From: Acidiferrobacteraceae bacterium
GTDB taxonomy: Bacteria; Pseudomonadota; Gammaproteobacteria; Acidiferrobacterales; SZUA-150
Direction: 5' to 3'
Assembly: GCA_003228915.1 (NCBI GenBank)
Contig: QIGL01000040.1
Location: forward strand, 1-62,499
DNA: 62,499 nt
The first letter of the stretch is position 1. The number at the start of each line of letters is the position of its first letter. Shown in pieces: positions 1 to 62,499 of the stretch. A program made the position numbers and the translations under genes. The notes below the pieces were generated by a model, which saw only the letters and a program-made list of their open reading frames with translations, made no database searches and had not been told where the DNA came from.

Positions 1-416
1 GTGATAATGGCAAAGGTCATCTGGAAGGTCATAAACACGGTTTCCGGGATAGTGCCACTCAGGGAATCAACAGTTACACCCTTGAGAAACAGCTTGTCGA
101 GACCGCCCCAGAAAGCACCTTCACCACCAAAAGCAATGCTATAACCAAAAACCACCCACAGGATGGTCATTACCGAGGCAATGGCAAAACACTGCATCAA
201 TATCGAGAGCACATTCTTGGAGCGAACCATACCTGCATAGAATAATGACAAACCGGGGATGGTCATAAACAGGACCAATGCGGTCGCTGTTAACATCCAC
301 GCAGTATCACCACTATTCAAGACAGGCGCTTCTTCAGCCAGGACCAGGCCGGGTAAGATAACAAATCCCGCCACTGCCAAGCTTGCAAGCTTTTTAAATA
401 AATTTGTAATAATCAT
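1..416 (-). CDS. amtB: Ammonium transporter, N-terminal part (cut by window edge)
   Basis: Reading leftward from an ATG at 416, preceded by AGGGGA, gives about 138 residues. A signal-peptide-like stretch (residues 1-27) ends in LVLAEEAP. The Amt N-terminus follows: DTAWMLTATALVLFMTIPGL, then LFYAGMVRSKN and a second membrane segment. Amt proteins are trimeric inner-membrane channels conducting ammonium/ammonia. The gene lies 16 bp after glnK in the same direction, the classical glnK-amtB pair in which GlnK blocks the channel when nitrogen is plentiful. The C-terminal two thirds are outside the window. Family assignment is firm; which Amt paralogue it is cannot be judged from the fragment. Confidence 0.93.
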   Translation of the reverse strand, partial: MIITNLFKKLASLAVAGFVILPGLVLAEEAPVLNSGDTAWMLTATALVLFMTIPGLSLFYAGMVRSKNVLSILMQCFAIASVMTILWVVFGYSIAFGGEGAFWGGLDKLFLKGVTVDSLSGTIPETVFMTFQMTFAII

Positions 417-432
417 GATTATTTCCCCTGGG

Positions 433-786
<354 letters not shown>

Positions 787-822
787 TTACCTGTTTATAT
801 TAAGCACGATAGGTGCTTTGAG

Positions 823-1620
823 TTACTTAAGCAGTGTGAAGTCTTTGGCATAGGTAACGTAAAGCTTGATGCGATCATCCAGGTCAAAGTTAGTGCCACT
901 GGCCTTTATCTTTGCGCTGTTTTCAAGGGTGGTATCACTGATAACAAATGACCATTCTTCATAACTCAGGCTGATATTCATATCAACATAATCGTCATAA
1001 CCGGAACTGGTTTCCCTGGCCGAGTTAAATGTCGCCTTTGCCCCATCAGATGCGTCCACATCAAAAATATAAGTGCCAACATGGGCGCCTACGGTTGCAC
1101 CTTTAACGCCAGGTAAAGCCATTTCAGCTGCGGCTTCTAGATACATGGCCGACTCTTTGGTACCAAAAACGTTTTGGGTGTAATTGAACTTGCCAGAGAT
1201 ATCTACCGGACCGGCAGTTGCACTAACCCCTGCATAAGCTTCCAGCCAATTCGTGTCAGCCTCGTCATTGTTGGTTGTTGGATCATCAACACCGTGAAAC
1301 TGTGGATAACTATAAGAAATAGCGCCGACATCAATACCAACGGGGCCAAAATCTTTTGCCCAACCGGCATAAATATCCAGCTCCTGGGAACCAAAAGCAG
1401 TATTGGAGACCCATGCACCAACATAAATACCAAATGGTGCATTGTAATCAACACCACCAGAGATAGCCGCTGTGTTAGCGGTTTGGGTGACACCACGCCA
1501 AACGTAGTTACTGGTTGCGGCCGCATTGGCGATAACGCCTGCTGATGCTATTTGACTTGCTATGCCTGTGGCCATCAAAGCACCGGCCAGGCAGGCCATT
1601 TTTATTGCTTTATTTTTCAT
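823..1620 (-). CDS. TorF family putative porin (nitrogen-operon linked)
   Basis: 265 residues. A signal peptide (cleavage near ASQIASAG, about residue 27) is followed by alternating aromatic/polar strands. The family signature ATSNYVWRGVTQT and later DIYAGWAKDF match the TIGR02001/Gcw_chp putative outer-membrane beta-barrel family. Its substrate is not established. It is the first gene of the run porin-glnK-amtB (51 bp to glnK). Because it lies behind an NtrC/sigma-54 control region, an outer-membrane role in uptake during nitrogen limitation is a reasonable inference, not a demonstrated function. No frameshift or truncation is seen. Confidence 0.88.
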   Translation of the reverse strand: MKNKAIKMACLAGALMATGIASQIASAGVIANAAATSNYVWRGVTQTANTAAISGGVDYNAPFGIYVGAWVSNTAFGSQELDIYAGWAKDFGPVGIDVGAISYSYPQFHGVDDPTTNNDEADTNWLEAYAGVSATAGPVDISGKFNYTQNVFGTKESAMYLEAAAEMALPGVKGATVGAHVGTYIFDVDASDGAKATFNSARETSSGYDDYVDMNISLSYEEWSFVISDTTLENSAKIKASGTNFDLDDRIKLYVTYAKDFTLLK

Positions 1621-1711
1621 TACTCACTCCTGAATTGTTTATATTTATGTAGATTAAAAAAGACACGACCCTGTGTTTAACAGCCCACTACCTGGGCCCA
1701 TGGGCTACAGT

Positions 1712-1728
1712 TAGCATATCCCATGCCA
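1712..1728 (-). promoter_or_regulatory. Sigma-54 promoter of the porin-glnK-amtB operon
   Basis: On the minus strand the bases read TGGCAT-GGGAT-ATGCTA. The GG and GC dinucleotides are separated by exactly 10 bp, as in the consensus TGGCAC-N5-TTGCW. The predicted start at about 1702 gives a leader of about 80 nt to the ATG at 1620. The two mismatches are at less conserved positions. Confidence 0.65.
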
Positions 1729-1790
1729 GCTAATAATAGGTATATATAACAATAAGTTACCGTAAATAATCGTTATTACTATCACAACAT

Positions 1791-1807
1791 TGCACCATTA
1801 TAGGGAA
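1791..1807. promoter_or_regulatory. Second, half-conserved NtrC-like box
   Basis: TGCACCA followed by ATAT and a degenerate right half (AGGGAA instead of RGTGCA). Its centre is about 32 bp, or three helical turns, from the perfect palindrome at 1831. That is the same-face arrangement typical of paired NtrC sites. Only one half is good, so the call is tentative. Confidence 0.4.
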
Positions 1808-1820
1808 AATAATTTGGGTG

Positions 1821-1841
1821 GCTGCACTGAAATAGTGCAGC
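1821..1841. promoter_or_regulatory. NtrC-type enhancer site (perfect palindrome)
   Basis: GCTGCACT-GAAAT-AGTGCAGC is a perfect inverted repeat with 8-bp arms and a 5-bp spacer. It contains the NtrC-like pattern TGCACY-N5-RGTGCA. Its centre (1831) is about 130 bp upstream of the predicted sigma-54 start, a normal enhancer distance. It lies ahead of glnK-amtB, the classic NtrC target. Confidence 0.65.
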
Positions 1842-2038
1842 TAAAAAACATCTTAATTTCTGATGCGGGCCCTCTGAATGGGACCGAGATAGGTAAATCA
1901 GGAGCATTGTCTAACACACTTCCCCTCCACATAACCGAACAAGGGATTCCGAAAATGCCGTACATTTGTTGGTTGGGGTGAAACATGAAGCTCAACAACG
2001 GAGCGTGCAAATATGCTGCTGACATATCGTATATTTTT

Positions 2039-2066
2039 GTAGGTTCGTGCCTCAGCACCAACCTAC
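2039..2066. repeat. Short REP-like hairpin (GTAGGTT/AACCTAC)
   Basis: GTAGGTT at 2039-2045 and AACCTAC at 2060-2066 enclose CGTGCCTCAGCACC. The arm sequence is shared with the larger inverted-repeat element at 10,461-10,670, so both probably belong to one dispersed family. It lies between two convergently oriented control regions. The rest of the 1,621-2,242 gap shows no gene. Confidence 0.5.
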
Positions 2067-2242
2067 GACATGGGTTCTCTTCATGTCCAGTAGGGTCACG
2101 ATTGCATTAACTTGATTCCCAAAAGGTCCAATCGATATTAAGTTTAGTTTATGGCGCAGAACCTTGAACCGTGCCTGGCCTGAGATTGGATTTGGCCTGG
2201 CAGGGAGCTGTGAAAATAGAATGGTTAAGTTCAATGAAAATA

Positions 2243-2968
2243 CTAGAAATGGGCCACTAACGATAACCACCAGCTATCCCGTACCAGGTTACGATTATCA
2301 TCGGGTCGCTCATCTTTATCGGTGGTGGTGTAGTTAATAGAAACATCCAGCGTTTCAATAACTTTTTTTATTTCAAAACTGGTACTGGTACCCAGGGTAA
2401 CAAAGGCATAATCCTCTGCTGCTTTATCATCTAGACTGACATAACCCGGGGTTAAATAAACATCAAAACCCTTACCTACATCAAGCACGCCCTTGGCCTC
2501 GGCAACCAGGTCTCTGTTACTCCAGTCATACGAAACCTTGGCCACCACTGTCAGATGATCTTTCCAGGGATCAAAACTGGCGCTAACATAGGCCTCATCA
2601 AAATTATCCTGGCGCTGGTTAAACCGGTAAGCAATCAGGCCTGCATCCCAACCAAAACCCAGTGTTTCATACTCCTGGCCATACCCGGCATAAATATCAA
2701 ATTCCGCGCGCGAACCATCTTTGCCCGGTCTTTGATAAGGGTCTGTATTCACATTCGAGAGAAACACCCCGGTATACATACCAAGTGAATGACGATATTC
2801 GGCCCCGGCTTGAATCGCTGGCCTGTTTTCTGTCAGAGAAACGCCACGAAAAATGTAGTCAGTGACCACACCGGCATAGGCATCAATACTGTCAGCAGCC
2901 TGGCTCATGGTTGACATGATTGTTAAGCTGGAACCCAGCACTAAGCCACAAATAATATTTCGCCTCAC
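2243..2968 (-). CDS. TorF family putative porin, second copy
   Basis: 241 residues with a GTG start at 2968 preceded by GGAGGA (2974-2979). A signal peptide ends near MSQAADS (about residue 25). The signature VVTDYIFRGVSLTENRPA and FDIYAGYGQEY place it in the same TIGR02001/Gcw_chp outer-membrane family as the gene at 823-1620, but the two are clearly diverged. Unlike its neighbour it has no visible sigma-54 promoter, and it is separated from the nitrogen operon by 620 bp. The substrate is unknown. Confidence 0.86.
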   Translation of the reverse strand: MRRNIICGLVLGSSLTIMSTMSQAADSIDAYAGVVTDYIFRGVSLTENRPAIQAGAEYRHSLGMYTGVFLSNVNTDPYQRPGKDGSRAEFDIYAGYGQEYETLGFGWDAGLIAYRFNQRQDNFDEAYVSASFDPWKDHLTVVAKVSYDWSNRDLVAEAKGVLDVGKGFDVYLTPGYVSLDDKAAEDYAFVTLGTSTSFEIKKVIETLDVSINYTTTDKDERPDDNRNLVRDSWWLSLVAHF

Positions 2969-3105
2969 ACCATTCCTCCAAAAAATTCAAATTAATACCC
3001 GGGTTGCGCTGGATTGTACGGTCTAATGTTTGGCAATCAAAGGCTTAAACCCTGGCAATAATAAATTGACTGGATAAATGGTCTCTAGTCTTTGATAATC
3101 GGGTT

Positions 3106-3345
3106 ATGAACAATGCCGCTATACTGGATCAATTAATGAAGGCCTTGACCGGGGTATTGCCACCCGGCCTGACCAATGACATTCGTGATAACATGCAGGC
3201 CGTGTTAAAAGCACACCTGACCGACCTGGGCCTGGTCACGCGAGAAGAATTTGAAATCCAGTCGGCGCTGTTGGCGCGCACCCAGGAAAAGCTGCGAGAG
3301 CTGGAAAAATTAACCAGGGATCTGGAACAAAGGCTAAATCACTAA
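3106..3345 (+). CDS. ubiK: Ubiquinone biosynthesis accessory factor UbiK
   Basis: 79 residues of the UbiK/YqiC (membrane fusogenic) family. An amphipathic N-terminal half (IRDNMQAVLKAHLTDLGLVTREEF) is followed by a C-terminal coiled coil with leucine spacing (ARTQEKLRELEKLTRDLEQRL). UbiK helps the soluble Ubi complex in aerobic ubiquinone synthesis. It directly precedes yifB, a common gammaproteobacterial neighbourhood, though a dispersed repeat separates the two here. No convincing Shine-Dalgarno is visible before the ATG. Confidence 0.9.
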   Translation: MNNAAILDQLMKALTGVLPPGLTNDIRDNMQAVLKAHLTDLGLVTREEFEIQSALLARTQEKLRELEKLTRDLEQRLNH

Positions 3346-3394
3346 AAAAACTTAAAACCAGGATAGTTTATAAATTTTTTTAATATCAGTCATT

Positions 3395-3577
3395 TAGGGT
3401 AGCTCTGATCAATATATGCTTGTCATTCCGACCGAAGCGGAGGAATCTTGTCACTTCCTGATACGATTGAAATTCTGTGGGTTGAGATCTCTCGGCAACT
3501 GCTCCATGCGTTGCTCTAGCTCCTCCATCCATGGAGTCGTCCACTGCGGTCGAGATGACAATTGATCTTTTTAGTAT
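3395..3577. repeat. Dispersed MITE-like repeat, copy 1
   Basis: AGCTCTGATCAATATA, CTTGTCATTCCGACCG, GAGGAATCT, ACTTCCTGATAC, GTGGGTTGAGATCTCTC and CGGTCGAGATGACAATTGA occur here in the same order as in the copy at 61,708-61,848. This copy carries about 46 extra bases in the centre (from about 3491) and lacks the full right terminal repeat. TGTCATTCCGACCG at one end and CGGTCGAGATGACA at the other form long imperfect inverted repeats. No coding potential is seen. Confidence 0.75.
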
Positions 3578-3606
3578 TAATCACAACCACCAGGGAAGGG
3601 GGTTTT

Positions 3607-5112
3607 ATGTCACTTGCTGTTGTCTACAGCCGCGCCATGTCAGGCGTGGATGCACCACTTGTTACCGTTGAAGTCCACCTGGCCAATGGCCTGCCGGGCC
3701 TGTCTATTGTTGGCCTGCCGGAAGCCGCAGTCCGCGAATCCAAGGACCGGGTACGCAGCGCCTTACTAACCGCCGGCTTTGAATTCCCGGCCCGCCGCAT
3801 CACCATCAACCTGGCACCGGCGGATTTACCCAAGGAGGGCGGTCGTTTTGATTTGCCTATTGCCATTGGCATTCTCGGTGCCAGTGACCAAATACCCGGA
3901 CAAGCTATCGCCAACCACGAGTTCCTGGGAGAGCTGGCCCTGACCGGTGCCTTAAGGCCAATCAAAGGCGCCCTAACAGCGGCCTTACAAGCAAAAAAGA
4001 GCAAGCGACAATTGATACTGCCCACGAGTAATACCAACGAAGCAGCGCTAGTGGTAGACAGCCAAAGCATCGGTGCCGACCATTTACTGGAAGTGACGGC
4101 CCACTTGTTGGGGGAATCGACCCTGCCAATCCATCAAGCCGAGCCGCCGCCAGCGGCCAGCAACGGGCCAGATTTTTCAGAGGTAAAAGGCCAGCAGCAA
4201 GCCAAGCGAGTGCTGACTATTGCCGCTGCCGGCGGCCACAGTCTGCTCATGATCGGCCCGCCAGGCGCCGGCAAGACCATGCTGGCCAGTCGTTTACCGG
4301 GTATTCTACCGATGATGACCGATGCCGAGGCCCTGGAGAGTGCCGCTATTCAATCGGTTAGCGAAAAAGGTTTTGACGTCAAAAACTGGCGTGCCCGCCC
4401 GTTTCGCTCACCCCATCACACCGCTTCAGGAGTTGCCCTGGTTGGTGGTGGCAGCCACCCAAGACCGGGGGAAATCTCACTGGCCCATCACGGCGTGTTA
4501 TTTCTCGATGAGTTACCGGAATTTGATCGACGGGTACTGGAAGTATTACGAGAGCCACTGGAGTCCGGCTCCATCACCATCTCCCGGGCAGCCCGCCAGG
4601 CAGAATTCCCGGCACGTTTTCAATTATTGGCCGCCATGAATCCTTGTCCCTGTGGTTACTTTAATGATCAATCCGGCCGTTGCCGTTGTACCCCGGACCA
4701 GGTACTGCGCTATCGCGCCCGGCTCTCTGGCCCTCGCATTGATTTACATATTGAAGTAGCGCCGGTTCCCAATGAAATACTGTTGGACAAAAAAAGCAGA
4801 CAGGATCTGGAATTCTCTTCTGCGTCCATACAATCCCGGGTCAATGCTGCCCGCTGTCGGCAACTGGCTCGCCATGGCAAGGCCAATGCCCTGTTAAGCA
4901 ATCGCGACCTTGACGAATTTTGTAAACTGGATAAAGAAAGCCGGTCGCTACTGGAGGCATCAATAAATCGGCTGGGCTTAAGTGCCCGGGCCTTTCATCG
5001 CATTATAAAAGTAGCCCGCACTATTGCCGACCTGGCCGCTGAAGATAATCTGGCGAGCAACCATATTGCCGAAGCGATTCAGTACCGAACCCTAGATAGG
5101 CCGCTATTTTAG
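3607..5112 (+). CDS. comM: YifB family Mg-chelatase-like AAA ATPase (ComM-type)
   Basis: 501 residues. I chose ATG 3607 because a purine-rich AGGGAAGGGGG ends a few bases upstream and MSLAVVYSRA is the family N-terminus; an upstream in-frame start at 3562 lies inside the repeat. Order: an N-terminal Lon-protease-like domain (residues about 1-170, with GLPEAAVRESKDRVRSAL and PADLPKEGGRFDLPIAIG), Walker A GPPGAGKTML, Walker B VLFLDELPEF, then the CPCGYF and CRC cysteine motifs, and a C-terminal chelatase-like helical domain. ComM is a hexameric helicase promoting branch migration during natural transformation. Together with dprA in this window it suggests competence, although uptake genes are not seen here. 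Confidence 0.92.
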   Translation: MSLAVVYSRAMSGVDAPLVTVEVHLANGLPGLSIVGLPEAAVRESKDRVRSALLTAGFEFPARRITINLAPADLPKEGGRFDLPIAIGILGASDQIPGQAIANHEFLGELALTGALRPIKGALTAALQAKKSKRQLILPTSNTNEAALVVDSQSIGADHLLEVTAHLLGESTLPIHQAEPPPAASNGPDFSEVKGQQQAKRVLTIAAAGGHSLLMIGPPGAGKTMLASRLPGILPMMTDAEALESAAIQSVSEKGFDVKNWRARPFRSPHHTASGVALVGGGSHPRPGEISLAHHGVLFLDELPEFDRRVLEVLREPLESGSITISRAARQAEFPARFQLLAAMNPCPCGYFNDQSGRCRCTPDQVLRYRARLSGPRIDLHIEVAPVPNEILLDKKSRQDLEFSSASIQSRVNAARCRQLARHGKANALLSNRDLDEFCKLDKESRSLLEASINRLGLSARAFHRIIKVARTIADLAAEDNLASNHIAEAIQYRTLDRPLF

Positions 5113-5160
5113 AGCATAGATCATTATTTTAAGGCATAGACCGCTATTTTAGGCGGGCAG
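5101..5160. repeat. Three 20-bp tandem units overlapping the yifB stop
   Basis: CCGCTATTTTAGAGCATAGA, TCATTATTTTAAGGCATAGA and CCGCTATTTTAGGCGGGCAG lie head to tail. The first contains the yifB stop codon (TAG at 5110-5112). This looks like slippage duplication of the end of the gene, leaving decoy in-frame-like ends. No function is evident. Confidence 0.7.
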
Positions 5161-5203
5161 AGGACTAATACTGCATTGTCGAAAGTATATTTATGGGCAA
5201 CAT

Positions 5204-5236
5204 AAAAAAAGACCCCGGAAACCGGGGCCTTTTTAA
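5204..5236. terminator. Bidirectional rho-independent terminator
   Basis: CCCCGG-AAA-CCGGGG (5213-5227) is flanked by seven A on the left and a T run on the right. It therefore works for both the rightward yifB and the leftward cytochrome gene that converge here. Confidence 0.88.
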
Positions 5237-5261
5237 AAATATTAGCTACTTTTATTGAGCA

Positions 5262-5747
5262 CTACTTGGAGCTTTTTACCATGTAATCCACAGCGGCTTT
5301 TACCTCGGCATCACTCAGGTTCGAGAAACCACCCTTGGCAGGCATGACGCCTTTTTTGCCCTGGAAGCCACTAATAGCATTCTTATAAAGTGTCTTGTTA
5401 CCAGCAGCAATACGCGCTTTCCAGGCTGCTTTATCACCTACTTTTGGTGAACCGGCTACACCTGTCGCATGACAAGCACTACAGCCAGATTCATAAACTG
5501 ATTTACCATTAGCCGCGGCATTAGCAGTAGGTATCACTGCGTTCAACACGGCACCGGCAATGCTTACTTTGCCAACAGGGGCGATACGCTCTGCGACATT
5601 GGTAGATTTGTTGTCGGCGGTCTTTTCAGGTTCACCACCAATAGTGTTGGCCAGTACGTAAATTATGCCAGCCATTACTGCCATGGCGACAAACATATAG
5701 GTCATGTTGGATGTGACGCTGTCGTCACTCATGTTGCTGTTGCTCAT
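5262..5747 (-). CDS. Membrane-anchored cytochrome c5-like protein
   Basis: 161 residues. One uncleaved membrane helix lies at about residues 17-35 (MFVAMAVMAGIIYVLANTIG), followed by an Ala/Thr-rich linker. A single class I c-type haem domain follows, with CSACH at 89-93 and the probable distal Met in GVMPAKGG. The C-terminal YMVKSSK and the spacing match the cytochrome c5 family, electron carriers on the periplasmic face of the membrane in respiratory chains. Its oxidase or reductase partner is not in the window. It is a single-gene unit with its own terminator. Confidence 0.88.
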   Translation of the reverse strand: MSNSNMSDDSVTSNMTYMFVAMAVMAGIIYVLANTIGGEPEKTADNKSTNVAERIAPVGKVSIAGAVLNAVIPTANAAANGKSVYESGCSACHATGVAGSPKVGDKAAWKARIAAGNKTLYKNAISGFQGKKGVMPAKGGFSNLSDAEVKAAVDYMVKSSK

Positions 5748-6098
5748 AATTAAAATCCTGTTGGTTCATTAAAATCAAAAAACTTCCCGCACCCTGCCGG
5801 GTGGGACCCAAAATTCGGTGAGAATTATACCTTAATCGTTTGCTAATATACTAGCGCACGTCAAAGCTAATGCATGGAAAATGCCAACTTCGCAAGAAAT
5901 GTCATACCAGGTTTTTTGCTATAAAAATCATGTAGATAACGATCTATGTTGCACATAACCGACACAATTTTATGCCCAGCTGCCAAATTAAACCCAATAT
6001 TTGTAACAATTTTAGACACAAAAAGGCTCACCCTGGCTAATTTTGGGAATAATTGCGGGTCTGGAAAAATTTACCTGGAAATTTCTATATCGATCTAA
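5748..6098. other. Intergenic region, cytochrome promoter side
   Basis: This is 351 bp between two leftward genes. It holds a short GC hairpin (CACCC-TGCC-GGGTG near 5797) just upstream of the cytochrome gene. No ORF of credible quality, tRNA or strong terminator is seen behind the protease gene. Confidence 0.5.
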
Positions 6099-8915
6099 TT
6101 AGTTTTCAGTATCATGAGCGTCTGCTGCAAAACTTTGCTTGAGCCAACGACTCAAGCCAACCAATGGCGCCAGGCTGACCCGAACCGCAGCCCGTAACCC
6201 ATCCTGACTTCGCAGCCATACCGCCGCCGGTGGGCTGTACTCATAATATAATTCAACAAAACGCCTGCCCGGCCCATTAGTCAGCAAGTAATGATCCCGG
6301 AAATAGCGTAAAAAATTGATATCTACTGCCAGTGCTGTGCCATAAGCCGCGGTGGCAATGAAGCACCCACCGCCTCCGCCACTACCGCCACTACCGCCGG
6401 GCGCACCAGGTGTGACCACCGTAATGGTGACGGTATCTGTATCGAGCAACGGCGTCGTCAGGTCATCGTCAGTCACTGTCAATTGAAAAGTAATCGTGGC
6501 GGGTGTTGAGGGCGCGGTAAACGTTGGCCGTGCCGGGTCGGTCAAATCCAGTACCGTGCCTGTCGCTGTGGTTTCCAGCCAGGCATAATTGGCGATCGCC
6601 CCTTGAGGGTCGGTGCTGGTACTGCCATTAAGTGTCACCGTTTGCCCGAAAACAACGGCCCTGTCTGGTCCCGCCCTGGCAATGGGCGGCAGGTTTTCAT
6701 CGCTGGTAATGCTTACCGTGGCAGCGCTGTTGGCGCCCACGGTGTAATTAGCGCTGGCAGATAAATTCAGGGTAGCAGTTTCGGGCAGGACTACATCCGC
6801 ATCATTTATGGGCGTTAATGTCACAGTCGTCGTTGTCATTGTGGCTGGTATGGTAGCAGTACCAGGTAGGGCAATATAATCAGTACCGGATGTGGCACTA
6901 CCACTGGCGGAGTATGTCACAAGCAAGCCACCAGCCGGTGCCGGTTGATCACTGGTTATGGTGTAAGTACCCGTATCTAATGGGAATTCCGCCGCCATGG
7001 CATCTGTTGCGACCACGGTCACCGTCGGCCCACCAATGCCATTCAAGGAGACGACATTGGGTTGATTAATGGCATCACTGGTAATGGTCAACGTAGCATT
7101 ACGGACACCACTGGTCGTGACCGGCGAAAAGGTGATATCAATGGTGCATGACATACCGACAGTCAGTGGTGTTGTTGGGCATGTTTCAGCACTGACTGCA
7201 AACTCCAGGGCACTGGCACCAGAAATGTCCATGTTATCAATGACTGTATCGATATTGATGGCAGCTGCGACACTGGTGTTAGTCAAGGTAACGGTTTTTG
7301 CTGTAGCGGTAGTATTCAGAGCTGTGCCTGGAAAAGACAAGACGGCTGTATTCGCTTGTAATGTCGCCACCCCCATCGCCAAAGTCACGGCTGCGTTTGC
7401 GTCCAGCATCCCAGCACCACAATTGGCGCTGGTACAATCCCGGCCAGTGCCGGTAATAAATGGCCGGGCAGATGTTTGTAAAATCGTCGAAACCTCGGCC
7501 GGTGTCAATGTGGGGTCTACTGACAACACCAGTGCCGCTACCCCGGCCACATGGGGTGTCGCCATACTGGTACCGCCCAGCCACGCATAAGCATCGGCTA
7601 CAGGCGTGGTAGTACCGGAATTATAGGTTGAATAAATATAATCACTGAACGCTGGCCCATCACCACCTGGCGCTGCAAGCTCAACGGTGTTGCCAAAGTT
7701 GCTATAACTGGCCCGGGCACCATCCCGAGACAAGGCGGCAACCGTGACCACGTCATCGCAACTCGCAGGAGAGGCATTGGCTGCATTCACAGACTCGTTG
7801 CCCGCTGCGACCACAACCAAAGTACCTGCAGCAGTTACATCGTCTACTGCCATTTGAAAAGTTGGCCCGCAACTGCCACCGCCACCGAGGCTCATATTAA
7901 TCACCCGGGCAGGGTTAACCGGGTTATTTGGGAAATCGGTAACAGTTCGACCAGCGGGCCGCACCAATATCCCGGCCGCCCAGCGCATACCGTCTACTAT
8001 GTCAGAGACATAACCACCGCACTTACCCAGGACGCGCACGGGCATGATTTTCACACCGCCGGTGCCGGTACCGCCACCGGCTACCCCGGCTACACCTAAG
8101 GTATTGTTTGTTTGTGCGCCAATGGTGCCGGCCACGTGGGTACCATGCCAGCTACTGTTATCAATACGGCAACCAGCTAAAACTCCGCCACTATCAAAAC
8201 CTAAATTTTCAAAATCAGTAATCCAGTCACCGGGATCACGGGCATCGTTATCACGGCCGTCGCCGTCATTGGCCCGGAAAGAAGAAATGAGCGCACCCTC
8301 TTCATCAGTGGTAATAAAATCATAACCAGCCACCACACGACCACTGCCATCAGAAATATTGCTATCGATATCCGCGTGTTCGGTAATGCCCGTATCAAGT
8401 ACGGCCACAATAATTGCAGGAACACCAGAGGTAACGTCCCAGGCCAGGGGTAAGTTGGCCGCAGCAGGCTCGGTACTTACATCCTTATAGTGCCATTGGT
8501 TACTTGTATATCCAGGATCGTTGGGCGTGAAAAAATGCCGCATTAACTGATCAGGCTCGGCATATTCGACTGTCGGGTCATTCGCCAACCGGTCTGCTAT
8601 TTGCCGGACTTCAGCCAGACTGAGAAAACCTGGCAGTGAAATAACATGGGCACCACCGGACATGGGCCGTAGCATTTTTAGCGAGACACCCGCCAGGGAA
8701 CTTAAACTTGGCAACTGACTGCCGCTGTTATTGTTAACGGCTGCCCTGTACTGCTGACGATAACGAACAATAATCCGGTTGGTGACACTTGTTTCTGAGC
8801 TGGTCTGAACTAAAGGCAAGACGGGAGATTTCGTGTCCGCGGCCTGGACAGGGGTGAACAAAACCAGCCCGGTTATGAGCAAGAAATTAATTAATTGTTT
8901 GGCAGATCGATCCAT
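6099..8915 (-). CDS. Secreted subtilisin-like S8 protease with CFI-box C-terminus
   Basis: 938 residues. Signal peptide 1-25 (VQAADT) and an I9-like propeptide (about 45-125) precede a peptidase S8 domain with Asp174 (AVLDTGITEH), His257 (HGTHVAGTI), oxyanion Asn373 (AAGNES) and Ser450 (GGTSMATPHVAG). After it come an HYDIN/ASPM-type beta domain (about 515-625, with TCPTTPLTVGMSCTIDITFS), a Calx-beta-like domain (about 630-740) and a PKD/REJ-type domain (GPDRAVVFGQTVTLNGSTS). A Gly/Ser linker leads to the CFI-box C-terminal module (GCFIATAAYG, then FRDHYLL and YYEYSPPAA). All catalytic residues are present, so it should be active. The tail suggests cell-surface handling or processing; the mechanism is unknown. 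It is a single gene, divergent from 9401. Confidence 0.93.
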   Translation of the reverse strand: MDRSAKQLINFLLITGLVLFTPVQAADTKSPVLPLVQTSSETSVTNRIIVRYRQQYRAAVNNNSGSQLPSLSSLAGVSLKMLRPMSGGAHVISLPGFLSLAEVRQIADRLANDPTVEYAEPDQLMRHFFTPNDPGYTSNQWHYKDVSTEPAAANLPLAWDVTSGVPAIIVAVLDTGITEHADIDSNISDGSGRVVAGYDFITTDEEGALISSFRANDGDGRDNDARDPGDWITDFENLGFDSGGVLAGCRIDNSSWHGTHVAGTIGAQTNNTLGVAGVAGGGTGTGGVKIMPVRVLGKCGGYVSDIVDGMRWAAGILVRPAGRTVTDFPNNPVNPARVINMSLGGGGSCGPTFQMAVDDVTAAGTLVVVAAGNESVNAANASPASCDDVVTVAALSRDGARASYSNFGNTVELAAPGGDGPAFSDYIYSTYNSGTTTPVADAYAWLGGTSMATPHVAGVAALVLSVDPTLTPAEVSTILQTSARPFITGTGRDCTSANCGAGMLDANAAVTLAMGVATLQANTAVLSFPGTALNTTATAKTVTLTNTSVAAAINIDTVIDNMDISGASALEFAVSAETCPTTPLTVGMSCTIDITFSPVTTSGVRNATLTITSDAINQPNVVSLNGIGGPTVTVVATDAMAAEFPLDTGTYTITSDQPAPAGGLLVTYSASGSATSGTDYIALPGTATIPATMTTTTVTLTPINDADVVLPETATLNLSASANYTVGANSAATVSITSDENLPPIARAGPDRAVVFGQTVTLNGSTSTDPQGAIANYAWLETTATGTVLDLTDPARPTFTAPSTPATITFQLTVTDDDLTTPLLDTDTVTITVVTPGAPGGSGGSGGGGGCFIATAAYGTALAVDINFLRYFRDHYLLTNGPGRRFVELYYEYSPPAAVWLRSQDGLRAAVRVSLAPLVGLSRWLKQSFAADAHDTEN

Positions 8916-9400
8916 AACCGGGACTCCATATCCATAGAATGAGATGCTAATACTTAACTATATATTACCAGTCAGTGATTACCTGATGTTTCATCGGACA
9001 AATAGCCCCTTTAGCCCGTCTATCGGACAGGAAAACTTTGAATTTCGCTGTTTTTTTGAAAAAACTAAATTAACCCGTTAAAAACCTGCGGATTTTGCAA
9101 ATTCGCCCTAAATTACAGGGTACGCTTGACCTGTGCCTAGCACATACCTTTTACCTTTATCTTCAGTAGAAAATTGCAAAAAAGTGAGCTTTCTCATGCT
9201 TTTAAAACGGATAAGCCAAAAAGCCGCCTCAGGAATAGTTGTATGGTCTGGCTGAAGTAATGACTGTAAATAGCAAATTCTGACCGAAAAGTATTAATGA
9301 AAGTATTAATTCAATATCGATGATGTAACAGTGGGTTTTTAGCGAACGTACATGTACGCTGCCCACACTTTAAATAATAAATAACCTGGAGGAAATAATA
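8916..9400. other. Divergent intergenic region between protease and binding protein
   Basis: 485 bp, AT-rich, with no supported ORF. It must hold the promoters of both flanking genes. The only distinct structure is the 12-bp perfect palindrome CGTACATGTACG at 9347-9358, about 43 bp before the ATG at 9401, flanked by AGCG and CT. It could be an operator for the substrate-binding protein gene. Confidence 0.45.
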
Positions 9401-10384
9401 ATGAGAATTAAACTCACGACTGTAGCAGTGGCTACCGCTGTGTTCTTGGGCCTGGTGACTGGCCCATTATTGGCAAAAAAGGAAGCAGGCCACAACAAGG
9501 ATTACCGGACATTTTCAACCGGCGGTAAAATCGAGTACGGGAAAATCAGTGATTCCTACAAGGCCGACCTGGTGATGTACCTGGCCGGTAACCAGTTTAT
9601 GGTCATGGAGAAACTGATTCAGGATTTTCAGAAAAAAAATCCAGGCATCAAGAAAATATTTGTCGAGACCATCCCGCCCGGTCAAATTTTCAAAAAACAG
9701 CTCCTGAAACAGGGCAAGATTGATGGTCAGAAAATTGCAAATAATCCGGACGTTTTTGCCAGTGTCAATATTAACCATCTCAAAAAACTCAAGTCCAAGA
9801 ACATTATGGATGTCTACATAATTTACGCCCATAACAAACTTGAGCTCATGGTGGCGAAAGGCAATCCCAAGAAAATTAAAGGCGTCAGGGACCTGGCGCG
9901 GGATGATCTCGTTCAGTCGCACCCCAATCCCCTGACCGAGGGTATTTTCAAGTTTTATGGCTCGGAAATGCTCAAGGATCTGGGCCTCTACCAGAAGGTA
10001 ACTGCGGGTAAAAAATGTAAGAGTTGCTGGGCGATACCGGGCAAGGTCTGGTTTACTTCCCGTCATCACCGGGAAACCCCGTATCGGTTAGAAAACGGTG
10101 AGTCCGATGTCGGCATTGTCTGGGCTACCGAAGTAGAATATGCCGTGGCCTCGGGTCGTGGTGTCGAAGGCGTATCGATTCCCGCGCCTTATAACAAGCA
10201 AGATAAAGTGGGTTATGCCATTGGCAGATTAGTCAAAGGTCGCAACCAGGCCAATGCCGATAAATACCTGGCCTATCTTGCCACCAGTGATGCCCAAAAA
10301 ATCTATGCATCATACGGTTTCATTAATGCTACCGCTGACGAACTTAAAGTCAAACCTTTGAAACCGTTCAAAAAGAAAAAGTAA
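9401..10384 (+). CDS. Periplasmic substrate-binding protein (ModA-like fold), orphan
   Basis: 327 residues with a strong GGAGG before the ATG. A signal peptide ends near GPLLAKK (about 25). The body resembles type II extracellular binding proteins of molybdate/sulfate/iron type: ADLVMYLAGN, FVETIPPGQIFKKQLL, LMVAKGNPKKIKGVRDLARD, and VGIVWATEVEYA. Unusual points are a CKSC pair at 206-209 and a very lysine-rich sequence with a KKKK end. No ABC permease or ATPase genes are adjacent, so it may serve a distant transporter or a sensory role. The ligand is unknown. A strong terminator follows, so it is monocistronic. Confidence 0.8.
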   Translation: MRIKLTTVAVATAVFLGLVTGPLLAKKEAGHNKDYRTFSTGGKIEYGKISDSYKADLVMYLAGNQFMVMEKLIQDFQKKNPGIKKIFVETIPPGQIFKKQLLKQGKIDGQKIANNPDVFASVNINHLKKLKSKNIMDVYIIYAHNKLELMVAKGNPKKIKGVRDLARDDLVQSHPNPLTEGIFKFYGSEMLKDLGLYQKVTAGKKCKSCWAIPGKVWFTSRHHRETPYRLENGESDVGIVWATEVEYAVASGRGVEGVSIPAPYNKQDKVGYAIGRLVKGRNQANADKYLAYLATSDAQKIYASYGFINATADELKVKPLKPFKKKK

Positions 10385-10407
10385 CTAAGAAATGTAAGTA
10401 GGAAGAG

Positions 10408-10433
10408 GGGCAGCATTTGCTGCCCTTTTTTTT
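10408..10433 (+). terminator. Rho-independent terminator of the binding-protein gene
   Basis: GGGCAGC-ATTT-GCTGCCC with a 7-bp stem is followed directly by eight T, 23 bp after the stop codon at 10384. It is a textbook intrinsic terminator. Confidence 0.93.
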
Positions 10434-10460
10434 CATTTAGAGTTCTGGGCTGTTAAATCT

Positions 10461-10670
10461 CGTAGGTTGGGGTAAGCGTTTTCTGCGAACCCCAACACAC
10501 CAAACCGCGATGCAACCACCAAACGTTCAAAATAGGTTCCTCTCTTCAACATCGAACATATTAATTTTCCGAATATAAATCGTTTTTTTGCTGAACCATT
10601 TTTAGTTATTTTGCATTAAACCCGATCGCATTTTGTTGGGCTTCATAGAAAACATTCACCCCAACCTACG
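10461..10670. repeat. MITE-like element with about 29-bp imperfect inverted ends
   Basis: CGTAGGTTGGGGTAAGCG... at the left (from 10461) and ...CACCCCAACCTACG at the right (to 10670) are inverted repeats. The match extends through AGAAAAC to about 29 bp with a few mismatches, enclosing about 150 bp of non-coding AT-rich DNA. The outer arm is related to the small hairpin at 2039-2066. There is no ORF inside. Confidence 0.65.
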
Positions 10671-10730
10671 GGCTTTTATTTTTCGAATTTTTTATGTAAA
10701 AAAGCCGGGTTATTACAATTAAAATTAAGG

Positions 10731-11603
10731 CTATCCACCCACCAGTTTTTTCATAGTCGATCCCATTTCGGCCGGTGAATGGGTGGTGGTGACACCGGCT
10801 TTTTCCAGGGCGGCGAATTTTTCTGCCGCCGTGCCTTTGCCGCCGGCAATAATGGCACCGGCATGACCCATGCGTTTGCCCTTGGGTGCGGTGACACCGG
10901 CTATATACGCCACCACCGGTTTGCTGACTTCGCTCTGGATAAATTCTGCTGCGGCTTCCTCGGCACTACCGCCAATCTCGCCGACCATTAAAATGGCTTC
11001 CGTCTGGTCATCTTTTTCGAAGAGTTCCAGACAATCAATAAAATTCATACCGGGAATGGGGTCACCGCCAATGCCGATACAAGTACTCTGACCAAAACCA
11101 ATATCGGTGGTTTGTTTGACGGCTTCATAGGTGAGAGTGCCGGAACGGGAGACCACGCCTACCTTGCCGGCCTGGTGAATCTCGCCAGGCATGATGCCAA
11201 TCTTGCACTGGCCCGGCGTAATAATTCCCGGGCAATTGGGGCCAATAAGGCGGGCACCGTTTTCCTTGACTACCAGTCGCGCTTGTAACATGTCCAGGGT
11301 CGGCACACCTTCGGTAATACAAACAATTAATTTTATGCCCGCATCGGCGGCTTCCAGGATGGCGTCTTTACAAAAAGGGGCGGGCACGTATATAACAGTG
11401 GCATTGGCCTGGGTTTCATTTACGGCCTGCTGCACGGTATCGAAAACGGGTAAGTCCAGGTGGCTATTACCGCCCTTGCCGGGGGTAACACCGCCGACCA
11501 TATTCGTGCCGTAAGCAATTGCTTGTTGGGAATGAAACGTGCCTTGCCTGCCGGTAAAACCCTGGCATATCAGGCGCGTGTTTTTATCCACCAAAATACT
11601 CAT
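10731..11603 (-). CDS. sucD: Succinyl-CoA ligase, alpha subunit
   Basis: 290 residues, the standard length. The CoA-binding Rossmann part ([17 protein letters not shown]) is followed by the ligase part with the phosphohistidine at His247 ([13 protein letters not shown]). With SucC it interconverts succinyl-CoA and succinate while making a nucleoside triphosphate in the TCA cycle. The start codon at 11603 lies 39 bp after the sucC stop, so sucC-sucD form one leftward operon. No strong terminator is visible after the stop; only a weak AGCC/GGCT stem followed by six T occurs at about 10,700. Confidence 0.97.
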
Positions 11604-11642
11604 GCCATCATACCCATTGCGTCATACTCACTATGGCCAGGC

Positions 11643-12815
11643 TCACTTGGTTATGACCCCGGCTGCTGCCACGACATCCTGGGCGGCCTGGTCCAGGCCC
11701 TTGGCCGTGGTCAGTTTTAGACCACTCTTATCCAGGATCGCCAAACCCTCATCGGCATGGTTGCCTTCCAAGCGCACCACCACCGGCACTTTTATACCGA
11801 CTTCGGCAACGGCACCAACAATGCCTTCGGCAATCATGTCGCAACGAACAATGCCACCAAAAATATTCACTAACACGGCGTTAACGTTTTCATCAGATAA
11901 AATAATTTTAAACGCTTCGGCGACCCGTTCTTTATCGGCGGTACCACCAACATCAAGAAAATTAGCCGGGTTACCGCCGTGTAATTTGATTAAATCCATG
12001 GTCGCCATGGCCAGGCCGGCGCCATTGACCATGCAGCCAATATTGCCCTCGAGGGCGACATAACTCAGATCCCATTCCCCGGCTTCTACCTCCCGGGGGT
12101 CTTCCTGGGTAACGTCACGCATGGCTTGCAAATCTTTATGGCGATACAGGGCGTTGTCGTCAATATTAATCTTGGCATCGAGACACAACAAATCACCCGT
12201 GCTGGTAATCACCAACGGGTTAACTTCCAGCAGGCTGAGGTCTTTTTCCAGGAATAATGTTGCTAAACGATTCAACAAAAAACCGAGCTGTTTAACCTGG
12301 TCGCCATTCAAATCCAGACCAACCGCCAATAACCGGGCCTGGAAAGGCTGGACGCCGGTAAGCGGGTTAATGGTTACCTTGAGAATTTTTTCCGGGGTTT
12401 CCGCCGCCACTTTTTCGATCTCAACCCCGCCTTCGGTTGAGGCCATGAACACAATACGCTGTTGTGCTCTGTCGATCACTGCGCCTAAATATAGTTCGCG
12501 TTCAATTTCACATGGCGCTTCAATTAATACCTGCTCGATGGGTTGACCCCGGGCATCGGTTTGAATAGTCACCAGCCGTTGGCCGAGCATGCTGGCAACT
12601 GCATTTCTTGCGTCTTTATCACTACTAACAATTTTGACGCCACCGGCCTTGCCACGACCGCCGGCATGAACCTGGGCCTTGATTACCCAGCGGTCACCGC
12701 CCAGATTTTTTAACGCATCATCCACCTGGTCCAGCCGGGTGACCACCTGGTTGTCAGGCACAGTCAGGCCAAAGTTTTTAAACAAGGCCTTGGATTGATA
12801 CTCGTGTAGGTTCAT
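11643..12815 (-). CDS. sucC: Succinyl-CoA ligase [ADP-forming], beta subunit
   Basis: 390 residues. The start [17 protein letters not shown] is the family N-terminus. An ATP-grasp domain follows ([16 protein letters not shown] near 45-60), with the metal/nucleotide site in LEVNPLVI. The C-terminal ligase domain carries [15 protein letters not shown] and IFGGIVRCD. It supplies the nucleotide-binding half of the succinyl-CoA ligase and is first gene of sucCD. Unlike E. coli, sucCD is not joined to sucAB here but lies 7 kb away. Confidence 0.97.
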
Positions 12816-12910
12816 ATTCGTTTTTGATGCTGATTCCGTAATTGTTTGTAATCTTGAGCCCGTGGTCGAGTATATTCATAAAAGTAGAAATGTAACAGCA
12901 GCCAAGAACC

Positions 12911-12974
12911 GCGGAAGCGGAAATCCAATCAGTAACTGAAACTGCCCATTAAAAACCTGGATTCCCGCTTCCGC
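12911..12974. repeat. Dispersed inverted repeat in the sucC upstream region
   Basis: GCGGAAGCGGAAATCCA (12911-12927) and TGGATTCCCGCTTCCGC (12958-12974) are inverted with one mismatch around a 30-bp spacer. GCGGGAATGACGAG follows. The wording resembles short dispersed palindromes found in many bacterial genomes. It lies between sucC and the M48 protease gene and could act as a terminator-like hairpin. Confidence 0.65.
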
Positions 12975-13023
12975 GGGAATGACGAGTTTATAGGACAGTA
13001 GTACAACCGGTTATAATCTCACT

Positions 13024-14973
13024 TTATATTTTTACCGGCGGCATTGGGCAATCGAGTACATCTGAAAATGTTCGTAAAAGTTCGACTTCAACCGGGGAAA
13101 TTTTCTGGTCGTGGGCAATACTGGCAACACAAGCCTTCAGGAATTGCGGTTTGACCAGGGGTTTTAACATTGCCAGTTTTTTCAGTGCCCGATCCATATT
13201 CGCCAGGTTAATTTCATTTCTTGCCAACAATTCCAGCCCACCAAAGTCCAGTGTTTTTGCAGCGGCATTAAATGCATTTTTTACATCTGTATCATTTTTA
13301 TTACCGGCATGAGCCAATACCGAGAGTACCATTGAGGTTTCCTTTTTTAACTGTTTAAGTTTCGAATAACGGGCTTTTATGCGTGTCAGTTTAAAAAATT
13401 GTGCATCAAGATGGTTAAATAATATTTTCTGCAGTGACCATTCCATCAGGTCAACCTTGTCATCCATTTTTATCAGTGCAATCAGGTTGGCTCTGAAAAT
13501 TTTGTACTGGTTAGCAGATAACTGTTTCAGTGCCGGTATCGCCATATCCATAAGCGGCAGTCGATGTTCAATTTTCAGATTTTCCAGCTCTGGAATAAAT
13601 TTTTGTGTTAACACGAACACATCAGGATCGGCTTTCTCCTGCAAGTATTGCAACTGTTGCCCGCGCACATCCTGTCCCTTATCCAGCACCATGGAATAAA
13701 TTAGTGCCCGGGCGCCATAGGGCTCGCTGGCAGCAGTGGCGACAACCGCAGGCATTTCTGCTATCAGGGTACGGGCATGACTGATTGTTTCCTGGCTGGG
13801 ATTACCAATTTGATCAATGGCGTTAGCAACGTCAGCAATCGCCGCCCCGGCAAGAATGGTGGTCATTTTATTAGCGAGTTCTTCCCGGCTCATGCCGGCT
13901 TTTTTATCGGCCTGTTTCTTATCCTGCTGCTTTGGTTGCCGATCAGTTTTGTCTTCAGTATCAAACTTGCCGTCCCAATGGGGATCAATGGCCTTGATGC
14001 GTTTGGCCAGTGGTGGGTGGGTGGCAGAGAGTGATGACATGAAACCTGAAATCCCCTGGGCAAAAAAAGCATGGCTGACTTCGGGCGCGCCAGGGTTTTC
14101 TATTTTTGAACCAAACTCCAGTCCGCCAATTCTTTTTAAGGCACCGGCAATGCCGTCCGGGTTGCGGGTAAACTGGACTGCGGAGGCGTCCGCCAGGTAT
14201 TCCCGTTGCCGGCTCACCGCGGCCTTGATCAGGCCACCAAAAAAGGTTCCGGCAAAGCCGAGTACCATCAACCCAATCGCCAGTGCCAATATTCCGCCCG
14301 CGCCTTTGCCGCTACTTCGTCCGCGACCCGAAAAAGAAGCAGAATACAACATATAGTACCCAATAAGCCCTATAATCAGGATGCCATTCAGGATGCCCAT
14401 TAAACGAATATTTAGCCGCATGTCGCCATTAAAAATATGGCTGAACTCGTGGGCTATAACACCTTGCAGCTGATCGCGGCTTAAATGATCAATAGTCCCC
14501 TGGGTAACACCAATGACCGCATCCCGTGGCGTAAAGCCGGCGGCAAAGGCATTGATACCTTGCTCACCGGTTAACAAATAAACCGGTGGCGCGGGCGTGC
14601 CGGAAGCGATGGCCATTTCCTGTACCACGTTCAATAGTTTGCGTTGTTTCAGGTCATTGGTGTCTTGCGGGATTAGTTGCCCACCCAATGACTCCGCAAC
14701 TGCCTTACCACCGGCCGACAAGGTCATAATCTTGTAGAAACTGCCCACCAACACCACGGTGCCGACGGCAATACTGATAACAGCAAATGTTTGCCAGTCC
14801 ATTTGCAGGAGCAATTCCCCGCCATCTTGCACTTGCTGACTATCGATATAACCGAACACCACCATGACCAGAAGATTAGTCATAATAATTAAGGTGACCA
14901 CCGCTAAAGTAAACAGAAGTACCAGCCGGAACGTGTTTTTGCGTACACGGTCTTGTGATTCAAAGAAATTCAT
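13024..14973 (-). CDS. M48 family zinc metalloprotease, HtpX-like with C-terminal extension
   Basis: 649 residues. Two membrane helices near the N-terminus (about 17-42 and 62-82) precede the zinc site HEFSH at 175-179. Two more hydrophobic segments follow (about 190-245), then the third ligand region SRQREYLADASAVQFT. HtpX itself is about 290 residues; here roughly 300 further, predicted cytoplasmic, residues follow, including a Lys/Asp-rich linker (about 345-365) and helical repeats of unknown role. The gene lies 33 bp after lemA. A LemA/M48 pair is a recurrent arrangement thought to act in membrane protein quality control. Confidence 0.9.
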   Translation of the reverse strand: MNFFESQDRVRKNTFRLVLLFTLAVVTLIIMTNLLVMVVFGYIDSQQVQDGGELLLQMDWQTFAVISIAVGTVVLVGSFYKIMTLSAGGKAVAESLGGQLIPQDTNDLKQRKLLNVVQEMAIASGTPAPPVYLLTGEQGINAFAAGFTPRDAVIGVTQGTIDHLSRDQLQGVIAHEFSHIFNGDMRLNIRLMGILNGILIIGLIGYYMLYSASFSGRGRSSGKGAGGILALAIGLMVLGFAGTFFGGLIKAAVSRQREYLADASAVQFTRNPDGIAGALKRIGGLEFGSKIENPGAPEVSHAFFAQGISGFMSSLSATHPPLAKRIKAIDPHWDGKFDTEDKTDRQPKQQDKKQADKKAGMSREELANKMTTILAGAAIADVANAIDQIGNPSQETISHARTLIAEMPAVVATAASEPYGARALIYSMVLDKGQDVRGQQLQYLQEKADPDVFVLTQKFIPELENLKIEHRLPLMDMAIPALKQLSANQYKIFRANLIALIKMDDKVDLMEWSLQKILFNHLDAQFFKLTRIKARYSKLKQLKKETSMVLSVLAHAGNKNDTDVKNAFNAAAKTLDFGGLELLARNEINLANMDRALKKLAMLKPLVKPQFLKACVASIAHDQKISPVEVELLRTFSDVLDCPMPPVKI

Positions 14974-15006
14974 TTAAACGCCTGGAATATTTTTCGTTAC
15001 TTGTTA

Positions 15007-15603
15007 TTAAAACGAAACCTTGGGTGCCGCCTGGATGGCAACGGTATCTTCAAATTCAAGCAAGGTGGCATCTTTACCGTGACCAAAGCCCACTGCAAAA
15101 AAGACGGCTGGAAATGTTTGCTTAAAGGTATTATAAGCCATGACGGCATCATTAAAGGCCTGGCGGGCGAAAGAAACCTTGTTTTCAGTCGAAGTAAGCT
15201 CTTCGCTTAACTGCATCATATTCTGGCTGGCCTTGAGATCAGGGTAGGCCTCCATCACCATATTAAAATTCATCAGGGCCCCGGCGAGCTTACCTTCGGC
15301 ACCACTCAGTTTTTTCATGGCATCAGCGCTGCCGGGGTCGGCGGCTGCGTTCGATAGCATGCTTTGTGCTGTATTGCGTGCTTCGACCACCGCTTCCAGG
15401 GTTCCACGTTCGTGCTTGATGTAACCCTTTGCGGTCTCGACAAGATTTGGAATCAGGTCGTAACGACGTTTTAATTGTACCTCAATCTGCGCAAAGGCAT
15501 TTTTATAGCGATTCTTAAACGTAACAAGTTTATTAAAAATCCCGATTATGTAAAAGATAATGAACGCAACAATAACCAGAATAACTATTAATGTAGTACC
15601 CAT
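15007..15603 (-). CDS. lemA: LemA family protein
   Basis: 198 residues. A single N-terminal membrane helix (about 5-25, LIVILVIVAFIIFYIIGIFN) is followed by a helical LemA domain with the typical KRRYDLIPNLVETAKGYIKHE and VSFARQAFNDAVMAYNTF. The C-terminal part is mostly predicted extracytoplasmic helix bundle. The function of LemA is poorly defined. Its tight linkage to the downstream M48 protease gene (33 bp) suggests a joint role. Confidence 0.93.
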   Translation of the reverse strand: MGTTLIVILVIVAFIIFYIIGIFNKLVTFKNRYKNAFAQIEVQLKRRYDLIPNLVETAKGYIKHERGTLEAVVEARNTAQSMLSNAAADPGSADAMKKLSGAEGKLAGALMNFNMVMEAYPDLKASQNMMQLSEELTSTENKVSFARQAFNDAVMAYNTFKQTFPAVFFAVGFGHGKDATLLEFEDTVAIQAAPKVSF

Positions 15604-15735
15604 ATTGATTCGCCTTTATTGGATAATTGAACTCAGTTGATGGGGCCATTCTACACCGTAAACAAGGGTTACGTGCAAATTTCATAGCTTAAAAAGTGCC
15701 TGATTTTCTGCTACGGCAGCACGCCAGGGATAATA

Positions 15736-15763
15736 AACAGGGCCCACCATGGTGGGCCCTGTT
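15736..15763 (-). terminator. Perfect 28-bp palindrome, probable terminator of the Met/His-rich gene
   Basis: AACAGGGCCCAC-CATG-GTGGGCCCTGTT is perfectly self-complementary: 12-bp arms with a 4-base loop. On the minus strand it is followed by TATTAT, a weak U-rich tail. It lies about 44 bp past the stop of the 15,807-16,136 gene and upstream of lemA. Confidence 0.65.
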
Positions 15764-15806
15764 GTTGCCGGGCGGGTAATGCTTAATATTATCCCCCGGA
15801 TTTTTT

Positions 15807-16136
15807 TCAGCTTCTTTTGCCGACTTTTCCTTTTTTACCTTTTTTACCGGCCTTACCCTTTTTGCCAGTATTGCTTGCTTTACCAGTATCGTGGCAGGTA
15901 TCAGTACGCTTTAACCCATGGTGGTCGTTTTGTGCCAGGGTCTGGCCATGCATTGTATTGGTGTTGCCATGGGTGGGTTGGCCATGCATGGTATTCTGGT
16001 TGGTCTGGCCCATCATGCTGGTGTTTTGGTTGTAACCCATGTGAGTATTATCCTGGGCGAAGGCTATTGTTCCCATGAACAAACCCAGGCCAGCAATAGC
16101 GCCAACAATAGCTGTTAATATTGTTTTGCCTTTCAT
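15807..16136 (-). CDS. Small secreted Met/His-rich protein
   Basis: 109 residues, start backed by AGGAGA. A signal peptide (1-27, cleavage near IAFAQDN) leads to a low-complexity segment rich in Met, His, Asn and Gln with repeats NTMHGQ. There is a single Cys near residue 81, then a Gly/Lys tail (GKKGKAGKKGKKGKVGKR). I do not recognise a family. Met/His-rich periplasmic segments typically bind Cu(I)/Cu(II) or Ag(I), so metal binding is a reasonable inference. It is divergent from an OmpR-type regulator whose partner kinase has a similar Met/His patch, suggesting one metal- or envelope-responsive unit. The polybasic tail could instead bind envelope polyanions. Confidence 0.75.
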   Translation of the reverse strand: MKGKTILTAIVGAIAGLGLFMGTIAFAQDNTHMGYNQNTSMMGQTNQNTMHGQPTHGNTNTMHGQTLAQNDHHGLKRTDTCHDTGKASNTGKKGKAGKKGKKGKVGKRS

Positions 16137-16228
16137 AATAATTCTCCTGTTGATTGGTTAATAATTTATCTTACGGTTGTTATTAAAGCAGTTGCATGTA
16201 ACTGGCAAATGACCGAAACAGGTGTTTT

Positions 16229-16273
16229 TGTAACAAATACTGTCTCCATGGGGTACTGTTACAATATGTTACA
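16229..16273. promoter_or_regulatory. Probable response-regulator operator (TGTTACA repeats)
   Basis: TGTTACA occurs at 16257-16263 and 16267-16273, a tandem pair with a 10-bp period as used by OmpR-type dimers. An inverted copy TGTAACA lies at 16229-16235. They lie between the divergent Met/His-rich gene and the regulator gene, about 45-60 bp upstream of the predicted regulator transcript start. Autoregulation and co-regulation of the small protein are likely. Confidence 0.55.
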
Positions 16274-16281
16274 AATTAGTG

Positions 16282-16310
16282 CTGACCCTGTTTGGTTAAT
16301 TCTGTAGAAC
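16282..16310 (+). promoter_or_regulatory. Predicted promoter of the two-component operon
   Basis: CTGACC (16282-16287), a 17-bp spacer and TAGAAC (16305-16310) match four of six bases at each consensus element. The start would fall at or next to the ATG at 16318, which has no Shine-Dalgarno, so the message may be nearly leaderless. Confidence 0.4.
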
Positions 16311-16317
16311 TAATTAT

Positions 16318-17052
16318 ATGAACAACAAACAACGCAAAGACCATGTCCTGGTCGTAGATGATGATGCCGAGATTCGCCAGTTGTTGAAGGCTTACCTGGA
16401 AACTCATGGTCTTCGCGCCAGCACGGCCGCTGATGGCAAGCTAATGTGGGACGAGCTGGACAAAAAAAAGATTGACCTGATCGTGCTGGACCTGATGTTG
16501 CCCGGCGAAAGTGGCCTCAGCCTGTGCCGAAAACTGTGTGCCGACTCACAGATCCCGGTCATTATGCTGACCGCACTGGGTGAGGAAACCGACAGGATCG
16601 TTGGCCTGGAAATGGGTGCCGATGATTACCTGGCCAAACCCTTCAACCCACGGGAATTGCTGGCACGCATTCACAGCGTATTGCGTCGTGCCCGTGCTTT
16701 GCCGGGTTCAAGCGAACAAACTAAACAAAAAGGTCGATTACATTTCGCAAGCTGGACGCTTGATACCGTTGCCCGTCACCTGATCTCTGCCGATAATGTA
16801 GTCGTGCCTCTCAGTGGCGGCGAATATCGTTTGCTCACAGTTTTTCTTGATCGACCAAACCGAGTACTCAGTCGAGACCAGCTGCTGGAATTAGTTAGTG
16901 GTAAGGAAGCGTTGCCATTTGACCGCAGTATTGATGTCCAGGTGGGTCGCCTACGCAAGCGACTCGGTGATGACAGCCGTGAGCCACGCTTAATCAAAAC
17001 TGTTCGCAGTGCCGGTTACATATTCACCGAAAAGGTCCGGGCGGAAGAATAA
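16318..17052 (+). CDS. OmpR family response regulator
   Basis: 244 residues. A receiver domain (about 9-120) has the acidic pocket VVDDDAE, phospho-acceptor Asp58 (VLDLMLPGE), a conserved Thr in MLTALG and Lys in LAKPF. A winged-helix output domain (about 145-240) carries LSGGEYRLLTVFLDRPNRVLS and DVQVGRLRKRLGDD. It binds DNA when phosphorylated. The stop codon overlaps the kinase start by one base (TAATG), so the two are translationally coupled. The specific target is inferred from the divergent Met/His-rich gene and the TGTTACA boxes upstream. There is no Shine-Dalgarno before the ATG. Confidence 0.94.
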   Translation: MNNKQRKDHVLVVDDDAEIRQLLKAYLETHGLRASTAADGKLMWDELDKKKIDLIVLDLMLPGESGLSLCRKLCADSQIPVIMLTALGEETDRIVGLEMGADDYLAKPFNPRELLARIHSVLRRARALPGSSEQTKQKGRLHFASWTLDTVARHLISADNVVVPLSGGEYRLLTVFLDRPNRVLSRDQLLELVSGKEALPFDRSIDVQVGRLRKRLGDDSREPRLIKTVRSAGYIFTEKVRAEE

Positions 17053-18467
17053 TGCGAGTCTTGCCAAACTCCCTCTTTGGCCGACTGGCACTGATTTTAT
17101 TATCGGGCCTTATCCTGGCGCAGTTGGCGGGCATTGCCCTTGAATTTCGTGACCGCGGACAGCGCATGTTCCAGGCCAGTGGCGTGTACAGCGCGGAACG
17201 CATTGCCGAGATTGTTCGTTTGCTGGATGATGTCAGTCCCAGTGAACGCAAACGGCTGGTATCAATACTCAATATACCAACGCCCCGTGTATCGTTAACA
17301 ACACCTGCCTGGTCTACAACGGAAAAAGCGTCCGAAAGCTGGCCAACGGTGGAGTTTCGTAAACGCCTGCAACGGCAATTGGGCCCAGCTTATGCCTTGC
17401 GTGTTGCGGTCAGTGATCAGCCAGCCCGGGGCAACACAGGCACAATGAGCAACATGGGTGGCATGCATAAATTTGGCGACCGTGGTGGTGGTCACATGCA
17501 AAGCATGAATATGGTGGCGCCTGATACGCTGTTATATTTGGCCCAGGTGAAATTGACAGATGGGGCCTGGGTAACTTTTGAGAATCGTATAGACGACGAA
17601 ATTTTTGCTGATTCGTCAGTATTACTACTAACCCTGGCGATACTACTGGCCACCGTAATAATCGTCTCACTACTGGCGGTACGTCTTGTAACCCGGCCAT
17701 TAACCATGCTTGCGCTGGCTGCCGACAAACTGGGCAGCGATATAAACCAGCCGCCACTACCGGAAACGGGGCCGCTGGAAACACGTCATGCGGCCCAGGC
17801 GTTTAACGCCATGCAACATCGCTTACAGCGCTTCATAGAAGATCGAACACGATTGTTATCGGCAATCTCCCATGATCTTAAAACACCAATCACACGCATG
17901 CGCCTGCGTGCAGAAATGCTCGACGATCCCGAACAGCGCACCAGTTTCATTGATAACCTGGACGAGATGCAGGCAATCGCGTCCGAGACCCTGGATTTTT
18001 TGCGGGCCGATGATAGCCGAGAGCCATTACAAGTTATGGACGTGTGTGCGCTACTGGAAACAATAAAAGATGATGGGGCTGAACTTAAGCAGGAGATTGA
18101 GATCGATGGCTGTCAGTTGACGCCTTTCCGGGCGCGCCCGTTAGCATTAAAACGTTGTATCGTTAACCTGGTTGATAATGCCATCAAGTACGGTAGCAAC
18201 GCCCGGATTGCAGCTAGTGACAACAAGGAAACATTGGTCATAACCGTGACTGATTCCGGCCCGGGCATACCGGAACAAAAACTCGAGACAGTATTTAAAC
18301 CGTTCTACCGACTGGAATCCTCACGCAACCGCGAAACAGGCGGTACCGGCCTGGGCCTGAGCATTGCCCGCAATATCGCCCTGTCACATGGAGGGGACCT
18401 GCAGCTGCGCAATATCTCCCCAAGTGGGCTTGAGGCTACCCTGACCTTGCCGCGCAGGCCCTTGTAG
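17052..18467 (+). CDS. EnvZ/CpxA-type sensor histidine kinase with Met/His-rich sensor loop
   Basis: 471 residues. TM1 is at about 9-30, a periplasmic region at about 31-188, and TM2 at about 189-212, followed by HAMP, the H-box with His274 (AISHDLKTPITRMRL), the N-box (NLVDNAIKYG) and G-boxes (DSGPGIPE, GTGLGLSIA). The periplasmic domain ends in a patch (about 127-155) with TMSNMGGMHK and GGGHMQSMNM: seven Met and two His in about 30 residues, as in copper-binding loops. This makes Cu or Ag, or redox-linked metal stress, a plausible signal. It is coupled to the upstream regulator. All catalytic motifs are intact. Confidence 0.93.
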   Translation: MRVLPNSLFGRLALILLSGLILAQLAGIALEFRDRGQRMFQASGVYSAERIAEIVRLLDDVSPSERKRLVSILNIPTPRVSLTTPAWSTTEKASESWPTVEFRKRLQRQLGPAYALRVAVSDQPARGNTGTMSNMGGMHKFGDRGGGHMQSMNMVAPDTLLYLAQVKLTDGAWVTFENRIDDEIFADSSVLLLTLAILLATVIIVSLLAVRLVTRPLTMLALAADKLGSDINQPPLPETGPLETRHAAQAFNAMQHRLQRFIEDRTRLLSAISHDLKTPITRMRLRAEMLDDPEQRTSFIDNLDEMQAIASETLDFLRADDSREPLQVMDVCALLETIKDDGAELKQEIEIDGCQLTPFRARPLALKRCIVNLVDNAIKYGSNARIAASDNKETLVITVTDSGPGIPEQKLETVFKPFYRLESSRNRETGGTGLGLSIARNIALSHGGDLQLRNISPSGLEATLTLPRRPL

Positions 18468-18642
18468 CCCCTTGTATTTGTCTATTTTGAATTTTAACGA
18501 ATCTGGATAGAGGCATAAATAAATCACTAAATACCAGCTTTGACTGGCCATGACGATCCTTTTTCTCTGATTAACTTTACCCCGGGTTTCATTGCCCATA
18601 GAATTACGGTAATAATCTACGTATTGAAGGTTTGTAAATTTT

Positions 18643-19374
18643 ATGACAAAAAAACGAGTTTACCTGCCCGCCATTATTGGCTTTGTATTAATTATTCTGT
18701 CCATACTGGCCGCCATGTCCGGCCCCATAGGCAGTCGTATCGGTTGGTGGGATTTCGATTACGCAGTGGCAATTGCAAAATGGTCTGCTTATGTCGGGAT
18801 GTTTGCTGCACTATTATGTTTTTCCGGATTAATTTTTGCGCGACCTGGTAGTAACCGCCGGGGTTTTGTTATTAGCCTGTTAGGCATTATTTTACTTGTG
18901 CCCATGCTGCTGTTTCTGCAATCGTGGAAAGAGGCCAAACTGACACTACCCCCTATCCAGGACATCACAACGACCACAGAAAACTTGCCTACCTTCTGGT
19001 ACGCACCCAATTCCCGGGATTATGGTGGCGACCTGGTCGCGGCATTACAGGAAGAATTTTATCCGGATATTAAACCTTTAATTTTGCCTGTTACCACTGA
19101 CAAGGCCTTTGACCTGTCTGTTGAGTTAATCAAGGATCGAGGCTGGCAACTCTGGACCCCAAGTCGTGAAGAAATGCACATTGAAGCCACGCACAAAACA
19201 TTCTGGTTTGGCTTCAGCGATGATGTTGTTATTCATATTACGAAAATTGACCAGGACAGTAGCCGAATCGACATGCGCTCAACATCTCGTTTTGGTGGTG
19301 GTGGTGATGGCGGTACCAATGCAAACCGGATACGAATATTCTTTGAAGATTTAAAGGAGCGCAGCCAGCAGTAA
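18643..19374 (+). CDS. DUF1499 family membrane protein
   Basis: 243 residues. Three N-terminal hydrophobic segments (about 7-28, 42-66, 74-92) are followed by a soluble domain with the DUF1499 pattern: LPPIQDITTTTENLP, WQLWTPSREEMHIEATHKT, FWFGFSDDVVIHI, and SRIDMRSTSRFGGGGDGGTN. The function of the family is not established. It stands 175 bp after the kinase gene and runs head-on into lpd, so it is probably its own unit. Confidence 0.85.
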   Translation: MTKKRVYLPAIIGFVLIILSILAAMSGPIGSRIGWWDFDYAVAIAKWSAYVGMFAALLCFSGLIFARPGSNRRGFVISLLGIILLVPMLLFLQSWKEAKLTLPPIQDITTTTENLPTFWYAPNSRDYGGDLVAALQEEFYPDIKPLILPVTTDKAFDLSVELIKDRGWQLWTPSREEMHIEATHKTFWFGFSDDVVIHITKIDQDSSRIDMRSTSRFGGGGDGGTNANRIRIFFEDLKERSQQ

Positions 19375-19389
19375 AAGATTCAACGCCGG

Positions 19390-20847
<1,458 letters not shown>

Positions 20848-22116
20848 TTAAATATCGAGCAGTAATCGATCGGGGTCTTCTAGTGATTCCTTGATATGGA
20901 CAAGAAATTGCACCGCACCCTGGCCATCGACAATACGATGGTCGTAAGACAAGGCCACATACATCATGGGTCGGATGACAATTTCTCCTTCGACGACAAC
21001 AGGTTTGTCATCGATCTTGTGCATGCCCAGTATTGCGCATTGTGGCGGGTTCAGAATCGGTGTCGACAACATTGATCCGAAAACACCACCATTGGTTATT
21101 GTAAAAGTACCGCCAGTTATTTCTTCCATGGTTAGTGATCCGTCTTTTGCCTTGTTGGCGTAATCAACAATTTGTGACTCAATGCCCGCCATGGTTTGAA
21201 CATCTGCATTACGTAAAATTGGCACCACCAAACCCCGCGGCGAACCCACGGCAATGCCGATATCAAAATACCCATGGTAAATAATATCCTGGCCATCGAT
21301 GGAGGCATTGATTTCAGGATAATGTCTCAGTGCCTCTGTTACCGCCTTGACAAAAAATGACATAAAACCGAGCCGTACACCGTGCTCTTTTTCAAATGCC
21401 GCTTTATATTTTTTCCGCAGAGTTACTATCGGCTGCATATTAATTTCATTGAAGGTAGTCAGGATTGCCGCGGTTTGCTGGGCCGCCACTAAACGTTCTG
21501 CCACCCTGGCACGCAGGCGTGACATGGCTACCCGTTTTTCCGGACGGCCGTTATCGCTGATATCTGCCGTTAAAGTACCAGCTGGCGCTGATTTCGCTGG
21601 AATTGCCGGGACATCGATATCGGATACTTTTTGTCCTAGCACCCTTAACACATCTTCTTTTAATACCCGGCCACCTTTGCCGGTACCAGTAACCTGTTCG
21701 TCCGTGAGGCCATTTTCCTGCATCATTTTATATGCCGAGGGATTGATAATTGGTCCAACTGTTTCGTTAACTGGTACAGGTTTTTTTTTCGTTTTGGTTA
21801 TTTTATTTTTCACCTTGCCAGTACTATTAACGGGCTGCTTGCCTGGTTTTCCCTGTAATTTATTTTGCGAACCCTTCTTACTATCATTAAACCGAGCCAG
21901 TACCTGGCCAGAAACGACGGTGGCGCCATCCTGTTCAAATATTTCTTCCAGGACGCCGTCAACCGGTGCCGGTATTTCAAAAACCACCTTGTCTGTTTCT
22001 ATATCAGCCAGTACGTCTCCACGACTCACTGCTTCACCCGCTATTTTCCGCCAGGCAACCAGTGTGCCATCAAGGATTGATTCTGGAAAAACAGGGACGG
22101 TAATCTCCAATGACAT
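20848..22116 (-). CDS. sucB: 2-oxoglutarate dehydrogenase E2, dihydrolipoyl succinyltransferase
   Basis: 422 residues. A single N-terminal lipoyl domain has Lys43 in [14 protein letters not shown] very lysine-rich linker (about 95-130) follows, then a peripheral subunit-binding domain ([24 protein letters not shown]). The catalytic core has the active His in [18 protein letters not shown] near the C-terminus. It transfers succinyl groups to CoA at the core of the complex. It lies between sucA (90 bp) and lpd (21 bp). Confidence 0.96.
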
Positions 22117-22206
22117 AAAATATCCTTTTCTTGATCTTGCCTGTATCTTACCTGTCGGCCTTAAATTTACCCAACTAATTATGGCTTAGCATGAGCTGTA
22201 CTGGCA

Positions 22207-25095
22207 CTACCCGGCAAGCGCCGTATTGAGTAAATCCTGTAATTGTTGCTTATGTAAAGAACTATAACCTACTGCTGGTGCTGCCGATAAGGGACGACCC
22301 GCATACTCAAGGTAATTATCATCACCAATCTCCGCACGCATGTGGTGTTGACTGGTATACCAGGCACCCTGATTTTTTGGCTCTTCCTGAACCCAGATAA
22401 ATTTTTTAGCATTTTTATAACGATTAATTTCCTGTTTCAATAAATCGGCCGGGAAGGGGTATAGTTGCTCGATACGTACGATGGCAACATCGTCTCGTTC
22501 TTGTTGCAAACATCGGTTGACTATATCAAAGTAAATTTTACCACTACAAAATAAAACACGCTTGATTTCAGCGTCATTTTTCCTGTCCTGGTGACCAATA
22601 AGCTCCTGGAATCTTCCATTGGTTAATTCGGCCGGTGAACTGACGGCCAGCTTGTGTCTTAACAGGCTTTTTGGCGTCATCACCACCAGGGGTTTGCGAA
22701 AGGGTTGTTTAATTTGCCGCCGTAATAAATGAAAAATTTGAGCCGGGTTCGTAGGCACGCAAACTTGCAAATTCTGTTGCGCACAAAGTTGCATATATCG
22801 TTCCAGCCTGGCTGAGCTGTGTTCCGGCCCCTGGCCTTCATAGCCATGGGGCAGGAACATGACCAGCCCACACTGGCGGCCCCATTTTTGCTCGCCCGCA
22901 CTAATAAACTGGTCAATCACCACCTGGGCGTTATTGGCAAAATCCCCAAACTGCGCCTCCCAAATTGTTAAGGTTTCCGGGTCTGAAATAGCATAACCAT
23001 ACTCAAATGCCAGTACGGCCTCTTCCGAAAGTAATGAATTAATCACCAGAAAACTGGCGCTGGTTTTTTTCAGGTTACGCAATGGCACATAAGAACTGCC
23101 ATCTACCTGGTTATAGAGCACAGCATGCCTGTGAAAAAAAGTACCGCGACCACTGTCCTGCCCGGACAACCTGACATCATATCCTTCTGATAACAAACTG
23201 GCATACGCCATAATTTCTGCATATCCCCAGTCAATAGGTTTACTACCGCTTGTCATATTACTACGGCTGGCAAAAATTTTAGCCACACTATGGTGTAGTT
23301 CAAAACCCTCGGGCAACTTTGACAACTGTGCACTTAAATCTTTAACCAGGGACGGGGAAATTTTCGTCTCAATATTTTCATCGTGCCGTTTGCCTTTATA
23401 TTTTTTCCAGTCTGCCGCATTGGGATAAACTGATTCATCTTTCATCAGGTTAGGCGCTATAACATCTCCTGAATCCAGTAATTCGTAATACTTTTCTAAT
23501 AATAAATTTGCGTCGTCGTCATTAATGGTCTCATCGTTTAGCAGTTTTTTGGCATATAATTCACGGGTTGTCTTTTTTTGTTTAATCTTTTGGTACATCA
23601 TTGGTTGCGTTGCCAGGGGCTCATCCGCTTCACTATGGCCATGACGCCGGTAACACACCAAATCAATTACCACGTCTTTACGAAATCTTATTCGATAATC
23701 AAGTGCCATACGGGTAATAAACAAAACCGCTTCGGGATCATCTCCATCGACATGAAATATGGGCGCACCAACCATTTTCGCAACATCAGTACAGTACTGG
23801 GATGAACGGGCGTCCTCATGGTTGCTGGTGGTGAAGCCAATCTGGTTATTAATGACAATATGTACCGTGCCTTTTGTCGAGTAACCCCGTGACTGGGACA
23901 TGCTAAATGTTTCCATGACCACGCCCTGGCCAGCAAAAGCGGCGTCGCCATGGATCAATACCGACATCACCAGGTTACCATGGCTATCTTTACTCCGTTC
24001 CTGGCGCGCCCGTACCGAGCCTTCGACCACGGGTCCTATTATTTCCAGGTGCGAAGGATTAAATGCCAGCACCACATGGCATGGCCCACCTGTTGTTTTT
24101 ATGTCCGATGAAAATCCCATGTGGTATTTGACATCGCCGGAACCATTACCATTTTGTCTGGACTTGTTTTCAAACTCCAGGAACAGGTTGGCCGGTTTCT
24201 TACCCATAACATTGATCAATACATTAAGCCGGCCACGGTGGGCCATGCCAATAACAACTTCCTTCAAGCCTTTGGCGCCAGCTCGCTGAATTAATTCATC
24301 CAGCAACGGAATCAGGCTTTCGCCTCCTTCCAGGGAAAATCTTTTTTGGCCAACATATTTCCGATGCAAATAAAGTTCCAATGCCTCCGCTGCTGTTATT
24401 CGTTCTAACAGACGTATTTTGGTTTCTTTTTCCGGCCTAACTCTTTGGGTCCTGCCCTCGAGTCTTTCCTGGATCCAGCGCTTTTCGCTGGTATTGGTGA
24501 TGTGCATGTATTCAGCACCAATGGGACCGCTATAGGTCTCTTCTAAAAGAAGAATAATTTCCCGCAGGCTGATTATATCGGGGGCAACAAGCGAACCAGT
24601 GCCAAATTTAGTATCGAGATCAGCCGGGCCCAAACCATGAAACTCAAGATTCAGTTCAGGCAAGATTAGAGGCTCTGTGGCTACCAGTGGGTTGAAATGG
24701 GCCTGTTGGTGACCACGGAACCGGTAGGCATTGATTAACTGCAATACCCGAATCTGTTTGCCATCATCGGGAACCACACTGTCCCTGGAGGCCCTGATAC
24801 TGGTGCTGCTCAAGCTCCCGGTTGCGCGTGGTAGCGACCGATGCAGGTTTTGTTTCTGGGCCAGGTGGCGAAATTGTGAACGTATATGTTCATGGGAGTG
24901 ATCTGCTGCTGCACCATTTCCCCCGGCAAACACAGGGGGCAATCCAGCAAAAAAATGTTGCCAGTCAGGGCTGACCGAATCGGGGTTCTCTAAATACGAC
25001 TCGTAGAGGGATTCAAGATAAGGCGCATTGCCGTCGCCAAGATAACTGCTTTGTTGCAGCTCTGCAAAAGTCTTTAGCTTGGAAGCTGTGTCCAT
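22207..25095 (-). CDS. sucA: 2-oxoglutarate dehydrogenase E1 component
   Basis: 962 residues, slightly longer than the usual 930-950. It has the N-terminal E2-binding helix (SYLGDGNAPYLESLYESYL), the ThDP region (GMAHRGRLNVLINVMGK; HGDAAFAGQGVVMETF), substrate residues in YHMGFSSD, and the C-terminal transketolase-like part (SQDSGRGTFFHRHA; FLPHGYEGQGPEHSSAR). It decarboxylates 2-oxoglutarate and succinylates the E2 lipoyl group. It is the first gene of sucA-sucB-lpd; the promoter must lie in the 139 bp before 25095. A complete 2-oxoglutarate dehydrogenase indicates a full oxidative TCA cycle. Confidence 0.97.
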   Translation of the reverse strand: MDTASKLKTFAELQQSSYLGDGNAPYLESLYESYLENPDSVSPDWQHFFAGLPPVFAGGNGAAADHSHEHIRSQFRHLAQKQNLHRSLPRATGSLSSTSIRASRDSVVPDDGKQIRVLQLINAYRFRGHQQAHFNPLVATEPLILPELNLEFHGLGPADLDTKFGTGSLVAPDIISLREIILLLEETYSGPIGAEYMHITNTSEKRWIQERLEGRTQRVRPEKETKIRLLERITAAEALELYLHRKYVGQKRFSLEGGESLIPLLDELIQRAGAKGLKEVVIGMAHRGRLNVLINVMGKKPANLFLEFENKSRQNGNGSGDVKYHMGFSSDIKTTGGPCHVVLAFNPSHLEIIGPVVEGSVRARQERSKDSHGNLVMSVLIHGDAAFAGQGVVMETFSMSQSRGYSTKGTVHIVINNQIGFTTSNHEDARSSQYCTDVAKMVGAPIFHVDGDDPEAVLFITRMALDYRIRFRKDVVIDLVCYRRHGHSEADEPLATQPMMYQKIKQKKTTRELYAKKLLNDETINDDDANLLLEKYYELLDSGDVIAPNLMKDESVYPNAADWKKYKGKRHDENIETKISPSLVKDLSAQLSKLPEGFELHHSVAKIFASRSNMTSGSKPIDWGYAEIMAYASLLSEGYDVRLSGQDSGRGTFFHRHAVLYNQVDGSSYVPLRNLKKTSASFLVINSLLSEEAVLAFEYGYAISDPETLTIWEAQFGDFANNAQVVIDQFISAGEQKWGRQCGLVMFLPHGYEGQGPEHSSARLERYMQLCAQQNLQVCVPTNPAQIFHLLRRQIKQPFRKPLVVMTPKSLLRHKLAVSSPAELTNGRFQELIGHQDRKNDAEIKRVLFCSGKIYFDIVNRCLQQERDDVAIVRIEQLYPFPADLLKQEINRYKNAKKFIWVQEEPKNQGAWYTSQHHMRAEIGDDNYLEYAGRPLSAAPAVGYSSLHKQQLQDLLNTALAG

Positions 25096-25234
25096 ATTAT
25101 TCCGTTTTGTTCATGGTTAAACCAGTCACTTGTAAAAAACGGGTACTGCCTATACAGACTCTAGCACGTTGTGGTGGCCAGAAAAGCATCAATTTCAGCA
25201 CTTATCGGGCCATAATATTATTTGGTAATAAATA

Positions 25235-26866
25235 TTAAATCGGGCAAATTTTTTCGCCCAGTTTTTCGGTTAAACGCATGTTTTCGTTGTAATCAACCGG
25301 GCAATCGATAATGCTGACGGTATTATCGGCCAGCGCCTGTTTCAAGGTTGGCAGCAGATCTGCCGTTTTTTCAATACGGTACCCTTTGGCACCAAAAGAT
25401 TCGGCGTAGGTAACAAAATCCGGGTTGTTAAATTTGATGTTCGAGGTACGTTTGAACTGTACTTTTTGTTTCCATTCAATCAAACCATAGGCGCTATCAG
25501 TCCAGATAAGTATGACCAGTGACAATTTCAGGCGCATGGCCGTTTCTATTTCCTGGGAATTCATTAAAAATCCGGCGTCACCAGTGACGGCCACGGCCTT
25601 TTGTTCTGGCAAGGCATAAGCTGCGGCAATCGCCCCTGGTACGGCAATACCCATACTGGCAAAGCCGTTGGAAATAATACAAGTATTGGCTTTTTCAGCC
25701 GGGTACATGCGCGCCATCCACATTTTGTGTGCGCCCACATCAACCACGGCAATGTCTTGCGGGCGTAAGGCTGCGCGTAAATCACGAATAATGCGTTGCG
25801 GTTTAACCGGGAAGGTTTCGTCATTTGCATCTTCGTTTAACTCGTCCATGATGACCTGGTGCAAATGCTCAAAATCATTACCATGATGGGGGTGAGCCTC
25901 ACCTGCCAGTTCCTTCAGTGACTCTGAGATATTGCCAACTATGCCAGAGGCAACAATATAACTGGCATCAACTTCAGCCGGCGTGGTATCAATATGGATT
26001 ATTTTACGATCGCGGGTCTTGTGCCAAAGGTAGGGATGGTATTCAACAATGTCATAACCAATACAAATAATCACGTCGGCACGATCAAAACCGCAAGAGA
26101 TATAATCATCTGCCTGGAGGCCGACCGTACCCAGGCTCAGGGGGTGGGAGCTGGGAATGACACCCTTGGCCATGAACGTAGTGGCAACAGAAATATTTAA
26201 TTTTTCTGCGAATTCAATCAACATATCCGAGGCATTGGCCCGAACAATACCATTGCCAGCCATGATTAGTGGAAATTTGGCTTTGGAAATAATTTCGGCA
26301 GACTGGGCCAGTTTGTGCTGAGTCGGGCTGGGGGCGGCGGCAGATTGTACATGTAATGGCTTGCTGTCCGTTTTCATAGCCGCGATGTTTTCCGGAAAAT
26401 CAATAAAACAGGCGCCAGGTTTTTCTACCTGGGAAATTTTAAAGGCCTTGCGAACAATTTCGGGCACAATTTCCGGTTCCAGGATTTGGGCAGCATATTT
26501 TGTAATGGGCCGAAACATATTTACCAGGTCAAGCACCTGGTGTGATTCTTTGTGTAAACGAGTCGTGGCGGCCTGACCGGCAATAGCCACTACCGGCGCA
26601 TGGTCCATATTGGCATCGGCTACACCGGTTACAAGGTTGGTGGCGCCCGGTCCCAGGGTTGCCAGGCAAACTCCGGCTTTACCTGTCAAGCGTCCGTAAA
26701 CATCAGCCATGAACGCGGCGCCTTGCTCATGGCGCGTGGTAACAAATTTAATACTGGAATCAAGTAGTGCATCCATTACATCCAGGTTTTCTTCGCCGGG
26801 AATACCGAAAATGACTTCAACGCCTTCATTCTCAAGACACTTGATGAAAAGTTGTGCAGCATTCAT
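25235..26866 (-). CDS. Acetolactate synthase, large (catalytic) subunit
   Basis: 543 residues of the ThDP-dependent family. The N-terminal PYR domain has the catalytic Glu47 (RHEQGAAFMADVYGR) and LATLGPGATNLVTGVADANMD. A central domain follows, then the C-terminal PP domain with GDAGFLMNSQEIETAMRL. It condenses two pyruvates to acetolactate. No small regulatory subunit (ilvH/ilvN) gene is adjacent, and sequence and length resemble the AlsS-like group, so it may serve acetoin formation rather than branched-chain amino acid synthesis; this cannot be settled here. It lies between sucA and dsbA in the same direction with no overlap. Confidence 0.88.
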   Translation of the reverse strand: MNAAQLFIKCLENEGVEVIFGIPGEENLDVMDALLDSSIKFVTTRHEQGAAFMADVYGRLTGKAGVCLATLGPGATNLVTGVADANMDHAPVVAIAGQAATTRLHKESHQVLDLVNMFRPITKYAAQILEPEIVPEIVRKAFKISQVEKPGACFIDFPENIAAMKTDSKPLHVQSAAAPSPTQHKLAQSAEIISKAKFPLIMAGNGIVRANASDMLIEFAEKLNISVATTFMAKGVIPSSHPLSLGTVGLQADDYISCGFDRADVIICIGYDIVEYHPYLWHKTRDRKIIHIDTTPAEVDASYIVASGIVGNISESLKELAGEAHPHHGNDFEHLHQVIMDELNEDANDETFPVKPQRIIRDLRAALRPQDIAVVDVGAHKMWMARMYPAEKANTCIISNGFASMGIAVPGAIAAAYALPEQKAVAVTGDAGFLMNSQEIETAMRLKLSLVILIWTDSAYGLIEWKQKVQFKRTSNIKFNNPDFVTYAESFGAKGYRIEKTADLLPTLKQALADNTVSIIDCPVDYNENMRLTEKLGEKICPI

Positions 26867-26925
26867 ATATGGCCTTTACCTTAATTTAGTGTCCCAGTGA
26901 TTTATTAACTTAAAGCAACCAGAAA

Positions 26926-27567
26926 TTATTTTTTCTGTTTCGCGATTTTGTCCACCAGGTAGTCAACCACTTGCATCATTTTTACCTGGCTGCCAGCACT
27001 GTCCGCGCCGATGACATAACGACCGTCGACAACCATGTTGGGTACCGAGCGTATGCCGTACTTCTGGCCCAGTTGCTGTGCTGTTCTGATTTTTTTATCC
27101 ACATCAAATGAATCCCAGGCCTTGAGAAAATCGGCCTTGTTAACACCGTTACTGGTAACAAAACTGACAATGTCCGCTTTGTTGCTCATTTTTTGTTTAC
27201 TGTTTTGAACACTGGCAAAAAACTTACCGTGCAAGGCGTCCACTTTATCCAGCGCTTCCAAGGTATAATAAAGGCGCGCATGAATCTCCCACTTCGGCAA
27301 AAAAGCAGGTGTCCTGACAAATAATGCGGCCTTCGGTTTGGTTTTCAACCACTCTCCCAGTAAGGGCTCAAGACGGTAACAATGGGGGCAGCCGTACCAG
27401 AAAAACTCCCTGACCTCGACTTTTTTGCCTGTATTTAACGAATCACTAAATGGAATTTCTATGTAATGCTGGCCCTCGATAAACTTGGCGCCATTTGCAG
27501 CTGGCAGTGTCAAACCGAACAGGGCCAGAAGTATCACAATCTTTACCGTAAAATTTTTTGTTATCAT
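26926..27567 (-). CDS. dsbA: Periplasmic thiol:disulfide oxidoreductase DsbA
   Basis: 213 residues. A signal peptide (1-27, PAANGAKF) is followed by a thioredoxin-fold domain with the redox motif CPHC at 60-63 (FFWYGCPHCYRLEPLL), the DsbA helical insertion, and the cis-proline loop in IRSVPNMVVDGRYV. It introduces disulfides into secreted proteins, including perhaps the cytochrome and envelope proteins of this region; DsbB is not in the window. The start is preceded by a weak purine run (TTTGGAGAATATAA). Confidence 0.95.
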   Translation of the reverse strand: MITKNFTVKIVILLALFGLTLPAANGAKFIEGQHYIEIPFSDSLNTGKKVEVREFFWYGCPHCYRLEPLLGEWLKTKPKAALFVRTPAFLPKWEIHARLYYTLEALDKVDALHGKFFASVQNSKQKMSNKADIVSFVTSNGVNKADFLKAWDSFDVDKKIRTAQQLGQKYGIRSVPNMVVDGRYVIGADSAGSQVKMMQVVDYLVDKIAKQKK

Positions 27568-27677
27568 TTATATTCTCCAAAACAAAGTGCGACCAAAGTA
27601 TGGGCGCCTTGCTAATTTAATTGACAGTAGATTTTAATAAAAATTCATTACCAGGCATGCTATTAGGTGATTATATT

Positions 27678-29036
27678 TTATTTTAAGCGATCCAGTAAAC
27701 GCTGGTGGATACCACCAAAACCACCATTGCTCATAATAACTATATGGTCTCCGGCCAGGGCACTTTTGGCAATGGCCTCAACCGCCCTGTCAACATCCTC
27801 AGATAAAGTACAGCTTTGGCCAAGCTTCCCGGCCACACCCTTAATGTCCCACTGTAAAGCCTGGGTAGTCACAATATGGACCTGGTCAGCTACACCTAAT
27901 GCAGGTGCCAGTGTATCCTGATGGATGCCCATACGCATAGTATTTGACCTTGGCTCCATGACGGCAATGACCCGCGCTTTGCCCACCTGGTCACGGATAG
28001 CTTGCAGGCTTGCCGATATTTCGGTGGGATGATGGGCAAAGTCATCATAAATAGTTATACCATTGACAACACCCGTCACCTCAAGCCTGCGTTTAACGCC
28101 TTTAAAAATAGCCAACGCCTCGATACTTTTGGCGACAGGTATGCCGGCATGATCGGCGGCGGCAATAGCGGCCAGTGCGTTCATCATATTATGTTGGCCA
28201 GGCATCGACCACACCACTTGTCCTGCGCATTTGTCCTGCTGCCAGATTTCAAATTCGGTGTTATCCTGGTTTAGTGTTTTGACGTGCCAGTCATGATTGC
28301 TACTCAAACCAAATGTTCGTCGCTCGGACCAGCAACCCATTGCCAGTAAGTGCTCAAGGTTGTTATCGTCGCCATTGATAAACAAGCGACCGTTTGCCGG
28401 TACGGTACGAAGAAAATGATGAAATTGTAACTTCATTGCTTCCAGGTCACTAAATATATCGGCGTGATCAAACTCAAGGTTATTCAGGATGGCTGTTTTT
28501 GGCCGGTAATGTATAAACTTGGATCGTTTGTCAAAAAAAGCCGTGTCATACTCATCTGCTTCAACTACAAATAATTTTCCCTTGCCCAATTTGGCCGAGA
28601 GACCAAGGTTGTCGGCCACGCCACCAATTAAAAATCCGGGCGCCTTGTCGGCATGGGTCAGAATCCATGCCAGTAAACTGGCCGTGGTGGTTTTACCGTG
28701 GGTACCGGCAATGGCCATGGTCCATTTGTCCTGGTACAGGACGTGTTCTGCCAGCCACTGGGCCCCGGATGTATAGGCAATGCCTTTGTTAAGTACGGCT
28801 TCCAGCTCCTCATTGCCACGAGAAAGCGCATTGCCAACCACAACCAGGTCTGGTTTTTGTTCGAGGTTTTTTGCTGAATAACCCTCAAACAAAGCAATGT
28901 CCTGTTCATTTAATTGGGTACTCATGGGCGGATAAACACCGGCATCCGAACCCGTTACCTGGTGGCCCATTGCGCGCGCAATCAGGGCCAGGCCGCCCAT
29001 GAAAGTACCGCAGATGCCAAGTATATGGATGTGCAT
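27678..29036 (-). CDS. mpl: UDP-N-acetylmuramate:L-Ala-gamma-D-Glu-meso-Dap ligase
   Basis: 452 residues of the Mur ligase family. The N-terminal HILGICGTFMGGLALIARAMGH is typical of Mpl rather than MurC, followed by ATP-binding GTHGKTT (111-117) and EFDHADIFSDL. The C-terminal domain has FAHHPTEISASL and VMEPRSNTMRMG. Mpl reattaches recycled murein tripeptide to UDP-MurNAc. The start overlaps the stop of the upstream lipoprotein gene by one base. With mltA two genes upstream, this is a small murein turnover cluster. Confidence 0.94.
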   Translation of the reverse strand: MHIHILGICGTFMGGLALIARAMGHQVTGSDAGVYPPMSTQLNEQDIALFEGYSAKNLEQKPDLVVVGNALSRGNEELEAVLNKGIAYTSGAQWLAEHVLYQDKWTMAIAGTHGKTTTASLLAWILTHADKAPGFLIGGVADNLGLSAKLGKGKLFVVEADEYDTAFFDKRSKFIHYRPKTAILNNLEFDHADIFSDLEAMKLQFHHFLRTVPANGRLFINGDDNNLEHLLAMGCWSERRTFGLSSNHDWHVKTLNQDNTEFEIWQQDKCAGQVVWSMPGQHNMMNALAAIAAADHAGIPVAKSIEALAIFKGVKRRLEVTGVVNGITIYDDFAHHPTEISASLQAIRDQVGKARVIAVMEPRSNTMRMGIHQDTLAPALGVADQVHIVTTQALQWDIKGVAGKLGQSCTLSEDVDRAVEAIAKSALAGDHIVIMSNGGFGGIHQRLLDRLK

Positions 29037-29485
29037 TAGTTTATGTTCTCGCTACCAGTGATGACGTTTAACCCTTCACTATTTTCCTCAAAGTGAACTC
29101 GAAACACGTAGGTAAATTTTTTCTTCCGTAAAGTTCCTGGAAATGACTCAACAACAGCGATTTCAACATAGGAGCGGTTGTTTTCTAAATTGGTACGACG
29201 CGAAACTTTGTAGTCAAGGATCTGGTCTTGCTTGACTCTTGCGCGCAAGTAATTAAGGGTATTCTGACCATGAATTGCAGGGGTAATATTTTTTGCCGAC
29301 CATGATTTGTTTAGCGTCACTTCAAATAATTGTTTTTGATTATCAGGTTCGGTAATCAAGATTTCAATTAACCCTTGTGCCCGGCTGCCATTGCTACTCA
29401 GGATTTTGCTACAACTTGTCACCGACAATATAGTCGTCAACAGCACAACAAATAAGTATTTATTCTTTTTGATAACCAACTGCAT
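29036..29485 (-). CDS. Putative lipoprotein between mltA and mpl
   Basis: 149 residues. The N-terminus has a lipoprotein-type signal with lipobox SVTSC (Cys at about residue 25, in TTILSVTSCSK). The mature part is a compact polar domain with several predicted beta strands; I do not recognise a family. It lies 3 bp after mltA and overlaps mpl by one base, so it belongs to the mltA-mpl operon and may take part in murein handling at the membrane. That role is inference from position only. Confidence 0.75.
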   Translation of the reverse strand: MQLVIKKNKYLFVVLLTTILSVTSCSKILSSNGSRAQGLIEILITEPDNQKQLFEVTLNKSWSAKNITPAIHGQNTLNYLRARVKQDQILDYKVSRRTNLENNRSYVEIAVVESFPGTLRKKKFTYVFRVHFEENSEGLNVITGSENIN

Positions 29486-29488
29486 TAA

Positions 29489-30661
29489 TCAATTCGCTGA
29501 CTTAACTTCTCGGCTCGAGACATTACTTGCCATTCTGTCGGGATTTAACTCAAGCACATAAAGACTGCCAGCTTGTTTCATTGTGCCTGCCAAATCCCGC
29601 GCCCTGCTGCCGCGCCCAAAAAATACATCGGCACGGACAACGCCCTTGATGGCACCACCGGTATCCTGGGCGACCATCAAACGCTGATAAGGCCTGGCTT
29701 GTGCTCCCGGTAATGTGGTATCGACCCACAATAGTGATCCCAGCTCTGTGAAACGCCTGTCAATTGCGAGACTGCGCTCGGCGGTCAACGGTACGCCCAA
29801 AGAACCAATCGGGCCTGCTAATCTACTATCGCGGACCGAAAAAAATATATAACTTGGATTGCTGAACAGGACCTGATCGAGCTCCCGCGGATTTTCTGCC
29901 AACCAGTTTTTTATGGTGTATAAACTCACGTCCTCCGGTTCTATTACGCCGCGACGAATAAGGCTCAGGCCAATGGACTCATACGCGTGGCCATTCTGGT
30001 CAGCGTAACCAACAGCAAGCATTTTTCCATCCGGCAAGCGGATCCTGCCAGAACCCTGGATATGCAAAAAGAAAAGATCAACTGGATCATCGACCCAGGC
30101 TATCTCCAGCCCGGCGAGCTGGTTACGGCCATTATCAATTTCGGCCCGAGAATAAAATGGCACGACATTGTTACCATCCAGCCTGCCCCTGATAGTTTTA
30201 CCTGCCAGTTCTGGATATAACTTGTCCAGCTTAATCACAACAAGATCTTTGGGACGTCCGTAAACCGGGAAACGATATCGACTATCCGGCGTCAGGCTGC
30301 CATTGAGAACAGGCTCGTAGTAACCAGTGATTAAACTTTCCTTATTATTTATGCTTACCAGTTCCCGGGCTACAAACCTCGTTTCGATAAATGCACGTAT
30401 TGTGTCAGGCGCTGCCTGGCCCATCATGGAAATCTCGGTACAAGTATTTTTCCATCCCGCGGGTAATTTTTTTGTCAGGCAATTATTTTTCAGTGCCGGC
30501 CAGACTGATTCCAGGTTGTCCTGCTGCCATCCTGGCAGTGCTTGCCACGAGATAATGTCGCCACGCCCAGGCGATATATCACCGGTAGAGGCACAGGCAG
30601 ATACCAGTAACAATAAAATTATTGCTGAGTTACGAATAATTAAATTTTTTTTTGTTTTCAT
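29489..30661 (-). CDS. mltA: Membrane-bound lytic murein transglycosylase A
   Basis: 390 residues from the ATG at 30661, which puts a lipoprotein signal (lipobox LVSAC) at the very start. Two in-frame GTG codons at 30670-30673 would add four residues, and the Shine-Dalgarno is weak for either. The MltA core has TGYYEPVLNGS, RFPVYGRP, FFLHIQGSGRIRLPDG, YADQNGHAYESIG and the 3D-domain VAQDTGGAIKGVVRADVFFG. It cleaves murein with 1,6-anhydroMurNAc formation; it is probably anchored in the outer membrane. First gene of the mltA-lipoprotein-mpl run. Confidence 0.94.
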   Translation of the reverse strand: MKTKKNLIIRNSAIILLLLVSACASTGDISPGRGDIISWQALPGWQQDNLESVWPALKNNCLTKKLPAGWKNTCTEISMMGQAAPDTIRAFIETRFVARELVSINNKESLITGYYEPVLNGSLTPDSRYRFPVYGRPKDLVVIKLDKLYPELAGKTIRGRLDGNNVVPFYSRAEIDNGRNQLAGLEIAWVDDPVDLFFLHIQGSGRIRLPDGKMLAVGYADQNGHAYESIGLSLIRRGVIEPEDVSLYTIKNWLAENPRELDQVLFSNPSYIFFSVRDSRLAGPIGSLGVPLTAERSLAIDRRFTELGSLLWVDTTLPGAQARPYQRLMVAQDTGGAIKGVVRADVFFGRGSRARDLAGTMKQAGSLYVLELNPDRMASNVSSREVKSAN

Positions 30662-30776
30662 TCCCGGCACCACAGGCTATAAGGATATCAAGAAATTAGT
30701 CGCCAAATCGTAGCCGAGTTTTTTATCTTTCGAGGCCGGTCTGGAACGCTTATTAATACACTACAAACTATTAAAC

Positions 30777-33074
30777 CTATTCAGCTTCCGTTTCTTCTTC
30801 GTAGTCTTCATAGGCTGTTATATATTTGCATTCTTTCTGAGGGCAAACTTTTTCTGCACCGCGTCGTTTGGTTACCTTCACGGTCAGCATCGGAAATGCG
30901 CAACTTGGGCAGACCTCGTTAAGCGGTCGGTTCCATACAGCGTACTTACATTCAGGATAGTGCTCACAAGAAAAAAATATTTTTCCGTAACGGGATTTGC
31001 GTTTTAGCATGGCCCCTTTTTTGCACTCCGGGCATTTAACTCCGGTATCCTCAGGGGGTTCCAGTGGCTCCATGTGATTACAATCCGGGTAGCCGGAACA
31101 ACCAATAAATTTTCCATAACGCCCGCGTTTGATGACCAGGTCAGATTCACACTTGGGACATTTTCTGCCTTCAACAATTTCTGGCTCATTGGTGGCACCG
31201 GGCTCATCATCGACATTTCGCGTGTAGTCACACTCCGGGTAACCGGTACAACCCACGAAATAACCATTGCGACCAAGTCTTTTAGCGACCTGTTTATTAC
31301 ATTTTGGACATTTTTCTTCCATTAGCTCGACGCCGGGCCGATCAACATCTTCTTTTGAATCTACTGTTGCTTTAAATTCAGTCCAGAATTCCTTGAGCAG
31401 GGGCTTCCATGTTTTCTCGCCGCGCGACACGGCATCCAGATCGTCTTCGAGACGGGCGGTAAAATCATAGTCCACGTACTTGCTGAAATGCTCGGATAAA
31501 AACTTGTTCACAACCCGGCCGACATCAGTTGGCGTAAATCGTTTCTTTTCCAGAAGCACATATTCGCGGGCCTGCAAGGTAGATATAATACTGGCATAGG
31601 TCGAGGGCCGGCCAATACCATGGGCCTCGAGAGTCTTGACCAGGCTCGCCTCAGTATATCTCGGTGGTGGCTCGGTAAAATGTTGCTCTTTCCTGATTTC
31701 TTTTAATGTGACCTCATCGCCCTTTTCGAGTGCTGGCAACAATGCCTGGTCAGAATCGCCGCCTTTACTGTCGTCCTGCCCTTCTTCATAAACTGCCAAA
31801 AACCCAGGTTTGACCACGGCTGAACCGGTGGCACGAAAAATATTTCCCGCCCCTGCTTCCAGCTCGATCGCCATGGTATCCATAGTTGCATGAACCATTT
31901 GGCAGGCAACTGTACGCATCCAGATTAAATTATAAAGTTTAAGCTGCTCTTTATTTAAGTATTTTTTTGTGTCCTCGGGAATACGGGCTGCCGAGGTTGG
32001 CCGTACAGCCTCGTGCGCTTCCTGGGCATTTTTTGATTTATTTTTATAGGCTTGCGGCTCGTCGGGTAAATTTTCTTTACCGTACCGCGAGACAATTAAT
32101 TCCCGGATCTCTGTTATCGCCTCACCTGCAAGACTGACCGAATCAGTTCTCATGTAGGTAATCAGGCCCGCCGTCTCGCCATCAATTTCAAAACCCTCAT
32201 ATAGCTGCTGGGCGATACGCATGGTTCGTTGGGCAGTGAACCCAAGCTTGCGGGCCGCTTCCTGCTGCAAGGTTGAGGTTGTAAAGGGTGGCGATGGATT
32301 TCTTTTACGTTTTTTCTTCTCAACAGTAATGACTTTTAATTGGCCATCTGCTTTTTTGGTGAGTGCTTTTTCTACCTTATTGGCATGTTTGTCGTCACTG
32401 ATATCAAACTGGTCGAGTTTTTTATTGTCGAAATGCGTTAATTTTGCCGAGAAATTCTTTTTCTGGGCGTTCAAATCAGACTCAATCGTCCAGTATTCTC
32501 TTGGATTAAACGCCTCTATTTCGAGTTCACGCTCAACAATCATTCTTAATGCCGGACTCTGAACCCGGCCAGCAGACAGCCCGCGCCTGACTTTTTTCCA
32601 CAACAAGGGGGATAAATTAAACCCTACCAGGTAATCAAGGGCGCGCCTGGCCTGCTGGGCATCGACCAGGGTTTGTGATAATTCCCGGGGTTGTTTTATG
32701 GCTTGTTGAATCGCGGACTTGGTGATTTCATGGAATTCCACACGGTACACCGGTTTTTTATCAAGCACGCCTCTTTCTTTTAGAATCTCGTACAAATGCC
32801 AGGAAATGGCCTCACCTTCACGATCCGGGTCAGTGGCCAGGTAAAGTTCGTCGGCTTTTTTCATGGCCTTGGTGATGGCATCGACATGTTTTCGATTTTT
32901 TTCGATGACATCGTATTTCATCGCAAAATCATTTTCCGTATCAACGGCGCCCTGTTTCGGTATTAGGTCACGAACATGGCCATATGATGCCAATGCGGAA
33001 AACTCCTTGCCCAGGTACCTGGTCATGGTTTTTGCCTTGGCAGGCGACTCGACAACGATTAATTTTTTAGACAT
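30777..33074 (-). CDS. topA: DNA topoisomerase I
   Basis: 765 residues of type IA topoisomerase. The Toprim domain (KLIVVESPAKAKTM; DPDREGEAISWH), the hallmark LSAGRVQSPALRMIV and active Tyr307 (GLITYMRTDS) are present. The C-terminus has four zinc-ribbon units: CPKCNKQ...GCTGYPEC, CPKCESD...GCSGYPDC, CPECKKG...SCEHYPEC and a final CPSCAFP...CPQKEC. It relaxes negative supercoils. It lies downstream of smg and dprA in the same direction (98 bp gap). Confidence 0.97.
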   Translation of the reverse strand: MSKKLIVVESPAKAKTMTRYLGKEFSALASYGHVRDLIPKQGAVDTENDFAMKYDVIEKNRKHVDAITKAMKKADELYLATDPDREGEAISWHLYEILKERGVLDKKPVYRVEFHEITKSAIQQAIKQPRELSQTLVDAQQARRALDYLVGFNLSPLLWKKVRRGLSAGRVQSPALRMIVERELEIEAFNPREYWTIESDLNAQKKNFSAKLTHFDNKKLDQFDISDDKHANKVEKALTKKADGQLKVITVEKKKRKRNPSPPFTTSTLQQEAARKLGFTAQRTMRIAQQLYEGFEIDGETAGLITYMRTDSVSLAGEAITEIRELIVSRYGKENLPDEPQAYKNKSKNAQEAHEAVRPTSAARIPEDTKKYLNKEQLKLYNLIWMRTVACQMVHATMDTMAIELEAGAGNIFRATGSAVVKPGFLAVYEEGQDDSKGGDSDQALLPALEKGDEVTLKEIRKEQHFTEPPPRYTEASLVKTLEAHGIGRPSTYASIISTLQAREYVLLEKKRFTPTDVGRVVNKFLSEHFSKYVDYDFTARLEDDLDAVSRGEKTWKPLLKEFWTEFKATVDSKEDVDRPGVELMEEKCPKCNKQVAKRLGRNGYFVGCTGYPECDYTRNVDDEPGATNEPEIVEGRKCPKCESDLVIKRGRYGKFIGCSGYPDCNHMEPLEPPEDTGVKCPECKKGAMLKRKSRYGKIFFSCEHYPECKYAVWNRPLNEVCPSCAFPMLTVKVTKRRGAEKVCPQKECKYITAYEDYEEETEAE

Positions 33075-33172
33075 AACTACAAGGTATTTAATATATTAAC
33101 TGTTCAGTGTTTAGAAAAAATTATTGTCCGCAAGAAGCATAGGAGTTGTGCGTTAATTGCCCGGGTGGGTAC

Positions 33173-33667
33173 TTAAAAAAGAAAATCTCTATTTTCACTC
33201 ACCACCCAATCCTCGAGAAGATCATACGCCTGTTCCTGCCCCGGTTGATTAAATAACACCATCAGTACAACCCATTTGAGCTGTTCAATATCAATCTCTT
33301 CTGCCTCAAGTGCCGTCAGGCGATCTATCACAATTTCCCTGGCTACAGAGTCAAGCACACCGCTTTGTTCAAGACGCAATAATTGACCACGACACGACAT
33401 ACTTACTTTTGCAGACTCGTAACCTGAAAAAAATCGGATAGACGATGATCGACTACTTGCAACCACACCGACAGGTTTATCATCACGCAAACTCGACAAC
33501 TCTTCCAGCCAGTTAAAGGCCTTGTTTATCTCTCCCTTCGGGAAACCCGCCTGGGATAATTCAAGGATTAATGCGTCCTGATCTGGACTAAACTCATGTG
33601 AGTCATCCATATAATTCTCGAAGATGTACATTAAAACGTCCAAAACCTTTTCTTCTTTCATGTCCAC
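33173..33667 (-). CDS. smg: Smg family protein (DUF494)
   Basis: 164 residues, all-alpha and acidic. MKEEKVLDVLMYIFENYMDD and GFPKGEINKAFNWLEEL are the family signature, and the C-terminal WVVLMVLFNQPGQEQAYDLLEDWV is also typical. The function is not established; it is nearly always next to dprA. Here it starts 5 bp after the dprA stop and ends 98 bp before topA, so dprA-smg-topA may be one transcript. Confidence 0.92.
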   Translation of the reverse strand: MDMKEEKVLDVLMYIFENYMDDSHEFSPDQDALILELSQAGFPKGEINKAFNWLEELSSLRDDKPVGVVASSRSSSIRFFSGYESAKVSMSCRGQLLRLEQSGVLDSVAREIVIDRLTALEAEEIDIEQLKWVVLMVLFNQPGQEQAYDLLEDWVVSENRDFLF

Positions 33668-33672
33668 CCTTG

Positions 33673-34794
33673 TTAATTTATTGCCCTTATATAGCGACCA
33701 CCGGGCCCACTTTCAACCTGACCCAACAGCTCCATGCGCAAGAGCATGGATGAAATCACATCTGCCGTCAATCCACTGCGTTCTACCAGCTCATTAACTG
33801 AAACAGGATCAAAGCCCAAATAGGCCAACAGGGGTTCTGCCTGGCTGTCTAAACTATCTGCTTGTGGATCAGTGACATCCTTACTGGTCACTGTTTCTAC
33901 TGTTGAATAGCTGAGCAAAACACCCAATTCATTCAGAATGTCTTCGGCGGTTTCAATGAGTTTGGCGCCCTCACGTATCAGAAGATGACAACCCCGGGCC
34001 TGGGGTGTATGAATCGAGCCGGGTATGGCAAAAACTTCCCGGCCCTGCTCCGCCGCCAGGTGGGCAGTTATTAATGAGCCACTGCGAACCGTCGCTTCAA
34101 CAACCATTACGCCCAGGCTTAACCCGCTTATTATTCTGTTTCTCCTGGGAAAATTTTCACGTCTGGGTGTACAGCCAAGGGGAAACTCTGATACCAGCGC
34201 ACCTGACATCCTGATTTTTGTTGCCAGCTCTTCGTTGCGAGCGGGGTAAATGACATCGACCCCGGTGCCGGCAATTGCCAGGGTCATGCCGTCCTTTTTT
34301 AGTGCGCCTTCATGGGCGGCAGTGTCAACACCCAAAGCCATGCCGCTGGTGATTGCCAGACCCCTGGCGGCTAAATCAGAAGAAAAAAGACCGGCATTGA
34401 TTCTGCCCTGGGCGCTGGGACTACGGCTGCCGACAATAGCCAATTGCGGCATTCGCAAAGCGTCGACATCACCATCTATATATAGTATCGGCGGTGGATC
34501 AGGTATCTCTTTTAAAAGTTTTGGGTAACCCTCGTCCTCGAGCATTAAGATATGGTGTTGGGGCTGTGCCAGCCAGTTCAGGGTTTTCGCAAACTGGTCT
34601 TCCAGAAGGGGTTTTGCAATGGCACGCTCTACCAAGCCGGCTTTATGGCCTAGCAATGACTGTAGTGATCGGGTGGATGCCTGACACAGTGCCTGTATCG
34701 AGCCATAATGTTGCATAATTTTATGCAGTGATATGTCACCAATACCAGGTGTTGCCTGTAGTGACAGCCAGCGTAGTAGCTGTTCGTGATCCAT
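33673..34794 (-). CDS. dprA: DNA processing protein DprA
   Basis: 373 residues. An N-terminal SAM-like helical region (WLSLQATPGIGDISLHKIMQ) leads to the Rossmann core (LAIVGSRSPSAQGRINAGLF, SGMALGVDTAAHEGAL, IAGTGVDVIYPARN, ENFPRRNRIISGLSLGVMVVEA), then a C-terminal winged-helix-like DprA domain (DPVSVNELVERSGLTADVISSMLLRMEL). It loads RecA on incoming single strands during transformation. With the ComM-like YifB it points to natural competence or to a housekeeping recombination role. Confidence 0.95.
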   Translation of the reverse strand: MDHEQLLRWLSLQATPGIGDISLHKIMQHYGSIQALCQASTRSLQSLLGHKAGLVERAIAKPLLEDQFAKTLNWLAQPQHHILMLEDEGYPKLLKEIPDPPPILYIDGDVDALRMPQLAIVGSRSPSAQGRINAGLFSSDLAARGLAITSGMALGVDTAAHEGALKKDGMTLAIAGTGVDVIYPARNEELATKIRMSGALVSEFPLGCTPRRENFPRRNRIISGLSLGVMVVEATVRSGSLITAHLAAEQGREVFAIPGSIHTPQARGCHLLIREGAKLIETAEDILNELGVLLSYSTVETVTSKDVTDPQADSLDSQAEPLLAYLGFDPVSVNELVERSGLTADVISSMLLRMELLGQVESGPGGRYIRAIN

Positions 34795-34973
34795 AGCCGT
34801 GACCTCCTTGTCCTGGCAATACTGTAAAAAGTCTTAACTTCTTCCCTATTTTATTTTCTCTGAATTATTTTCCGGTTTCAATTTAGCTTTCTAAATTTCT
34901 CTGGCTCATCCCGGACTTAACTTGGACTTAACTTGCCTGGAAATTATTATATACGTATTGCAAGTGCAACTCC

Positions 34974-36134
34974 CTAGGGAGTCTCCACCTTGTCTCCAAC
35001 TTGTATGGGTCCGTCGGAACTCATGACCAGCCCGTAGCTTACCCTCTTAAATACCTTGAATACCAGCAGTATTCCACTCTCTTCGTTCGGTAGTTTGTAA
35101 AAACTTTTAAGTACCGGGTCCCGAACCCTGACGCCAGTCCGCAATATTCTCAGCACATGTCCCTCTTCCAGTCCTTGTGAGCTGCCAGTGCTGATTGCCA
35201 CAATTGCTAATGGCCCAAATTCATCAACTGCATTCTTTGCCAGCAGAATTTCACCTTTAACTTTATTTTTGGGTGCGCGTGGCTGATAACGTGGTAGTGG
35301 TGGCGCCTTTTCAACTGGCAACAACCTGTCACCAGGCAATATTTCAAGGTTAGCACTTGAGACCACTAACTTGCTTACCTTGCCAAACCTGATTAGTTGG
35401 GCATCACCAAGATAGACAGCCTCATACCCAAACACCTTACCCGAACTCTTTTCCCGTAATACCTCACCATGCCTGAAAATGTAGTAATACTCATTTTTCT
35501 TATCGGTAAGGCCACGGGCATAAAATACGCTTCTATCGCCTAACGCCCGCCTGTTATCGACACCAATCCCGACATAACCCGCGTCATCGAGCAAATCATC
35601 AGTTATCACCAGTGGTCGCGTTAAAAAGGGCGCGATCACTTCAGGCCTGATAGTGGGTATGGCCGAGGCGAGCGATTTGCTACGAACCCTGGGCTTAAGC
35701 TTCTCACGGTTACCAATGGTTTTTCTAGGCCCGCCTGGGGTGGGAGTTTCTTCAGTGCCTACGGTAATACCCTCATCGGTACCTTCAACCACTGTGACCT
35801 GTCCGGGCTCCTCATCCTGAACAGGCTGTTCTTTTCTTAGAACGGTAAGCTGCGGCTGACCATCAACCCAGCGTAATAAAATCACGTCACCCGGGTAAAT
35901 AAGATGGGGGTTGGCTATTTGTTCGTTTATTTTCCAGATTTTTGGCCAGTGCCAAGGGCTCTTGAGAAATCGAGTAGCGATATCCCATAATGTGTCTCCT
36001 GGTACCACCACATACCGATCAGGGTGATCGGGTTGCAGTTCCAGCACATCAGCCCTGACGGGTGCGACAGGTGTGAGAATTATCCCCAAAAAGAGGGTAA
36101 GCGCTATTATTAGCGGATTATGATTGCGCGACAT
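34974..36134 (-). CDS. LysM domain protein, secreted
   Basis: 386 residues from the ATG at 36134, chosen because it starts the signal peptide (MSRNHNPLIIALTLFLGI, cleavage near PVRADV). A GTG at 36161 would add nine residues. A LysM murein-binding domain lies near residues 35-90 (YVVVPGDTLWDIATRFLKSP; IYPGDVILL). The remainder is a Pro/Gly-rich linker and a beta-rich domain without recognised catalytic residues. The order LysM-dprA-smg-topA in one direction and def-fmt in the other is a conserved gammaproteobacterial arrangement. It is probably a periplasmic murein-associated protein. Confidence 0.88.
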   Translation of the reverse strand: MSRNHNPLIIALTLFLGIILTPVAPVRADVLELQPDHPDRYVVVPGDTLWDIATRFLKSPWHWPKIWKINEQIANPHLIYPGDVILLRWVDGQPQLTVLRKEQPVQDEEPGQVTVVEGTDEGITVGTEETPTPGGPRKTIGNREKLKPRVRSKSLASAIPTIRPEVIAPFLTRPLVITDDLLDDAGYVGIGVDNRRALGDRSVFYARGLTDKKNEYYYIFRHGEVLREKSSGKVFGYEAVYLGDAQLIRFGKVSKLVVSSANLEILPGDRLLPVEKAPPLPRYQPRAPKNKVKGEILLAKNAVDEFGPLAIVAISTGSSQGLEEGHVLRILRTGVRVRDPVLKSFYKLPNEESGILLVFKVFKRVSYGLVMSSDGPIQVGDKVETP

Positions 36135-36329
36135 AGGCGGTGTTTCCGTATAATCTTGCACTCAGTTTAGTCGAATTTTTTCCAAAACCCCAAGTCATTG
36201 AACGATTTTATGACAGGATTTTCGCTTGTTATTCAGTAGCCTTTGAACTAATAATAAACCAGTTTCACAAGAATGGAAACCAACTGACTGAATTTATATT
36301 CATTCAACAATATCAATAATTGACCTTAC

Positions 36330-36341
36330 TATAATATAACA
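36330..36341 (+). promoter_or_regulatory. Minus-10 box immediately before def
   Basis: TATAAT at 36330-36335 is separated by only six bases from the ATG at 36342. No Shine-Dalgarno is visible. Transcription from it would begin at or beside the start codon, implying a leaderless def message. The matching -35 region is poor, so this is tentative. Confidence 0.35.
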
Positions 36342-36845
36342 ATGGCTTTGCTTGAAATACTGCATTATCCAGATTCACGATTACGAACCCTGGCAGCGCC
36401 CGTCGCGGATATAAATGACGAAATTCGCGCACTAATCGATGATATGGCTGAAACTATGTACGCCGCACCCGGGATAGGCCTGGCTGCTACTCAAGTAAAT
36501 GTTCATAAACAATTGATTATAATAGATATTTCTGAAGACAGGGATCAACTCCAGGTTTTTATTAATCCTGAAATTCTGAGCAGGGATTCCGAAGTCGCAA
36601 TGGAAGAGGGTTGTTTGTCAGTACCCGGTATTTATGAAACCGTCACCCGTGCTGAGACCATCACTTATCGGGCGTTGGGTGCACAGGGCAATAAAATTGA
36701 GGAAAGTGTCACTGGCCTGCTTGCCGTTTGCATACAACATGAGATTGACCATCTTAAAGGTAAGGTTTTTGTGGATTATTTATCACATTTGAAACAGCAG
36801 CGCATCAGTAAAAAAATGCTTAAACAGCAGCGCCAGGCTATGTAG
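36342..36845 (+). CDS. def: Peptide deformylase
   Basis: 167 residues. All three motifs are present: GIGLAATQV (45-53), EEGCLSVPG with metal ligand Cys91, and QHEIDHLKG with His133, Glu134 and His137. It removes the formyl group from nascent N-termini. First gene of def-fmt-rsmB, the standard translation-linked run, with fmt beginning 9 bp later. Confidence 0.97.
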
Positions 36846-36854
36846 CGCAGTCCC

Positions 36855-37781
36855 GTGAATATTATATTTGCTGGCACGCCTGATTTTGCCGTTCCCAGTC
36901 TCCAGGCCTTGTTGCAGGCCGGCCTTAATGTGGTCGCGGTTTATTGCCAACCGGATCGACCTGCGGGCAGGGGCCGGAAAATAAAACCGGGTCCGGTCAA
37001 GGCGACTGCACAGGTGGCCAATATCAAGACCTGCCAACCACAAAATTTTAAAGACCCGGCAGAAGTCTCAAGCCTGGCTTTATTGCGACCAGATTTAATG
37101 ATTGTGGTTGCCTATGGCCTGATTTTGCCAGAATCGGTCTTAAAAATTCCCCGCCTGGGCTGTATTAATGTCCATGCTTCAATACTGCCCCGTTGGCGCG
37201 GCGCGGCGCCCATCCAGCGGGCTATAGAATCTGGTGACAAGACTAGCGGGGTTTCCATTATGCAAATGAATCAGGGCCTGGACACCGGCGCTGTCCTGGC
37301 AACCACTGAAATTGAAATTCTGGCAACAGAGAATGCGGGCCAGCTTCATGACAGGCTTGCCGAAGCGGGGGCTGAATTATTGCTTGGGGCCTTGCCCGAA
37401 ATAAAGGCCGAACAGTTACATGGCACTGTCCAGGACGAAGGTTTGGCGACTTATGCTAAAAAACTGGAAAAAAGTGAGGCCCGGCTCGACTGGTCTTTAC
37501 CCTCTGACGTTATTGCCAGGAAAATTCGTGCATTTAATCCCTGGCCGATGGCCTACACCTGCTGGCAACAGAACCGGCTACGGATATGGGATGCTACCGT
37601 CTCCGACCAGGGTAGCGCCAAACCTGGAACAATATTGGCCGCTAGTGGCGAGGGCATCCAGGTAGCAGCCGGTACCGGTAGTATCAGTATTCAACGCCTG
37701 CAACCACAAGGCGGTAAGGCTATGTCCGTTAAAGATTTCCTGAACGGTCAGCTTGTCTCACCAGGAGATGTGTTCAATTAA
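36855..37781 (+). CDS. fmt: Methionyl-tRNA formyltransferase
   Basis: 308 residues with a GTG start 9 bp after the def stop. Formyl-THF binding and catalytic region: NVHASILPRWRGAAPIQRAI and the conserved Asp in LDTGAVL. The N-terminal GTPDFAVPSLQALL and YCQPDRPAGRGRK are family signatures. The C-terminal OB-like domain (about 205-305) binds tRNA. It formylates initiator Met-tRNA, complementing def. Starts by GTG are rarer than ATG in this window. Confidence 0.97.
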   Translation: MNIIFAGTPDFAVPSLQALLQAGLNVVAVYCQPDRPAGRGRKIKPGPVKATAQVANIKTCQPQNFKDPAEVSSLALLRPDLMIVVAYGLILPESVLKIPRLGCINVHASILPRWRGAAPIQRAIESGDKTSGVSIMQMNQGLDTGAVLATTEIEILATENAGQLHDRLAEAGAELLLGALPEIKAEQLHGTVQDEGLATYAKKLEKSEARLDWSLPSDVIARKIRAFNPWPMAYTCWQQNRLRIWDATVSDQGSAKPGTILAASGEGIQVAAGTGSISIQRLQPQGGKAMSVKDFLNGQLVSPGDVFN

Positions 37782-37792
37782 TCAAGGATGCC

Positions 37793-39220
37793 ATGCGACT
37801 TGATCAAAAAATCAACGACAAAGTACGTTCCTCTCCCAGGGCGCAGGCTGCCCTCGTAGTAGACGCAGTCTGCCATCATCAACAACTACTGGATGATGCA
37901 CTGAATGAGCTATTTTCGCTGAACCCGGACGAAAAACTAAAACCGATTATTCATGAGCTGGTATATGGCGCCGTGCGTTGGTGTATTCAGTTACAGTGGC
38001 TGACAACACAGTTGCTCGACAAGCCGGTCAGGAAAAAGGATCGTATTGTTCAGGCGCTACTGCTCGTAGGGTTATATGAGTTACGGTTTATGGGTACGGC
38101 CAGCCATGCCAGCGTCAATGAAACCGTTGCGGCGGCAACCATCCTTAATAAACCCTGGTCAAAAAATCTGGTTAACGCCTGCCTGCGTCAATACACACGT
38201 TCAGAGCAAGATTTTAATATCAGCATATCCACAGATATTGGCTTGCTGCAAAGTCATCCGCAATGGCTCATTGACTCAATAAAAAAAGCATGGCCAGAAA
38301 AATGGCCGACAATTCTCGATGCAAATAACAAGCGGCCACCGATGGGCTTACGAGTTAATAACAAGCAGACTGACCGCGTCTCGTATATCAAGCAATTGAC
38401 TGAGGCAAAAATAAAAAATAGCGCTATGCCATTTTCTGAACACGGAATATTGTTACCAAAACCCACGCCTGTTACGAAACTACCCGGGTTTGCTGCCGGC
38501 CTGGTCACGGTTCAGGATGGCGCCGCCCAACTAGCTACCATCCTGCTGGACTTGCAGGCAGATCAATCCATTCTTGATGCCTGTTGCGCCCCTGGCGGCA
38601 AACTGGCCCACATTCTTGAGGCCATGCCAGATGACGCCGATGTGACGGGCCTGGATATTTCCAGGGACCGGCTCGACCGTGTCAAAGAAAACCTGCGGCG
38701 ATTACAGCTCAATTGCAGGCTTATTCAGGCAAATGCCAGTAAAATTAATAATCAAAATGAACAAGCAGGGCAGACCGACACCTGGTTTGAAAAATCATTT
38801 GACCGAATTTTGCTTGATGCCCCCTGCAGTGCTACCGGCGTCATTCGCCGGCACCCGGATATCAAACTCCATCGCCAATCACAAGATGTGGCGAAAGTAG
38901 TAGTACTCCAGGCCCAATTACTGAATAGTTTATGGCCGTTACTGGCCTGTGGCGGTAAGCTTGTCTACGTTACCTGCTCAATTCTGCCTGTTGAAAATGA
39001 CGAGCAAATTGACAAGTTTTTGAAAGCACACGCGGATGCCAGTGTTTTAACGCCCGACGAAATGTTGTCAGGTGAATCATTTCGAAATAGTACACTTACG
39101 ACTCAAGCAGTAAAGATTTTAAGAGCGGCCGTCATTCAGAAACCGCATGGGTTCCAGGTATTACCAGGCAGCCTGGATATGGACGGGTTTTATTATGCAT
39201 GTCTGAAAAAAAATACCTGA
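37793..39220 (+). CDS. rsmB: 16S rRNA m5C967 methyltransferase
   Basis: 475 residues. An N-terminal NusB-like RNA-binding domain (about 1-140, ELVYGAVRWCIQLQWL) precedes the SAM-dependent Fmu domain: VQDGAAQLATILLD, DACCAPGGKLAHILE, LLDAPCSATGVIRRHPDIK and the catalytic-Cys segment VYVTCSILPVEN. It methylates C967 of 16S rRNA. It follows fmt by 11 bp. Confidence 0.95.
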   Translation: MRLDQKINDKVRSSPRAQAALVVDAVCHHQQLLDDALNELFSLNPDEKLKPIIHELVYGAVRWCIQLQWLTTQLLDKPVRKKDRIVQALLLVGLYELRFMGTASHASVNETVAAATILNKPWSKNLVNACLRQYTRSEQDFNISISTDIGLLQSHPQWLIDSIKKAWPEKWPTILDANNKRPPMGLRVNNKQTDRVSYIKQLTEAKIKNSAMPFSEHGILLPKPTPVTKLPGFAAGLVTVQDGAAQLATILLDLQADQSILDACCAPGGKLAHILEAMPDDADVTGLDISRDRLDRVKENLRRLQLNCRLIQANASKINNQNEQAGQTDTWFEKSFDRILLDAPCSATGVIRRHPDIKLHRQSQDVAKVVVLQAQLLNSLWPLLACGGKLVYVTCSILPVENDEQIDKFLKAHADASVLTPDEMLSGESFRNSTLTTQAVKILRAAVIQKPHGFQVLPGSLDMDGFYYACLKKNT

Positions 39221-39248
39221 AATAAACAAATGCTGAATTACTAAATTA

Positions 39249-39839
39249 ATGAATATTAATAAATTATTATTGGCTATCCTGTTTTCCGCAATCGTGCTTG
39301 GTTTAAACAAACCCGGCACGGTTTTGGCTGAGTTCAGCGTTACAAAACCCGGTGCTATCCTGACCGATAAAACTATGGAACTGTCTGGCCAACTACGTCT
39401 CGACTTGAGTGAAAAAACCGAAGAAGCACTGGGCAAGGGTATTCCCCTGGTCATTGAAGTCGAATATAGATTATTTCGGATACGAAAAATTATTTGGGAT
39501 GTCCAGCTTGCTAGCTGGTCATTTACCCATTCTATTCAATACCATGCATTGTCACGACAATACCTGGTTCGTGGCCATGGTTTGGATGCCAGTAATGTTG
39601 AAAGTTTTACGACACTCCAGGAAGCATTAAGTTTTATGGGCACACTTGATGACCTGACCCTGCCGTTACCACAACAACTTGATAACACGCCCGCCAAAAA
39701 AAATAGTCAGGGCTATCGCGCCCAGGTGCGGGCCAGGCTGGTTATAGAATCGTTACCGGCACCACTGCGGCCCGTGGCCTATACCTCTAGTGATTGGCGA
39801 CTGAATACTGGCTGGGTATCATGGAAAATAGCACCCTAA
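39249..39839 (+). CDS. DUF4390 domain protein, exported
   Basis: 196 residues with an N-terminal signal peptide (MNINKLLLAILFSAIVLGLN, cleavage near VLAEFS). The domain pattern (LSGQLRLDLSEKTEEALGKGIPL; VEYRLFRIRKIIWD; QYHALSRQYLVRG; YRAQVRARLVIESLP) matches DUF4390. Such genes regularly sit directly before the NtrY-like kinase gene. The function is unknown; a role in sensing at the envelope is a position-based guess. The stop overlaps the ntrY start by 19 bases. Confidence 0.88.
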   Translation: MNINKLLLAILFSAIVLGLNKPGTVLAEFSVTKPGAILTDKTMELSGQLRLDLSEKTEEALGKGIPLVIEVEYRLFRIRKIIWDVQLASWSFTHSIQYHALSRQYLVRGHGLDASNVESFTTLQEALSFMGTLDDLTLPLPQQLDNTPAKKNSQGYRAQVRARLVIESLPAPLRPVAYTSSDWRLNTGWVSWKIAP

Positions 39840-42013
39840 CTCGTTACGCAACGGGCATTATCCCGATTTCAGTACTGTCGGTGCTGCTATTATCGGCATT
39901 GCTAATGATGCATGCCGCCACCCAAAACTCGGCGACATTTGGCAACCTCTATTCTACCCTGCTGGTCATCAATGTACTGGGCGCCATCCTGTTGTTGAGC
40001 TTGATAGGACTGAATCTTTTCCGCTTAATCGTTCAATACCGTAATCGTGTGATGGGGTCACGATTAACGATGCGCCTGTTAGCTATGCTCGTGTCCATCG
40101 CTGTCGTGCCGGTCGCTATTGTTTTCATTTTTTCTCTGCAGGCAATAAACAAAGGTATTGATAGCTGGTTTGATGTCAAGATTGAACAGGCAATGGACGA
40201 TGCACTGGTGCTGGGCCGTACGGCTTTCGATACCTTCAAGGATGATTTAGTCGTAAAAGCAAAAACAATGTCGGCAGAACTGGAGGGCTCATCGGATGCG
40301 CTCGCACTGACAGCGCTAGATCTGCTTCGTGAAGAATACAAACTTTCTGAGCTCACACTCTATTCACAAGAAGGTCGTGTTATTGCATCAAGTAGTGAAG
40401 CAGGGCCAGACATCCAGAGCCTGCTGCCTTCGCAACCGAACAAAACAATACTCTCGCAGGTCCGCCAGGGATTAAATTATGCCAACCTGGATCCAGTCGC
40501 AGATGGAGAATTACAATTGCGCGTGGTGGTACCGGTTTATGGTCGTGAAGTCAGTAGCCCGTTACGAATACTACAGGTATTGCAACAATTACCAGGACGC
40601 TACTCCAAGCTGGGCGAAAGCGTCCAGAACGCTTTTGCAGAATATGAAAAACTGGTTTACTTGCGTGGGCCATTAAAATTTGGTTTCACGCTCTCTCTTA
40701 GCATGGTGGCCTTGCTAACCATGCTCATTGCCGTGTCGGCCGCAATTTATGCTGCCCGCCGGTTTGTCTCCCCGATTCGTGATTTAGCTGAGGGTACTGA
40801 AGCCGTGGCACAAGGCCAATATGACAAACAGCTTCCGGAACAGGGCCATGATGAATTTTCGATACTGGTACGCTCATTTAACAAAATGACAAGACGAATC
40901 AAGCAGGCCCAGTCAGATCTTAATAAAAGTAAAACAGAAGCAGATGTCCAGCGCACCTACCTGGAAACGGTACTTGCACATTTATCATCGGGCGTGCTTT
41001 CTTTTGATAAAGAATCACGTTTACAAACCTATAACCTGGCAGCAGAACAAATACTGGACGTTGATATGTCAGGATGGCCTGCCTCAAATATTAATGAATT
41101 AAATGCAAAACACCCTGACTTGTCAGAATTTATTTCTGCACTCAAACTTGCCGTTGACGAAAAAAGGAAAGAGTGGCAACAGGAAATTGTTATTGTTGGC
41201 GCTACTGGCAGAAGAACCCTGATGTTAAGAGGCGCTGCAATGCCTGTTGTCAGGACAAAAAAAAGCGGTTATGTCGTCGTATTTGATGATGTGACGACGC
41301 TGATTCGGGCCCAACGGGATGCAGCATGGGGGGAGGTTGCCCGGAGAATGGCCCATGAAATCAAAAACCCATTAACACCAATTCAGTTATCCGCCGAAAG
41401 AATGCAACATAAATTTAAAAAACAACTGAATGAAGCAGGCCAAACAATGCTGGAACGCTCAACCAGGACAATTATCGACCAGGTGGAGTCGCTCAAAACA
41501 ATGGTTAATGCCTTTTCTGATTATGCCCAGCCTGCAAAATTACGATTGCAACCCGTCCAGGTTAACTTGCTTATCCAGGATATTGTGGAACTCTACGGCG
41601 CCAGCCATGACGATCCGGAAAAAAGCCTGGTAATAAAACTTGACCTGGCAAAAAATCTGCCAGAAATCGAGGCCGACCCGGAACGGATAAAACAGGTACT
41701 GCACAACCTGGTCCTGAATGCCGCCCATGCCCTGGCCGAAGTAAAAAAACCAGCACTCTGTCTGTCAACGAAAAAAATTCAAACCGGGGGGGCTGACTAT
41801 ATTGAGCTTCTGGCCCATGATAATGGCGAGGGTTTTCCAAAAGATGTCCTGGCACACTTGTTTGAGCCCTATGTGACAAGCAAAGAAAAGGGCACCGGCC
41901 TGGGATTAGCGATTGTGAAAAAGATCGTAGAGGAACACAATGGCATCATTAGCGCAGACAATCAGCAACAAGGTGGCGCAAGTGTAAATATCAAGCTACC
42001 GGTAAGACGCTAA
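39821..42013 (+). CDS. ntrY: NtrY-like membrane sensor histidine kinase
   Basis: 730 residues from the ATG at 39821; an upstream in-frame start would overlap DUF4390 more. Three N-terminal helices (about 12-32, 45-70, 84-106), a periplasmic region (about 110-285) and TM4 (about 286-310) precede HAMP (about 311-365), a PAS-like domain (about 378-495), HisKA with His512 (RRMAHEIKNPLTPIQLSAER), and HATPase with LNAAHAL, DNGEGFP and GTGLGLAIV. It pairs with the NtrX-like regulator 46 bp downstream. NtrY/NtrX systems respond to nitrogen, redox or envelope cues, and trkA and trkH follow directly. Confidence 0.93.
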   Translation: MENSTLTRYATGIIPISVLSVLLLSALLMMHAATQNSATFGNLYSTLLVINVLGAILLLSLIGLNLFRLIVQYRNRVMGSRLTMRLLAMLVSIAVVPVAIVFIFSLQAINKGIDSWFDVKIEQAMDDALVLGRTAFDTFKDDLVVKAKTMSAELEGSSDALALTALDLLREEYKLSELTLYSQEGRVIASSSEAGPDIQSLLPSQPNKTILSQVRQGLNYANLDPVADGELQLRVVVPVYGREVSSPLRILQVLQQLPGRYSKLGESVQNAFAEYEKLVYLRGPLKFGFTLSLSMVALLTMLIAVSAAIYAARRFVSPIRDLAEGTEAVAQGQYDKQLPEQGHDEFSILVRSFNKMTRRIKQAQSDLNKSKTEADVQRTYLETVLAHLSSGVLSFDKESRLQTYNLAAEQILDVDMSGWPASNINELNAKHPDLSEFISALKLAVDEKRKEWQQEIVIVGATGRRTLMLRGAAMPVVRTKKSGYVVVFDDVTTLIRAQRDAAWGEVARRMAHEIKNPLTPIQLSAERMQHKFKKQLNEAGQTMLERSTRTIIDQVESLKTMVNAFSDYAQPAKLRLQPVQVNLLIQDIVELYGASHDDPEKSLVIKLDLAKNLPEIEADPERIKQVLHNLVLNAAHALAEVKKPALCLSTKKIQTGGADYIELLAHDNGEGFPKDVLAHLFEPYVTSKEKGTGLGLAIVKKIVEEHNGIISADNQQQGGASVNIKLPVRR

Positions 42014-42059
42014 CCAAAGAACCACTATTGTTAATGTAGAGCAACCCAGAGAGATTATC

Positions 42060-43439
42060 GTGGTACGCGGAAATATATTAGTTGTAGATGATGAGCCCGA
42101 CATCTGCCGACTGGTTCAGGAAATTCTTGAAGACGAGCAGTACCGGGTATTTACTGCTGAAGATGCGGGTTCAGCCCGCGTTGCCTACAGTCGCTTGCAC
42201 CCGGACCTGGTGTTGCTGGACATCTGGATGCCGGATGTAGATGGCATCACGCTTTTAAAAGAATGGTCCGGTAACAAGCAAAATACTGCCCCTGTTGTCA
42301 TGATGTCTGGCCACGGTAATGTTGAAACGGCTGTTGAGGCCACCCGTCTGGGGGCCTATGATTTTATTGAAAAGCCCCTGTCTATGGGCAAGCTTTTGCT
42401 CACTGTTGAACACGCACTGCAAGCCAGCAGGCAGGGTAAAACAAAAGACGTACCCCGAATCAGCCCGGCTTCAAGCCTGACAGGCAATAGCGCAGAGATA
42501 GTTTCCTTAAGACAACAACTCGAACGAGTTGCCCAAAGCGAATCAAAAGTCTTAATCACAGGTGAAAATGGCTGTGGTAAAGGTGTGGCCGCCCGCTACA
42601 TTCATGCCAACAGCAATCGGAGCTCGGGGCCTTTTGTTGAAATCAGCCTTGGTGCCGTACCACCTGAAAATCTTCTTAAACTACTTTTTGGCAGTGAACA
42701 GGCAGATGTTCTCCAGACCGGCAGCATCGAGCAGGCCAATGGCGGCACACTATTCCTTAACGAAGTTGGTGACCTGGATAGTGACACCCAGCTTAAACTC
42801 TACCACGCACTTGAAGAGAAAAATTATCTCAGGGTAGGTGGTAGCAGCCATGTTAGTGCTGATGTTAGATTGATTACATCAACAACCTATGACCTAAAAA
42901 ACGAAATAAAAGCTGGCAGGTTTAATGAAAAACTTTATTATTTGTTAAACGTTGTTTCGATATCACTACCGCCATTACGTAACAGGCGTGAAGATATTCC
43001 GGACCTGGTAAAACGTTTTGTAGATACATTTACGGCAGCCGAACAGTTGCCCTACCGAGCATTTCCAATAAGCACCCTTAATAGATTGCGCAATCATGAT
43101 TGGCCCGGCAATACCAGGGAATTAAAAAATCTCGTCCAAAGACTATTGATCCTGAACCGTGGATCAGAAGTTGAACTTGAAGAAGTGGAAAATGTTTTAC
43201 AGTCGCCAGTAGCTGTCAAAAGTTACCCGGCCCGTACCGAGAACAGCCTTTTCGAAATGTCGCTGAGAGATGCGCGGGATGCTTTTGAGAAATCATACCT
43301 GGAACACCACTTGCGTGAAACAGCTGGTAATATCAGCGAGCTCGCCCGAATTGTTGGCATGGAAAGAACGCACCTGTACCGAAAGATAAAACAATTACGG
43401 ATTAATCCCAAGGAATTGAAAGGCAGCGAAAAAAAATAA
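42060..43439 (+). CDS. ntrX: NtrX-like regulator with degenerate sigma-54 activation domain
   Basis: 459 residues with a GTG start. The receiver domain has Asp54 ([10 protein letters not shown]) and Lys in IEKPL. The AAA+ domain has Walker A GENGCGKG (168-175), but the GAFTGA loop that touches sigma-54 is absent: after LLFGSEQ comes ADVLQTGS. Walker B reads LFLNEVG, with Asn234 for the usual Asp, and the usual LYYRLNV arginine is Leu. The C-terminal Fis-type helix-turn-helix is intact ([20 protein letters not shown]). It probably binds DNA but does not activate sigma-54 transcription. GAFTGA-less NtrX proteins are known elsewhere. Confidence 0.92.
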
Positions 43440-43440
43440 A

Positions 43441-44820
43441 ATGAAAATTATAATATTGGGTGCCGGGCAGGTTGGTATTTCGGTTGCCGAAAACCTGGTC
43501 AACGAAGCCAGTGACATAACTGTTATAGATACTGATGCCTTGCAGCTTGAGGAAATCCGACATCGACTGGATTTAAGGACTGTACAGGGCAACGGCGCAT
43601 ACCCGGAAATTTTGAAACAAGCCGGTGCTGATGACGCCGATATGATCCTGGCGGTTACCAATTCGGACGAAGTCAATATTGCTGCCTGCCAGGTAGCCAA
43701 CACGCTGTTCCACACGCCGACAAAAATTGCCCGTATCCGCGCCTCGGAATATCTCGATCATCCTGAGTTATTTATTCATGGTGCTATCCCGATTGATGTC
43801 ATTATCAGCCCTGAACAAATCCTCACTGATTACATCCAGCGCCTGATTGAGTATCCCAGTGCCTTACAAGTGCTCGATTTTGCAGGTGGTCTGGTCAGGC
43901 TGGTTGCAGTTAAAGCCTATTACGGCGGCCCATTGGTAGGCCATGAGCTCAAGGCACTGCGTGAACATTTGCCAAACATTGATACCCGGGTTGCAGCTAT
44001 TTACCGACGTGATCGACCAATCGTTCCCACTGGCGACACGGTCATTGAAGCCGATGATGAAGTATTTTTTATAGCCGCCCGCAAACACATTCGGGCGGTG
44101 ATGAGTGAACTACGAAAACTGGACAAACCAGTCAAGCGGGTAATTCTCGCAGGAGGTGGAAATATTGGCCGCCGGCTTGCCAAAACACTTGAGAAGCAAA
44201 AATATTCCGTAAAATTGATAGATCACAATCGCAAGCGGGCACAACAAGTTGCAGAAGAACTCGAAAAAACAATTGTTCTGCATGGTGATGCGGCAGATGA
44301 AGATTTACTTACCAGGGAAGGCATCGACCACACAGACATTTTTTGTGCGCTAACCAATGATGACGAAGCCAATATTTTATCAGCACTGCTGGCAAAAAAA
44401 CTGGGCGCTCGCAAAGTGCTTTCACTCATTAACCGTGCCATTTATGTCGACTTGATTCAGAGTGGCGGTGATATTGATATCGCCATCTCGCCACAGCAAG
44501 CCACCATTGGCAGCCTCCTTGCCCATGTCAGGCGGGGTGATGTCGTCGCCGTACATTCACTTCGACGTGGCGCGGCTGAGGCTATCGAAGCCATTGCCCA
44601 TGGCGATGAAAATAGTTCCCGTGTTGTCGGCAGGATGGTGCAAGATGTTCCGCTACCAGAAGGCACAACGATTGGCGCCATCGTAAGAAAAAATAATGTC
44701 ATCATTGCCCATCGTGATACAAAAATTGAAGCAGACGACCACGTTATTCTGTTCCTGGTCGATAAACGTAAAATTGCCGAAGTTGAACGCTTATTCCAGG
44801 TTTCTTATAGCTTCCTCTAA
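43441..44820 (+). CDS. trkA: Trk potassium uptake system, NAD-binding component TrkA
   Basis: 459 residues, beginning one base after ntrX. Two RCK units in tandem: N-terminal Rossmann [15 protein letters not shown] with [14 protein letters not shown] and a TrkA_C part, then a second Rossmann [16 protein letters not shown] with [11 protein letters not shown] and a second TrkA_C part ([19 protein letters not shown]). It gates the TrkH channel through nucleotide binding in the cytoplasm. Next to trkH with a 2-bp gap. Confidence 0.97.
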
Positions 44821-44822
44821 AT

Positions 44823-46274
44823 ATGCAATTTACAGTCATCCAAAGAGTTACCGGGCTAATGTTGCTTTTGTTCAGCACAACAATGCTGTTACCGGTTCTT
44901 GTGTCAATTATTTATCAGGATATAGCCCTGAAGACATTCCTGCTCACATACGGCATTACTTTAGCGACGGGTCTTTTATTTTGGCTACCTGTTGCCAGGT
45001 CAAAACTTGACATACAGCTTAAAGACGGGTTTGTCATTGTCACCCTCTTCTGGGCCCTGCTGGCATTGGCAGGTTCGCTGCCTTTTGTATTATTGAGTGA
45101 TCTGAATATTTCCTTTACTGATGCCTTTTTTGAATCTATGTCCGGCCTGACGACCACAGGTGCAACGGTGATAACCGGTATTGATGACTTGCCGCCATCA
45201 ATTCGTTACTACCGTCAGCAATTACAATGGCTTGGCGGCATGGGTATTGTCGTTCTGGCTGTTGCCATTTTACCAATGCTGGGCATAGGTGGCATGCAAT
45301 TGTTCAGGGCTGAAACGCCGGGCCCAATGAAAGACAATAAGCTGACACCAAGAATTACCGAAACCGCCAAGGCATTATGGTATATCTACCTTGGCTTGAC
45401 AGTGGCCGCTGTCCTCGCCTATTGGCTGGCAGGGATGAATCTTTTTGATGCAATTGGCCATGCCTTTTCTACCATATCCATAGGAGGTTTCTCGACTCAC
45501 GATCAAAGCATTGGTTATTTTCAAAGCATTAATATAGAAATGGTGAGCATATTTTTTATGTTGTTAGCAGGCATGAATTTTTCACTCCATTTTCTCGGCT
45601 GGCGGGCTCGCAGTCTGCGTGTATATTTTAGAGATTCCGAGCTCAAGGTTTACCTGGGAATTATATTTGTAGTCAGTACAGTTTCTGTATTGGTACTCAT
45701 AGCGAACGATACGTATGAGACCACGGCCATGGCGATCCACCATGGAATTTTCCAGGCGGTCTCGATCGCCACAACGACCGGCTATACAACAACAGGTTTC
45801 TACTGGTGGCCCTTGTTTCTTCCTGTACTGCTGATTACTGCCAGCTTTATCGGTGGTTGTGCCGGTTCCACGGCTGGCGGCATGAAGGTTATCCGGGGCC
45901 TCCTGTTATACAAACAGGGCAAACGGGAAATCATGCGACTGATTCATCCTGATGCCCTGTTTCCAATTAAGGTGGGCGGCAAACCAATGAGTGACAGGGT
46001 GCTATCTGCTGTCTGGGGATTTTTTGCGCTATATGTTTTTAGTCTCACCATACTCTCGCTAATATTACTGGCCACGGGCAACGACCTGGTGACCGCATTC
46101 TCGGCCGTTGCCGCCAGCCTGAATAACCTGGGCCCGGGTCTTGGCGGGGTCAGTAGCAATTACGGCGGCATGACAAACATCGATAAGTGGGTATTATCGG
46201 TGGCCATGCTGTTAGGCAGGCTTGAGTTATTCACACTCCTGGTGCTGTTAACTCCAGCATTCTGGAGATCCTGA
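44823..46274 (+). CDS. trkH: Trk potassium uptake protein TrkH
   Basis: 483 residues, polytopic, four repeated M1-P-M2 units. Selectivity-loop glycine motifs appear in MSGLTTTGATVITG, TISIGGFSTHD, TTTGYTTTGF and NNLGPGLGGVSSNYGG. It forms the K+ channel subunit in the inner membrane. Last gene of the def-to-trkH run; an AT-rich hairpin follows. Confidence 0.97.
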   Translation: MQFTVIQRVTGLMLLLFSTTMLLPVLVSIIYQDIALKTFLLTYGITLATGLLFWLPVARSKLDIQLKDGFVIVTLFWALLALAGSLPFVLLSDLNISFTDAFFESMSGLTTTGATVITGIDDLPPSIRYYRQQLQWLGGMGIVVLAVAILPMLGIGGMQLFRAETPGPMKDNKLTPRITETAKALWYIYLGLTVAAVLAYWLAGMNLFDAIGHAFSTISIGGFSTHDQSIGYFQSINIEMVSIFFMLLAGMNFSLHFLGWRARSLRVYFRDSELKVYLGIIFVVSTVSVLVLIANDTYETTAMAIHHGIFQAVSIATTTGYTTTGFYWWPLFLPVLLITASFIGGCAGSTAGGMKVIRGLLLYKQGKREIMRLIHPDALFPIKVGGKPMSDRVLSAVWGFFALYVFSLTILSLILLATGNDLVTAFSAVAASLNNLGPGLGGVSSNYGGMTNIDKWVLSVAMLLGRLELFTLLVLLTPAFWRS

Positions 46275-46288
46275 AATCTAATAAAAAA

Positions 46289-46327
46289 TTTTACTAAAAT
46301 TATTTTAGTAAAATTCTTTTAGTAAAA
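46289..46327. terminator. AT-rich convergent terminator with three 11-bp arms
   Basis: TTTTACTAAAA (46289-46299) can pair with TTTTAGTAAAA at 46303-46313 or with a second identical copy at 46317-46327. The latter contains the stop codon of the leftward acyltransferase gene. A T run follows on the right and A/T tracts on the left, so it can end transcription in both directions between the convergent trkH and lpxL-type genes. Confidence 0.7.
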
Positions 46328-47254
46328 CTCTTTTTCGCCTTCGGGTCGTGTTTTAAAGCGTCTGTGCACCCACAAATACTGATCGGGCATTTCTCTTACT
46401 TCTTTTTCTAATACTGTGTTAATGCGTAACGTGTCCTGGTAATCATCGCCGCTAGGGAAATTTTCCAGTGGCGCCTCTATCGTAAGCTCATAACCTTTCC
46501 CTGCCGGCAGCTGGCGAATAAAACACGGTAAGACGACCGCACTGGTTAGTTTGGTTATTTTTCCCAATACGCCGAAAGTAGACGCCTGGATGTCAAAAAA
46601 TGGAACAAACATTCCATTTTTCCTGCCAGCATCCTGATCAGGTAAATAGAAAAAAAGTTCACCCCGTTTTACCGCCCTTATGGCCGGTTTAATTCCATCA
46701 CTAACACGGAGTAGTGTTCCCATGCCAAATCGATACCTGCGGTTGCGGATAGCCGCATCCACCAATTTATTGTGTGGTGGTTTATATATATCGACAATTA
46801 CATGGGAACTGGCTAAATACATACCGGCAGTCTCAATGGCGCAAAAGTGCCCAAACAGTAGTATTACATTGCTGTTACCAGCAATGACCTGGTCAAGATG
46901 GTGCTGGCCCCGGCATTTGACTACGGATTGCAAACGCTTAGCCGATACCCGCTGAGCAAAAATAGATTCAAGAGCAGCACGTCCCGTGGCAATAAAATTT
47001 TGTCTGACGATTTTTAGTCGGTGCTTCTTGTCCCACTCCGGAAAACAACGCTCAAGATTGCGCATGACCACCCGTTTACGGCTCTTCGCCAAATAAAAAA
47101 GTACCAGCCCTAACAGGCTGCCCAGGGACACGATTACCCTGAATGGAAGCAAGCTGATGCCTACCATAATCGAAAGGCCAAGCCAGGTTAACCAGTAACG
47201 AGGATGTAAAAAATGCCAGAAAAAAAAGTTATGGTTATTATCGGAATTCTTCAT
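46319..47254 (-). CDS. LpxL/HtrB-family lipid A acyltransferase, paralogue 1
   Basis: 311 residues. A hydrophobic N-terminus (about 17-57) precedes the family pattern LERCFPEWDKKHRLKIVRQNF and the catalytic HX4E motif His136-Glu141 (LLFGHFCAIETAG). Substrate-site segments FYLPDQDAGRKNGMFVPFF and a C-terminal YLWVHRRFKTRPEGE follow. It adds a secondary acyl chain to Kdo2-lipid A or a related glycolipid at the inner membrane. It is the last of three tandem paralogues, 16 bp after the middle one. Acyl specificity cannot be told from sequence alone. Confidence 0.88.
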   Translation of the reverse strand: MKNSDNNHNFFFWHFLHPRYWLTWLGLSIMVGISLLPFRVIVSLGSLLGLVLFYLAKSRKRVVMRNLERCFPEWDKKHRLKIVRQNFIATGRAALESIFAQRVSAKRLQSVVKCRGQHHLDQVIAGNSNVILLFGHFCAIETAGMYLASSHVIVDIYKPPHNKLVDAAIRNRRYRFGMGTLLRVSDGIKPAIRAVKRGELFFYLPDQDAGRKNGMFVPFFDIQASTFGVLGKITKLTSAVVLPCFIRQLPAGKGYELTIEAPLENFPSGDDYQDTLRINTVLEKEVREMPDQYLWVHRRFKTRPEGEKEFY

Positions 47255-47270
47255 AAATATTTATAAAAGA

Positions 47271-48206
47271 CTATTTATACAGGGCCCGGCCATTTTTTTG
47301 ACCACCGCTTTCCTGGGTTTTGAAGCGCCTGTGGATCCAGAAATATTCAGCGGGCCTTTTGCGAACATGCTCTTCTACCAACCTGTTCATTTTATTGGCA
47401 TCGGCGAGCAAATCTTTTGTCGGAAAATTTTCCATTGCCGGCAAAAAAGTCACGTCATAATGACCGGCCTTGCTGGCCTTACAGGCAATACAAGGTATCA
47501 CCTTGGCCCTGGTCATTACTGCAATTCGATTCAGGGCAGTGATTGTTGCGGCGGGGTGCCCAAAAAACGGGACGTAAACATGTTGGACATGACGCCCCTG
47601 ATCAAGGTCAGGCAAATAAAAAAATGGTGTGCCCGCTCGAATAACACGAATTAGCTTTTTTAGATAACTATCGTTCTCGATGGGGACGCCGCCAAATTGG
47701 CGTCGTTTATAATCAACGGCCCAGTGAAGAATATTCTTTCGTGGCGGTCGGTACATGCCTGCCACGGTAAATGTCATTGCCAAGCGCGACAACGCCAGCT
47801 CCAGGCCGACAAAGTGTGGCGCCAATATAATGACAGGGGTTTTATTTTTTATTTCCTGTTCGAGTGCTTCCATATTGATAAAATTGACATACTTAGCCAG
47901 TCTTTTCCTGGGCCGGTACCATGTGATGCCAAGGGTGCAAAATAAAGACTGTCCCAGGTTTTTAAAATGCTTGATGAGTAATTTTTTTCGAGCTTTATCT
48001 GAAAGCTCCGGGAAACAAATTCCAAGGTTTACCCTGGCATAATTAGTGCGACGGTAATCTAAAATATAAAACAGCAGGCCGAAGCCCTGGCCAATAATTG
48101 ACAACAACGGCACAGGTAGCCGTACAATAACCCACAGAAAAGAACGCCCTATTATGTTTGGCAGGTAGGGCTTGTCTTTATTGCTATCGTCTATTTGATC
48201 GTTCAT
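47271..48206 (-). CDS. LpxL/HtrB-family acyltransferase, paralogue 2
   Basis: 311 residues from ATG 48206. An upstream in-frame start would extend 26 residues into the preceding gene and has no support. HX4E at His131-Glu136 (LAPHFVGLELALS), GICFPELSDKARKKLLIKHF, FYLPDLDQGRHVQHVYVPFF and YFWIHRRFKTQ are the family blocks. It overlaps the end of paralogue 3 by 23 bases, so the genes are translationally linked. It differs considerably from its two neighbours outside these blocks, suggesting old duplication and separate acceptor or donor use. Confidence 0.88.
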   Translation of the reverse strand: MNDQIDDSNKDKPYLPNIIGRSFLWVIVRLPVPLLSIIGQGFGLLFYILDYRRTNYARVNLGICFPELSDKARKKLLIKHFKNLGQSLFCTLGITWYRPRKRLAKYVNFINMEALEQEIKNKTPVIILAPHFVGLELALSRLAMTFTVAGMYRPPRKNILHWAVDYKRRQFGGVPIENDSYLKKLIRVIRAGTPFFYLPDLDQGRHVQHVYVPFFGHPAATITALNRIAVMTRAKVIPCIACKASKAGHYDVTFLPAMENFPTKDLLADANKMNRLVEEHVRKRPAEYFWIHRRFKTQESGGQKNGRALYK

Positions 48207-49137
48207 AGGGTCTTGGCTTGTTATCTGGACGAGAACGGTAGCGACGGAAAGTCCACATATATTGAGCGGGCACATCCCTGACATGTTTTTCTAGCTGCTC
48301 GCTTATTGTTTTAGCATCATTATATTCGTTCCCTGTTGGAAAATCTTCCAGTGGCGGCTGAAAAATTAATTCATAACCACCCCTGGCCAGACGTTTAATA
48401 TAAGCTGGCAATGCCACGGCATCACAAAGTTTAACCAGTTTCGCTGCGCCGGTAATGGTTGCGGCTTCGCTGCCCAGGAAGGGTACAAAAACCGATTTGT
48501 CGGGCCCATGGTCTTCATCAGGTAAATAATAAAATCCATAGCCGGATTTAATCGACCGCACCAATGAACGCAGGCCCGACCTTCTTAAAAAAAGCCGCGC
48601 GCCAAATCGGCTGCGGCCCCGGTGGATAAACCAGTTAATTAACTTATTCCGCGCCGGTTTAATCAGCCCGATTTGAGGAAAATTACGCGATGTCATCACG
48701 CCACCAAATTCGAGGGCAACGAAGTGACCTGTTAACAAAATAATGTGGCGCCCCTGGCCATGGTATTTTTTATAATTTTCTAACCCGGTAATCCTGATAA
48801 ACTGATCCAGGTATTTCGGGCTTGCCCACCACAAAACCGGAATATCCAGTACTGTTTGCATGAGCACTCGAAAGTGGGCCCGAACCAGGTGGTCCTGCCG
48901 GGCCTGGTTCCATTCCGGGAAGGCCAGCCTTATATTGGTTTTGACAATAGACCGTCTTTTTTTACTGGTTAAATAAAATAAATCACCCAGTAGAAATCCA
49001 AGCACAGAAAAAAGCGCACGCGGTAAATAAACACTCAATCTCAACAAACCCAAACCAATCCAGGTCAGCCAGAAGCGAGGCAATAAAAACTGATATTCAA
49101 AATTCGGGTTATAGGGGCCCTTTGTCTCTTGTGGCAT
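48184..49137 (-). CDS. LpxL/HtrB-family acyltransferase, paralogue 3
   Basis: 317 residues. An N-terminal hydrophobic region (about 20-57) precedes AFPEWNQARQDHLVRAHF, HX4E at His138-Glu143 (LLTGHFVALEFGG), FYYLPDEDHGPDKSVFVPFL and YMWTFRRYRSRPDN. It is first gene of the three-gene acyltransferase operon, divergent from the methyltransferase at 49282. Its start at 49137 lies 144 bp from that gene, leaving room for two promoters. Confidence 0.88.
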   Translation of the reverse strand: MPQETKGPYNPNFEYQFLLPRFWLTWIGLGLLRLSVYLPRALFSVLGFLLGDLFYLTSKKRRSIVKTNIRLAFPEWNQARQDHLVRAHFRVLMQTVLDIPVLWWASPKYLDQFIRITGLENYKKYHGQGRHIILLTGHFVALEFGGVMTSRNFPQIGLIKPARNKLINWFIHRGRSRFGARLFLRRSGLRSLVRSIKSGYGFYYLPDEDHGPDKSVFVPFLGSEAATITGAAKLVKLCDAVALPAYIKRLARGGYELIFQPPLEDFPTGNEYNDAKTISEQLEKHVRDVPAQYMWTFRRYRSRPDNKPRPYERSNRR

Positions 49138-49281
49138 ATTAGCAGGCGAATGTCGGCAACTGTTTCATGCTCAGGATTATAACCGACATCACGTCAAGAC
49201 TTCGCCAAACCTGGATCAATCAACTCAGTTACAATGCTGGCATGTGCCGTTAATGTCTAAACCTGATACAAGTATTAATTT

Positions 49282-50022
49282 ATGACAAAAACCAGACAAT
49301 CACCGACATTGGCCTTCGGGGTCGAACCCTCAAACCGAAACTACCGATTACGCCTGGCCCGCTATCGCTATCAAAGTGAGGCCTTGTCTCGGTTATTGCC
49401 AGACGGCCCGGGCAAAGTACTGGACGCCGGTTGTGGACGGGGCCGTTTGCCCCGTTACTGGGCAAAATGGGGTGCGCAAATTAAGCAACCCACTTTCACG
49501 GGCTTCGATCTCTTACCGGAAAAATTAGCCCTGGCCAAAGATTCCGGCTATGAAACACTGATCCAGCAAGACATTACCAAACCATGGCAGTTTCATGACG
49601 CCAGTTTTGATGCCGTTATTTGTGAACAAGTACTGGAGCACCTGGATGACCAGGCATTCGCATTTGCCTTAGGGGAGATGCGACGGGTACTCAGACCCGG
49701 TGGGGCAGTATTGATTGGGGCGCCGGTTTTTAAACAAATCGAGGCGTTGTTTGTGCCTGTTTTTTCGCCCCTCAATAAACTGTTCCATAAGCTTAAAGAT
49801 GCCAATAACCCGGGCCATGAACAGCACCTGACCCTGAACCAACTCACTAAATGCGTACGGAAGGCTGGTTTTTCAGTGGCCCAAGCCCGGGGTTTCAGGG
49901 TATTTACCCTGCCTAATAACTGGCTGGAAGATAGTTTATGGTATTACGACTGGCAGCAAAAATTGGGCAAACAACACCCGGGATGGTGTATTGAGGCGAC
50001 TTTAACGGCTATAAAGCAATAA
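49282..50022 (+). CDS. SAM-dependent methyltransferase, class I
   Basis: 246 residues. Motif I is VLDAGCGRGRLPRYWAKWG (about residues 54-72), the acidic post-I residue lies in GFDLLPEKL, and the motif VICEQVLEHLDD is typical of UbiE/Coq5-like and glycan-linked methyltransferases, followed by EMRRVLRPGGAVLIGAP. The substrate is unknown. Its position next to lipid A acyltransferases could suggest an envelope substrate, but it is oppositely oriented and this is weak evidence. The mobile element starts 33 bp after its stop. Confidence 0.85.
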   Translation: MTKTRQSPTLAFGVEPSNRNYRLRLARYRYQSEALSRLLPDGPGKVLDAGCGRGRLPRYWAKWGAQIKQPTFTGFDLLPEKLALAKDSGYETLIQQDITKPWQFHDASFDAVICEQVLEHLDDQAFAFALGEMRRVLRPGGAVLIGAPVFKQIEALFVPVFSPLNKLFHKLKDANNPGHEQHLTLNQLTKCVRKAGFSVAQARGFRVFTLPNNWLEDSLWYYDWQQKLGKQHPGWCIEATLTAIKQ

Positions 50023-50047
50023 AAGCCCACTTACTCCTTAATAATAA

Positions 50048-50055
50048 AAATAATA
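50048..50055. repeat. Target site duplication, left copy
   Basis: AAATAATA directly abuts the left inverted repeat and recurs at 53279-53286 directly after the right one. An 8-bp duplication is within the range reported for IS1-family insertions. The region is AT-rich, but an exact match at both exact ends is unlikely to be chance. Confidence 0.8.
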
Positions 50056-50071
50056 GGTAGTGGGTCGGTTT
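50056..50071 (+). repeat. Left terminal inverted repeat of the element
   Basis: GGTAGTGGGTCGGTTT. It matches the right end at 15 of 16 positions, the mismatch being at position 12. A partial internal echo GGTAGTGGTAAA occurs at about 50112. Confidence 0.82.
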
Positions 50072-50173
50072 CCAAGTGATTGAATAATAAGTTAAATAAA
50101 ACAGAAAAAAGGTAGTGGTAAATTTAGCTAAAAAATATCATTTCTATATGTAAAAGTGGGAAAATTATCTAAA

Positions 50174-50485
50174 TTATTCCGAGATAGTTATGTTTCCTGT
50201 CTCGTAATCGAACTCAAAATTGAAAATACTAGTAGAAAGGCCGAGTCGACGACACAAATTGGCGGTATAAGGCAAAGAGATCAGAACGTCGTCTGGCTTG
50301 TTTGGCAGTACAACATGTAGCTCAACCCCTTCTACTTCTCGCTTAAGGATTCTAGGTTTTATTTTACCGAAGCTACCCTCAACCTCGTAATCAAGGGTAT
50401 GTAGTACGCAGCCGTTATCATCTTGGCAGCATACCCCTATAAAATGACCCAAAGAAGGAGGATTCCATCCAAATGGAAAGGCCAA
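50174..50485 (-). CDS. Small hypothetical protein, second gene of HicB-like pair
   Basis: 103 residues. The start is a TTG at 50485. AAGGAT lies 8 bases upstream and overlaps the TAA of the preceding gene, so translation is coupled. The sequence has paired aromatic/charged strands (GHFIGVCCQDDNGCVLHTLDYEVEG; VELHVVLPNKPDDVLISLP; FNFEFDYETGNITISE). I do not recognise a family, and it is not a HicA-like toxin (no dsRBD-type fold signature or catalytic His segment). As partner of a HicB-like protein it may be part of an addiction or regulatory pair carried by the transposon; this is inference from position. Confidence 0.7.
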   Translation of the reverse strand: MAFPFGWNPPSLGHFIGVCCQDDNGCVLHTLDYEVEGSFGKIKPRILKREVEGVELHVVLPNKPDDVLISLPYTANLCRRLGLSTSIFNFEFDYETGNITISE

Positions 50486-50495
50486 GACTTTATCC

Positions 50496-50819
50496 TTAAG
50501 CTACTCTTAATCCTGGATGAACGGGGAAAATACTATTGATCAAGTCTGAAATCCTGGACGGGACTCTTAATGGTTGTCGTGCTATAGGTTGAAGCTCTTG
50601 TGCATTCTCATACATTTCCCAGAAACATTTAGGAGCTGATTGTAGATCATCAAGTGTACGATCAGTTTCAGCCAAATAGCCTACTTCTGCCATTAAAGCG
50701 TACTCAAGATCATTCTGAGCCTCTTTAATAGTTTTGCCCTGCGCAGCAACATCATATTGAAGACATTGTGCCGTCCAGGCAACACCATCACTCATAAATA
50801 AAATATCTAGTTTGCTCAT
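50496..50819 (-). CDS. HicB-like small protein
   Basis: 107 residues with AAAGGAGAA before the ATG. The N-terminal half (FMSDGVAWTAQCLQYDVAAQGKTIKEAQNDLEYAL) is the partial RNase H-like fold typical of HicB-type proteins. The C-terminal part (LPIARQ-like basic/proline segment, RVPSRISDLINSIF) is not a recognisable ribbon-helix-helix or helix-turn-helix. Such stand-alone HicB-like proteins are common and of unknown role. It is first gene of a two-gene leftward unit within the mobile element. No hicA is adjacent. Confidence 0.78.
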   Translation of the reverse strand: MSKLDILFMSDGVAWTAQCLQYDVAAQGKTIKEAQNDLEYALMAEVGYLAETDRTLDDLQSAPKCFWEMYENAQELQPIARQPLRVPSRISDLINSIFPVHPGLRVA

Positions 50820-50949
50820 ATAATTCTCCTTTGAGGGGCAGCGATACTACTTCTTTTTCGCTTTGCTGTAAATTTACAATACCCCTAAATATAGTCCAAA
50901 TAAAGCAATTTACGTTCCAAATTCAGTATATATGTGGCAGAATCGTTAT

Positions 50950-51180
50950 ATGCCTAACCGCTCAAGCAAACGCCCTATAGACCTTAACAAACTGGCTGCC
51001 AGTATTGTAGGGGATGCCGTTGACCCCAAGGAGCCAGAGAACTCAGGCAAAGACCCTGCCGCTGTTGCGCTTGGTAGAAAAGGTGGGTTAAAGGGCGGCA
51101 AAGCAAGAGCTGCTAGCATGACTGCCTCACAAAGAAGTGAGGCCGCTAGAAAAGCAGCTAAAGTGCGTTGGAAAAAATAA
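50950..51180 (+). CDS. Small basic KGG-repeat protein
   Basis: 76 residues from the ATG at 50950 (MPNRSSKRPIDLNKLA, the usual beginning of these proteins); an upstream ATG at 50932 adds six residues. The C-terminal region has ALGRKGGLKGGKARAASM, then a basic helix SEAARKAAKVRWKK. This pattern recurs in small bacterial proteins often labelled histone-like or general-stress-like; binding to DNA or RNA is plausible but unproven. It is the only rightward passenger gene before the transposase and ends one base before the stop of the convergent 355-residue regulator gene. Confidence 0.78.
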   Translation: MPNRSSKRPIDLNKLAASIVGDAVDPKEPENSGKDPAAVALGRKGGLKGGKARAASMTASQRSEAARKAAKVRWKK

Positions 51181-51181
51181 A

Positions 51182-52249
51182 CTAAAGAAGTGAAATCTGA
51201 TCTTTGCTTTCATCGACCAAGTCAGCAGTTACACGAGAAATCATTCCGTCAATATCTGGCGTTGTACCAATAGCAACGATATGTATTTCAGGGTGTTCTC
51301 TATTAAATACTCTAAAAATCTCATCTGCAAAAGCCTGTCCTATTTTTGAGATCCCCTTGAAGTCTAAATAAACTTCTTTGAAACGATTTACTCTAGATAG
51401 CAATCTTTTAGCCTGTGAACGAGAAATTAGTTCTTCGCCTTCATACCTTAGAAGTTGAAGTGCCACGTGAGTACGAGTAAACCCATACTCATCTTGCTCT
51501 CTTTTGTAACTGTTTAGAATCTCAGTATCAGTTTGGGTAGCATCTTGTCTAATTAGCATTGACACTCTGGTGCCTTCAATATTATTTCTTTCTTCTACTT
51601 CTATAAGCCAGTCATCTTTTTTATTTACCCTGGCAAAATATAAGGAGTCTGAAAAAATAGAGAACTCATCAAACATTCTAGAGGTGAAGAAAATACCTTC
51701 ACCACTATGATTCAGTTTGTCTGTAGTAAGCTTACCTTTCGAGAGTTCTAAAAGAGCATGGCGAGGGTCTTCTAAATCAAATTCAGTTTGAATCTTGTTG
51801 AAAATCCCGACACCTGTATCCCATATGTTAATTTCTATATTAACAGAATTAATAGTTATAATAATTACTGAGAAGCTAGATTCAGAGTGATCAATCACGT
51901 TATTAAACATCTCGGTAAATCCATGATGACAAATATCAACTACGTTTTTGCTCGAATCTTTTAAAAGCGGTGCTATCTTGTTTCTCCACTCAACACCTTC
52001 TTGAAGGTCAGGTGTTACTTTCATGGGAAACGACTCATCAACAAAATTGCTGAGCTTATATGCTTTGTCCTTGGTAACTCCCGTTGAATTTAAAAGTCCC
52101 TGCTCCTGCAATCCCTGAAGGTGCTTACTTATTGCAGATCGAGAAACCTGAAAATGTTCAGCAGTAAGCTTTCCAATGTCTTTGGGATGTTTAGAGACAT
52201 TATTTAATATAAATGCTTGAATTTCTTTAGAATTTCTGCGTTTTGCCAT
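51182..52249 (-). CDS. Winged-helix / GHKL ATPase / STAS-like (DUF4325) regulator
   Basis: 355 residues with three parts. A winged helix-turn-helix at about 5-65 (AEHFQVSRSAISKHLQGLQEQGLL) comes first. A GHKL ATPase follows at about 85-235, with N-box EMFNNVIDHS, G1 box DTGVGI and G2 box GEGIFFT. The last is a STAS-like DUF4325 domain at about 265-345 (SRSQAKRLLSRVNRFKEVYL, IGQAFADEIFRVF). GHKL and STAS domains otherwise act as partner-switch kinase and antagonist in anti-sigma systems; here they are fused to a DNA-binding domain. AGGAC precedes the ATG. The gene faces an array of identical 11-bp boxes and the transposase promoter, suggesting ATP-dependent control of itself and of transposition. 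Confidence 0.85.
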   Translation of the reverse strand: MAKRRNSKEIQAFILNNVSKHPKDIGKLTAEHFQVSRSAISKHLQGLQEQGLLNSTGVTKDKAYKLSNFVDESFPMKVTPDLQEGVEWRNKIAPLLKDSSKNVVDICHHGFTEMFNNVIDHSESSFSVIIITINSVNIEINIWDTGVGIFNKIQTEFDLEDPRHALLELSKGKLTTDKLNHSGEGIFFTSRMFDEFSIFSDSLYFARVNKKDDWLIEVEERNNIEGTRVSMLIRQDATQTDTEILNSYKREQDEYGFTRTHVALQLLRYEGEELISRSQAKRLLSRVNRFKEVYLDFKGISKIGQAFADEIFRVFNREHPEIHIVAIGTTPDIDGMISRVTADLVDESKDQISLL

Positions 52250-52262
52250 TAAACTCTGTCCT

Positions 52263-52359
52263 ATTTACAACTTAACTGTTTAAGATTTACAACTTTTGTT
52301 GATTTATTCTACACTAAGTTATATATTATTTACAACTTATTTGAATTTATTTACAACTT
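52263..52359. promoter_or_regulatory. Array of four identical 11-bp boxes (ATTTACAACTT), probable operator
   Basis: ATTTACAACTT occurs at 52263-52273, 52285-52295, 52328-52338 and 52349-52359, all in one orientation. Start-to-start distances are 22, 43 and 21 bp, close to two, four and two helical turns. A degenerate unit, TTCTACACTAA, sits at 52307 in the 43-bp gap, 22 and 21 bp from its neighbours. The array fills the divergent region between the winged-helix regulator and the transposase and overlaps or abuts both predicted promoters. The winged helix of the adjacent gene is the obvious candidate binder. Confidence 0.75.
52306..52335 (-). promoter_or_regulatory. Predicted promoter of the regulator gene
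   Basis: On the minus strand, TTGTAA (52335-52330, inside the third 11-bp box) and TAGAAT (52311-52306) are separated by 18 bp. Two further boxes lie downstream between promoter and start codon, a layout expected for autorepression. Confidence 0.45.
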
Positions 52360-52363
52360 AAGG

Positions 52364-52392
52364 TTGACGATACTAAAGCGGTCTAGCATAAT
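52364..52392 (+). promoter_or_regulatory. Predicted transposase promoter
   Basis: TTGACG (52364-52369), a 17-bp spacer and CATAAT (52387-52392) are close to the sigma-70 consensus (five of six at each element). The start would fall at about 52399-52400, directly on the ATG of MNRLTNKE, implying a leaderless transposase message. The last 11-bp box ends 4 bp before the -35 element. Confidence 0.6.
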
Positions 52393-52399
52393 GGTCAGT

Positions 52400-53269
52400 A
52401 TGAACAGATTAACTAACAAAGAACGCGCACAGATTCTCAGGTCTTTAGTAGAGGGTAATTCCATCCGTGGAACTGTCAGAATCACCGGATTCGCTAAGAA
52501 TACCGTTTCTAAGCTCTTAGCTGACGTTGGTGCGGCCTGCCTGGATTATCAGGACAAAGCTCTGACTGGCTTATCTTGTGAGCGTATCCAGTGTGATGAA
52601 ATCTGGTCTTTCTGCTATTCCAAGGATAAGAATGTACCTGCTGATAAAAAGGGTGAGTTTGGCTATGGAGACGTGTGGACCTGGACTTCTATCTGCGCAG
52701 ACACAAAGCTTGTGCCTTGCTGGAGTCTAGGCAATAGGGACGCTGATACAGCTAATGAGTTCATGCAGAACCTGGCTGGCCGATTATCCAATAGAGTCCA
52801 GCTTACTACCGATGGTTTCAAAGCTTATTTAAAGGCTGTTAAAGGCGCGTTTGGTACTGAGATCGACTATGCTAAATTAATTAAAATCTATGGCCCTGCT
52901 CCAGAAGGCACAAAACGATACAGTCCTCCCAAGATTGTGGATGCTAAGTGCGGTGCTGTATTCGGCAATCCTGATAAAAGCCATATCTCTACCAGCTATG
53001 TAGAGAGACAGAATTTAACCATGAGAATGTCCATGCGCCGGTTCACCAGGCTGACTAATGCTTTCTCAAAAAAGGTGGAAAACTTGTCTCATGCCGTGAG
53101 CCTTCACTTCATGTATTACAATTTCTGTAGAGTTCATAAGTCAATTAAGACAACGCCAGCCATGGCGGCGGGTGTTGCAGCCCATGTTTGGACATTGGAA
53201 GAAGTGGCCGGATTGATGGATAATCCCACTTTGAGTCAAAAAGAGTTTGAAAATGCGAATTCAAACTGA
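52400..53269 (+). CDS. IS1-family DDE transposase
   Basis: 289 residues from ATG 52400. This start fits the usual MNRL beginning and the promoter geometry; in-frame ATG 52391 and TTG 52364 lie inside the promoter. An N-terminal helix-turn-helix (SIRGTVRITGFAKNTVSKLL) precedes the catalytic triad Asp66 (CDEIWSF), Asp138 (TTDGFKAY) and Glu202 (YVERQNLTMR), with the IS1-like C-terminal segment RFTRLTNAFSKKVENLSHAV. It is a single frame, without the insA/insB frameshift of classical IS1. All catalytic residues are intact and the stop codon lies in the right inverted repeat. Confidence 0.9.
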   Translation: MNRLTNKERAQILRSLVEGNSIRGTVRITGFAKNTVSKLLADVGAACLDYQDKALTGLSCERIQCDEIWSFCYSKDKNVPADKKGEFGYGDVWTWTSICADTKLVPCWSLGNRDADTANEFMQNLAGRLSNRVQLTTDGFKAYLKAVKGAFGTEIDYAKLIKIYGPAPEGTKRYSPPKIVDAKCGAVFGNPDKSHISTSYVERQNLTMRMSMRRFTRLTNAFSKKVENLSHAVSLHFMYYNFCRVHKSIKTTPAMAAGVAAHVWTLEEVAGLMDNPTLSQKEFENANSN

Positions 53270-53278
53270 CCCACTACC
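53263..53278 (-). repeat. Right terminal inverted repeat of the element
   Basis: Read inward from 53278 on the minus strand: GGTAGTGGGTCAGTTT. It contains the transposase stop codon (TGA, 53267-53269). Confidence 0.82.
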
Positions 53279-53286
53279 AAATAATA
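53279..53286. repeat. Target site duplication, right copy
   Basis: AAATAATA, identical to 50048-50055 and immediately adjacent to the right inverted repeat. Confidence 0.8.
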
Positions 53287-53297
53287 CAATAAATAAA

Positions 53298-53414
53298 CCC
53301 ACTATTATAATTATCTATACAATTATGACGTTATAATTCTATAAATTCATTTTAATAATCACAAAAAATAACGTTAATAATTAACATAATTGTAAAATAT
53401 AAAACGATAGTGGG
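53298..53414. repeat. AT-rich segment with CCCACTAT/ATAGTGGG ends
   Basis: CCCACTAT at 53298-53305 and its inverse ATAGTGGG at 53407-53414 bracket 101 bp of very AT-rich DNA. This DNA contains the perfect palindrome GTTAAT-A-ATTAAC (53373-53385). The ends resemble the TAGTGGG core of the neighbouring transposon's inverted repeats. It may be a miniature derivative or just the AT-rich metK upstream region. Confidence 0.4.
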
Positions 53415-53552
53415 AATTTTCTCCCTCAATAACTATTAACGCTGAATATTTCCTGGATTGACCATAATTTAGGTGTCAAAAAAGACTAGAATTGATTAAA
53501 CTTCGCGCCCTGTTTTGTAAGACCTATACATACTTATTTTAAGGAATAAACC

Positions 53553-54740
53553 GTGACAGACAGTTTTCTTTTTACCTCCGAGTCGGTCTCGGAAGGCCAT
53601 CCAGACAAAGTCGCAGATCAAATATCTGACGCCATACTCGACGCCATTCTTGATCAGGATAAACACTCCCGGGTGGCCTGTGAAACCATGGTCAATACGG
53701 GCATGGTGGTCATATCTGGTGAAATTACCACCTCTGCCTGGGTCGATATGGCTGAGATTGTTCGTGGCACCATCAAGCGCATTGGTTATGAAGCCTCCAT
53801 GGGTTTTGACTGGCAATCATGTGCAGTCCTGGTTGCCCTGGACAAACAATCCCAGGACATCGCCCAGGGTGTAAACGAAGGCGAAGGTGTCGATCTGGAT
53901 CAGGGTGCCGGTGACCAGGGGCTCATGTTTGGTTATGCAACCAACGAGGCGCCCAACCTCATGCCTTTGCCCATTAGTCTCGCCCACCAGCTGGTGCAAA
54001 AACAGGCAGAAGTTCGTAAAAACGGCAAGCTCACCTGGTTACGCCCGGATGCCAAGTCCCAGGTCACCATACGTTATACCGATGGCAAACCTGTTGGCAT
54101 AGATGCGGTCGTTTTATCCACCCAGCATTCACCTGAAATTGAATATAAACAACTTCAGGAAGCGGTCATGGAAGAGGTCATCAAACCTGTCTTGCCTGCT
54201 GAATGGCTGGATAAAGACACAAAATACTTTATCAACCCGACCGGCCGCTTTGTAGTCGGCGGTCCGGTAGGCGATTGTGGCCTGACCGGCCGTAAAATTA
54301 TTGTTGATACCTATGGCGGCATGGCCCGGCACGGTGGCGGTGCTTTCTCTGGCAAAGACCCCAGCAAGGTAGATCGATCCGCGGCTTATGCTGGCCGTTA
54401 TGTTGCCAAAAACATTGTTGCTGCCGGCCTCGCCGAGCGTTGTGAAATCCAGGTTTCCTATGCCATCGGGGTGGCTAAGCCCGTTTCGATTCATATCGAC
54501 ACCTTTGGTACCGGGCGTATTGCTGATAATAAAATCGCAACACTGGTAAATGAGCACTTTGATTTGCGCCCTAAGGCCATTATTCAGGACCTTGATTTAC
54601 TGCGCCCGATTTATGGGCCAACAGCGGCCTATGGCCACTTTGGCCGAGAAAATGAAGGCTTTACCTGGGAAAAAATCGATAAGGCGGATGCCCTAAAGGC
54701 CGCAATTGGTCTAAAATCCGTTAAAAGCGCAAAAGTTTAG
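53553..54740 (+). CDS. metK: S-adenosylmethionine synthetase
   Basis: 395 residues with a GTG start preceded by AAGGAATAA. Signatures: [20 protein letters not shown] with catalytic His, the signature hexapeptide GAGDQG, and [19 protein letters not shown] (P-loop-like). It makes AdoMet from Met and ATP, feeding the ahcY/metF cycle downstream. The transposon lies 275 bp upstream, so its insertion displaced whatever originally preceded metK. Confidence 0.97.
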
Positions 54741-54748
54741 ATTATACT

Positions 54749-54773
54749 AGCCCTTTCTGCTTGGGGCTTTTTT
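54749..54773 (+). terminator. Terminator after metK
   Basis: AGCCC-TTTCTGCTTG-GGGCT followed by TTTTT, 8 bp after the metK stop. It separates metK from the riboswitch-controlled ahcY unit. Confidence 0.7.
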
Positions 54774-54785
54774 ATACAGGCAGAT

Positions 54786-54854
54786 AGTTTTTTGAGGAGC
54801 GTTGCGACAGCCCTGCTGCCAGGCTCGAAAAACTACTCAAGAACAACGACGCTC
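54786..54854 (+). ncRNA. SAH riboswitch upstream of ahcY
   Basis: P1 is an 11-bp helix, AGTTTTTTGAG (54786-54796) with CTCGAAAAACT (54824-54834). The conserved GAGGAGCGTTGCGAC and GCCAGGCTC are present. The pseudoknot pairs GAGCGT (54797-54802) with ACGCTC (54849-54854). This is the SAH riboswitch layout, which switches ahcY on when S-adenosylhomocysteine accumulates. The ribosome site (GGAGAAA) before ATG 54874 follows closely, so control is probably by releasing it or an overlapping stem. Confidence 0.92.
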
Positions 54855-54873
54855 ATACTATTGGAGAAACAGT

Positions 54874-56307
54874 ATGAGTACGCCCGTTGAACAATTAAAT
54901 CCCGATTATAAAGTTGCCGATATGTCGCTTGCCGACTGGGGTCGCAAAGAAATATCCATTGCTGAAAGCGAAATGCCCGGCTTAATGGCGATACGTGCAG
55001 AATTTAAAAAATCCAAGCCATTAAGCGGCGCCCGCATTACCGGCAGCTTGCACATGACCATCCAGACCGCGGTACTGATTGAGGCCCTGGTCGATCTAGG
55101 CGCCGACGTGCGCTGGGCTTCATGTAATATTTATTCTACCCAGGATCAGGCGGCGGCGGCCATTGCGGCTACCGGCGTGCCTGTTTTTGCCTGGAAGGGT
55201 GAAACCCTGGAAGAATACTGGTGGTGTACCGAACAAGCGTTGACCTGGCCTGATGGCCCAAATGGAAAACAGGGGCCTAACATGATCCTCGATGACGGCG
55301 GTGATGCCACCATGCTGGTTCACAAAGGGACCGAGTTCGAAAAAGCCGGCAAGGTACCTGCGCCTGAGGCCGATGCCTTCGAAGAATGGAAAGTATTCCT
55401 GGGTCTGTGTGAAAACAGCCTGAAAAACAGCAAAGATAAATGGACTAAAATTGGTGCCAGTATAAAAGGCGTCACCGAGGAAACCACGACCGGAGTCCAC
55501 CGCTTGTATCAAATGGCTGAAAAGGGCGAACTGTTATTCCCGGCCATGAACGTAAATGATTCAGTCACCAAGTCCAAATTCGATAATCTTTATGGCTGTC
55601 GCGAATCACTACTGGACGGCATTAAACGGGCCACCGATGTCATGATCGCGGGCAAAATTTGTGTGGTGCTGGGTTATGGTGATGTCGGCAAGGGCTGTGC
55701 CCAGGCATTTCGCGGCATGGGTGCGACCGTATGGGTCACTGAAATTGATCCAATTTGCGCCCTGCAAGCGGCAATGGAAGGTTACCGCGTGGTTGATATG
55801 AATGACGCCTGCAAGAATGGCGATATATTTGTCACTACCACGGGCAACGCAGGCGTAATCACCCATGACCATATGGTTGCCATGAAAAACGAGGCTATTG
55901 TTTGTAACATTGGTCACTTCGATTCTGAAATAGAAATTGCTCAAATTGAAAAATACGAATGGGATGAAATCAAGCCCCAGGTCGATCACGTAACTTTTCC
56001 CGACGGCAAAAAGCTGATCATTCTGGCCAAAGGTCGCCTGGTCAATCTTGGTTGTGCTACCGGACACCCAAGCTTTGTGATGTCTGCTTCGTTTACCAAC
56101 CAGGTCATGGCACAAATCGAGCTATTTACCAAACAAGGCGAATACAAAAATAATGTATTTATTTTGCCAAAAATACTCGATGAAAAAGTTGCCCGTCTGC
56201 ACCTGGAAAAAATTGGTGCCAATCTGACGGTATTATCGCAGGAACAAGCCGACTACATCAGCGTGCCTGTCGATGGTCCTTACAAGGCCGATCATTACCG
56301 CTATTAA
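54874..56307 (+). CDS. ahcY: S-adenosylhomocysteine hydrolase
   Basis: 477 residues from ATG 54874, chosen because GGAGAAA precedes it and the riboswitch occupies the region of any earlier start. Signatures: [62 protein letters not shown]-binding [17 protein letters not shown], and the C-terminal YKADHYRY. It cleaves SAH to adenosine and homocysteine, relieving product inhibition of methyltransferases. It lies between the SAH riboswitch and metF. Confidence 0.97.
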
Positions 56308-56407
56308 CAGAGGCGAGGTTCTAGTGGCGAGTTGCGGAGCAAAGAATGTGGTAGCGTGGCTAATTTATTAGTCACAAGCCACTCGTCACTCGCGCCTGGT
56401 TAAAAAA
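56308..56407. repeat. Imperfect hairpin spacer between ahcY and metF
   Basis: AGGCGAG...AGTGGCGAGTTG (56311-56334) and CAAGCCACTCGTCACTCGCGCC (within 56375-56396) are imperfectly inverted. The right arm contains GAGTGACGAGTGG-type repeats often seen as dispersed spacers. It leaves no Shine-Dalgarno of note for metF. Confidence 0.45.
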
Positions 56408-57259
56408 ATGGATTCACAAAAAAAATTCGATAAAAGCTATAGTTGCGAGTTTTTTCCGCCCAAGACAGAAAAGGGCAGGGAAAACTGGCGCGCGGCATTC
56501 AACGAGCTCAAGACGGTCAAGCCTGCCTACTTTTCCTGCACTTATGGTGCCGGGGGCACGACCCAGGCGGGCACTTATGACACGGTCAAAGAAATCATGG
56601 ATGGCGGTTTCCAGGCCGCGCCCCACATTACCTGTATTGGTTCAACGCCAGAAAAAATAAAACAACTGCTGGACGAATACATAAAATTGGGCATTAAGCG
56701 TATTGTCGCGCTGCGCGGCGATCTACCGGAAGGCCAGGACAAGGCGGGTCACTTTTTGTTTGCCGACCAGCTGGTGGCCTTTATCCGGGAACAAACCGGT
56801 GATCATTTTAAAATTGAAATAGCGGCATACCCGGAAAAACATCCTGAAGCCCGGTCCCTGGCTGACGACCTGTTGAATTTCAAAAAGAAAGTGGATGCCG
56901 GCGCGAACACGGCTATTACCCAGTTCTTTTTCAGTGCCGAGGCCTATTTCCGTTTTGTCGATGATTGTGAATACCTGGACATCAATATACCCGTGATTCC
57001 GGGTATTAATCCCATTACTAATTACACCCAGCTCGCCGGTTTCTCAAAACGCTGCGGCGCCGAAATCCCACGCTGGATCTGGACGCGCCTCGAAGGTTAT
57101 GGCGACGATCTTGAGGCCATTCGCGCATTTGGTTATGAAGTAACTTTAAATCTTTGCAACGAGTTGCTGGAAGCGGGCGCCCCCGGGTTGCATTTTTATA
57201 CCCTCAACCGGGCCCAACCTACGATCAAGCTTTGGCAGGATTTGGGCCTGAATAATTAG
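56408..57259 (+). CDS. metF: 5,10-methylenetetrahydrofolate reductase
   Basis: 283 residues. The FAD-dependent TIM-barrel family has CEFFPPKTEKGRENW at the start, TYGAGGTTQAGTYD, RIVALRGDLPEG, IEIAAYPEKHPEA, and ITQFFFSAEAYFRFVDDC. It provides methyl-THF for regeneration of methionine from homocysteine, the product of AhcY. It completes a metK-ahcY-metF methyl-cycle block. Methionine synthase is not in the window. Confidence 0.96.
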   Translation: MDSQKKFDKSYSCEFFPPKTEKGRENWRAAFNELKTVKPAYFSCTYGAGGTTQAGTYDTVKEIMDGGFQAAPHITCIGSTPEKIKQLLDEYIKLGIKRIVALRGDLPEGQDKAGHFLFADQLVAFIREQTGDHFKIEIAAYPEKHPEARSLADDLLNFKKKVDAGANTAITQFFFSAEAYFRFVDDCEYLDINIPVIPGINPITNYTQLAGFSKRCGAEIPRWIWTRLEGYGDDLEAIRAFGYEVTLNLCNELLEAGAPGLHFYTLNRAQPTIKLWQDLGLNN

Positions 57260-57471
57260 TACCGAAATACTTAATTTTTGTGAATAATAGTAACTACTCA
57301 CTTACGGTCTTACTCGGTGAAGTTTTTTAGACTGCTGGGCGTTTTGGTGTGCGATCTGGCTTGGGCTGGCCGATAATGTCAGGGTCGATATAAATTAAAA
57401 TAGTTCTTATGTTTTTGTGCTTACGGAAGGCAGGCTTGTGCCGTCGTTGCTGTTGAGCTTTTGTGGAAGAA

Positions 57472-57558
57472 TTAACTTACCAGGCCAATAATAACAACCA
57501 ACCCAATGAGCGCTGACACCAGAAAAAACGTTCGATTAAAACCAAATTTTTCTACCAT
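57472..57558 (-). CDS. Very small single-pass membrane protein (28 residues)
   Basis: ATG at 57558, preceded by AAGGAGA at a good distance, encodes 28 residues. A short charged head (MVEKFGFNRT) is followed by one hydrophobic helix (FFLVSALIGLVVIIGLV), then stop at 57472. It has a Shine-Dalgarno, a sigma-54-type promoter and a CRP-like palindrome in order upstream, which is strong support that it is real despite its size. No family is recognised; small one-helix proteins often modulate a transporter or kinase. The surrounding 57,260-57,798 gap holds no other ORF. Confidence 0.6.
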   Translation of the reverse strand: MVEKFGFNRTFFLVSALIGLVVIIGLVS

Positions 57559-57605
57559 GACCGACTCTCCTTGTTAAATTTATAATGATTTATGAAAGAG
57601 TATAT

Positions 57606-57623
57606 AAGCAATGATTGTGCCAA
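57606..57623 (-). promoter_or_regulatory. Sigma-54-type promoter of the small membrane protein gene
   Basis: On the minus strand TTGGCAC-AATCA-TTGCTT matches YTGGCAC-N5-TTGCW with the exact 10-bp GG to GC spacing. The start at about 57596 gives a leader of about 38 nt to the ATG at 57558. An alternative sigma-70 -10 box TATACT (57604-57599) overlaps, so the sigma factor is not certain. Confidence 0.65.
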
Positions 57624-57627
57624 CTTT

Positions 57628-57645
57628 CTGTGAACCAATTCACAG
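57628..57645. promoter_or_regulatory. CRP/Vfr-like palindromic site
   Basis: CTGTGAA-CCAA-TTCACAG is a perfect 18-bp palindrome containing TGTGA-N6-TCACA, the CRP/FNR-superfamily consensus. Its centre is about 40 bp upstream of the predicted start of the small membrane protein gene. That is a class II position for a sigma-70 promoter, or a repressing position over the -24 region of a sigma-54 promoter. Confidence 0.7.
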
Positions 57646-57798
57646 TTCTCGTAGCTTGTAATCAAGCAAGCGCCATCGGGTTTATATAAGCGCAGTAGTT
57701 TTACGCCCTGGCAGCTGCCGCTGGACGTCACAATATTGGTTATATGTGTAAAGCAATATCGTTATAATCAGCCCTGAAAAGTTGCCTCAAGGACGCTT

Positions 57799-58752
57799 AT
57801 GCGCAGACTATACCCGGAAATTACCCCGAATCTTCAAGACATGCTGGACGTCGGTGATGGTCATCAAATTTACTATGAGGAATCAGGCAACAGGGAGGGC
57901 ATACCCGTCATATTTGTCCATGGTGGACCCGGCGCGGGTTGCTCCCCTAGCCATCGTCAGTTTTTTGACCCAAGCCTATATCGCATAATACTTTTCGATC
58001 AGAGAGGTTGCGGTCGCTCCAAACCTCACGCGGGACTCACTGACAATACGACCCGGCACCTGGTTGCCGATATGGAAAAAATCAGGCTCGTACTAGGAAT
58101 TGAAAAGTGGTTGCTCTTCGGCGGGTCCTGGGGCTCCGCCCTTAGCCTGGTTTATGCCCAGACCCATCCAGAGATCGTGCTGGGCCTGATCCTGCGGGGA
58201 ATTTTCCTGTGTCGGCCCCAGGAAATAAATTGGTTTTACCAGGATGGCGCCAACAAAATTTTCCCGGATCACTGGCAGGAATTTATTTTACCTATCCCGG
58301 AAAAAGAACGATCTAATTTGTTAACGGCCCATTATCTTCGGATTACAGGTGACGATGACATCGCCCGAATGGCGTCGGCCAAGGCCTGGTCCGTGTGGGA
58401 AGGTCGCTGTTCCACCCTCTTACCAAAACAGTCGGTGATCGATTTTTTTAGCAATCCCCATACCGCCCTCAGTCTGGCCAGCATCGAAACCCACTATTTC
58501 ACGAATAACAGCTTCCTGACGCCTGACCAGATACTGGCGAATGCAGACAAATTAAAAGACATCCCCGGGACCATCATTCAGGGCCGTTATGATTTGGTCT
58601 GCCCCATGGAAAGTGCCTGGTCGCTCAACCAGGTCTGGCCAGGCTCAATCCTGGAAATTATTCCTGATGCGGGTCACGCCGCTTTTGAAAAGGGTATTAT
58701 CAACGCTTTGATCCTGGCAACAGAAGATTTCGCTAAACGCCTGTCTCAATGA
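57799..58752 (+). CDS. pip: Prolyl aminopeptidase (S33 family)
   Basis: 317 residues, start preceded by AAGGAC. It is an alpha/beta hydrolase with oxyanion HGGPGAG, FDQRGCGRSKPH, nucleophile Ser110 (FGGSWGSALSL), Asp in GRYDLVCP and His in DAGHAAFE. It releases N-terminal proline from peptides in the cytoplasm. It is followed by apaH (31 bp), so pip-apaH-apaG may be one transcript. Confidence 0.94.
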   Translation: MRRLYPEITPNLQDMLDVGDGHQIYYEESGNREGIPVIFVHGGPGAGCSPSHRQFFDPSLYRIILFDQRGCGRSKPHAGLTDNTTRHLVADMEKIRLVLGIEKWLLFGGSWGSALSLVYAQTHPEIVLGLILRGIFLCRPQEINWFYQDGANKIFPDHWQEFILPIPEKERSNLLTAHYLRITGDDDIARMASAKAWSVWEGRCSTLLPKQSVIDFFSNPHTALSLASIETHYFTNNSFLTPDQILANADKLKDIPGTIIQGRYDLVCPMESAWSLNQVWPGSILEIIPDAGHAAFEKGIINALILATEDFAKRLSQ

Positions 58753-58783
58753 TAAATACACAATTAATAACAAATAATCGCAC

Positions 58784-59638
58784 ATGGCCGTTTACGCAAT
58801 AGGAGATATTCAGGGTTGTTTTACTGCCCTGCAATTACTTCTGGAAAAAATTAAGTTTGATTCGTCCGCCGATAAACTCTGGTTCACCGGTGACCTGGTC
58901 AACCGGGGGCCAGAATCCCTGGCAGTACTGCGGTTTGTGAAAGGCCTTGGAGCCAGTGCCATCACGGTATTGGGTAATCACGACCTGCACCTGCTCGCCG
59001 TAGCCCATGGCAAAAAAAAACATAACAAGCGGGACACGCTCAGTGCCGTTTTGGATGACCCGGATTGCGATAGCCTGATGCATTGGCTGGCAAACCTGCC
59101 ATTAATTCACCATGACCCGACGCTCAAAACTACCATGATACATGCGGGGATATATCCTGGCTGGGACCTGGCAACGGCATTAAAACTGGGCAAGGAAGTT
59201 GAGGGTATTATCAGCAGTAAAAAGCTTCCTGAATTTTTGGAAAATATGTATGGCAATCACCCGGCGTTGTGGTCTGATGAGCTGGTGGGCTGGGATCGTG
59301 CCCGGGTTATCACCAACTGTTTTACCCGGCTTCGCTATTGCAATGATAGTGGCCAAATGGATATGGCCGAAAAAGGGCCGCCAGGCTCTCAGCCTGACGG
59401 GCTCAACCCCTGGTATCATTATTTGCCATCCCACCACGATTTTGGCGATATTTTGTTTGGCCACTGGGCAACGCTGGCCGCCGGTGAAACAGACGCAATA
59501 AAGGTGAAAAACCATGTTTTTGCCCTTGATACCGGTTGTTTATGGGGCGGCCAATTAACCGCTATACGACTGGATGGGCCGGAAAAAACCCTCATATCAG
59601 TCCCCTGTACAGCCGCCCAAACACCGTGGCCAATATGA
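58784..59638 (+). CDS. apaH: Diadenosine tetraphosphatase (symmetrical)
   Basis: 284 residues of the calcineurin-like phosphatase family. Metal ligand motifs: GDIQGCF, GDLVNRGPESL, LGNHDLHLL, MIHAGIYPGWD, and FGHWATLAAG. It hydrolyses Ap4A to ADP and also NpnN caps on RNA. It precedes apaG as in many proteobacteria. Confidence 0.96.
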   Translation: MAVYAIGDIQGCFTALQLLLEKIKFDSSADKLWFTGDLVNRGPESLAVLRFVKGLGASAITVLGNHDLHLLAVAHGKKKHNKRDTLSAVLDDPDCDSLMHWLANLPLIHHDPTLKTTMIHAGIYPGWDLATALKLGKEVEGIISSKKLPEFLENMYGNHPALWSDELVGWDRARVITNCFTRLRYCNDSGQMDMAEKGPPGSQPDGLNPWYHYLPSHHDFGDILFGHWATLAAGETDAIKVKNHVFALDTGCLWGGQLTAIRLDGPEKTLISVPCTAAQTPWPI

Positions 59639-59730
59639 TAATTTTTTAAACTAAAAAATATTTCACTAATTTATAACAAACGAAAAAATAAATGTCTAAA
59701 ATCTTGTTCGGCGAGACCAGCCGGAGGATA

Positions 59731-59760
59731 ATGTCCCCCAGACAATGGATAAACTTATGA
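59731..59760 (+). CDS. Nine-codon leader ORF coupled to apaG
   Basis: GGAGGA (59723-59728) sits just before an ATG at 59731 that reads MSPRQWINL and ends in a TGA overlapping the apaG ATG (ATGA at 59757-59760). The Shine-Dalgarno is much better placed for this mini-ORF than for apaG itself. Termination-reinitiation onto apaG is plausible. It could also be fortuitous. Confidence 0.4.
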   Translation: MSPRQWINL

Positions 59761-60143
59761 CCACAGAACAGAACAAACTGGATATTAACGTGGGTGTTAA
59801 AACCACTTACTTGCCTAATGAATCCTCACCTGATGGCGGCCGTTATGTGTTTGCTTATACCGTCACCCTCACTAACCAGGGCGAAAGCCCGGCAAAATTA
59901 ATCACGCGCCACTGGATTATTACAGACGCCAATAACCAGGTTCAGGAAGTACGGGGAGAGGGGGTCGTTGGTGAACAGCCTCACTTGCAACCTGGAGAAA
60001 GTTTCGAATATACCAGTGGTACCGTACTCGATACCCCTTTTGGCACCATGGAAGGCAGCTATCAAATGATTACCGACGAAGGCATAGAATTTGATGCCGT
60101 GATCCCGGTATTTCGCCTGAATATACCGGGCACACTACATTAA
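59757..60143 (+). CDS. apaG: ApaG protein
   Basis: 128 residues from ATG 59757, close to the usual 125; an earlier in-frame ATG at 59745 adds four. The immunoglobulin-like beta fold pattern YVFAYTVTLTNQGESPAKLITRHW, VRGEGVVGEQPHLQPGESFEYTSG and GTMEGSYQMI is complete. It is of unknown biochemical role; linked to apaH and possibly a nucleotide-binding protein. Confidence 0.95.
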   Translation: MTTEQNKLDINVGVKTTYLPNESSPDGGRYVFAYTVTLTNQGESPAKLITRHWIITDANNQVQEVRGEGVVGEQPHLQPGESFEYTSGTVLDTPFGTMEGSYQMITDEGIEFDAVIPVFRLNIPGTLH

Positions 60144-60233
60144 TAACTAATAACAATTGTCACCTGAATAACTGAACTAAACCGTCCCGTTATATACCAA
60201 GGTGTTAATTGTCTTTTTAAATGACTCAAACCC

Positions 60234-61667
60234 ATGTTTCGCAAAACAGATTTTGACTTATGTGTGATTGGCGGTGGTGCCGCAGGCCTGGTGGTCGCGG
60301 CCGGCGGTGTCGGTCTGGGTGCAAAAGTTGTCTTAATTGAAAAAAACCGGTTGGGGGGTGATTGCCTCTACACTGGCTGCGTGCCCAGCAAGGCCATGTT
60401 ACACCAGGCAGCCATCGTCCACACGGCACACCAGGCCACGGCGTTAGGCCTGTCTGTTACTGGCAACCCGAATCCAGGCCAGGTACAAAAATACGTGCAG
60501 TCCATCATCGATAAAATCGAGCCCCACGACAGTCCCGAACGTTTCCGAGACCTGGGTGTTGAGATCATTTTCGGAGAGGCGAAATTTGCCAATACCAATA
60601 CCATCACTATCGGCACCAGCACCATACGCGCACGCAACTATGTCATTGCCACCGGCTCCCGGCCTGCGATTCCACCTATACCAGGCTTGGATGAAACACC
60701 TTATTTTACTAATGAAACTATATTCTCTAACAAAACAGCCTTACCAGGGCTTGTCATCCTGGGTGCCGGCCCCATTGGCCTGGAAATGGCCCAGGCACAC
60801 CAACGACTTGGCAGCCAGGTCACGGTACTGGATATCTCGCCCAGTATTTTACCCCGTGAAGATCCGGACATGGCGGCTTTTGTCCAGGCCTCCCTGGAAG
60901 CCGATGGCGTAAAATTTTTACTGGGGCAAAATATCAGTAACATTTCCCAGACAGGTACTGGCATCCAGGTCAGCCTGACAAACCAGGACGGTTCATCACA
61001 GGCAGTCAATGGCAGTCATTTATTGGTTGCAACCGGCAGGAAAACGAATACCGATAGCCTGGCCCTGGACAAGGCAAAGGTTAACACCCATAAAAACGGC
61101 CTGCTAATCCTGAATAACAAGTTACGGACGACTAACAAACATATTTACGCCTGTGGTGATGCCGCCGGTCCTTATTACTTCACCCACATGGCGGAACACC
61201 AGGCGGGCATTGTCTTGCGTAATACCTTGTTTCACATGGGCGCTAAAACAGAAACCCGGGTTGTGCCCTGGTCTACCTTTACTGACCCGGAACTGGCCCG
61301 GGTCGGTTTGTCTGAATCCGAGGCAAAACAGCAAAAAGTAGCCCACGAGGTATACACATTTGCCATGGCAGAGGTTGATCGGGCTAAAACTGATGGCGAT
61401 ACCGAAGGGAAAATAAAAGTAATTATTAATAAAAAAGGGCTTATTTTAGGTGCCGCCATAGTTGGCGCCCGGGCCGGCGAACTGATCCATGAGTATGCGC
61501 TGGCCATGAAGCAAAATATGAAACTGGGCCAGCTAACCGGGCTGATTCATATTTATCCAACCCTGGCCCAAATTAACCGCCGGGTCGCAGACACCTACCT
61601 GAAAACGAAACTGACGCCGACCACCAGAAAAATAATGAAGTTTTTATTCAGACTGCGGGGAAATTAG
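60234..61667 (+). CDS. FAD-dependent pyridine nucleotide-disulfide oxidoreductase (MerA-like, not MerA)
   Basis: 477 residues. FAD motif VIGGGAAGLVVAAGGVGLGA, redox disulfide Cys44/Cys49 (GGDCLYTGCVPSK), NAD(P) motif ILGAGPIGLEMAQAHQRLG, second FAD motif IYACGDAAG, and a C-terminal dimerisation domain (LTGLIHIYPTLAQINRR). It looks like mercuric reductase and dihydrolipoyl dehydrogenase but has neither the NmerA metal domain nor the C-terminal Cys pair needed for Hg(II), and ends in a basic KIMKFLFRLRGN. The substrate is unknown. The separate lpd at 19.4 kb already serves the lipoyl enzymes. Confidence 0.88.
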   Translation: MFRKTDFDLCVIGGGAAGLVVAAGGVGLGAKVVLIEKNRLGGDCLYTGCVPSKAMLHQAAIVHTAHQATALGLSVTGNPNPGQVQKYVQSIIDKIEPHDSPERFRDLGVEIIFGEAKFANTNTITIGTSTIRARNYVIATGSRPAIPPIPGLDETPYFTNETIFSNKTALPGLVILGAGPIGLEMAQAHQRLGSQVTVLDISPSILPREDPDMAAFVQASLEADGVKFLLGQNISNISQTGTGIQVSLTNQDGSSQAVNGSHLLVATGRKTNTDSLALDKAKVNTHKNGLLILNNKLRTTNKHIYACGDAAGPYYFTHMAEHQAGIVLRNTLFHMGAKTETRVVPWSTFTDPELARVGLSESEAKQQKVAHEVYTFAMAEVDRAKTDGDTEGKIKVIINKKGLILGAAIVGARAGELIHEYALAMKQNMKLGQLTGLIHIYPTLAQINRRVADTYLKTKLTPTTRKIMKFLFRLRGN

Positions 61668-61707
61668 ATTGATATTTAAACGGACCCTGCTGAAGAAAAT
61701 AAAACCT

Positions 61708-61848
61708 AGGGAAGCTCTGGTCAATATATACTTGTCATTCCGACCGTAGTGGAGGAATCTAATAACTTCCTGATACTACTGAAGTTCCGTGGGTTGAGAT
61801 CTCTCCACTACGGTCGAGATGACAATTGAATTGATCAGAGCTTCTCTA
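61708..61848. repeat. Dispersed MITE-like repeat, copy 2, with terminal inverted repeats
   Basis: GGGAAGCTCTGGTCAATATA at the left and its near inverse AATTGATCAGAGCTTCTC at the right give terminal repeats of about 16 bp, enclosing the same blocks as the copy at 3395 (CTTGTCATTCCGACCG, GGAGGAATCT, ACTTCCTGATAC, GTGGGTTGAGATCTCTC, CGGTCGAGATGACAATTGA). Total length is about 140 bp, with no ORF. Its right end overlaps the stop codon of gyrB. Confidence 0.75.
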
Positions 61849-62499
61849 AACATCAAGATTGGCCACTGCCAGGGCATTGGTTTCAATAAATTCCCGCCTC
61901 GGTTCCACCTGGTCTCCCATTAAGGTAGTAAATATTTCATCTGCAGCCACGGCATCTTCGATATTGACCCGCAACAATCGCCGTACGGCCGGATCCATGG
62001 TGGTCTCCCAGAGCTGGTCCGGGTTCATTTCGCCGAGACCTTTATAACGCTGGATGTATTGACCGCGTCGGGCCTCACCCATCAGCCATTCCAGGGCCTC
62101 TCCAAAATCGGTGGCAATAGTCGAGCGCTCGCCACGCTTGATGGTCACCATGCCGGAAAAAAGTGATTCCAGTTTTTCGCCCAAGGTTCGCAAGGCGGTG
62201 TATTCACTGGAATTAGCAAAATTTTTATCCAGCCGACAATGCATCAAACCGCCATGAATATCTCGTGTGATAGCGACCTCAGCCGCACCCTCTTCGTTTT
62301 CAGCGACGGACACACTAAAATGTTGGCCGGCCTTTTTAATACTATCAAGCTTATTTTGTAGTAGCGCAACAAACTTAACCAATGCCTTTTTGTCATCCAG
62401 AGTTGCTTCGCTAAGTGCCGGTAAAAATAACAGCGCCCTAAGCACATCACTGGTGTAACGGCGGGCATGGCGACTAATAGAATGCTGCACCGACAAATA
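61846..62499 (-). CDS. gyrB: DNA gyrase subunit B, C-terminal part (cut by window edge)
   Basis: About 217 residues of the C-terminal end, reading off the window at 62499. The conserved [16 protein letters not shown] and [21 protein letters not shown], and [13 protein letters not shown] near the end, are the Toprim/C-terminal core of GyrB; the wording [13 protein letters not shown] favours GyrB over ParE. With GyrA it introduces negative supercoils. The stop TAG at 61846-61848 lies in the terminal repeat of the adjacent MITE-like element. Confidence 0.93.

Follow-up and report, generated by a model that had tools for sequence, protein, structure and literature searches.

Sequence comparison points to a conserved, probably autorepressive promoter-operator array of a single-chain winged helix-GHKL-STAS regulator carried by an IS1-like transposon

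A tandem array of short direct repeats between the genes for a 355-residue regulator and a transposase is, as judged by sequence comparison, a conserved operator array belonging to the regulator. At 78 of 86 scored loci, which come from many phyla, the DNA directly 5' of the regulator start codon contains three or more similar boxes (consensus AAGGTTGACAATA) at a spacing of 21 or 22 bp. We consider it likely, with a probability of roughly 80%, that the array is a promoter-operator: the regulator would bind the boxes and repress its own gene in an ATP-switched manner, and would probably damp the transposase as well.

In the window, i.e. the whole stretch of 62,499 nucleotides analysed here, the 11-mer ATTTACAACTT is present in four exact copies when read on the plus strand, spaced by 22, 43 and 21 bp (Table 1). 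The four identical, equally oriented boxes described in an earlier note on this DNA are thus exact in every position, and the degenerate unit that it placed in the 43-bp gap was located as well. This unit agrees with the box at 8 of 13 positions and scores -3 bits as a box, below threshold. ATTTACAACTT forms the sole 11-mer array (at least three copies within 150 bp) of the window; when the 123-bp stretch was shuffled 20,000 times with dinucleotides preserved, some 11-mer reached at least four copies in only 12 shuffles. Across the whole 2.66-Mb genome, one further single copy was detected on another contig, and no pair at array spacing elsewhere.

Table 1. Positions in the window of the transposon features, the regulator and its boxes
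Feature	Position	Strand	Basis or remark
Target site duplication AAATAATA, left copy	50048..50055	+	
Left terminal inverted repeat GGTAGTGGGTCGGTTT	50056..50071	+	
Passenger ORF, 103 aa	50174..50485	-	ORF list, Pfam search
Passenger ORF, 107 aa, HicB-like by eye only	50496..50819	-	no family match
Second-best consensus box of the window, TAAATTTACAATA, in palindrome TGTAAATTTACA	50869..50881	+	box scan
Passenger ORF, 82 aa, lysine/alanine-rich	50932..51180	+	no Pfam or NCBIfam match
Regulator, 355 aa: winged helix (~1-68), SpoIIAB-like GHKL ATPase (68-240), STAS-like DUF4325 (255-345)	51182..52249	-	Pfam, AlphaFold, fold search
Box at -25 of regulator start	52263..52273	-	gene strand TAAGTTGTAAATA; exact repeat, family PWM score
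Box at -47	52285..52295	-	exact repeat, family PWM
Degenerate unit at -68, gene strand TTAGTGTAGAATA	52305..52317	-	holds predicted regulator -10 TAGAAT
Box at -90	52328..52338	-	exact repeat; contains predicted regulator -35 TTGTAA
Box at -111	52349..52359	-	exact repeat, family PWM
Family-consensus box AAGGTTGACGATA, opposite orientation to the four	52360..52372	+	13.6 bits; contains transposase -35
Predicted transposase promoter TTGACG-17-CATAAT	52364..52392	+	promoter prediction
IS1-like DDE transposase, 289 aa	52400..53269	+	domain searches; relatives annotated IS1 family transposase
Right terminal inverted repeat GGTAGTGGGTCAGTTT	53263..53278	-	
Target site duplication AAATAATA, right copy	53279..53286	+	

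The comparison drew on the best 80 of 370 candidate relatives of the 355-residue protein from GTDB genomes, a sample that leans towards the closest relatives and is not phylogenetically independent; among kin genomes, 16 of 96 gave homologues. With an EM-derived box matrix, the three-box score at 78 of the 86 loci was higher than in any of 390 control windows from the same loci. Spacings of 21 bp were counted in 51 cases and of 22 bp in 78, the order 21-then-22 being the commonest (44/78 loci). A test that dispenses with the matrix, run on 101 upstream regions, gave an identity of 23.8/30 at a period of 21-22 bp as compared to 14.4-15.4 for non-overlapping periods. In distant IMG/VR relatives (e.g. 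L153 and L162), the boxes differ in sequence but the period is still about 22 bp; by the box model, some eight homologues (L026, L034, L018 and L019 among them) have no array. These figures bear out the proposal that the boxes make up an operator array, all on one side of the helix, and that this array is tied to the neighbouring winged-helix gene. In a genome-wide pattern search of 12 genomes, strict box pairs were present at the regulator promoter in 11; the sole other site was one inverted-repeat match in G089, G041 had no strict pair in its entire genome, and the reversed pair pattern found no match in the 12 genomes. An operon partner as an explanation was dropped, since no neighbour gene of the regulator is conserved among the 80+ loci.

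The array is itself a promoter, because any one box also serves as a -35 (TTGACA) and the one after it as a -10. Indeed, at 69 of the 78 loci the best sigma-70 promoter has its -35 in box n and its -10 in box n+1. As TTGACAAT comprises a -35 plus a -10-like hexamer with two bases between them, its repetition every 21-22 bp creates spacers of 17-18 bp. For the window, the earlier note had seen a regulator promoter under the array with its -35 in one box, and the prediction agrees: TTGTAA (52335-52330) lies inside a box and TAGAAT (52311-52306) inside the degenerate unit. The unit at -68 has drifted to TAGAAT since, in the promoter overlay, the next box serves as the -10; L085, whose boxes share the window's offsets (-111, -90, -68, -47 and -25), is intact at -68. 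The boxes thus occupy both -35 and -10 of the regulator promoter, which fits autoregulation and hence the idea of a protein tuning its own synthesis. Moreover, a protein bound to the array must get in the way of RNA polymerase, which argues for autorepression. That is, the regulator probably represses its own gene via the array, with good support from the comparison and the repressing sign read from the geometry. Plasmid iterons, too, are direct repeats that recur after some two turns of the helix and face the same side of the DNA; calling the array iteron-like is apt as regards spacing, but not as regards replication, since neither a replication initiator nor an origin was found in the element by ORFs and domain searches, and the array is a promoter.

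A box that contains TTGACA plus part of a -10 will, when repeated with a 21-bp period, inevitably make promoters, and the boxes could therefore be sites of a host factor or nothing more than a row of promoter-like hexamers to which no regulator is dedicated. We judge this very unlikely. Conservation of the box reaches past the hexamers (AAGG upstream, ATA downstream), and strict pairs are nearly unique to the regulator promoter in each genome. In addition, the period is kept across phyla while box sequences diverge, e.g. into a AAGTTGTAAAT type and a AAGGTTGACAAT type; the window's own boxes are of the former type, differ from the family consensus and score 8.3 bits. This divergence follows the recognition helix: with overall divergence removed, segment 33-44 ranked first of 164 protein windows in tracking the boxes, and again first of 82 windows when all three boxes and 50 representatives were used, whereas with single boxes or box subsets its rank varied from 1 to 10 of 82. 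This window-based test was run after a negative one, i.e. per-column mutual information between box and protein, in which the HTH supplied 4 of the 40 top pairs versus 4.3 expected and was hence not enriched. The predicted covariation of box and recognition helix was therefore recovered at the level of segments and not of single columns, and because the column-level test was negative, we regard the evidence that the box sequence is tied more tightly to the recognition helix than to the remainder of the protein as moderate.

The AlphaFold model of the regulator (pLDDT 89) has SpoIIAB as its best fold match (Z 14.4, 2.5 A over 133 residues), and the C-terminal domain alone (pLDDT 90) matches STAS folds such as RsbS and SpoIIAA with Z about 7. 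The N box and G boxes (N117, D144, G146, G148, G183 and G185) are invariant in 62 sequences. The regulator thus shares the GHKL and STAS folds of SpoIIAB/SpoIIAA and RsbW/RsbV, but differs from them by fusion with a DNA-binding winged helix, and no sigma-factor partner was found. Unlike SpoIIAA, it has no Ser or Thr at the position of S58, whose equivalent by motif and structural range is the invariant G304-Q305-A306; a canonical phospho-switch is therefore unlikely. No role in defence was assigned, as a PADLOC search yielded just weak matches, through the winged helix. Likewise, a plasmid or phage origin is not indicated: the regulator was not found in PLSDB plasmids or INPHARED phages, though relatives are encoded on 20 IMG/VR contigs. 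At L019/L023 (G093:C72), a second, DUF4325-only ORF of ~94 codons is present ~0.9 kb downstream of the full regulator.

The regulator of the window resides in an IS1-like element of 3,223 bp (50056-53278) with inverted repeats and an 8-bp target duplication. Its ends (GGTAGTGGGTC[G/A]GTTT at 50056 and 53278) start with GGTAGTG, and the empty site is seen in a same-genus genome (G001), where ~330 bp separate the flanking methyltransferase and metK. The transposase matches PF03400 above cut-off; its match to NF033558 (E 9.8e-16, 58 bits) stays under the NCBIfam IS1 cut-off of 100 bits. Thus, a DDE transposase, GGTAGTG ends and the 8-bp duplication are as in the IS1 family, whereas a single-ORF transposase and a divergent, exchangeable regulator module set this element apart. 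Slightly inward of the left end, an additional GGTAGTGG motif (50111-50118) may be what is left of a former terminus. By eye, the 82-aa passenger resembles small proteins of sister transposons (L105 ORF 106-414 and L142 'histone H1').

Elements with regulator and transposase, each with own repeats and duplications, were also detected in L027 and L085 (CCAGCCCC; TAAGGCCA), and divergent regulator-transposase pairs in L054, L087 and L088. Relatives that have the gene and the transposase and lack the array, a case raised earlier, were not encountered among five divergent pairs plus L027. Terminal repeats with a target duplication as expected for the IS1 family (8-9 bp) were found in the window, L027, L085, L105, L142 and L145. 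Sister elements of the same transposase family carry other regulators, namely XRE-M78 fusions in L142 and L144 and a P63C protein in L105, and in sisters of this kind (L105, L142, L144, L145) the array of the regulator was not found. Since transposons with the same transposase and another regulator have no array, the boxes belong to the regulator. That they are instead transposase-binding sites, forming a subterminal repeat array of the transposon, would fit with their position next to the transposase start and with the tandem sub-terminal sites known in other transposons. However, the array lies in the interior of the element, ~0.9 kb from the nearest end, most relatives have it without any transposase nearby, and it is absent next to transposases that are 54-61% identical and have IS1-like ends but another regulator, which renders transposase-binding sites extremely improbable.

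As to the sister elements themselves, L105 is an IS1-like transposon with perfect terminal inverted repeats and an 8-bp duplication, in which a P63C-domain gene takes the place of the regulator. Its transposase is preceded by four ATGCWWGCAT repeats, spaced by 25, 31 and 25 bp (L105 1377-1471), i.e. a different regulator comes with its own operator array. L142 (1296-4665) and L145 (1055-5278) are plasmid-borne IS1-like transposons with perfect ends, 8-bp duplications and XRE-type regulators; the XRE-M78 protein of L142 has weak HigA similarity and is encoded near an annotated histone H1 gene. Downstream of the regulator in L044, L050, L051 and L054, one-sided IS1-like ends (GGTAGTG...) suggest more decayed or contig-cut transposons, some of them in Nitrospira relatives.

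The array of the window ends 4 bp before the transposase -35 (TTGACG, from 52364), precisely as had been noted. This -35 is contained in the highest-scoring consensus box of the whole window (52360-52372, 13.6 bits), and the transposases of L142 and L144 likewise have a TTGAC hexamer at roughly this distance upstream. Neither this opposite-strand box nor the transposon boundaries figured in the earlier note. With its promoter adjoining the array and its -35 in a consensus box, the transposase is a plausible further target of the regulator. Control of a passenger gene through box 50869-50881 is plausible, too; this box lies 50 bp upstream of the 107-aa ORF, a promoter placement made by eye, and reads TTTACA-17-TAGTAT on the minus strand. 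Co-control of both is made plausible by the fact that the two top consensus boxes of the window (52360-52372 and 50869-50881) are both inside the element. Nevertheless, control of the transposase would at best be a side function, given that the array of most relatives has no transposase in its vicinity. Alternatively, ATP-loaded oligomers could recruit polymerase from boxes upstream of the transposase -35, where the four boxes of the window do lie, and affect the regulator promoter mildly. Such activation appears unlikely: in other regulator-transposase pairs the boxes are, by eye, nearer to the transposase start codon, and in nearly all relatives they sit on the regulator -35 and -10, which is a repressing geometry.

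In the open-access literature searched for DUF4325 and the wHTH-GHKL-STAS architecture, neither the present single-chain protein nor its operator was found, CapK/CapS being the only functional parallel. This system consists of two proteins, HTH-STAS-GHKL and STAS-wHTH, in which the CapS-type wHTH-STAS repressor is released by an ssDNA-activated GHKL kinase (EMBO J 2026, PMC13373217). It sits by immune operons, controls the adjacent operon, binds TTAA palindromes and autoregulates through sites that overlap with its promoter, with cooperative binding at one of them (PMC13373217). The wHTH, GHKL and STAS domains are common to both systems, and by analogy our regulator family may work like CapKS; the shared architecture is judged from the description in that paper, CapS not being among the fold-search matches listed. 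However, CapK/CapS uses a kinase gene and a repressor gene, whereas here a single 355-aa chain combines wHTH, GHKL and STAS. Its phospho-acceptor serine on STAS helix 2 is replaced by the invariant G304-Q305-A306 at the equivalent position, its palindromic TTAA operators contrast with tandem direct boxes every 21-22 bp, and its place beside immune operons with a regulator that has no conserved neighbour. By the features tested, i.e. fused chain, missing phospho-serine and tandem array, the regulator family is not a member of CapK/CapS.

Taken together, we propose that the winged helix of the regulator binds the boxes, which would place the bound protomers on one DNA face because the boxes recur every 21-22 bp. 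Binding would cover the promoter, with TTGACA in one box and the -10 in the next at 17-18 bp, and thereby repress the regulator gene. The SpoIIAB-like GHKL and SpoIIAA-like STAS domains most likely bring about dimers or oligomers of the protein, and ATP binding or turnover most likely switches DNA binding on or off in answer to a signal. In the IS1-like transposon, the same regulator probably damps the transposase as well, as suggested by a promoter that abuts the array and has its -35 in a consensus box on the opposite strand. What the analysis shows directly is the array with its conservation and period, its overlap with the promoter, the boundaries of the transposon, the folds of the domains and the tracking of box and recognition helix; binding, repression, cooperativity, ATP gating and the effect on transposition are what we infer from these.

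A more far-reaching possibility, which we regard as doubtful, is that of a self-contained one-gene switch across many phyla, whose sole detectable DNA target is its own array and which was repeatedly captured by IS1-like transposons, there controlling the transposase and perhaps a passenger (box 50869). As in most hosts the regulator seems to have no further gene under its control, it would then act at the protein level, e.g. by binding or phosphorylating a host factor in the manner of SpoIIAB, with control of transcription just setting its dose. For DUF4325, a domain without assigned function, the conserved array provides a ready assay made up of a short promoter fragment and one protein, which suits the question whether ATP gates cooperative DNA binding. 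Moreover, IS1-like transposons are seen here with regulators that can be exchanged, which is of relevance to the way in which small elements keep their transposase in check.
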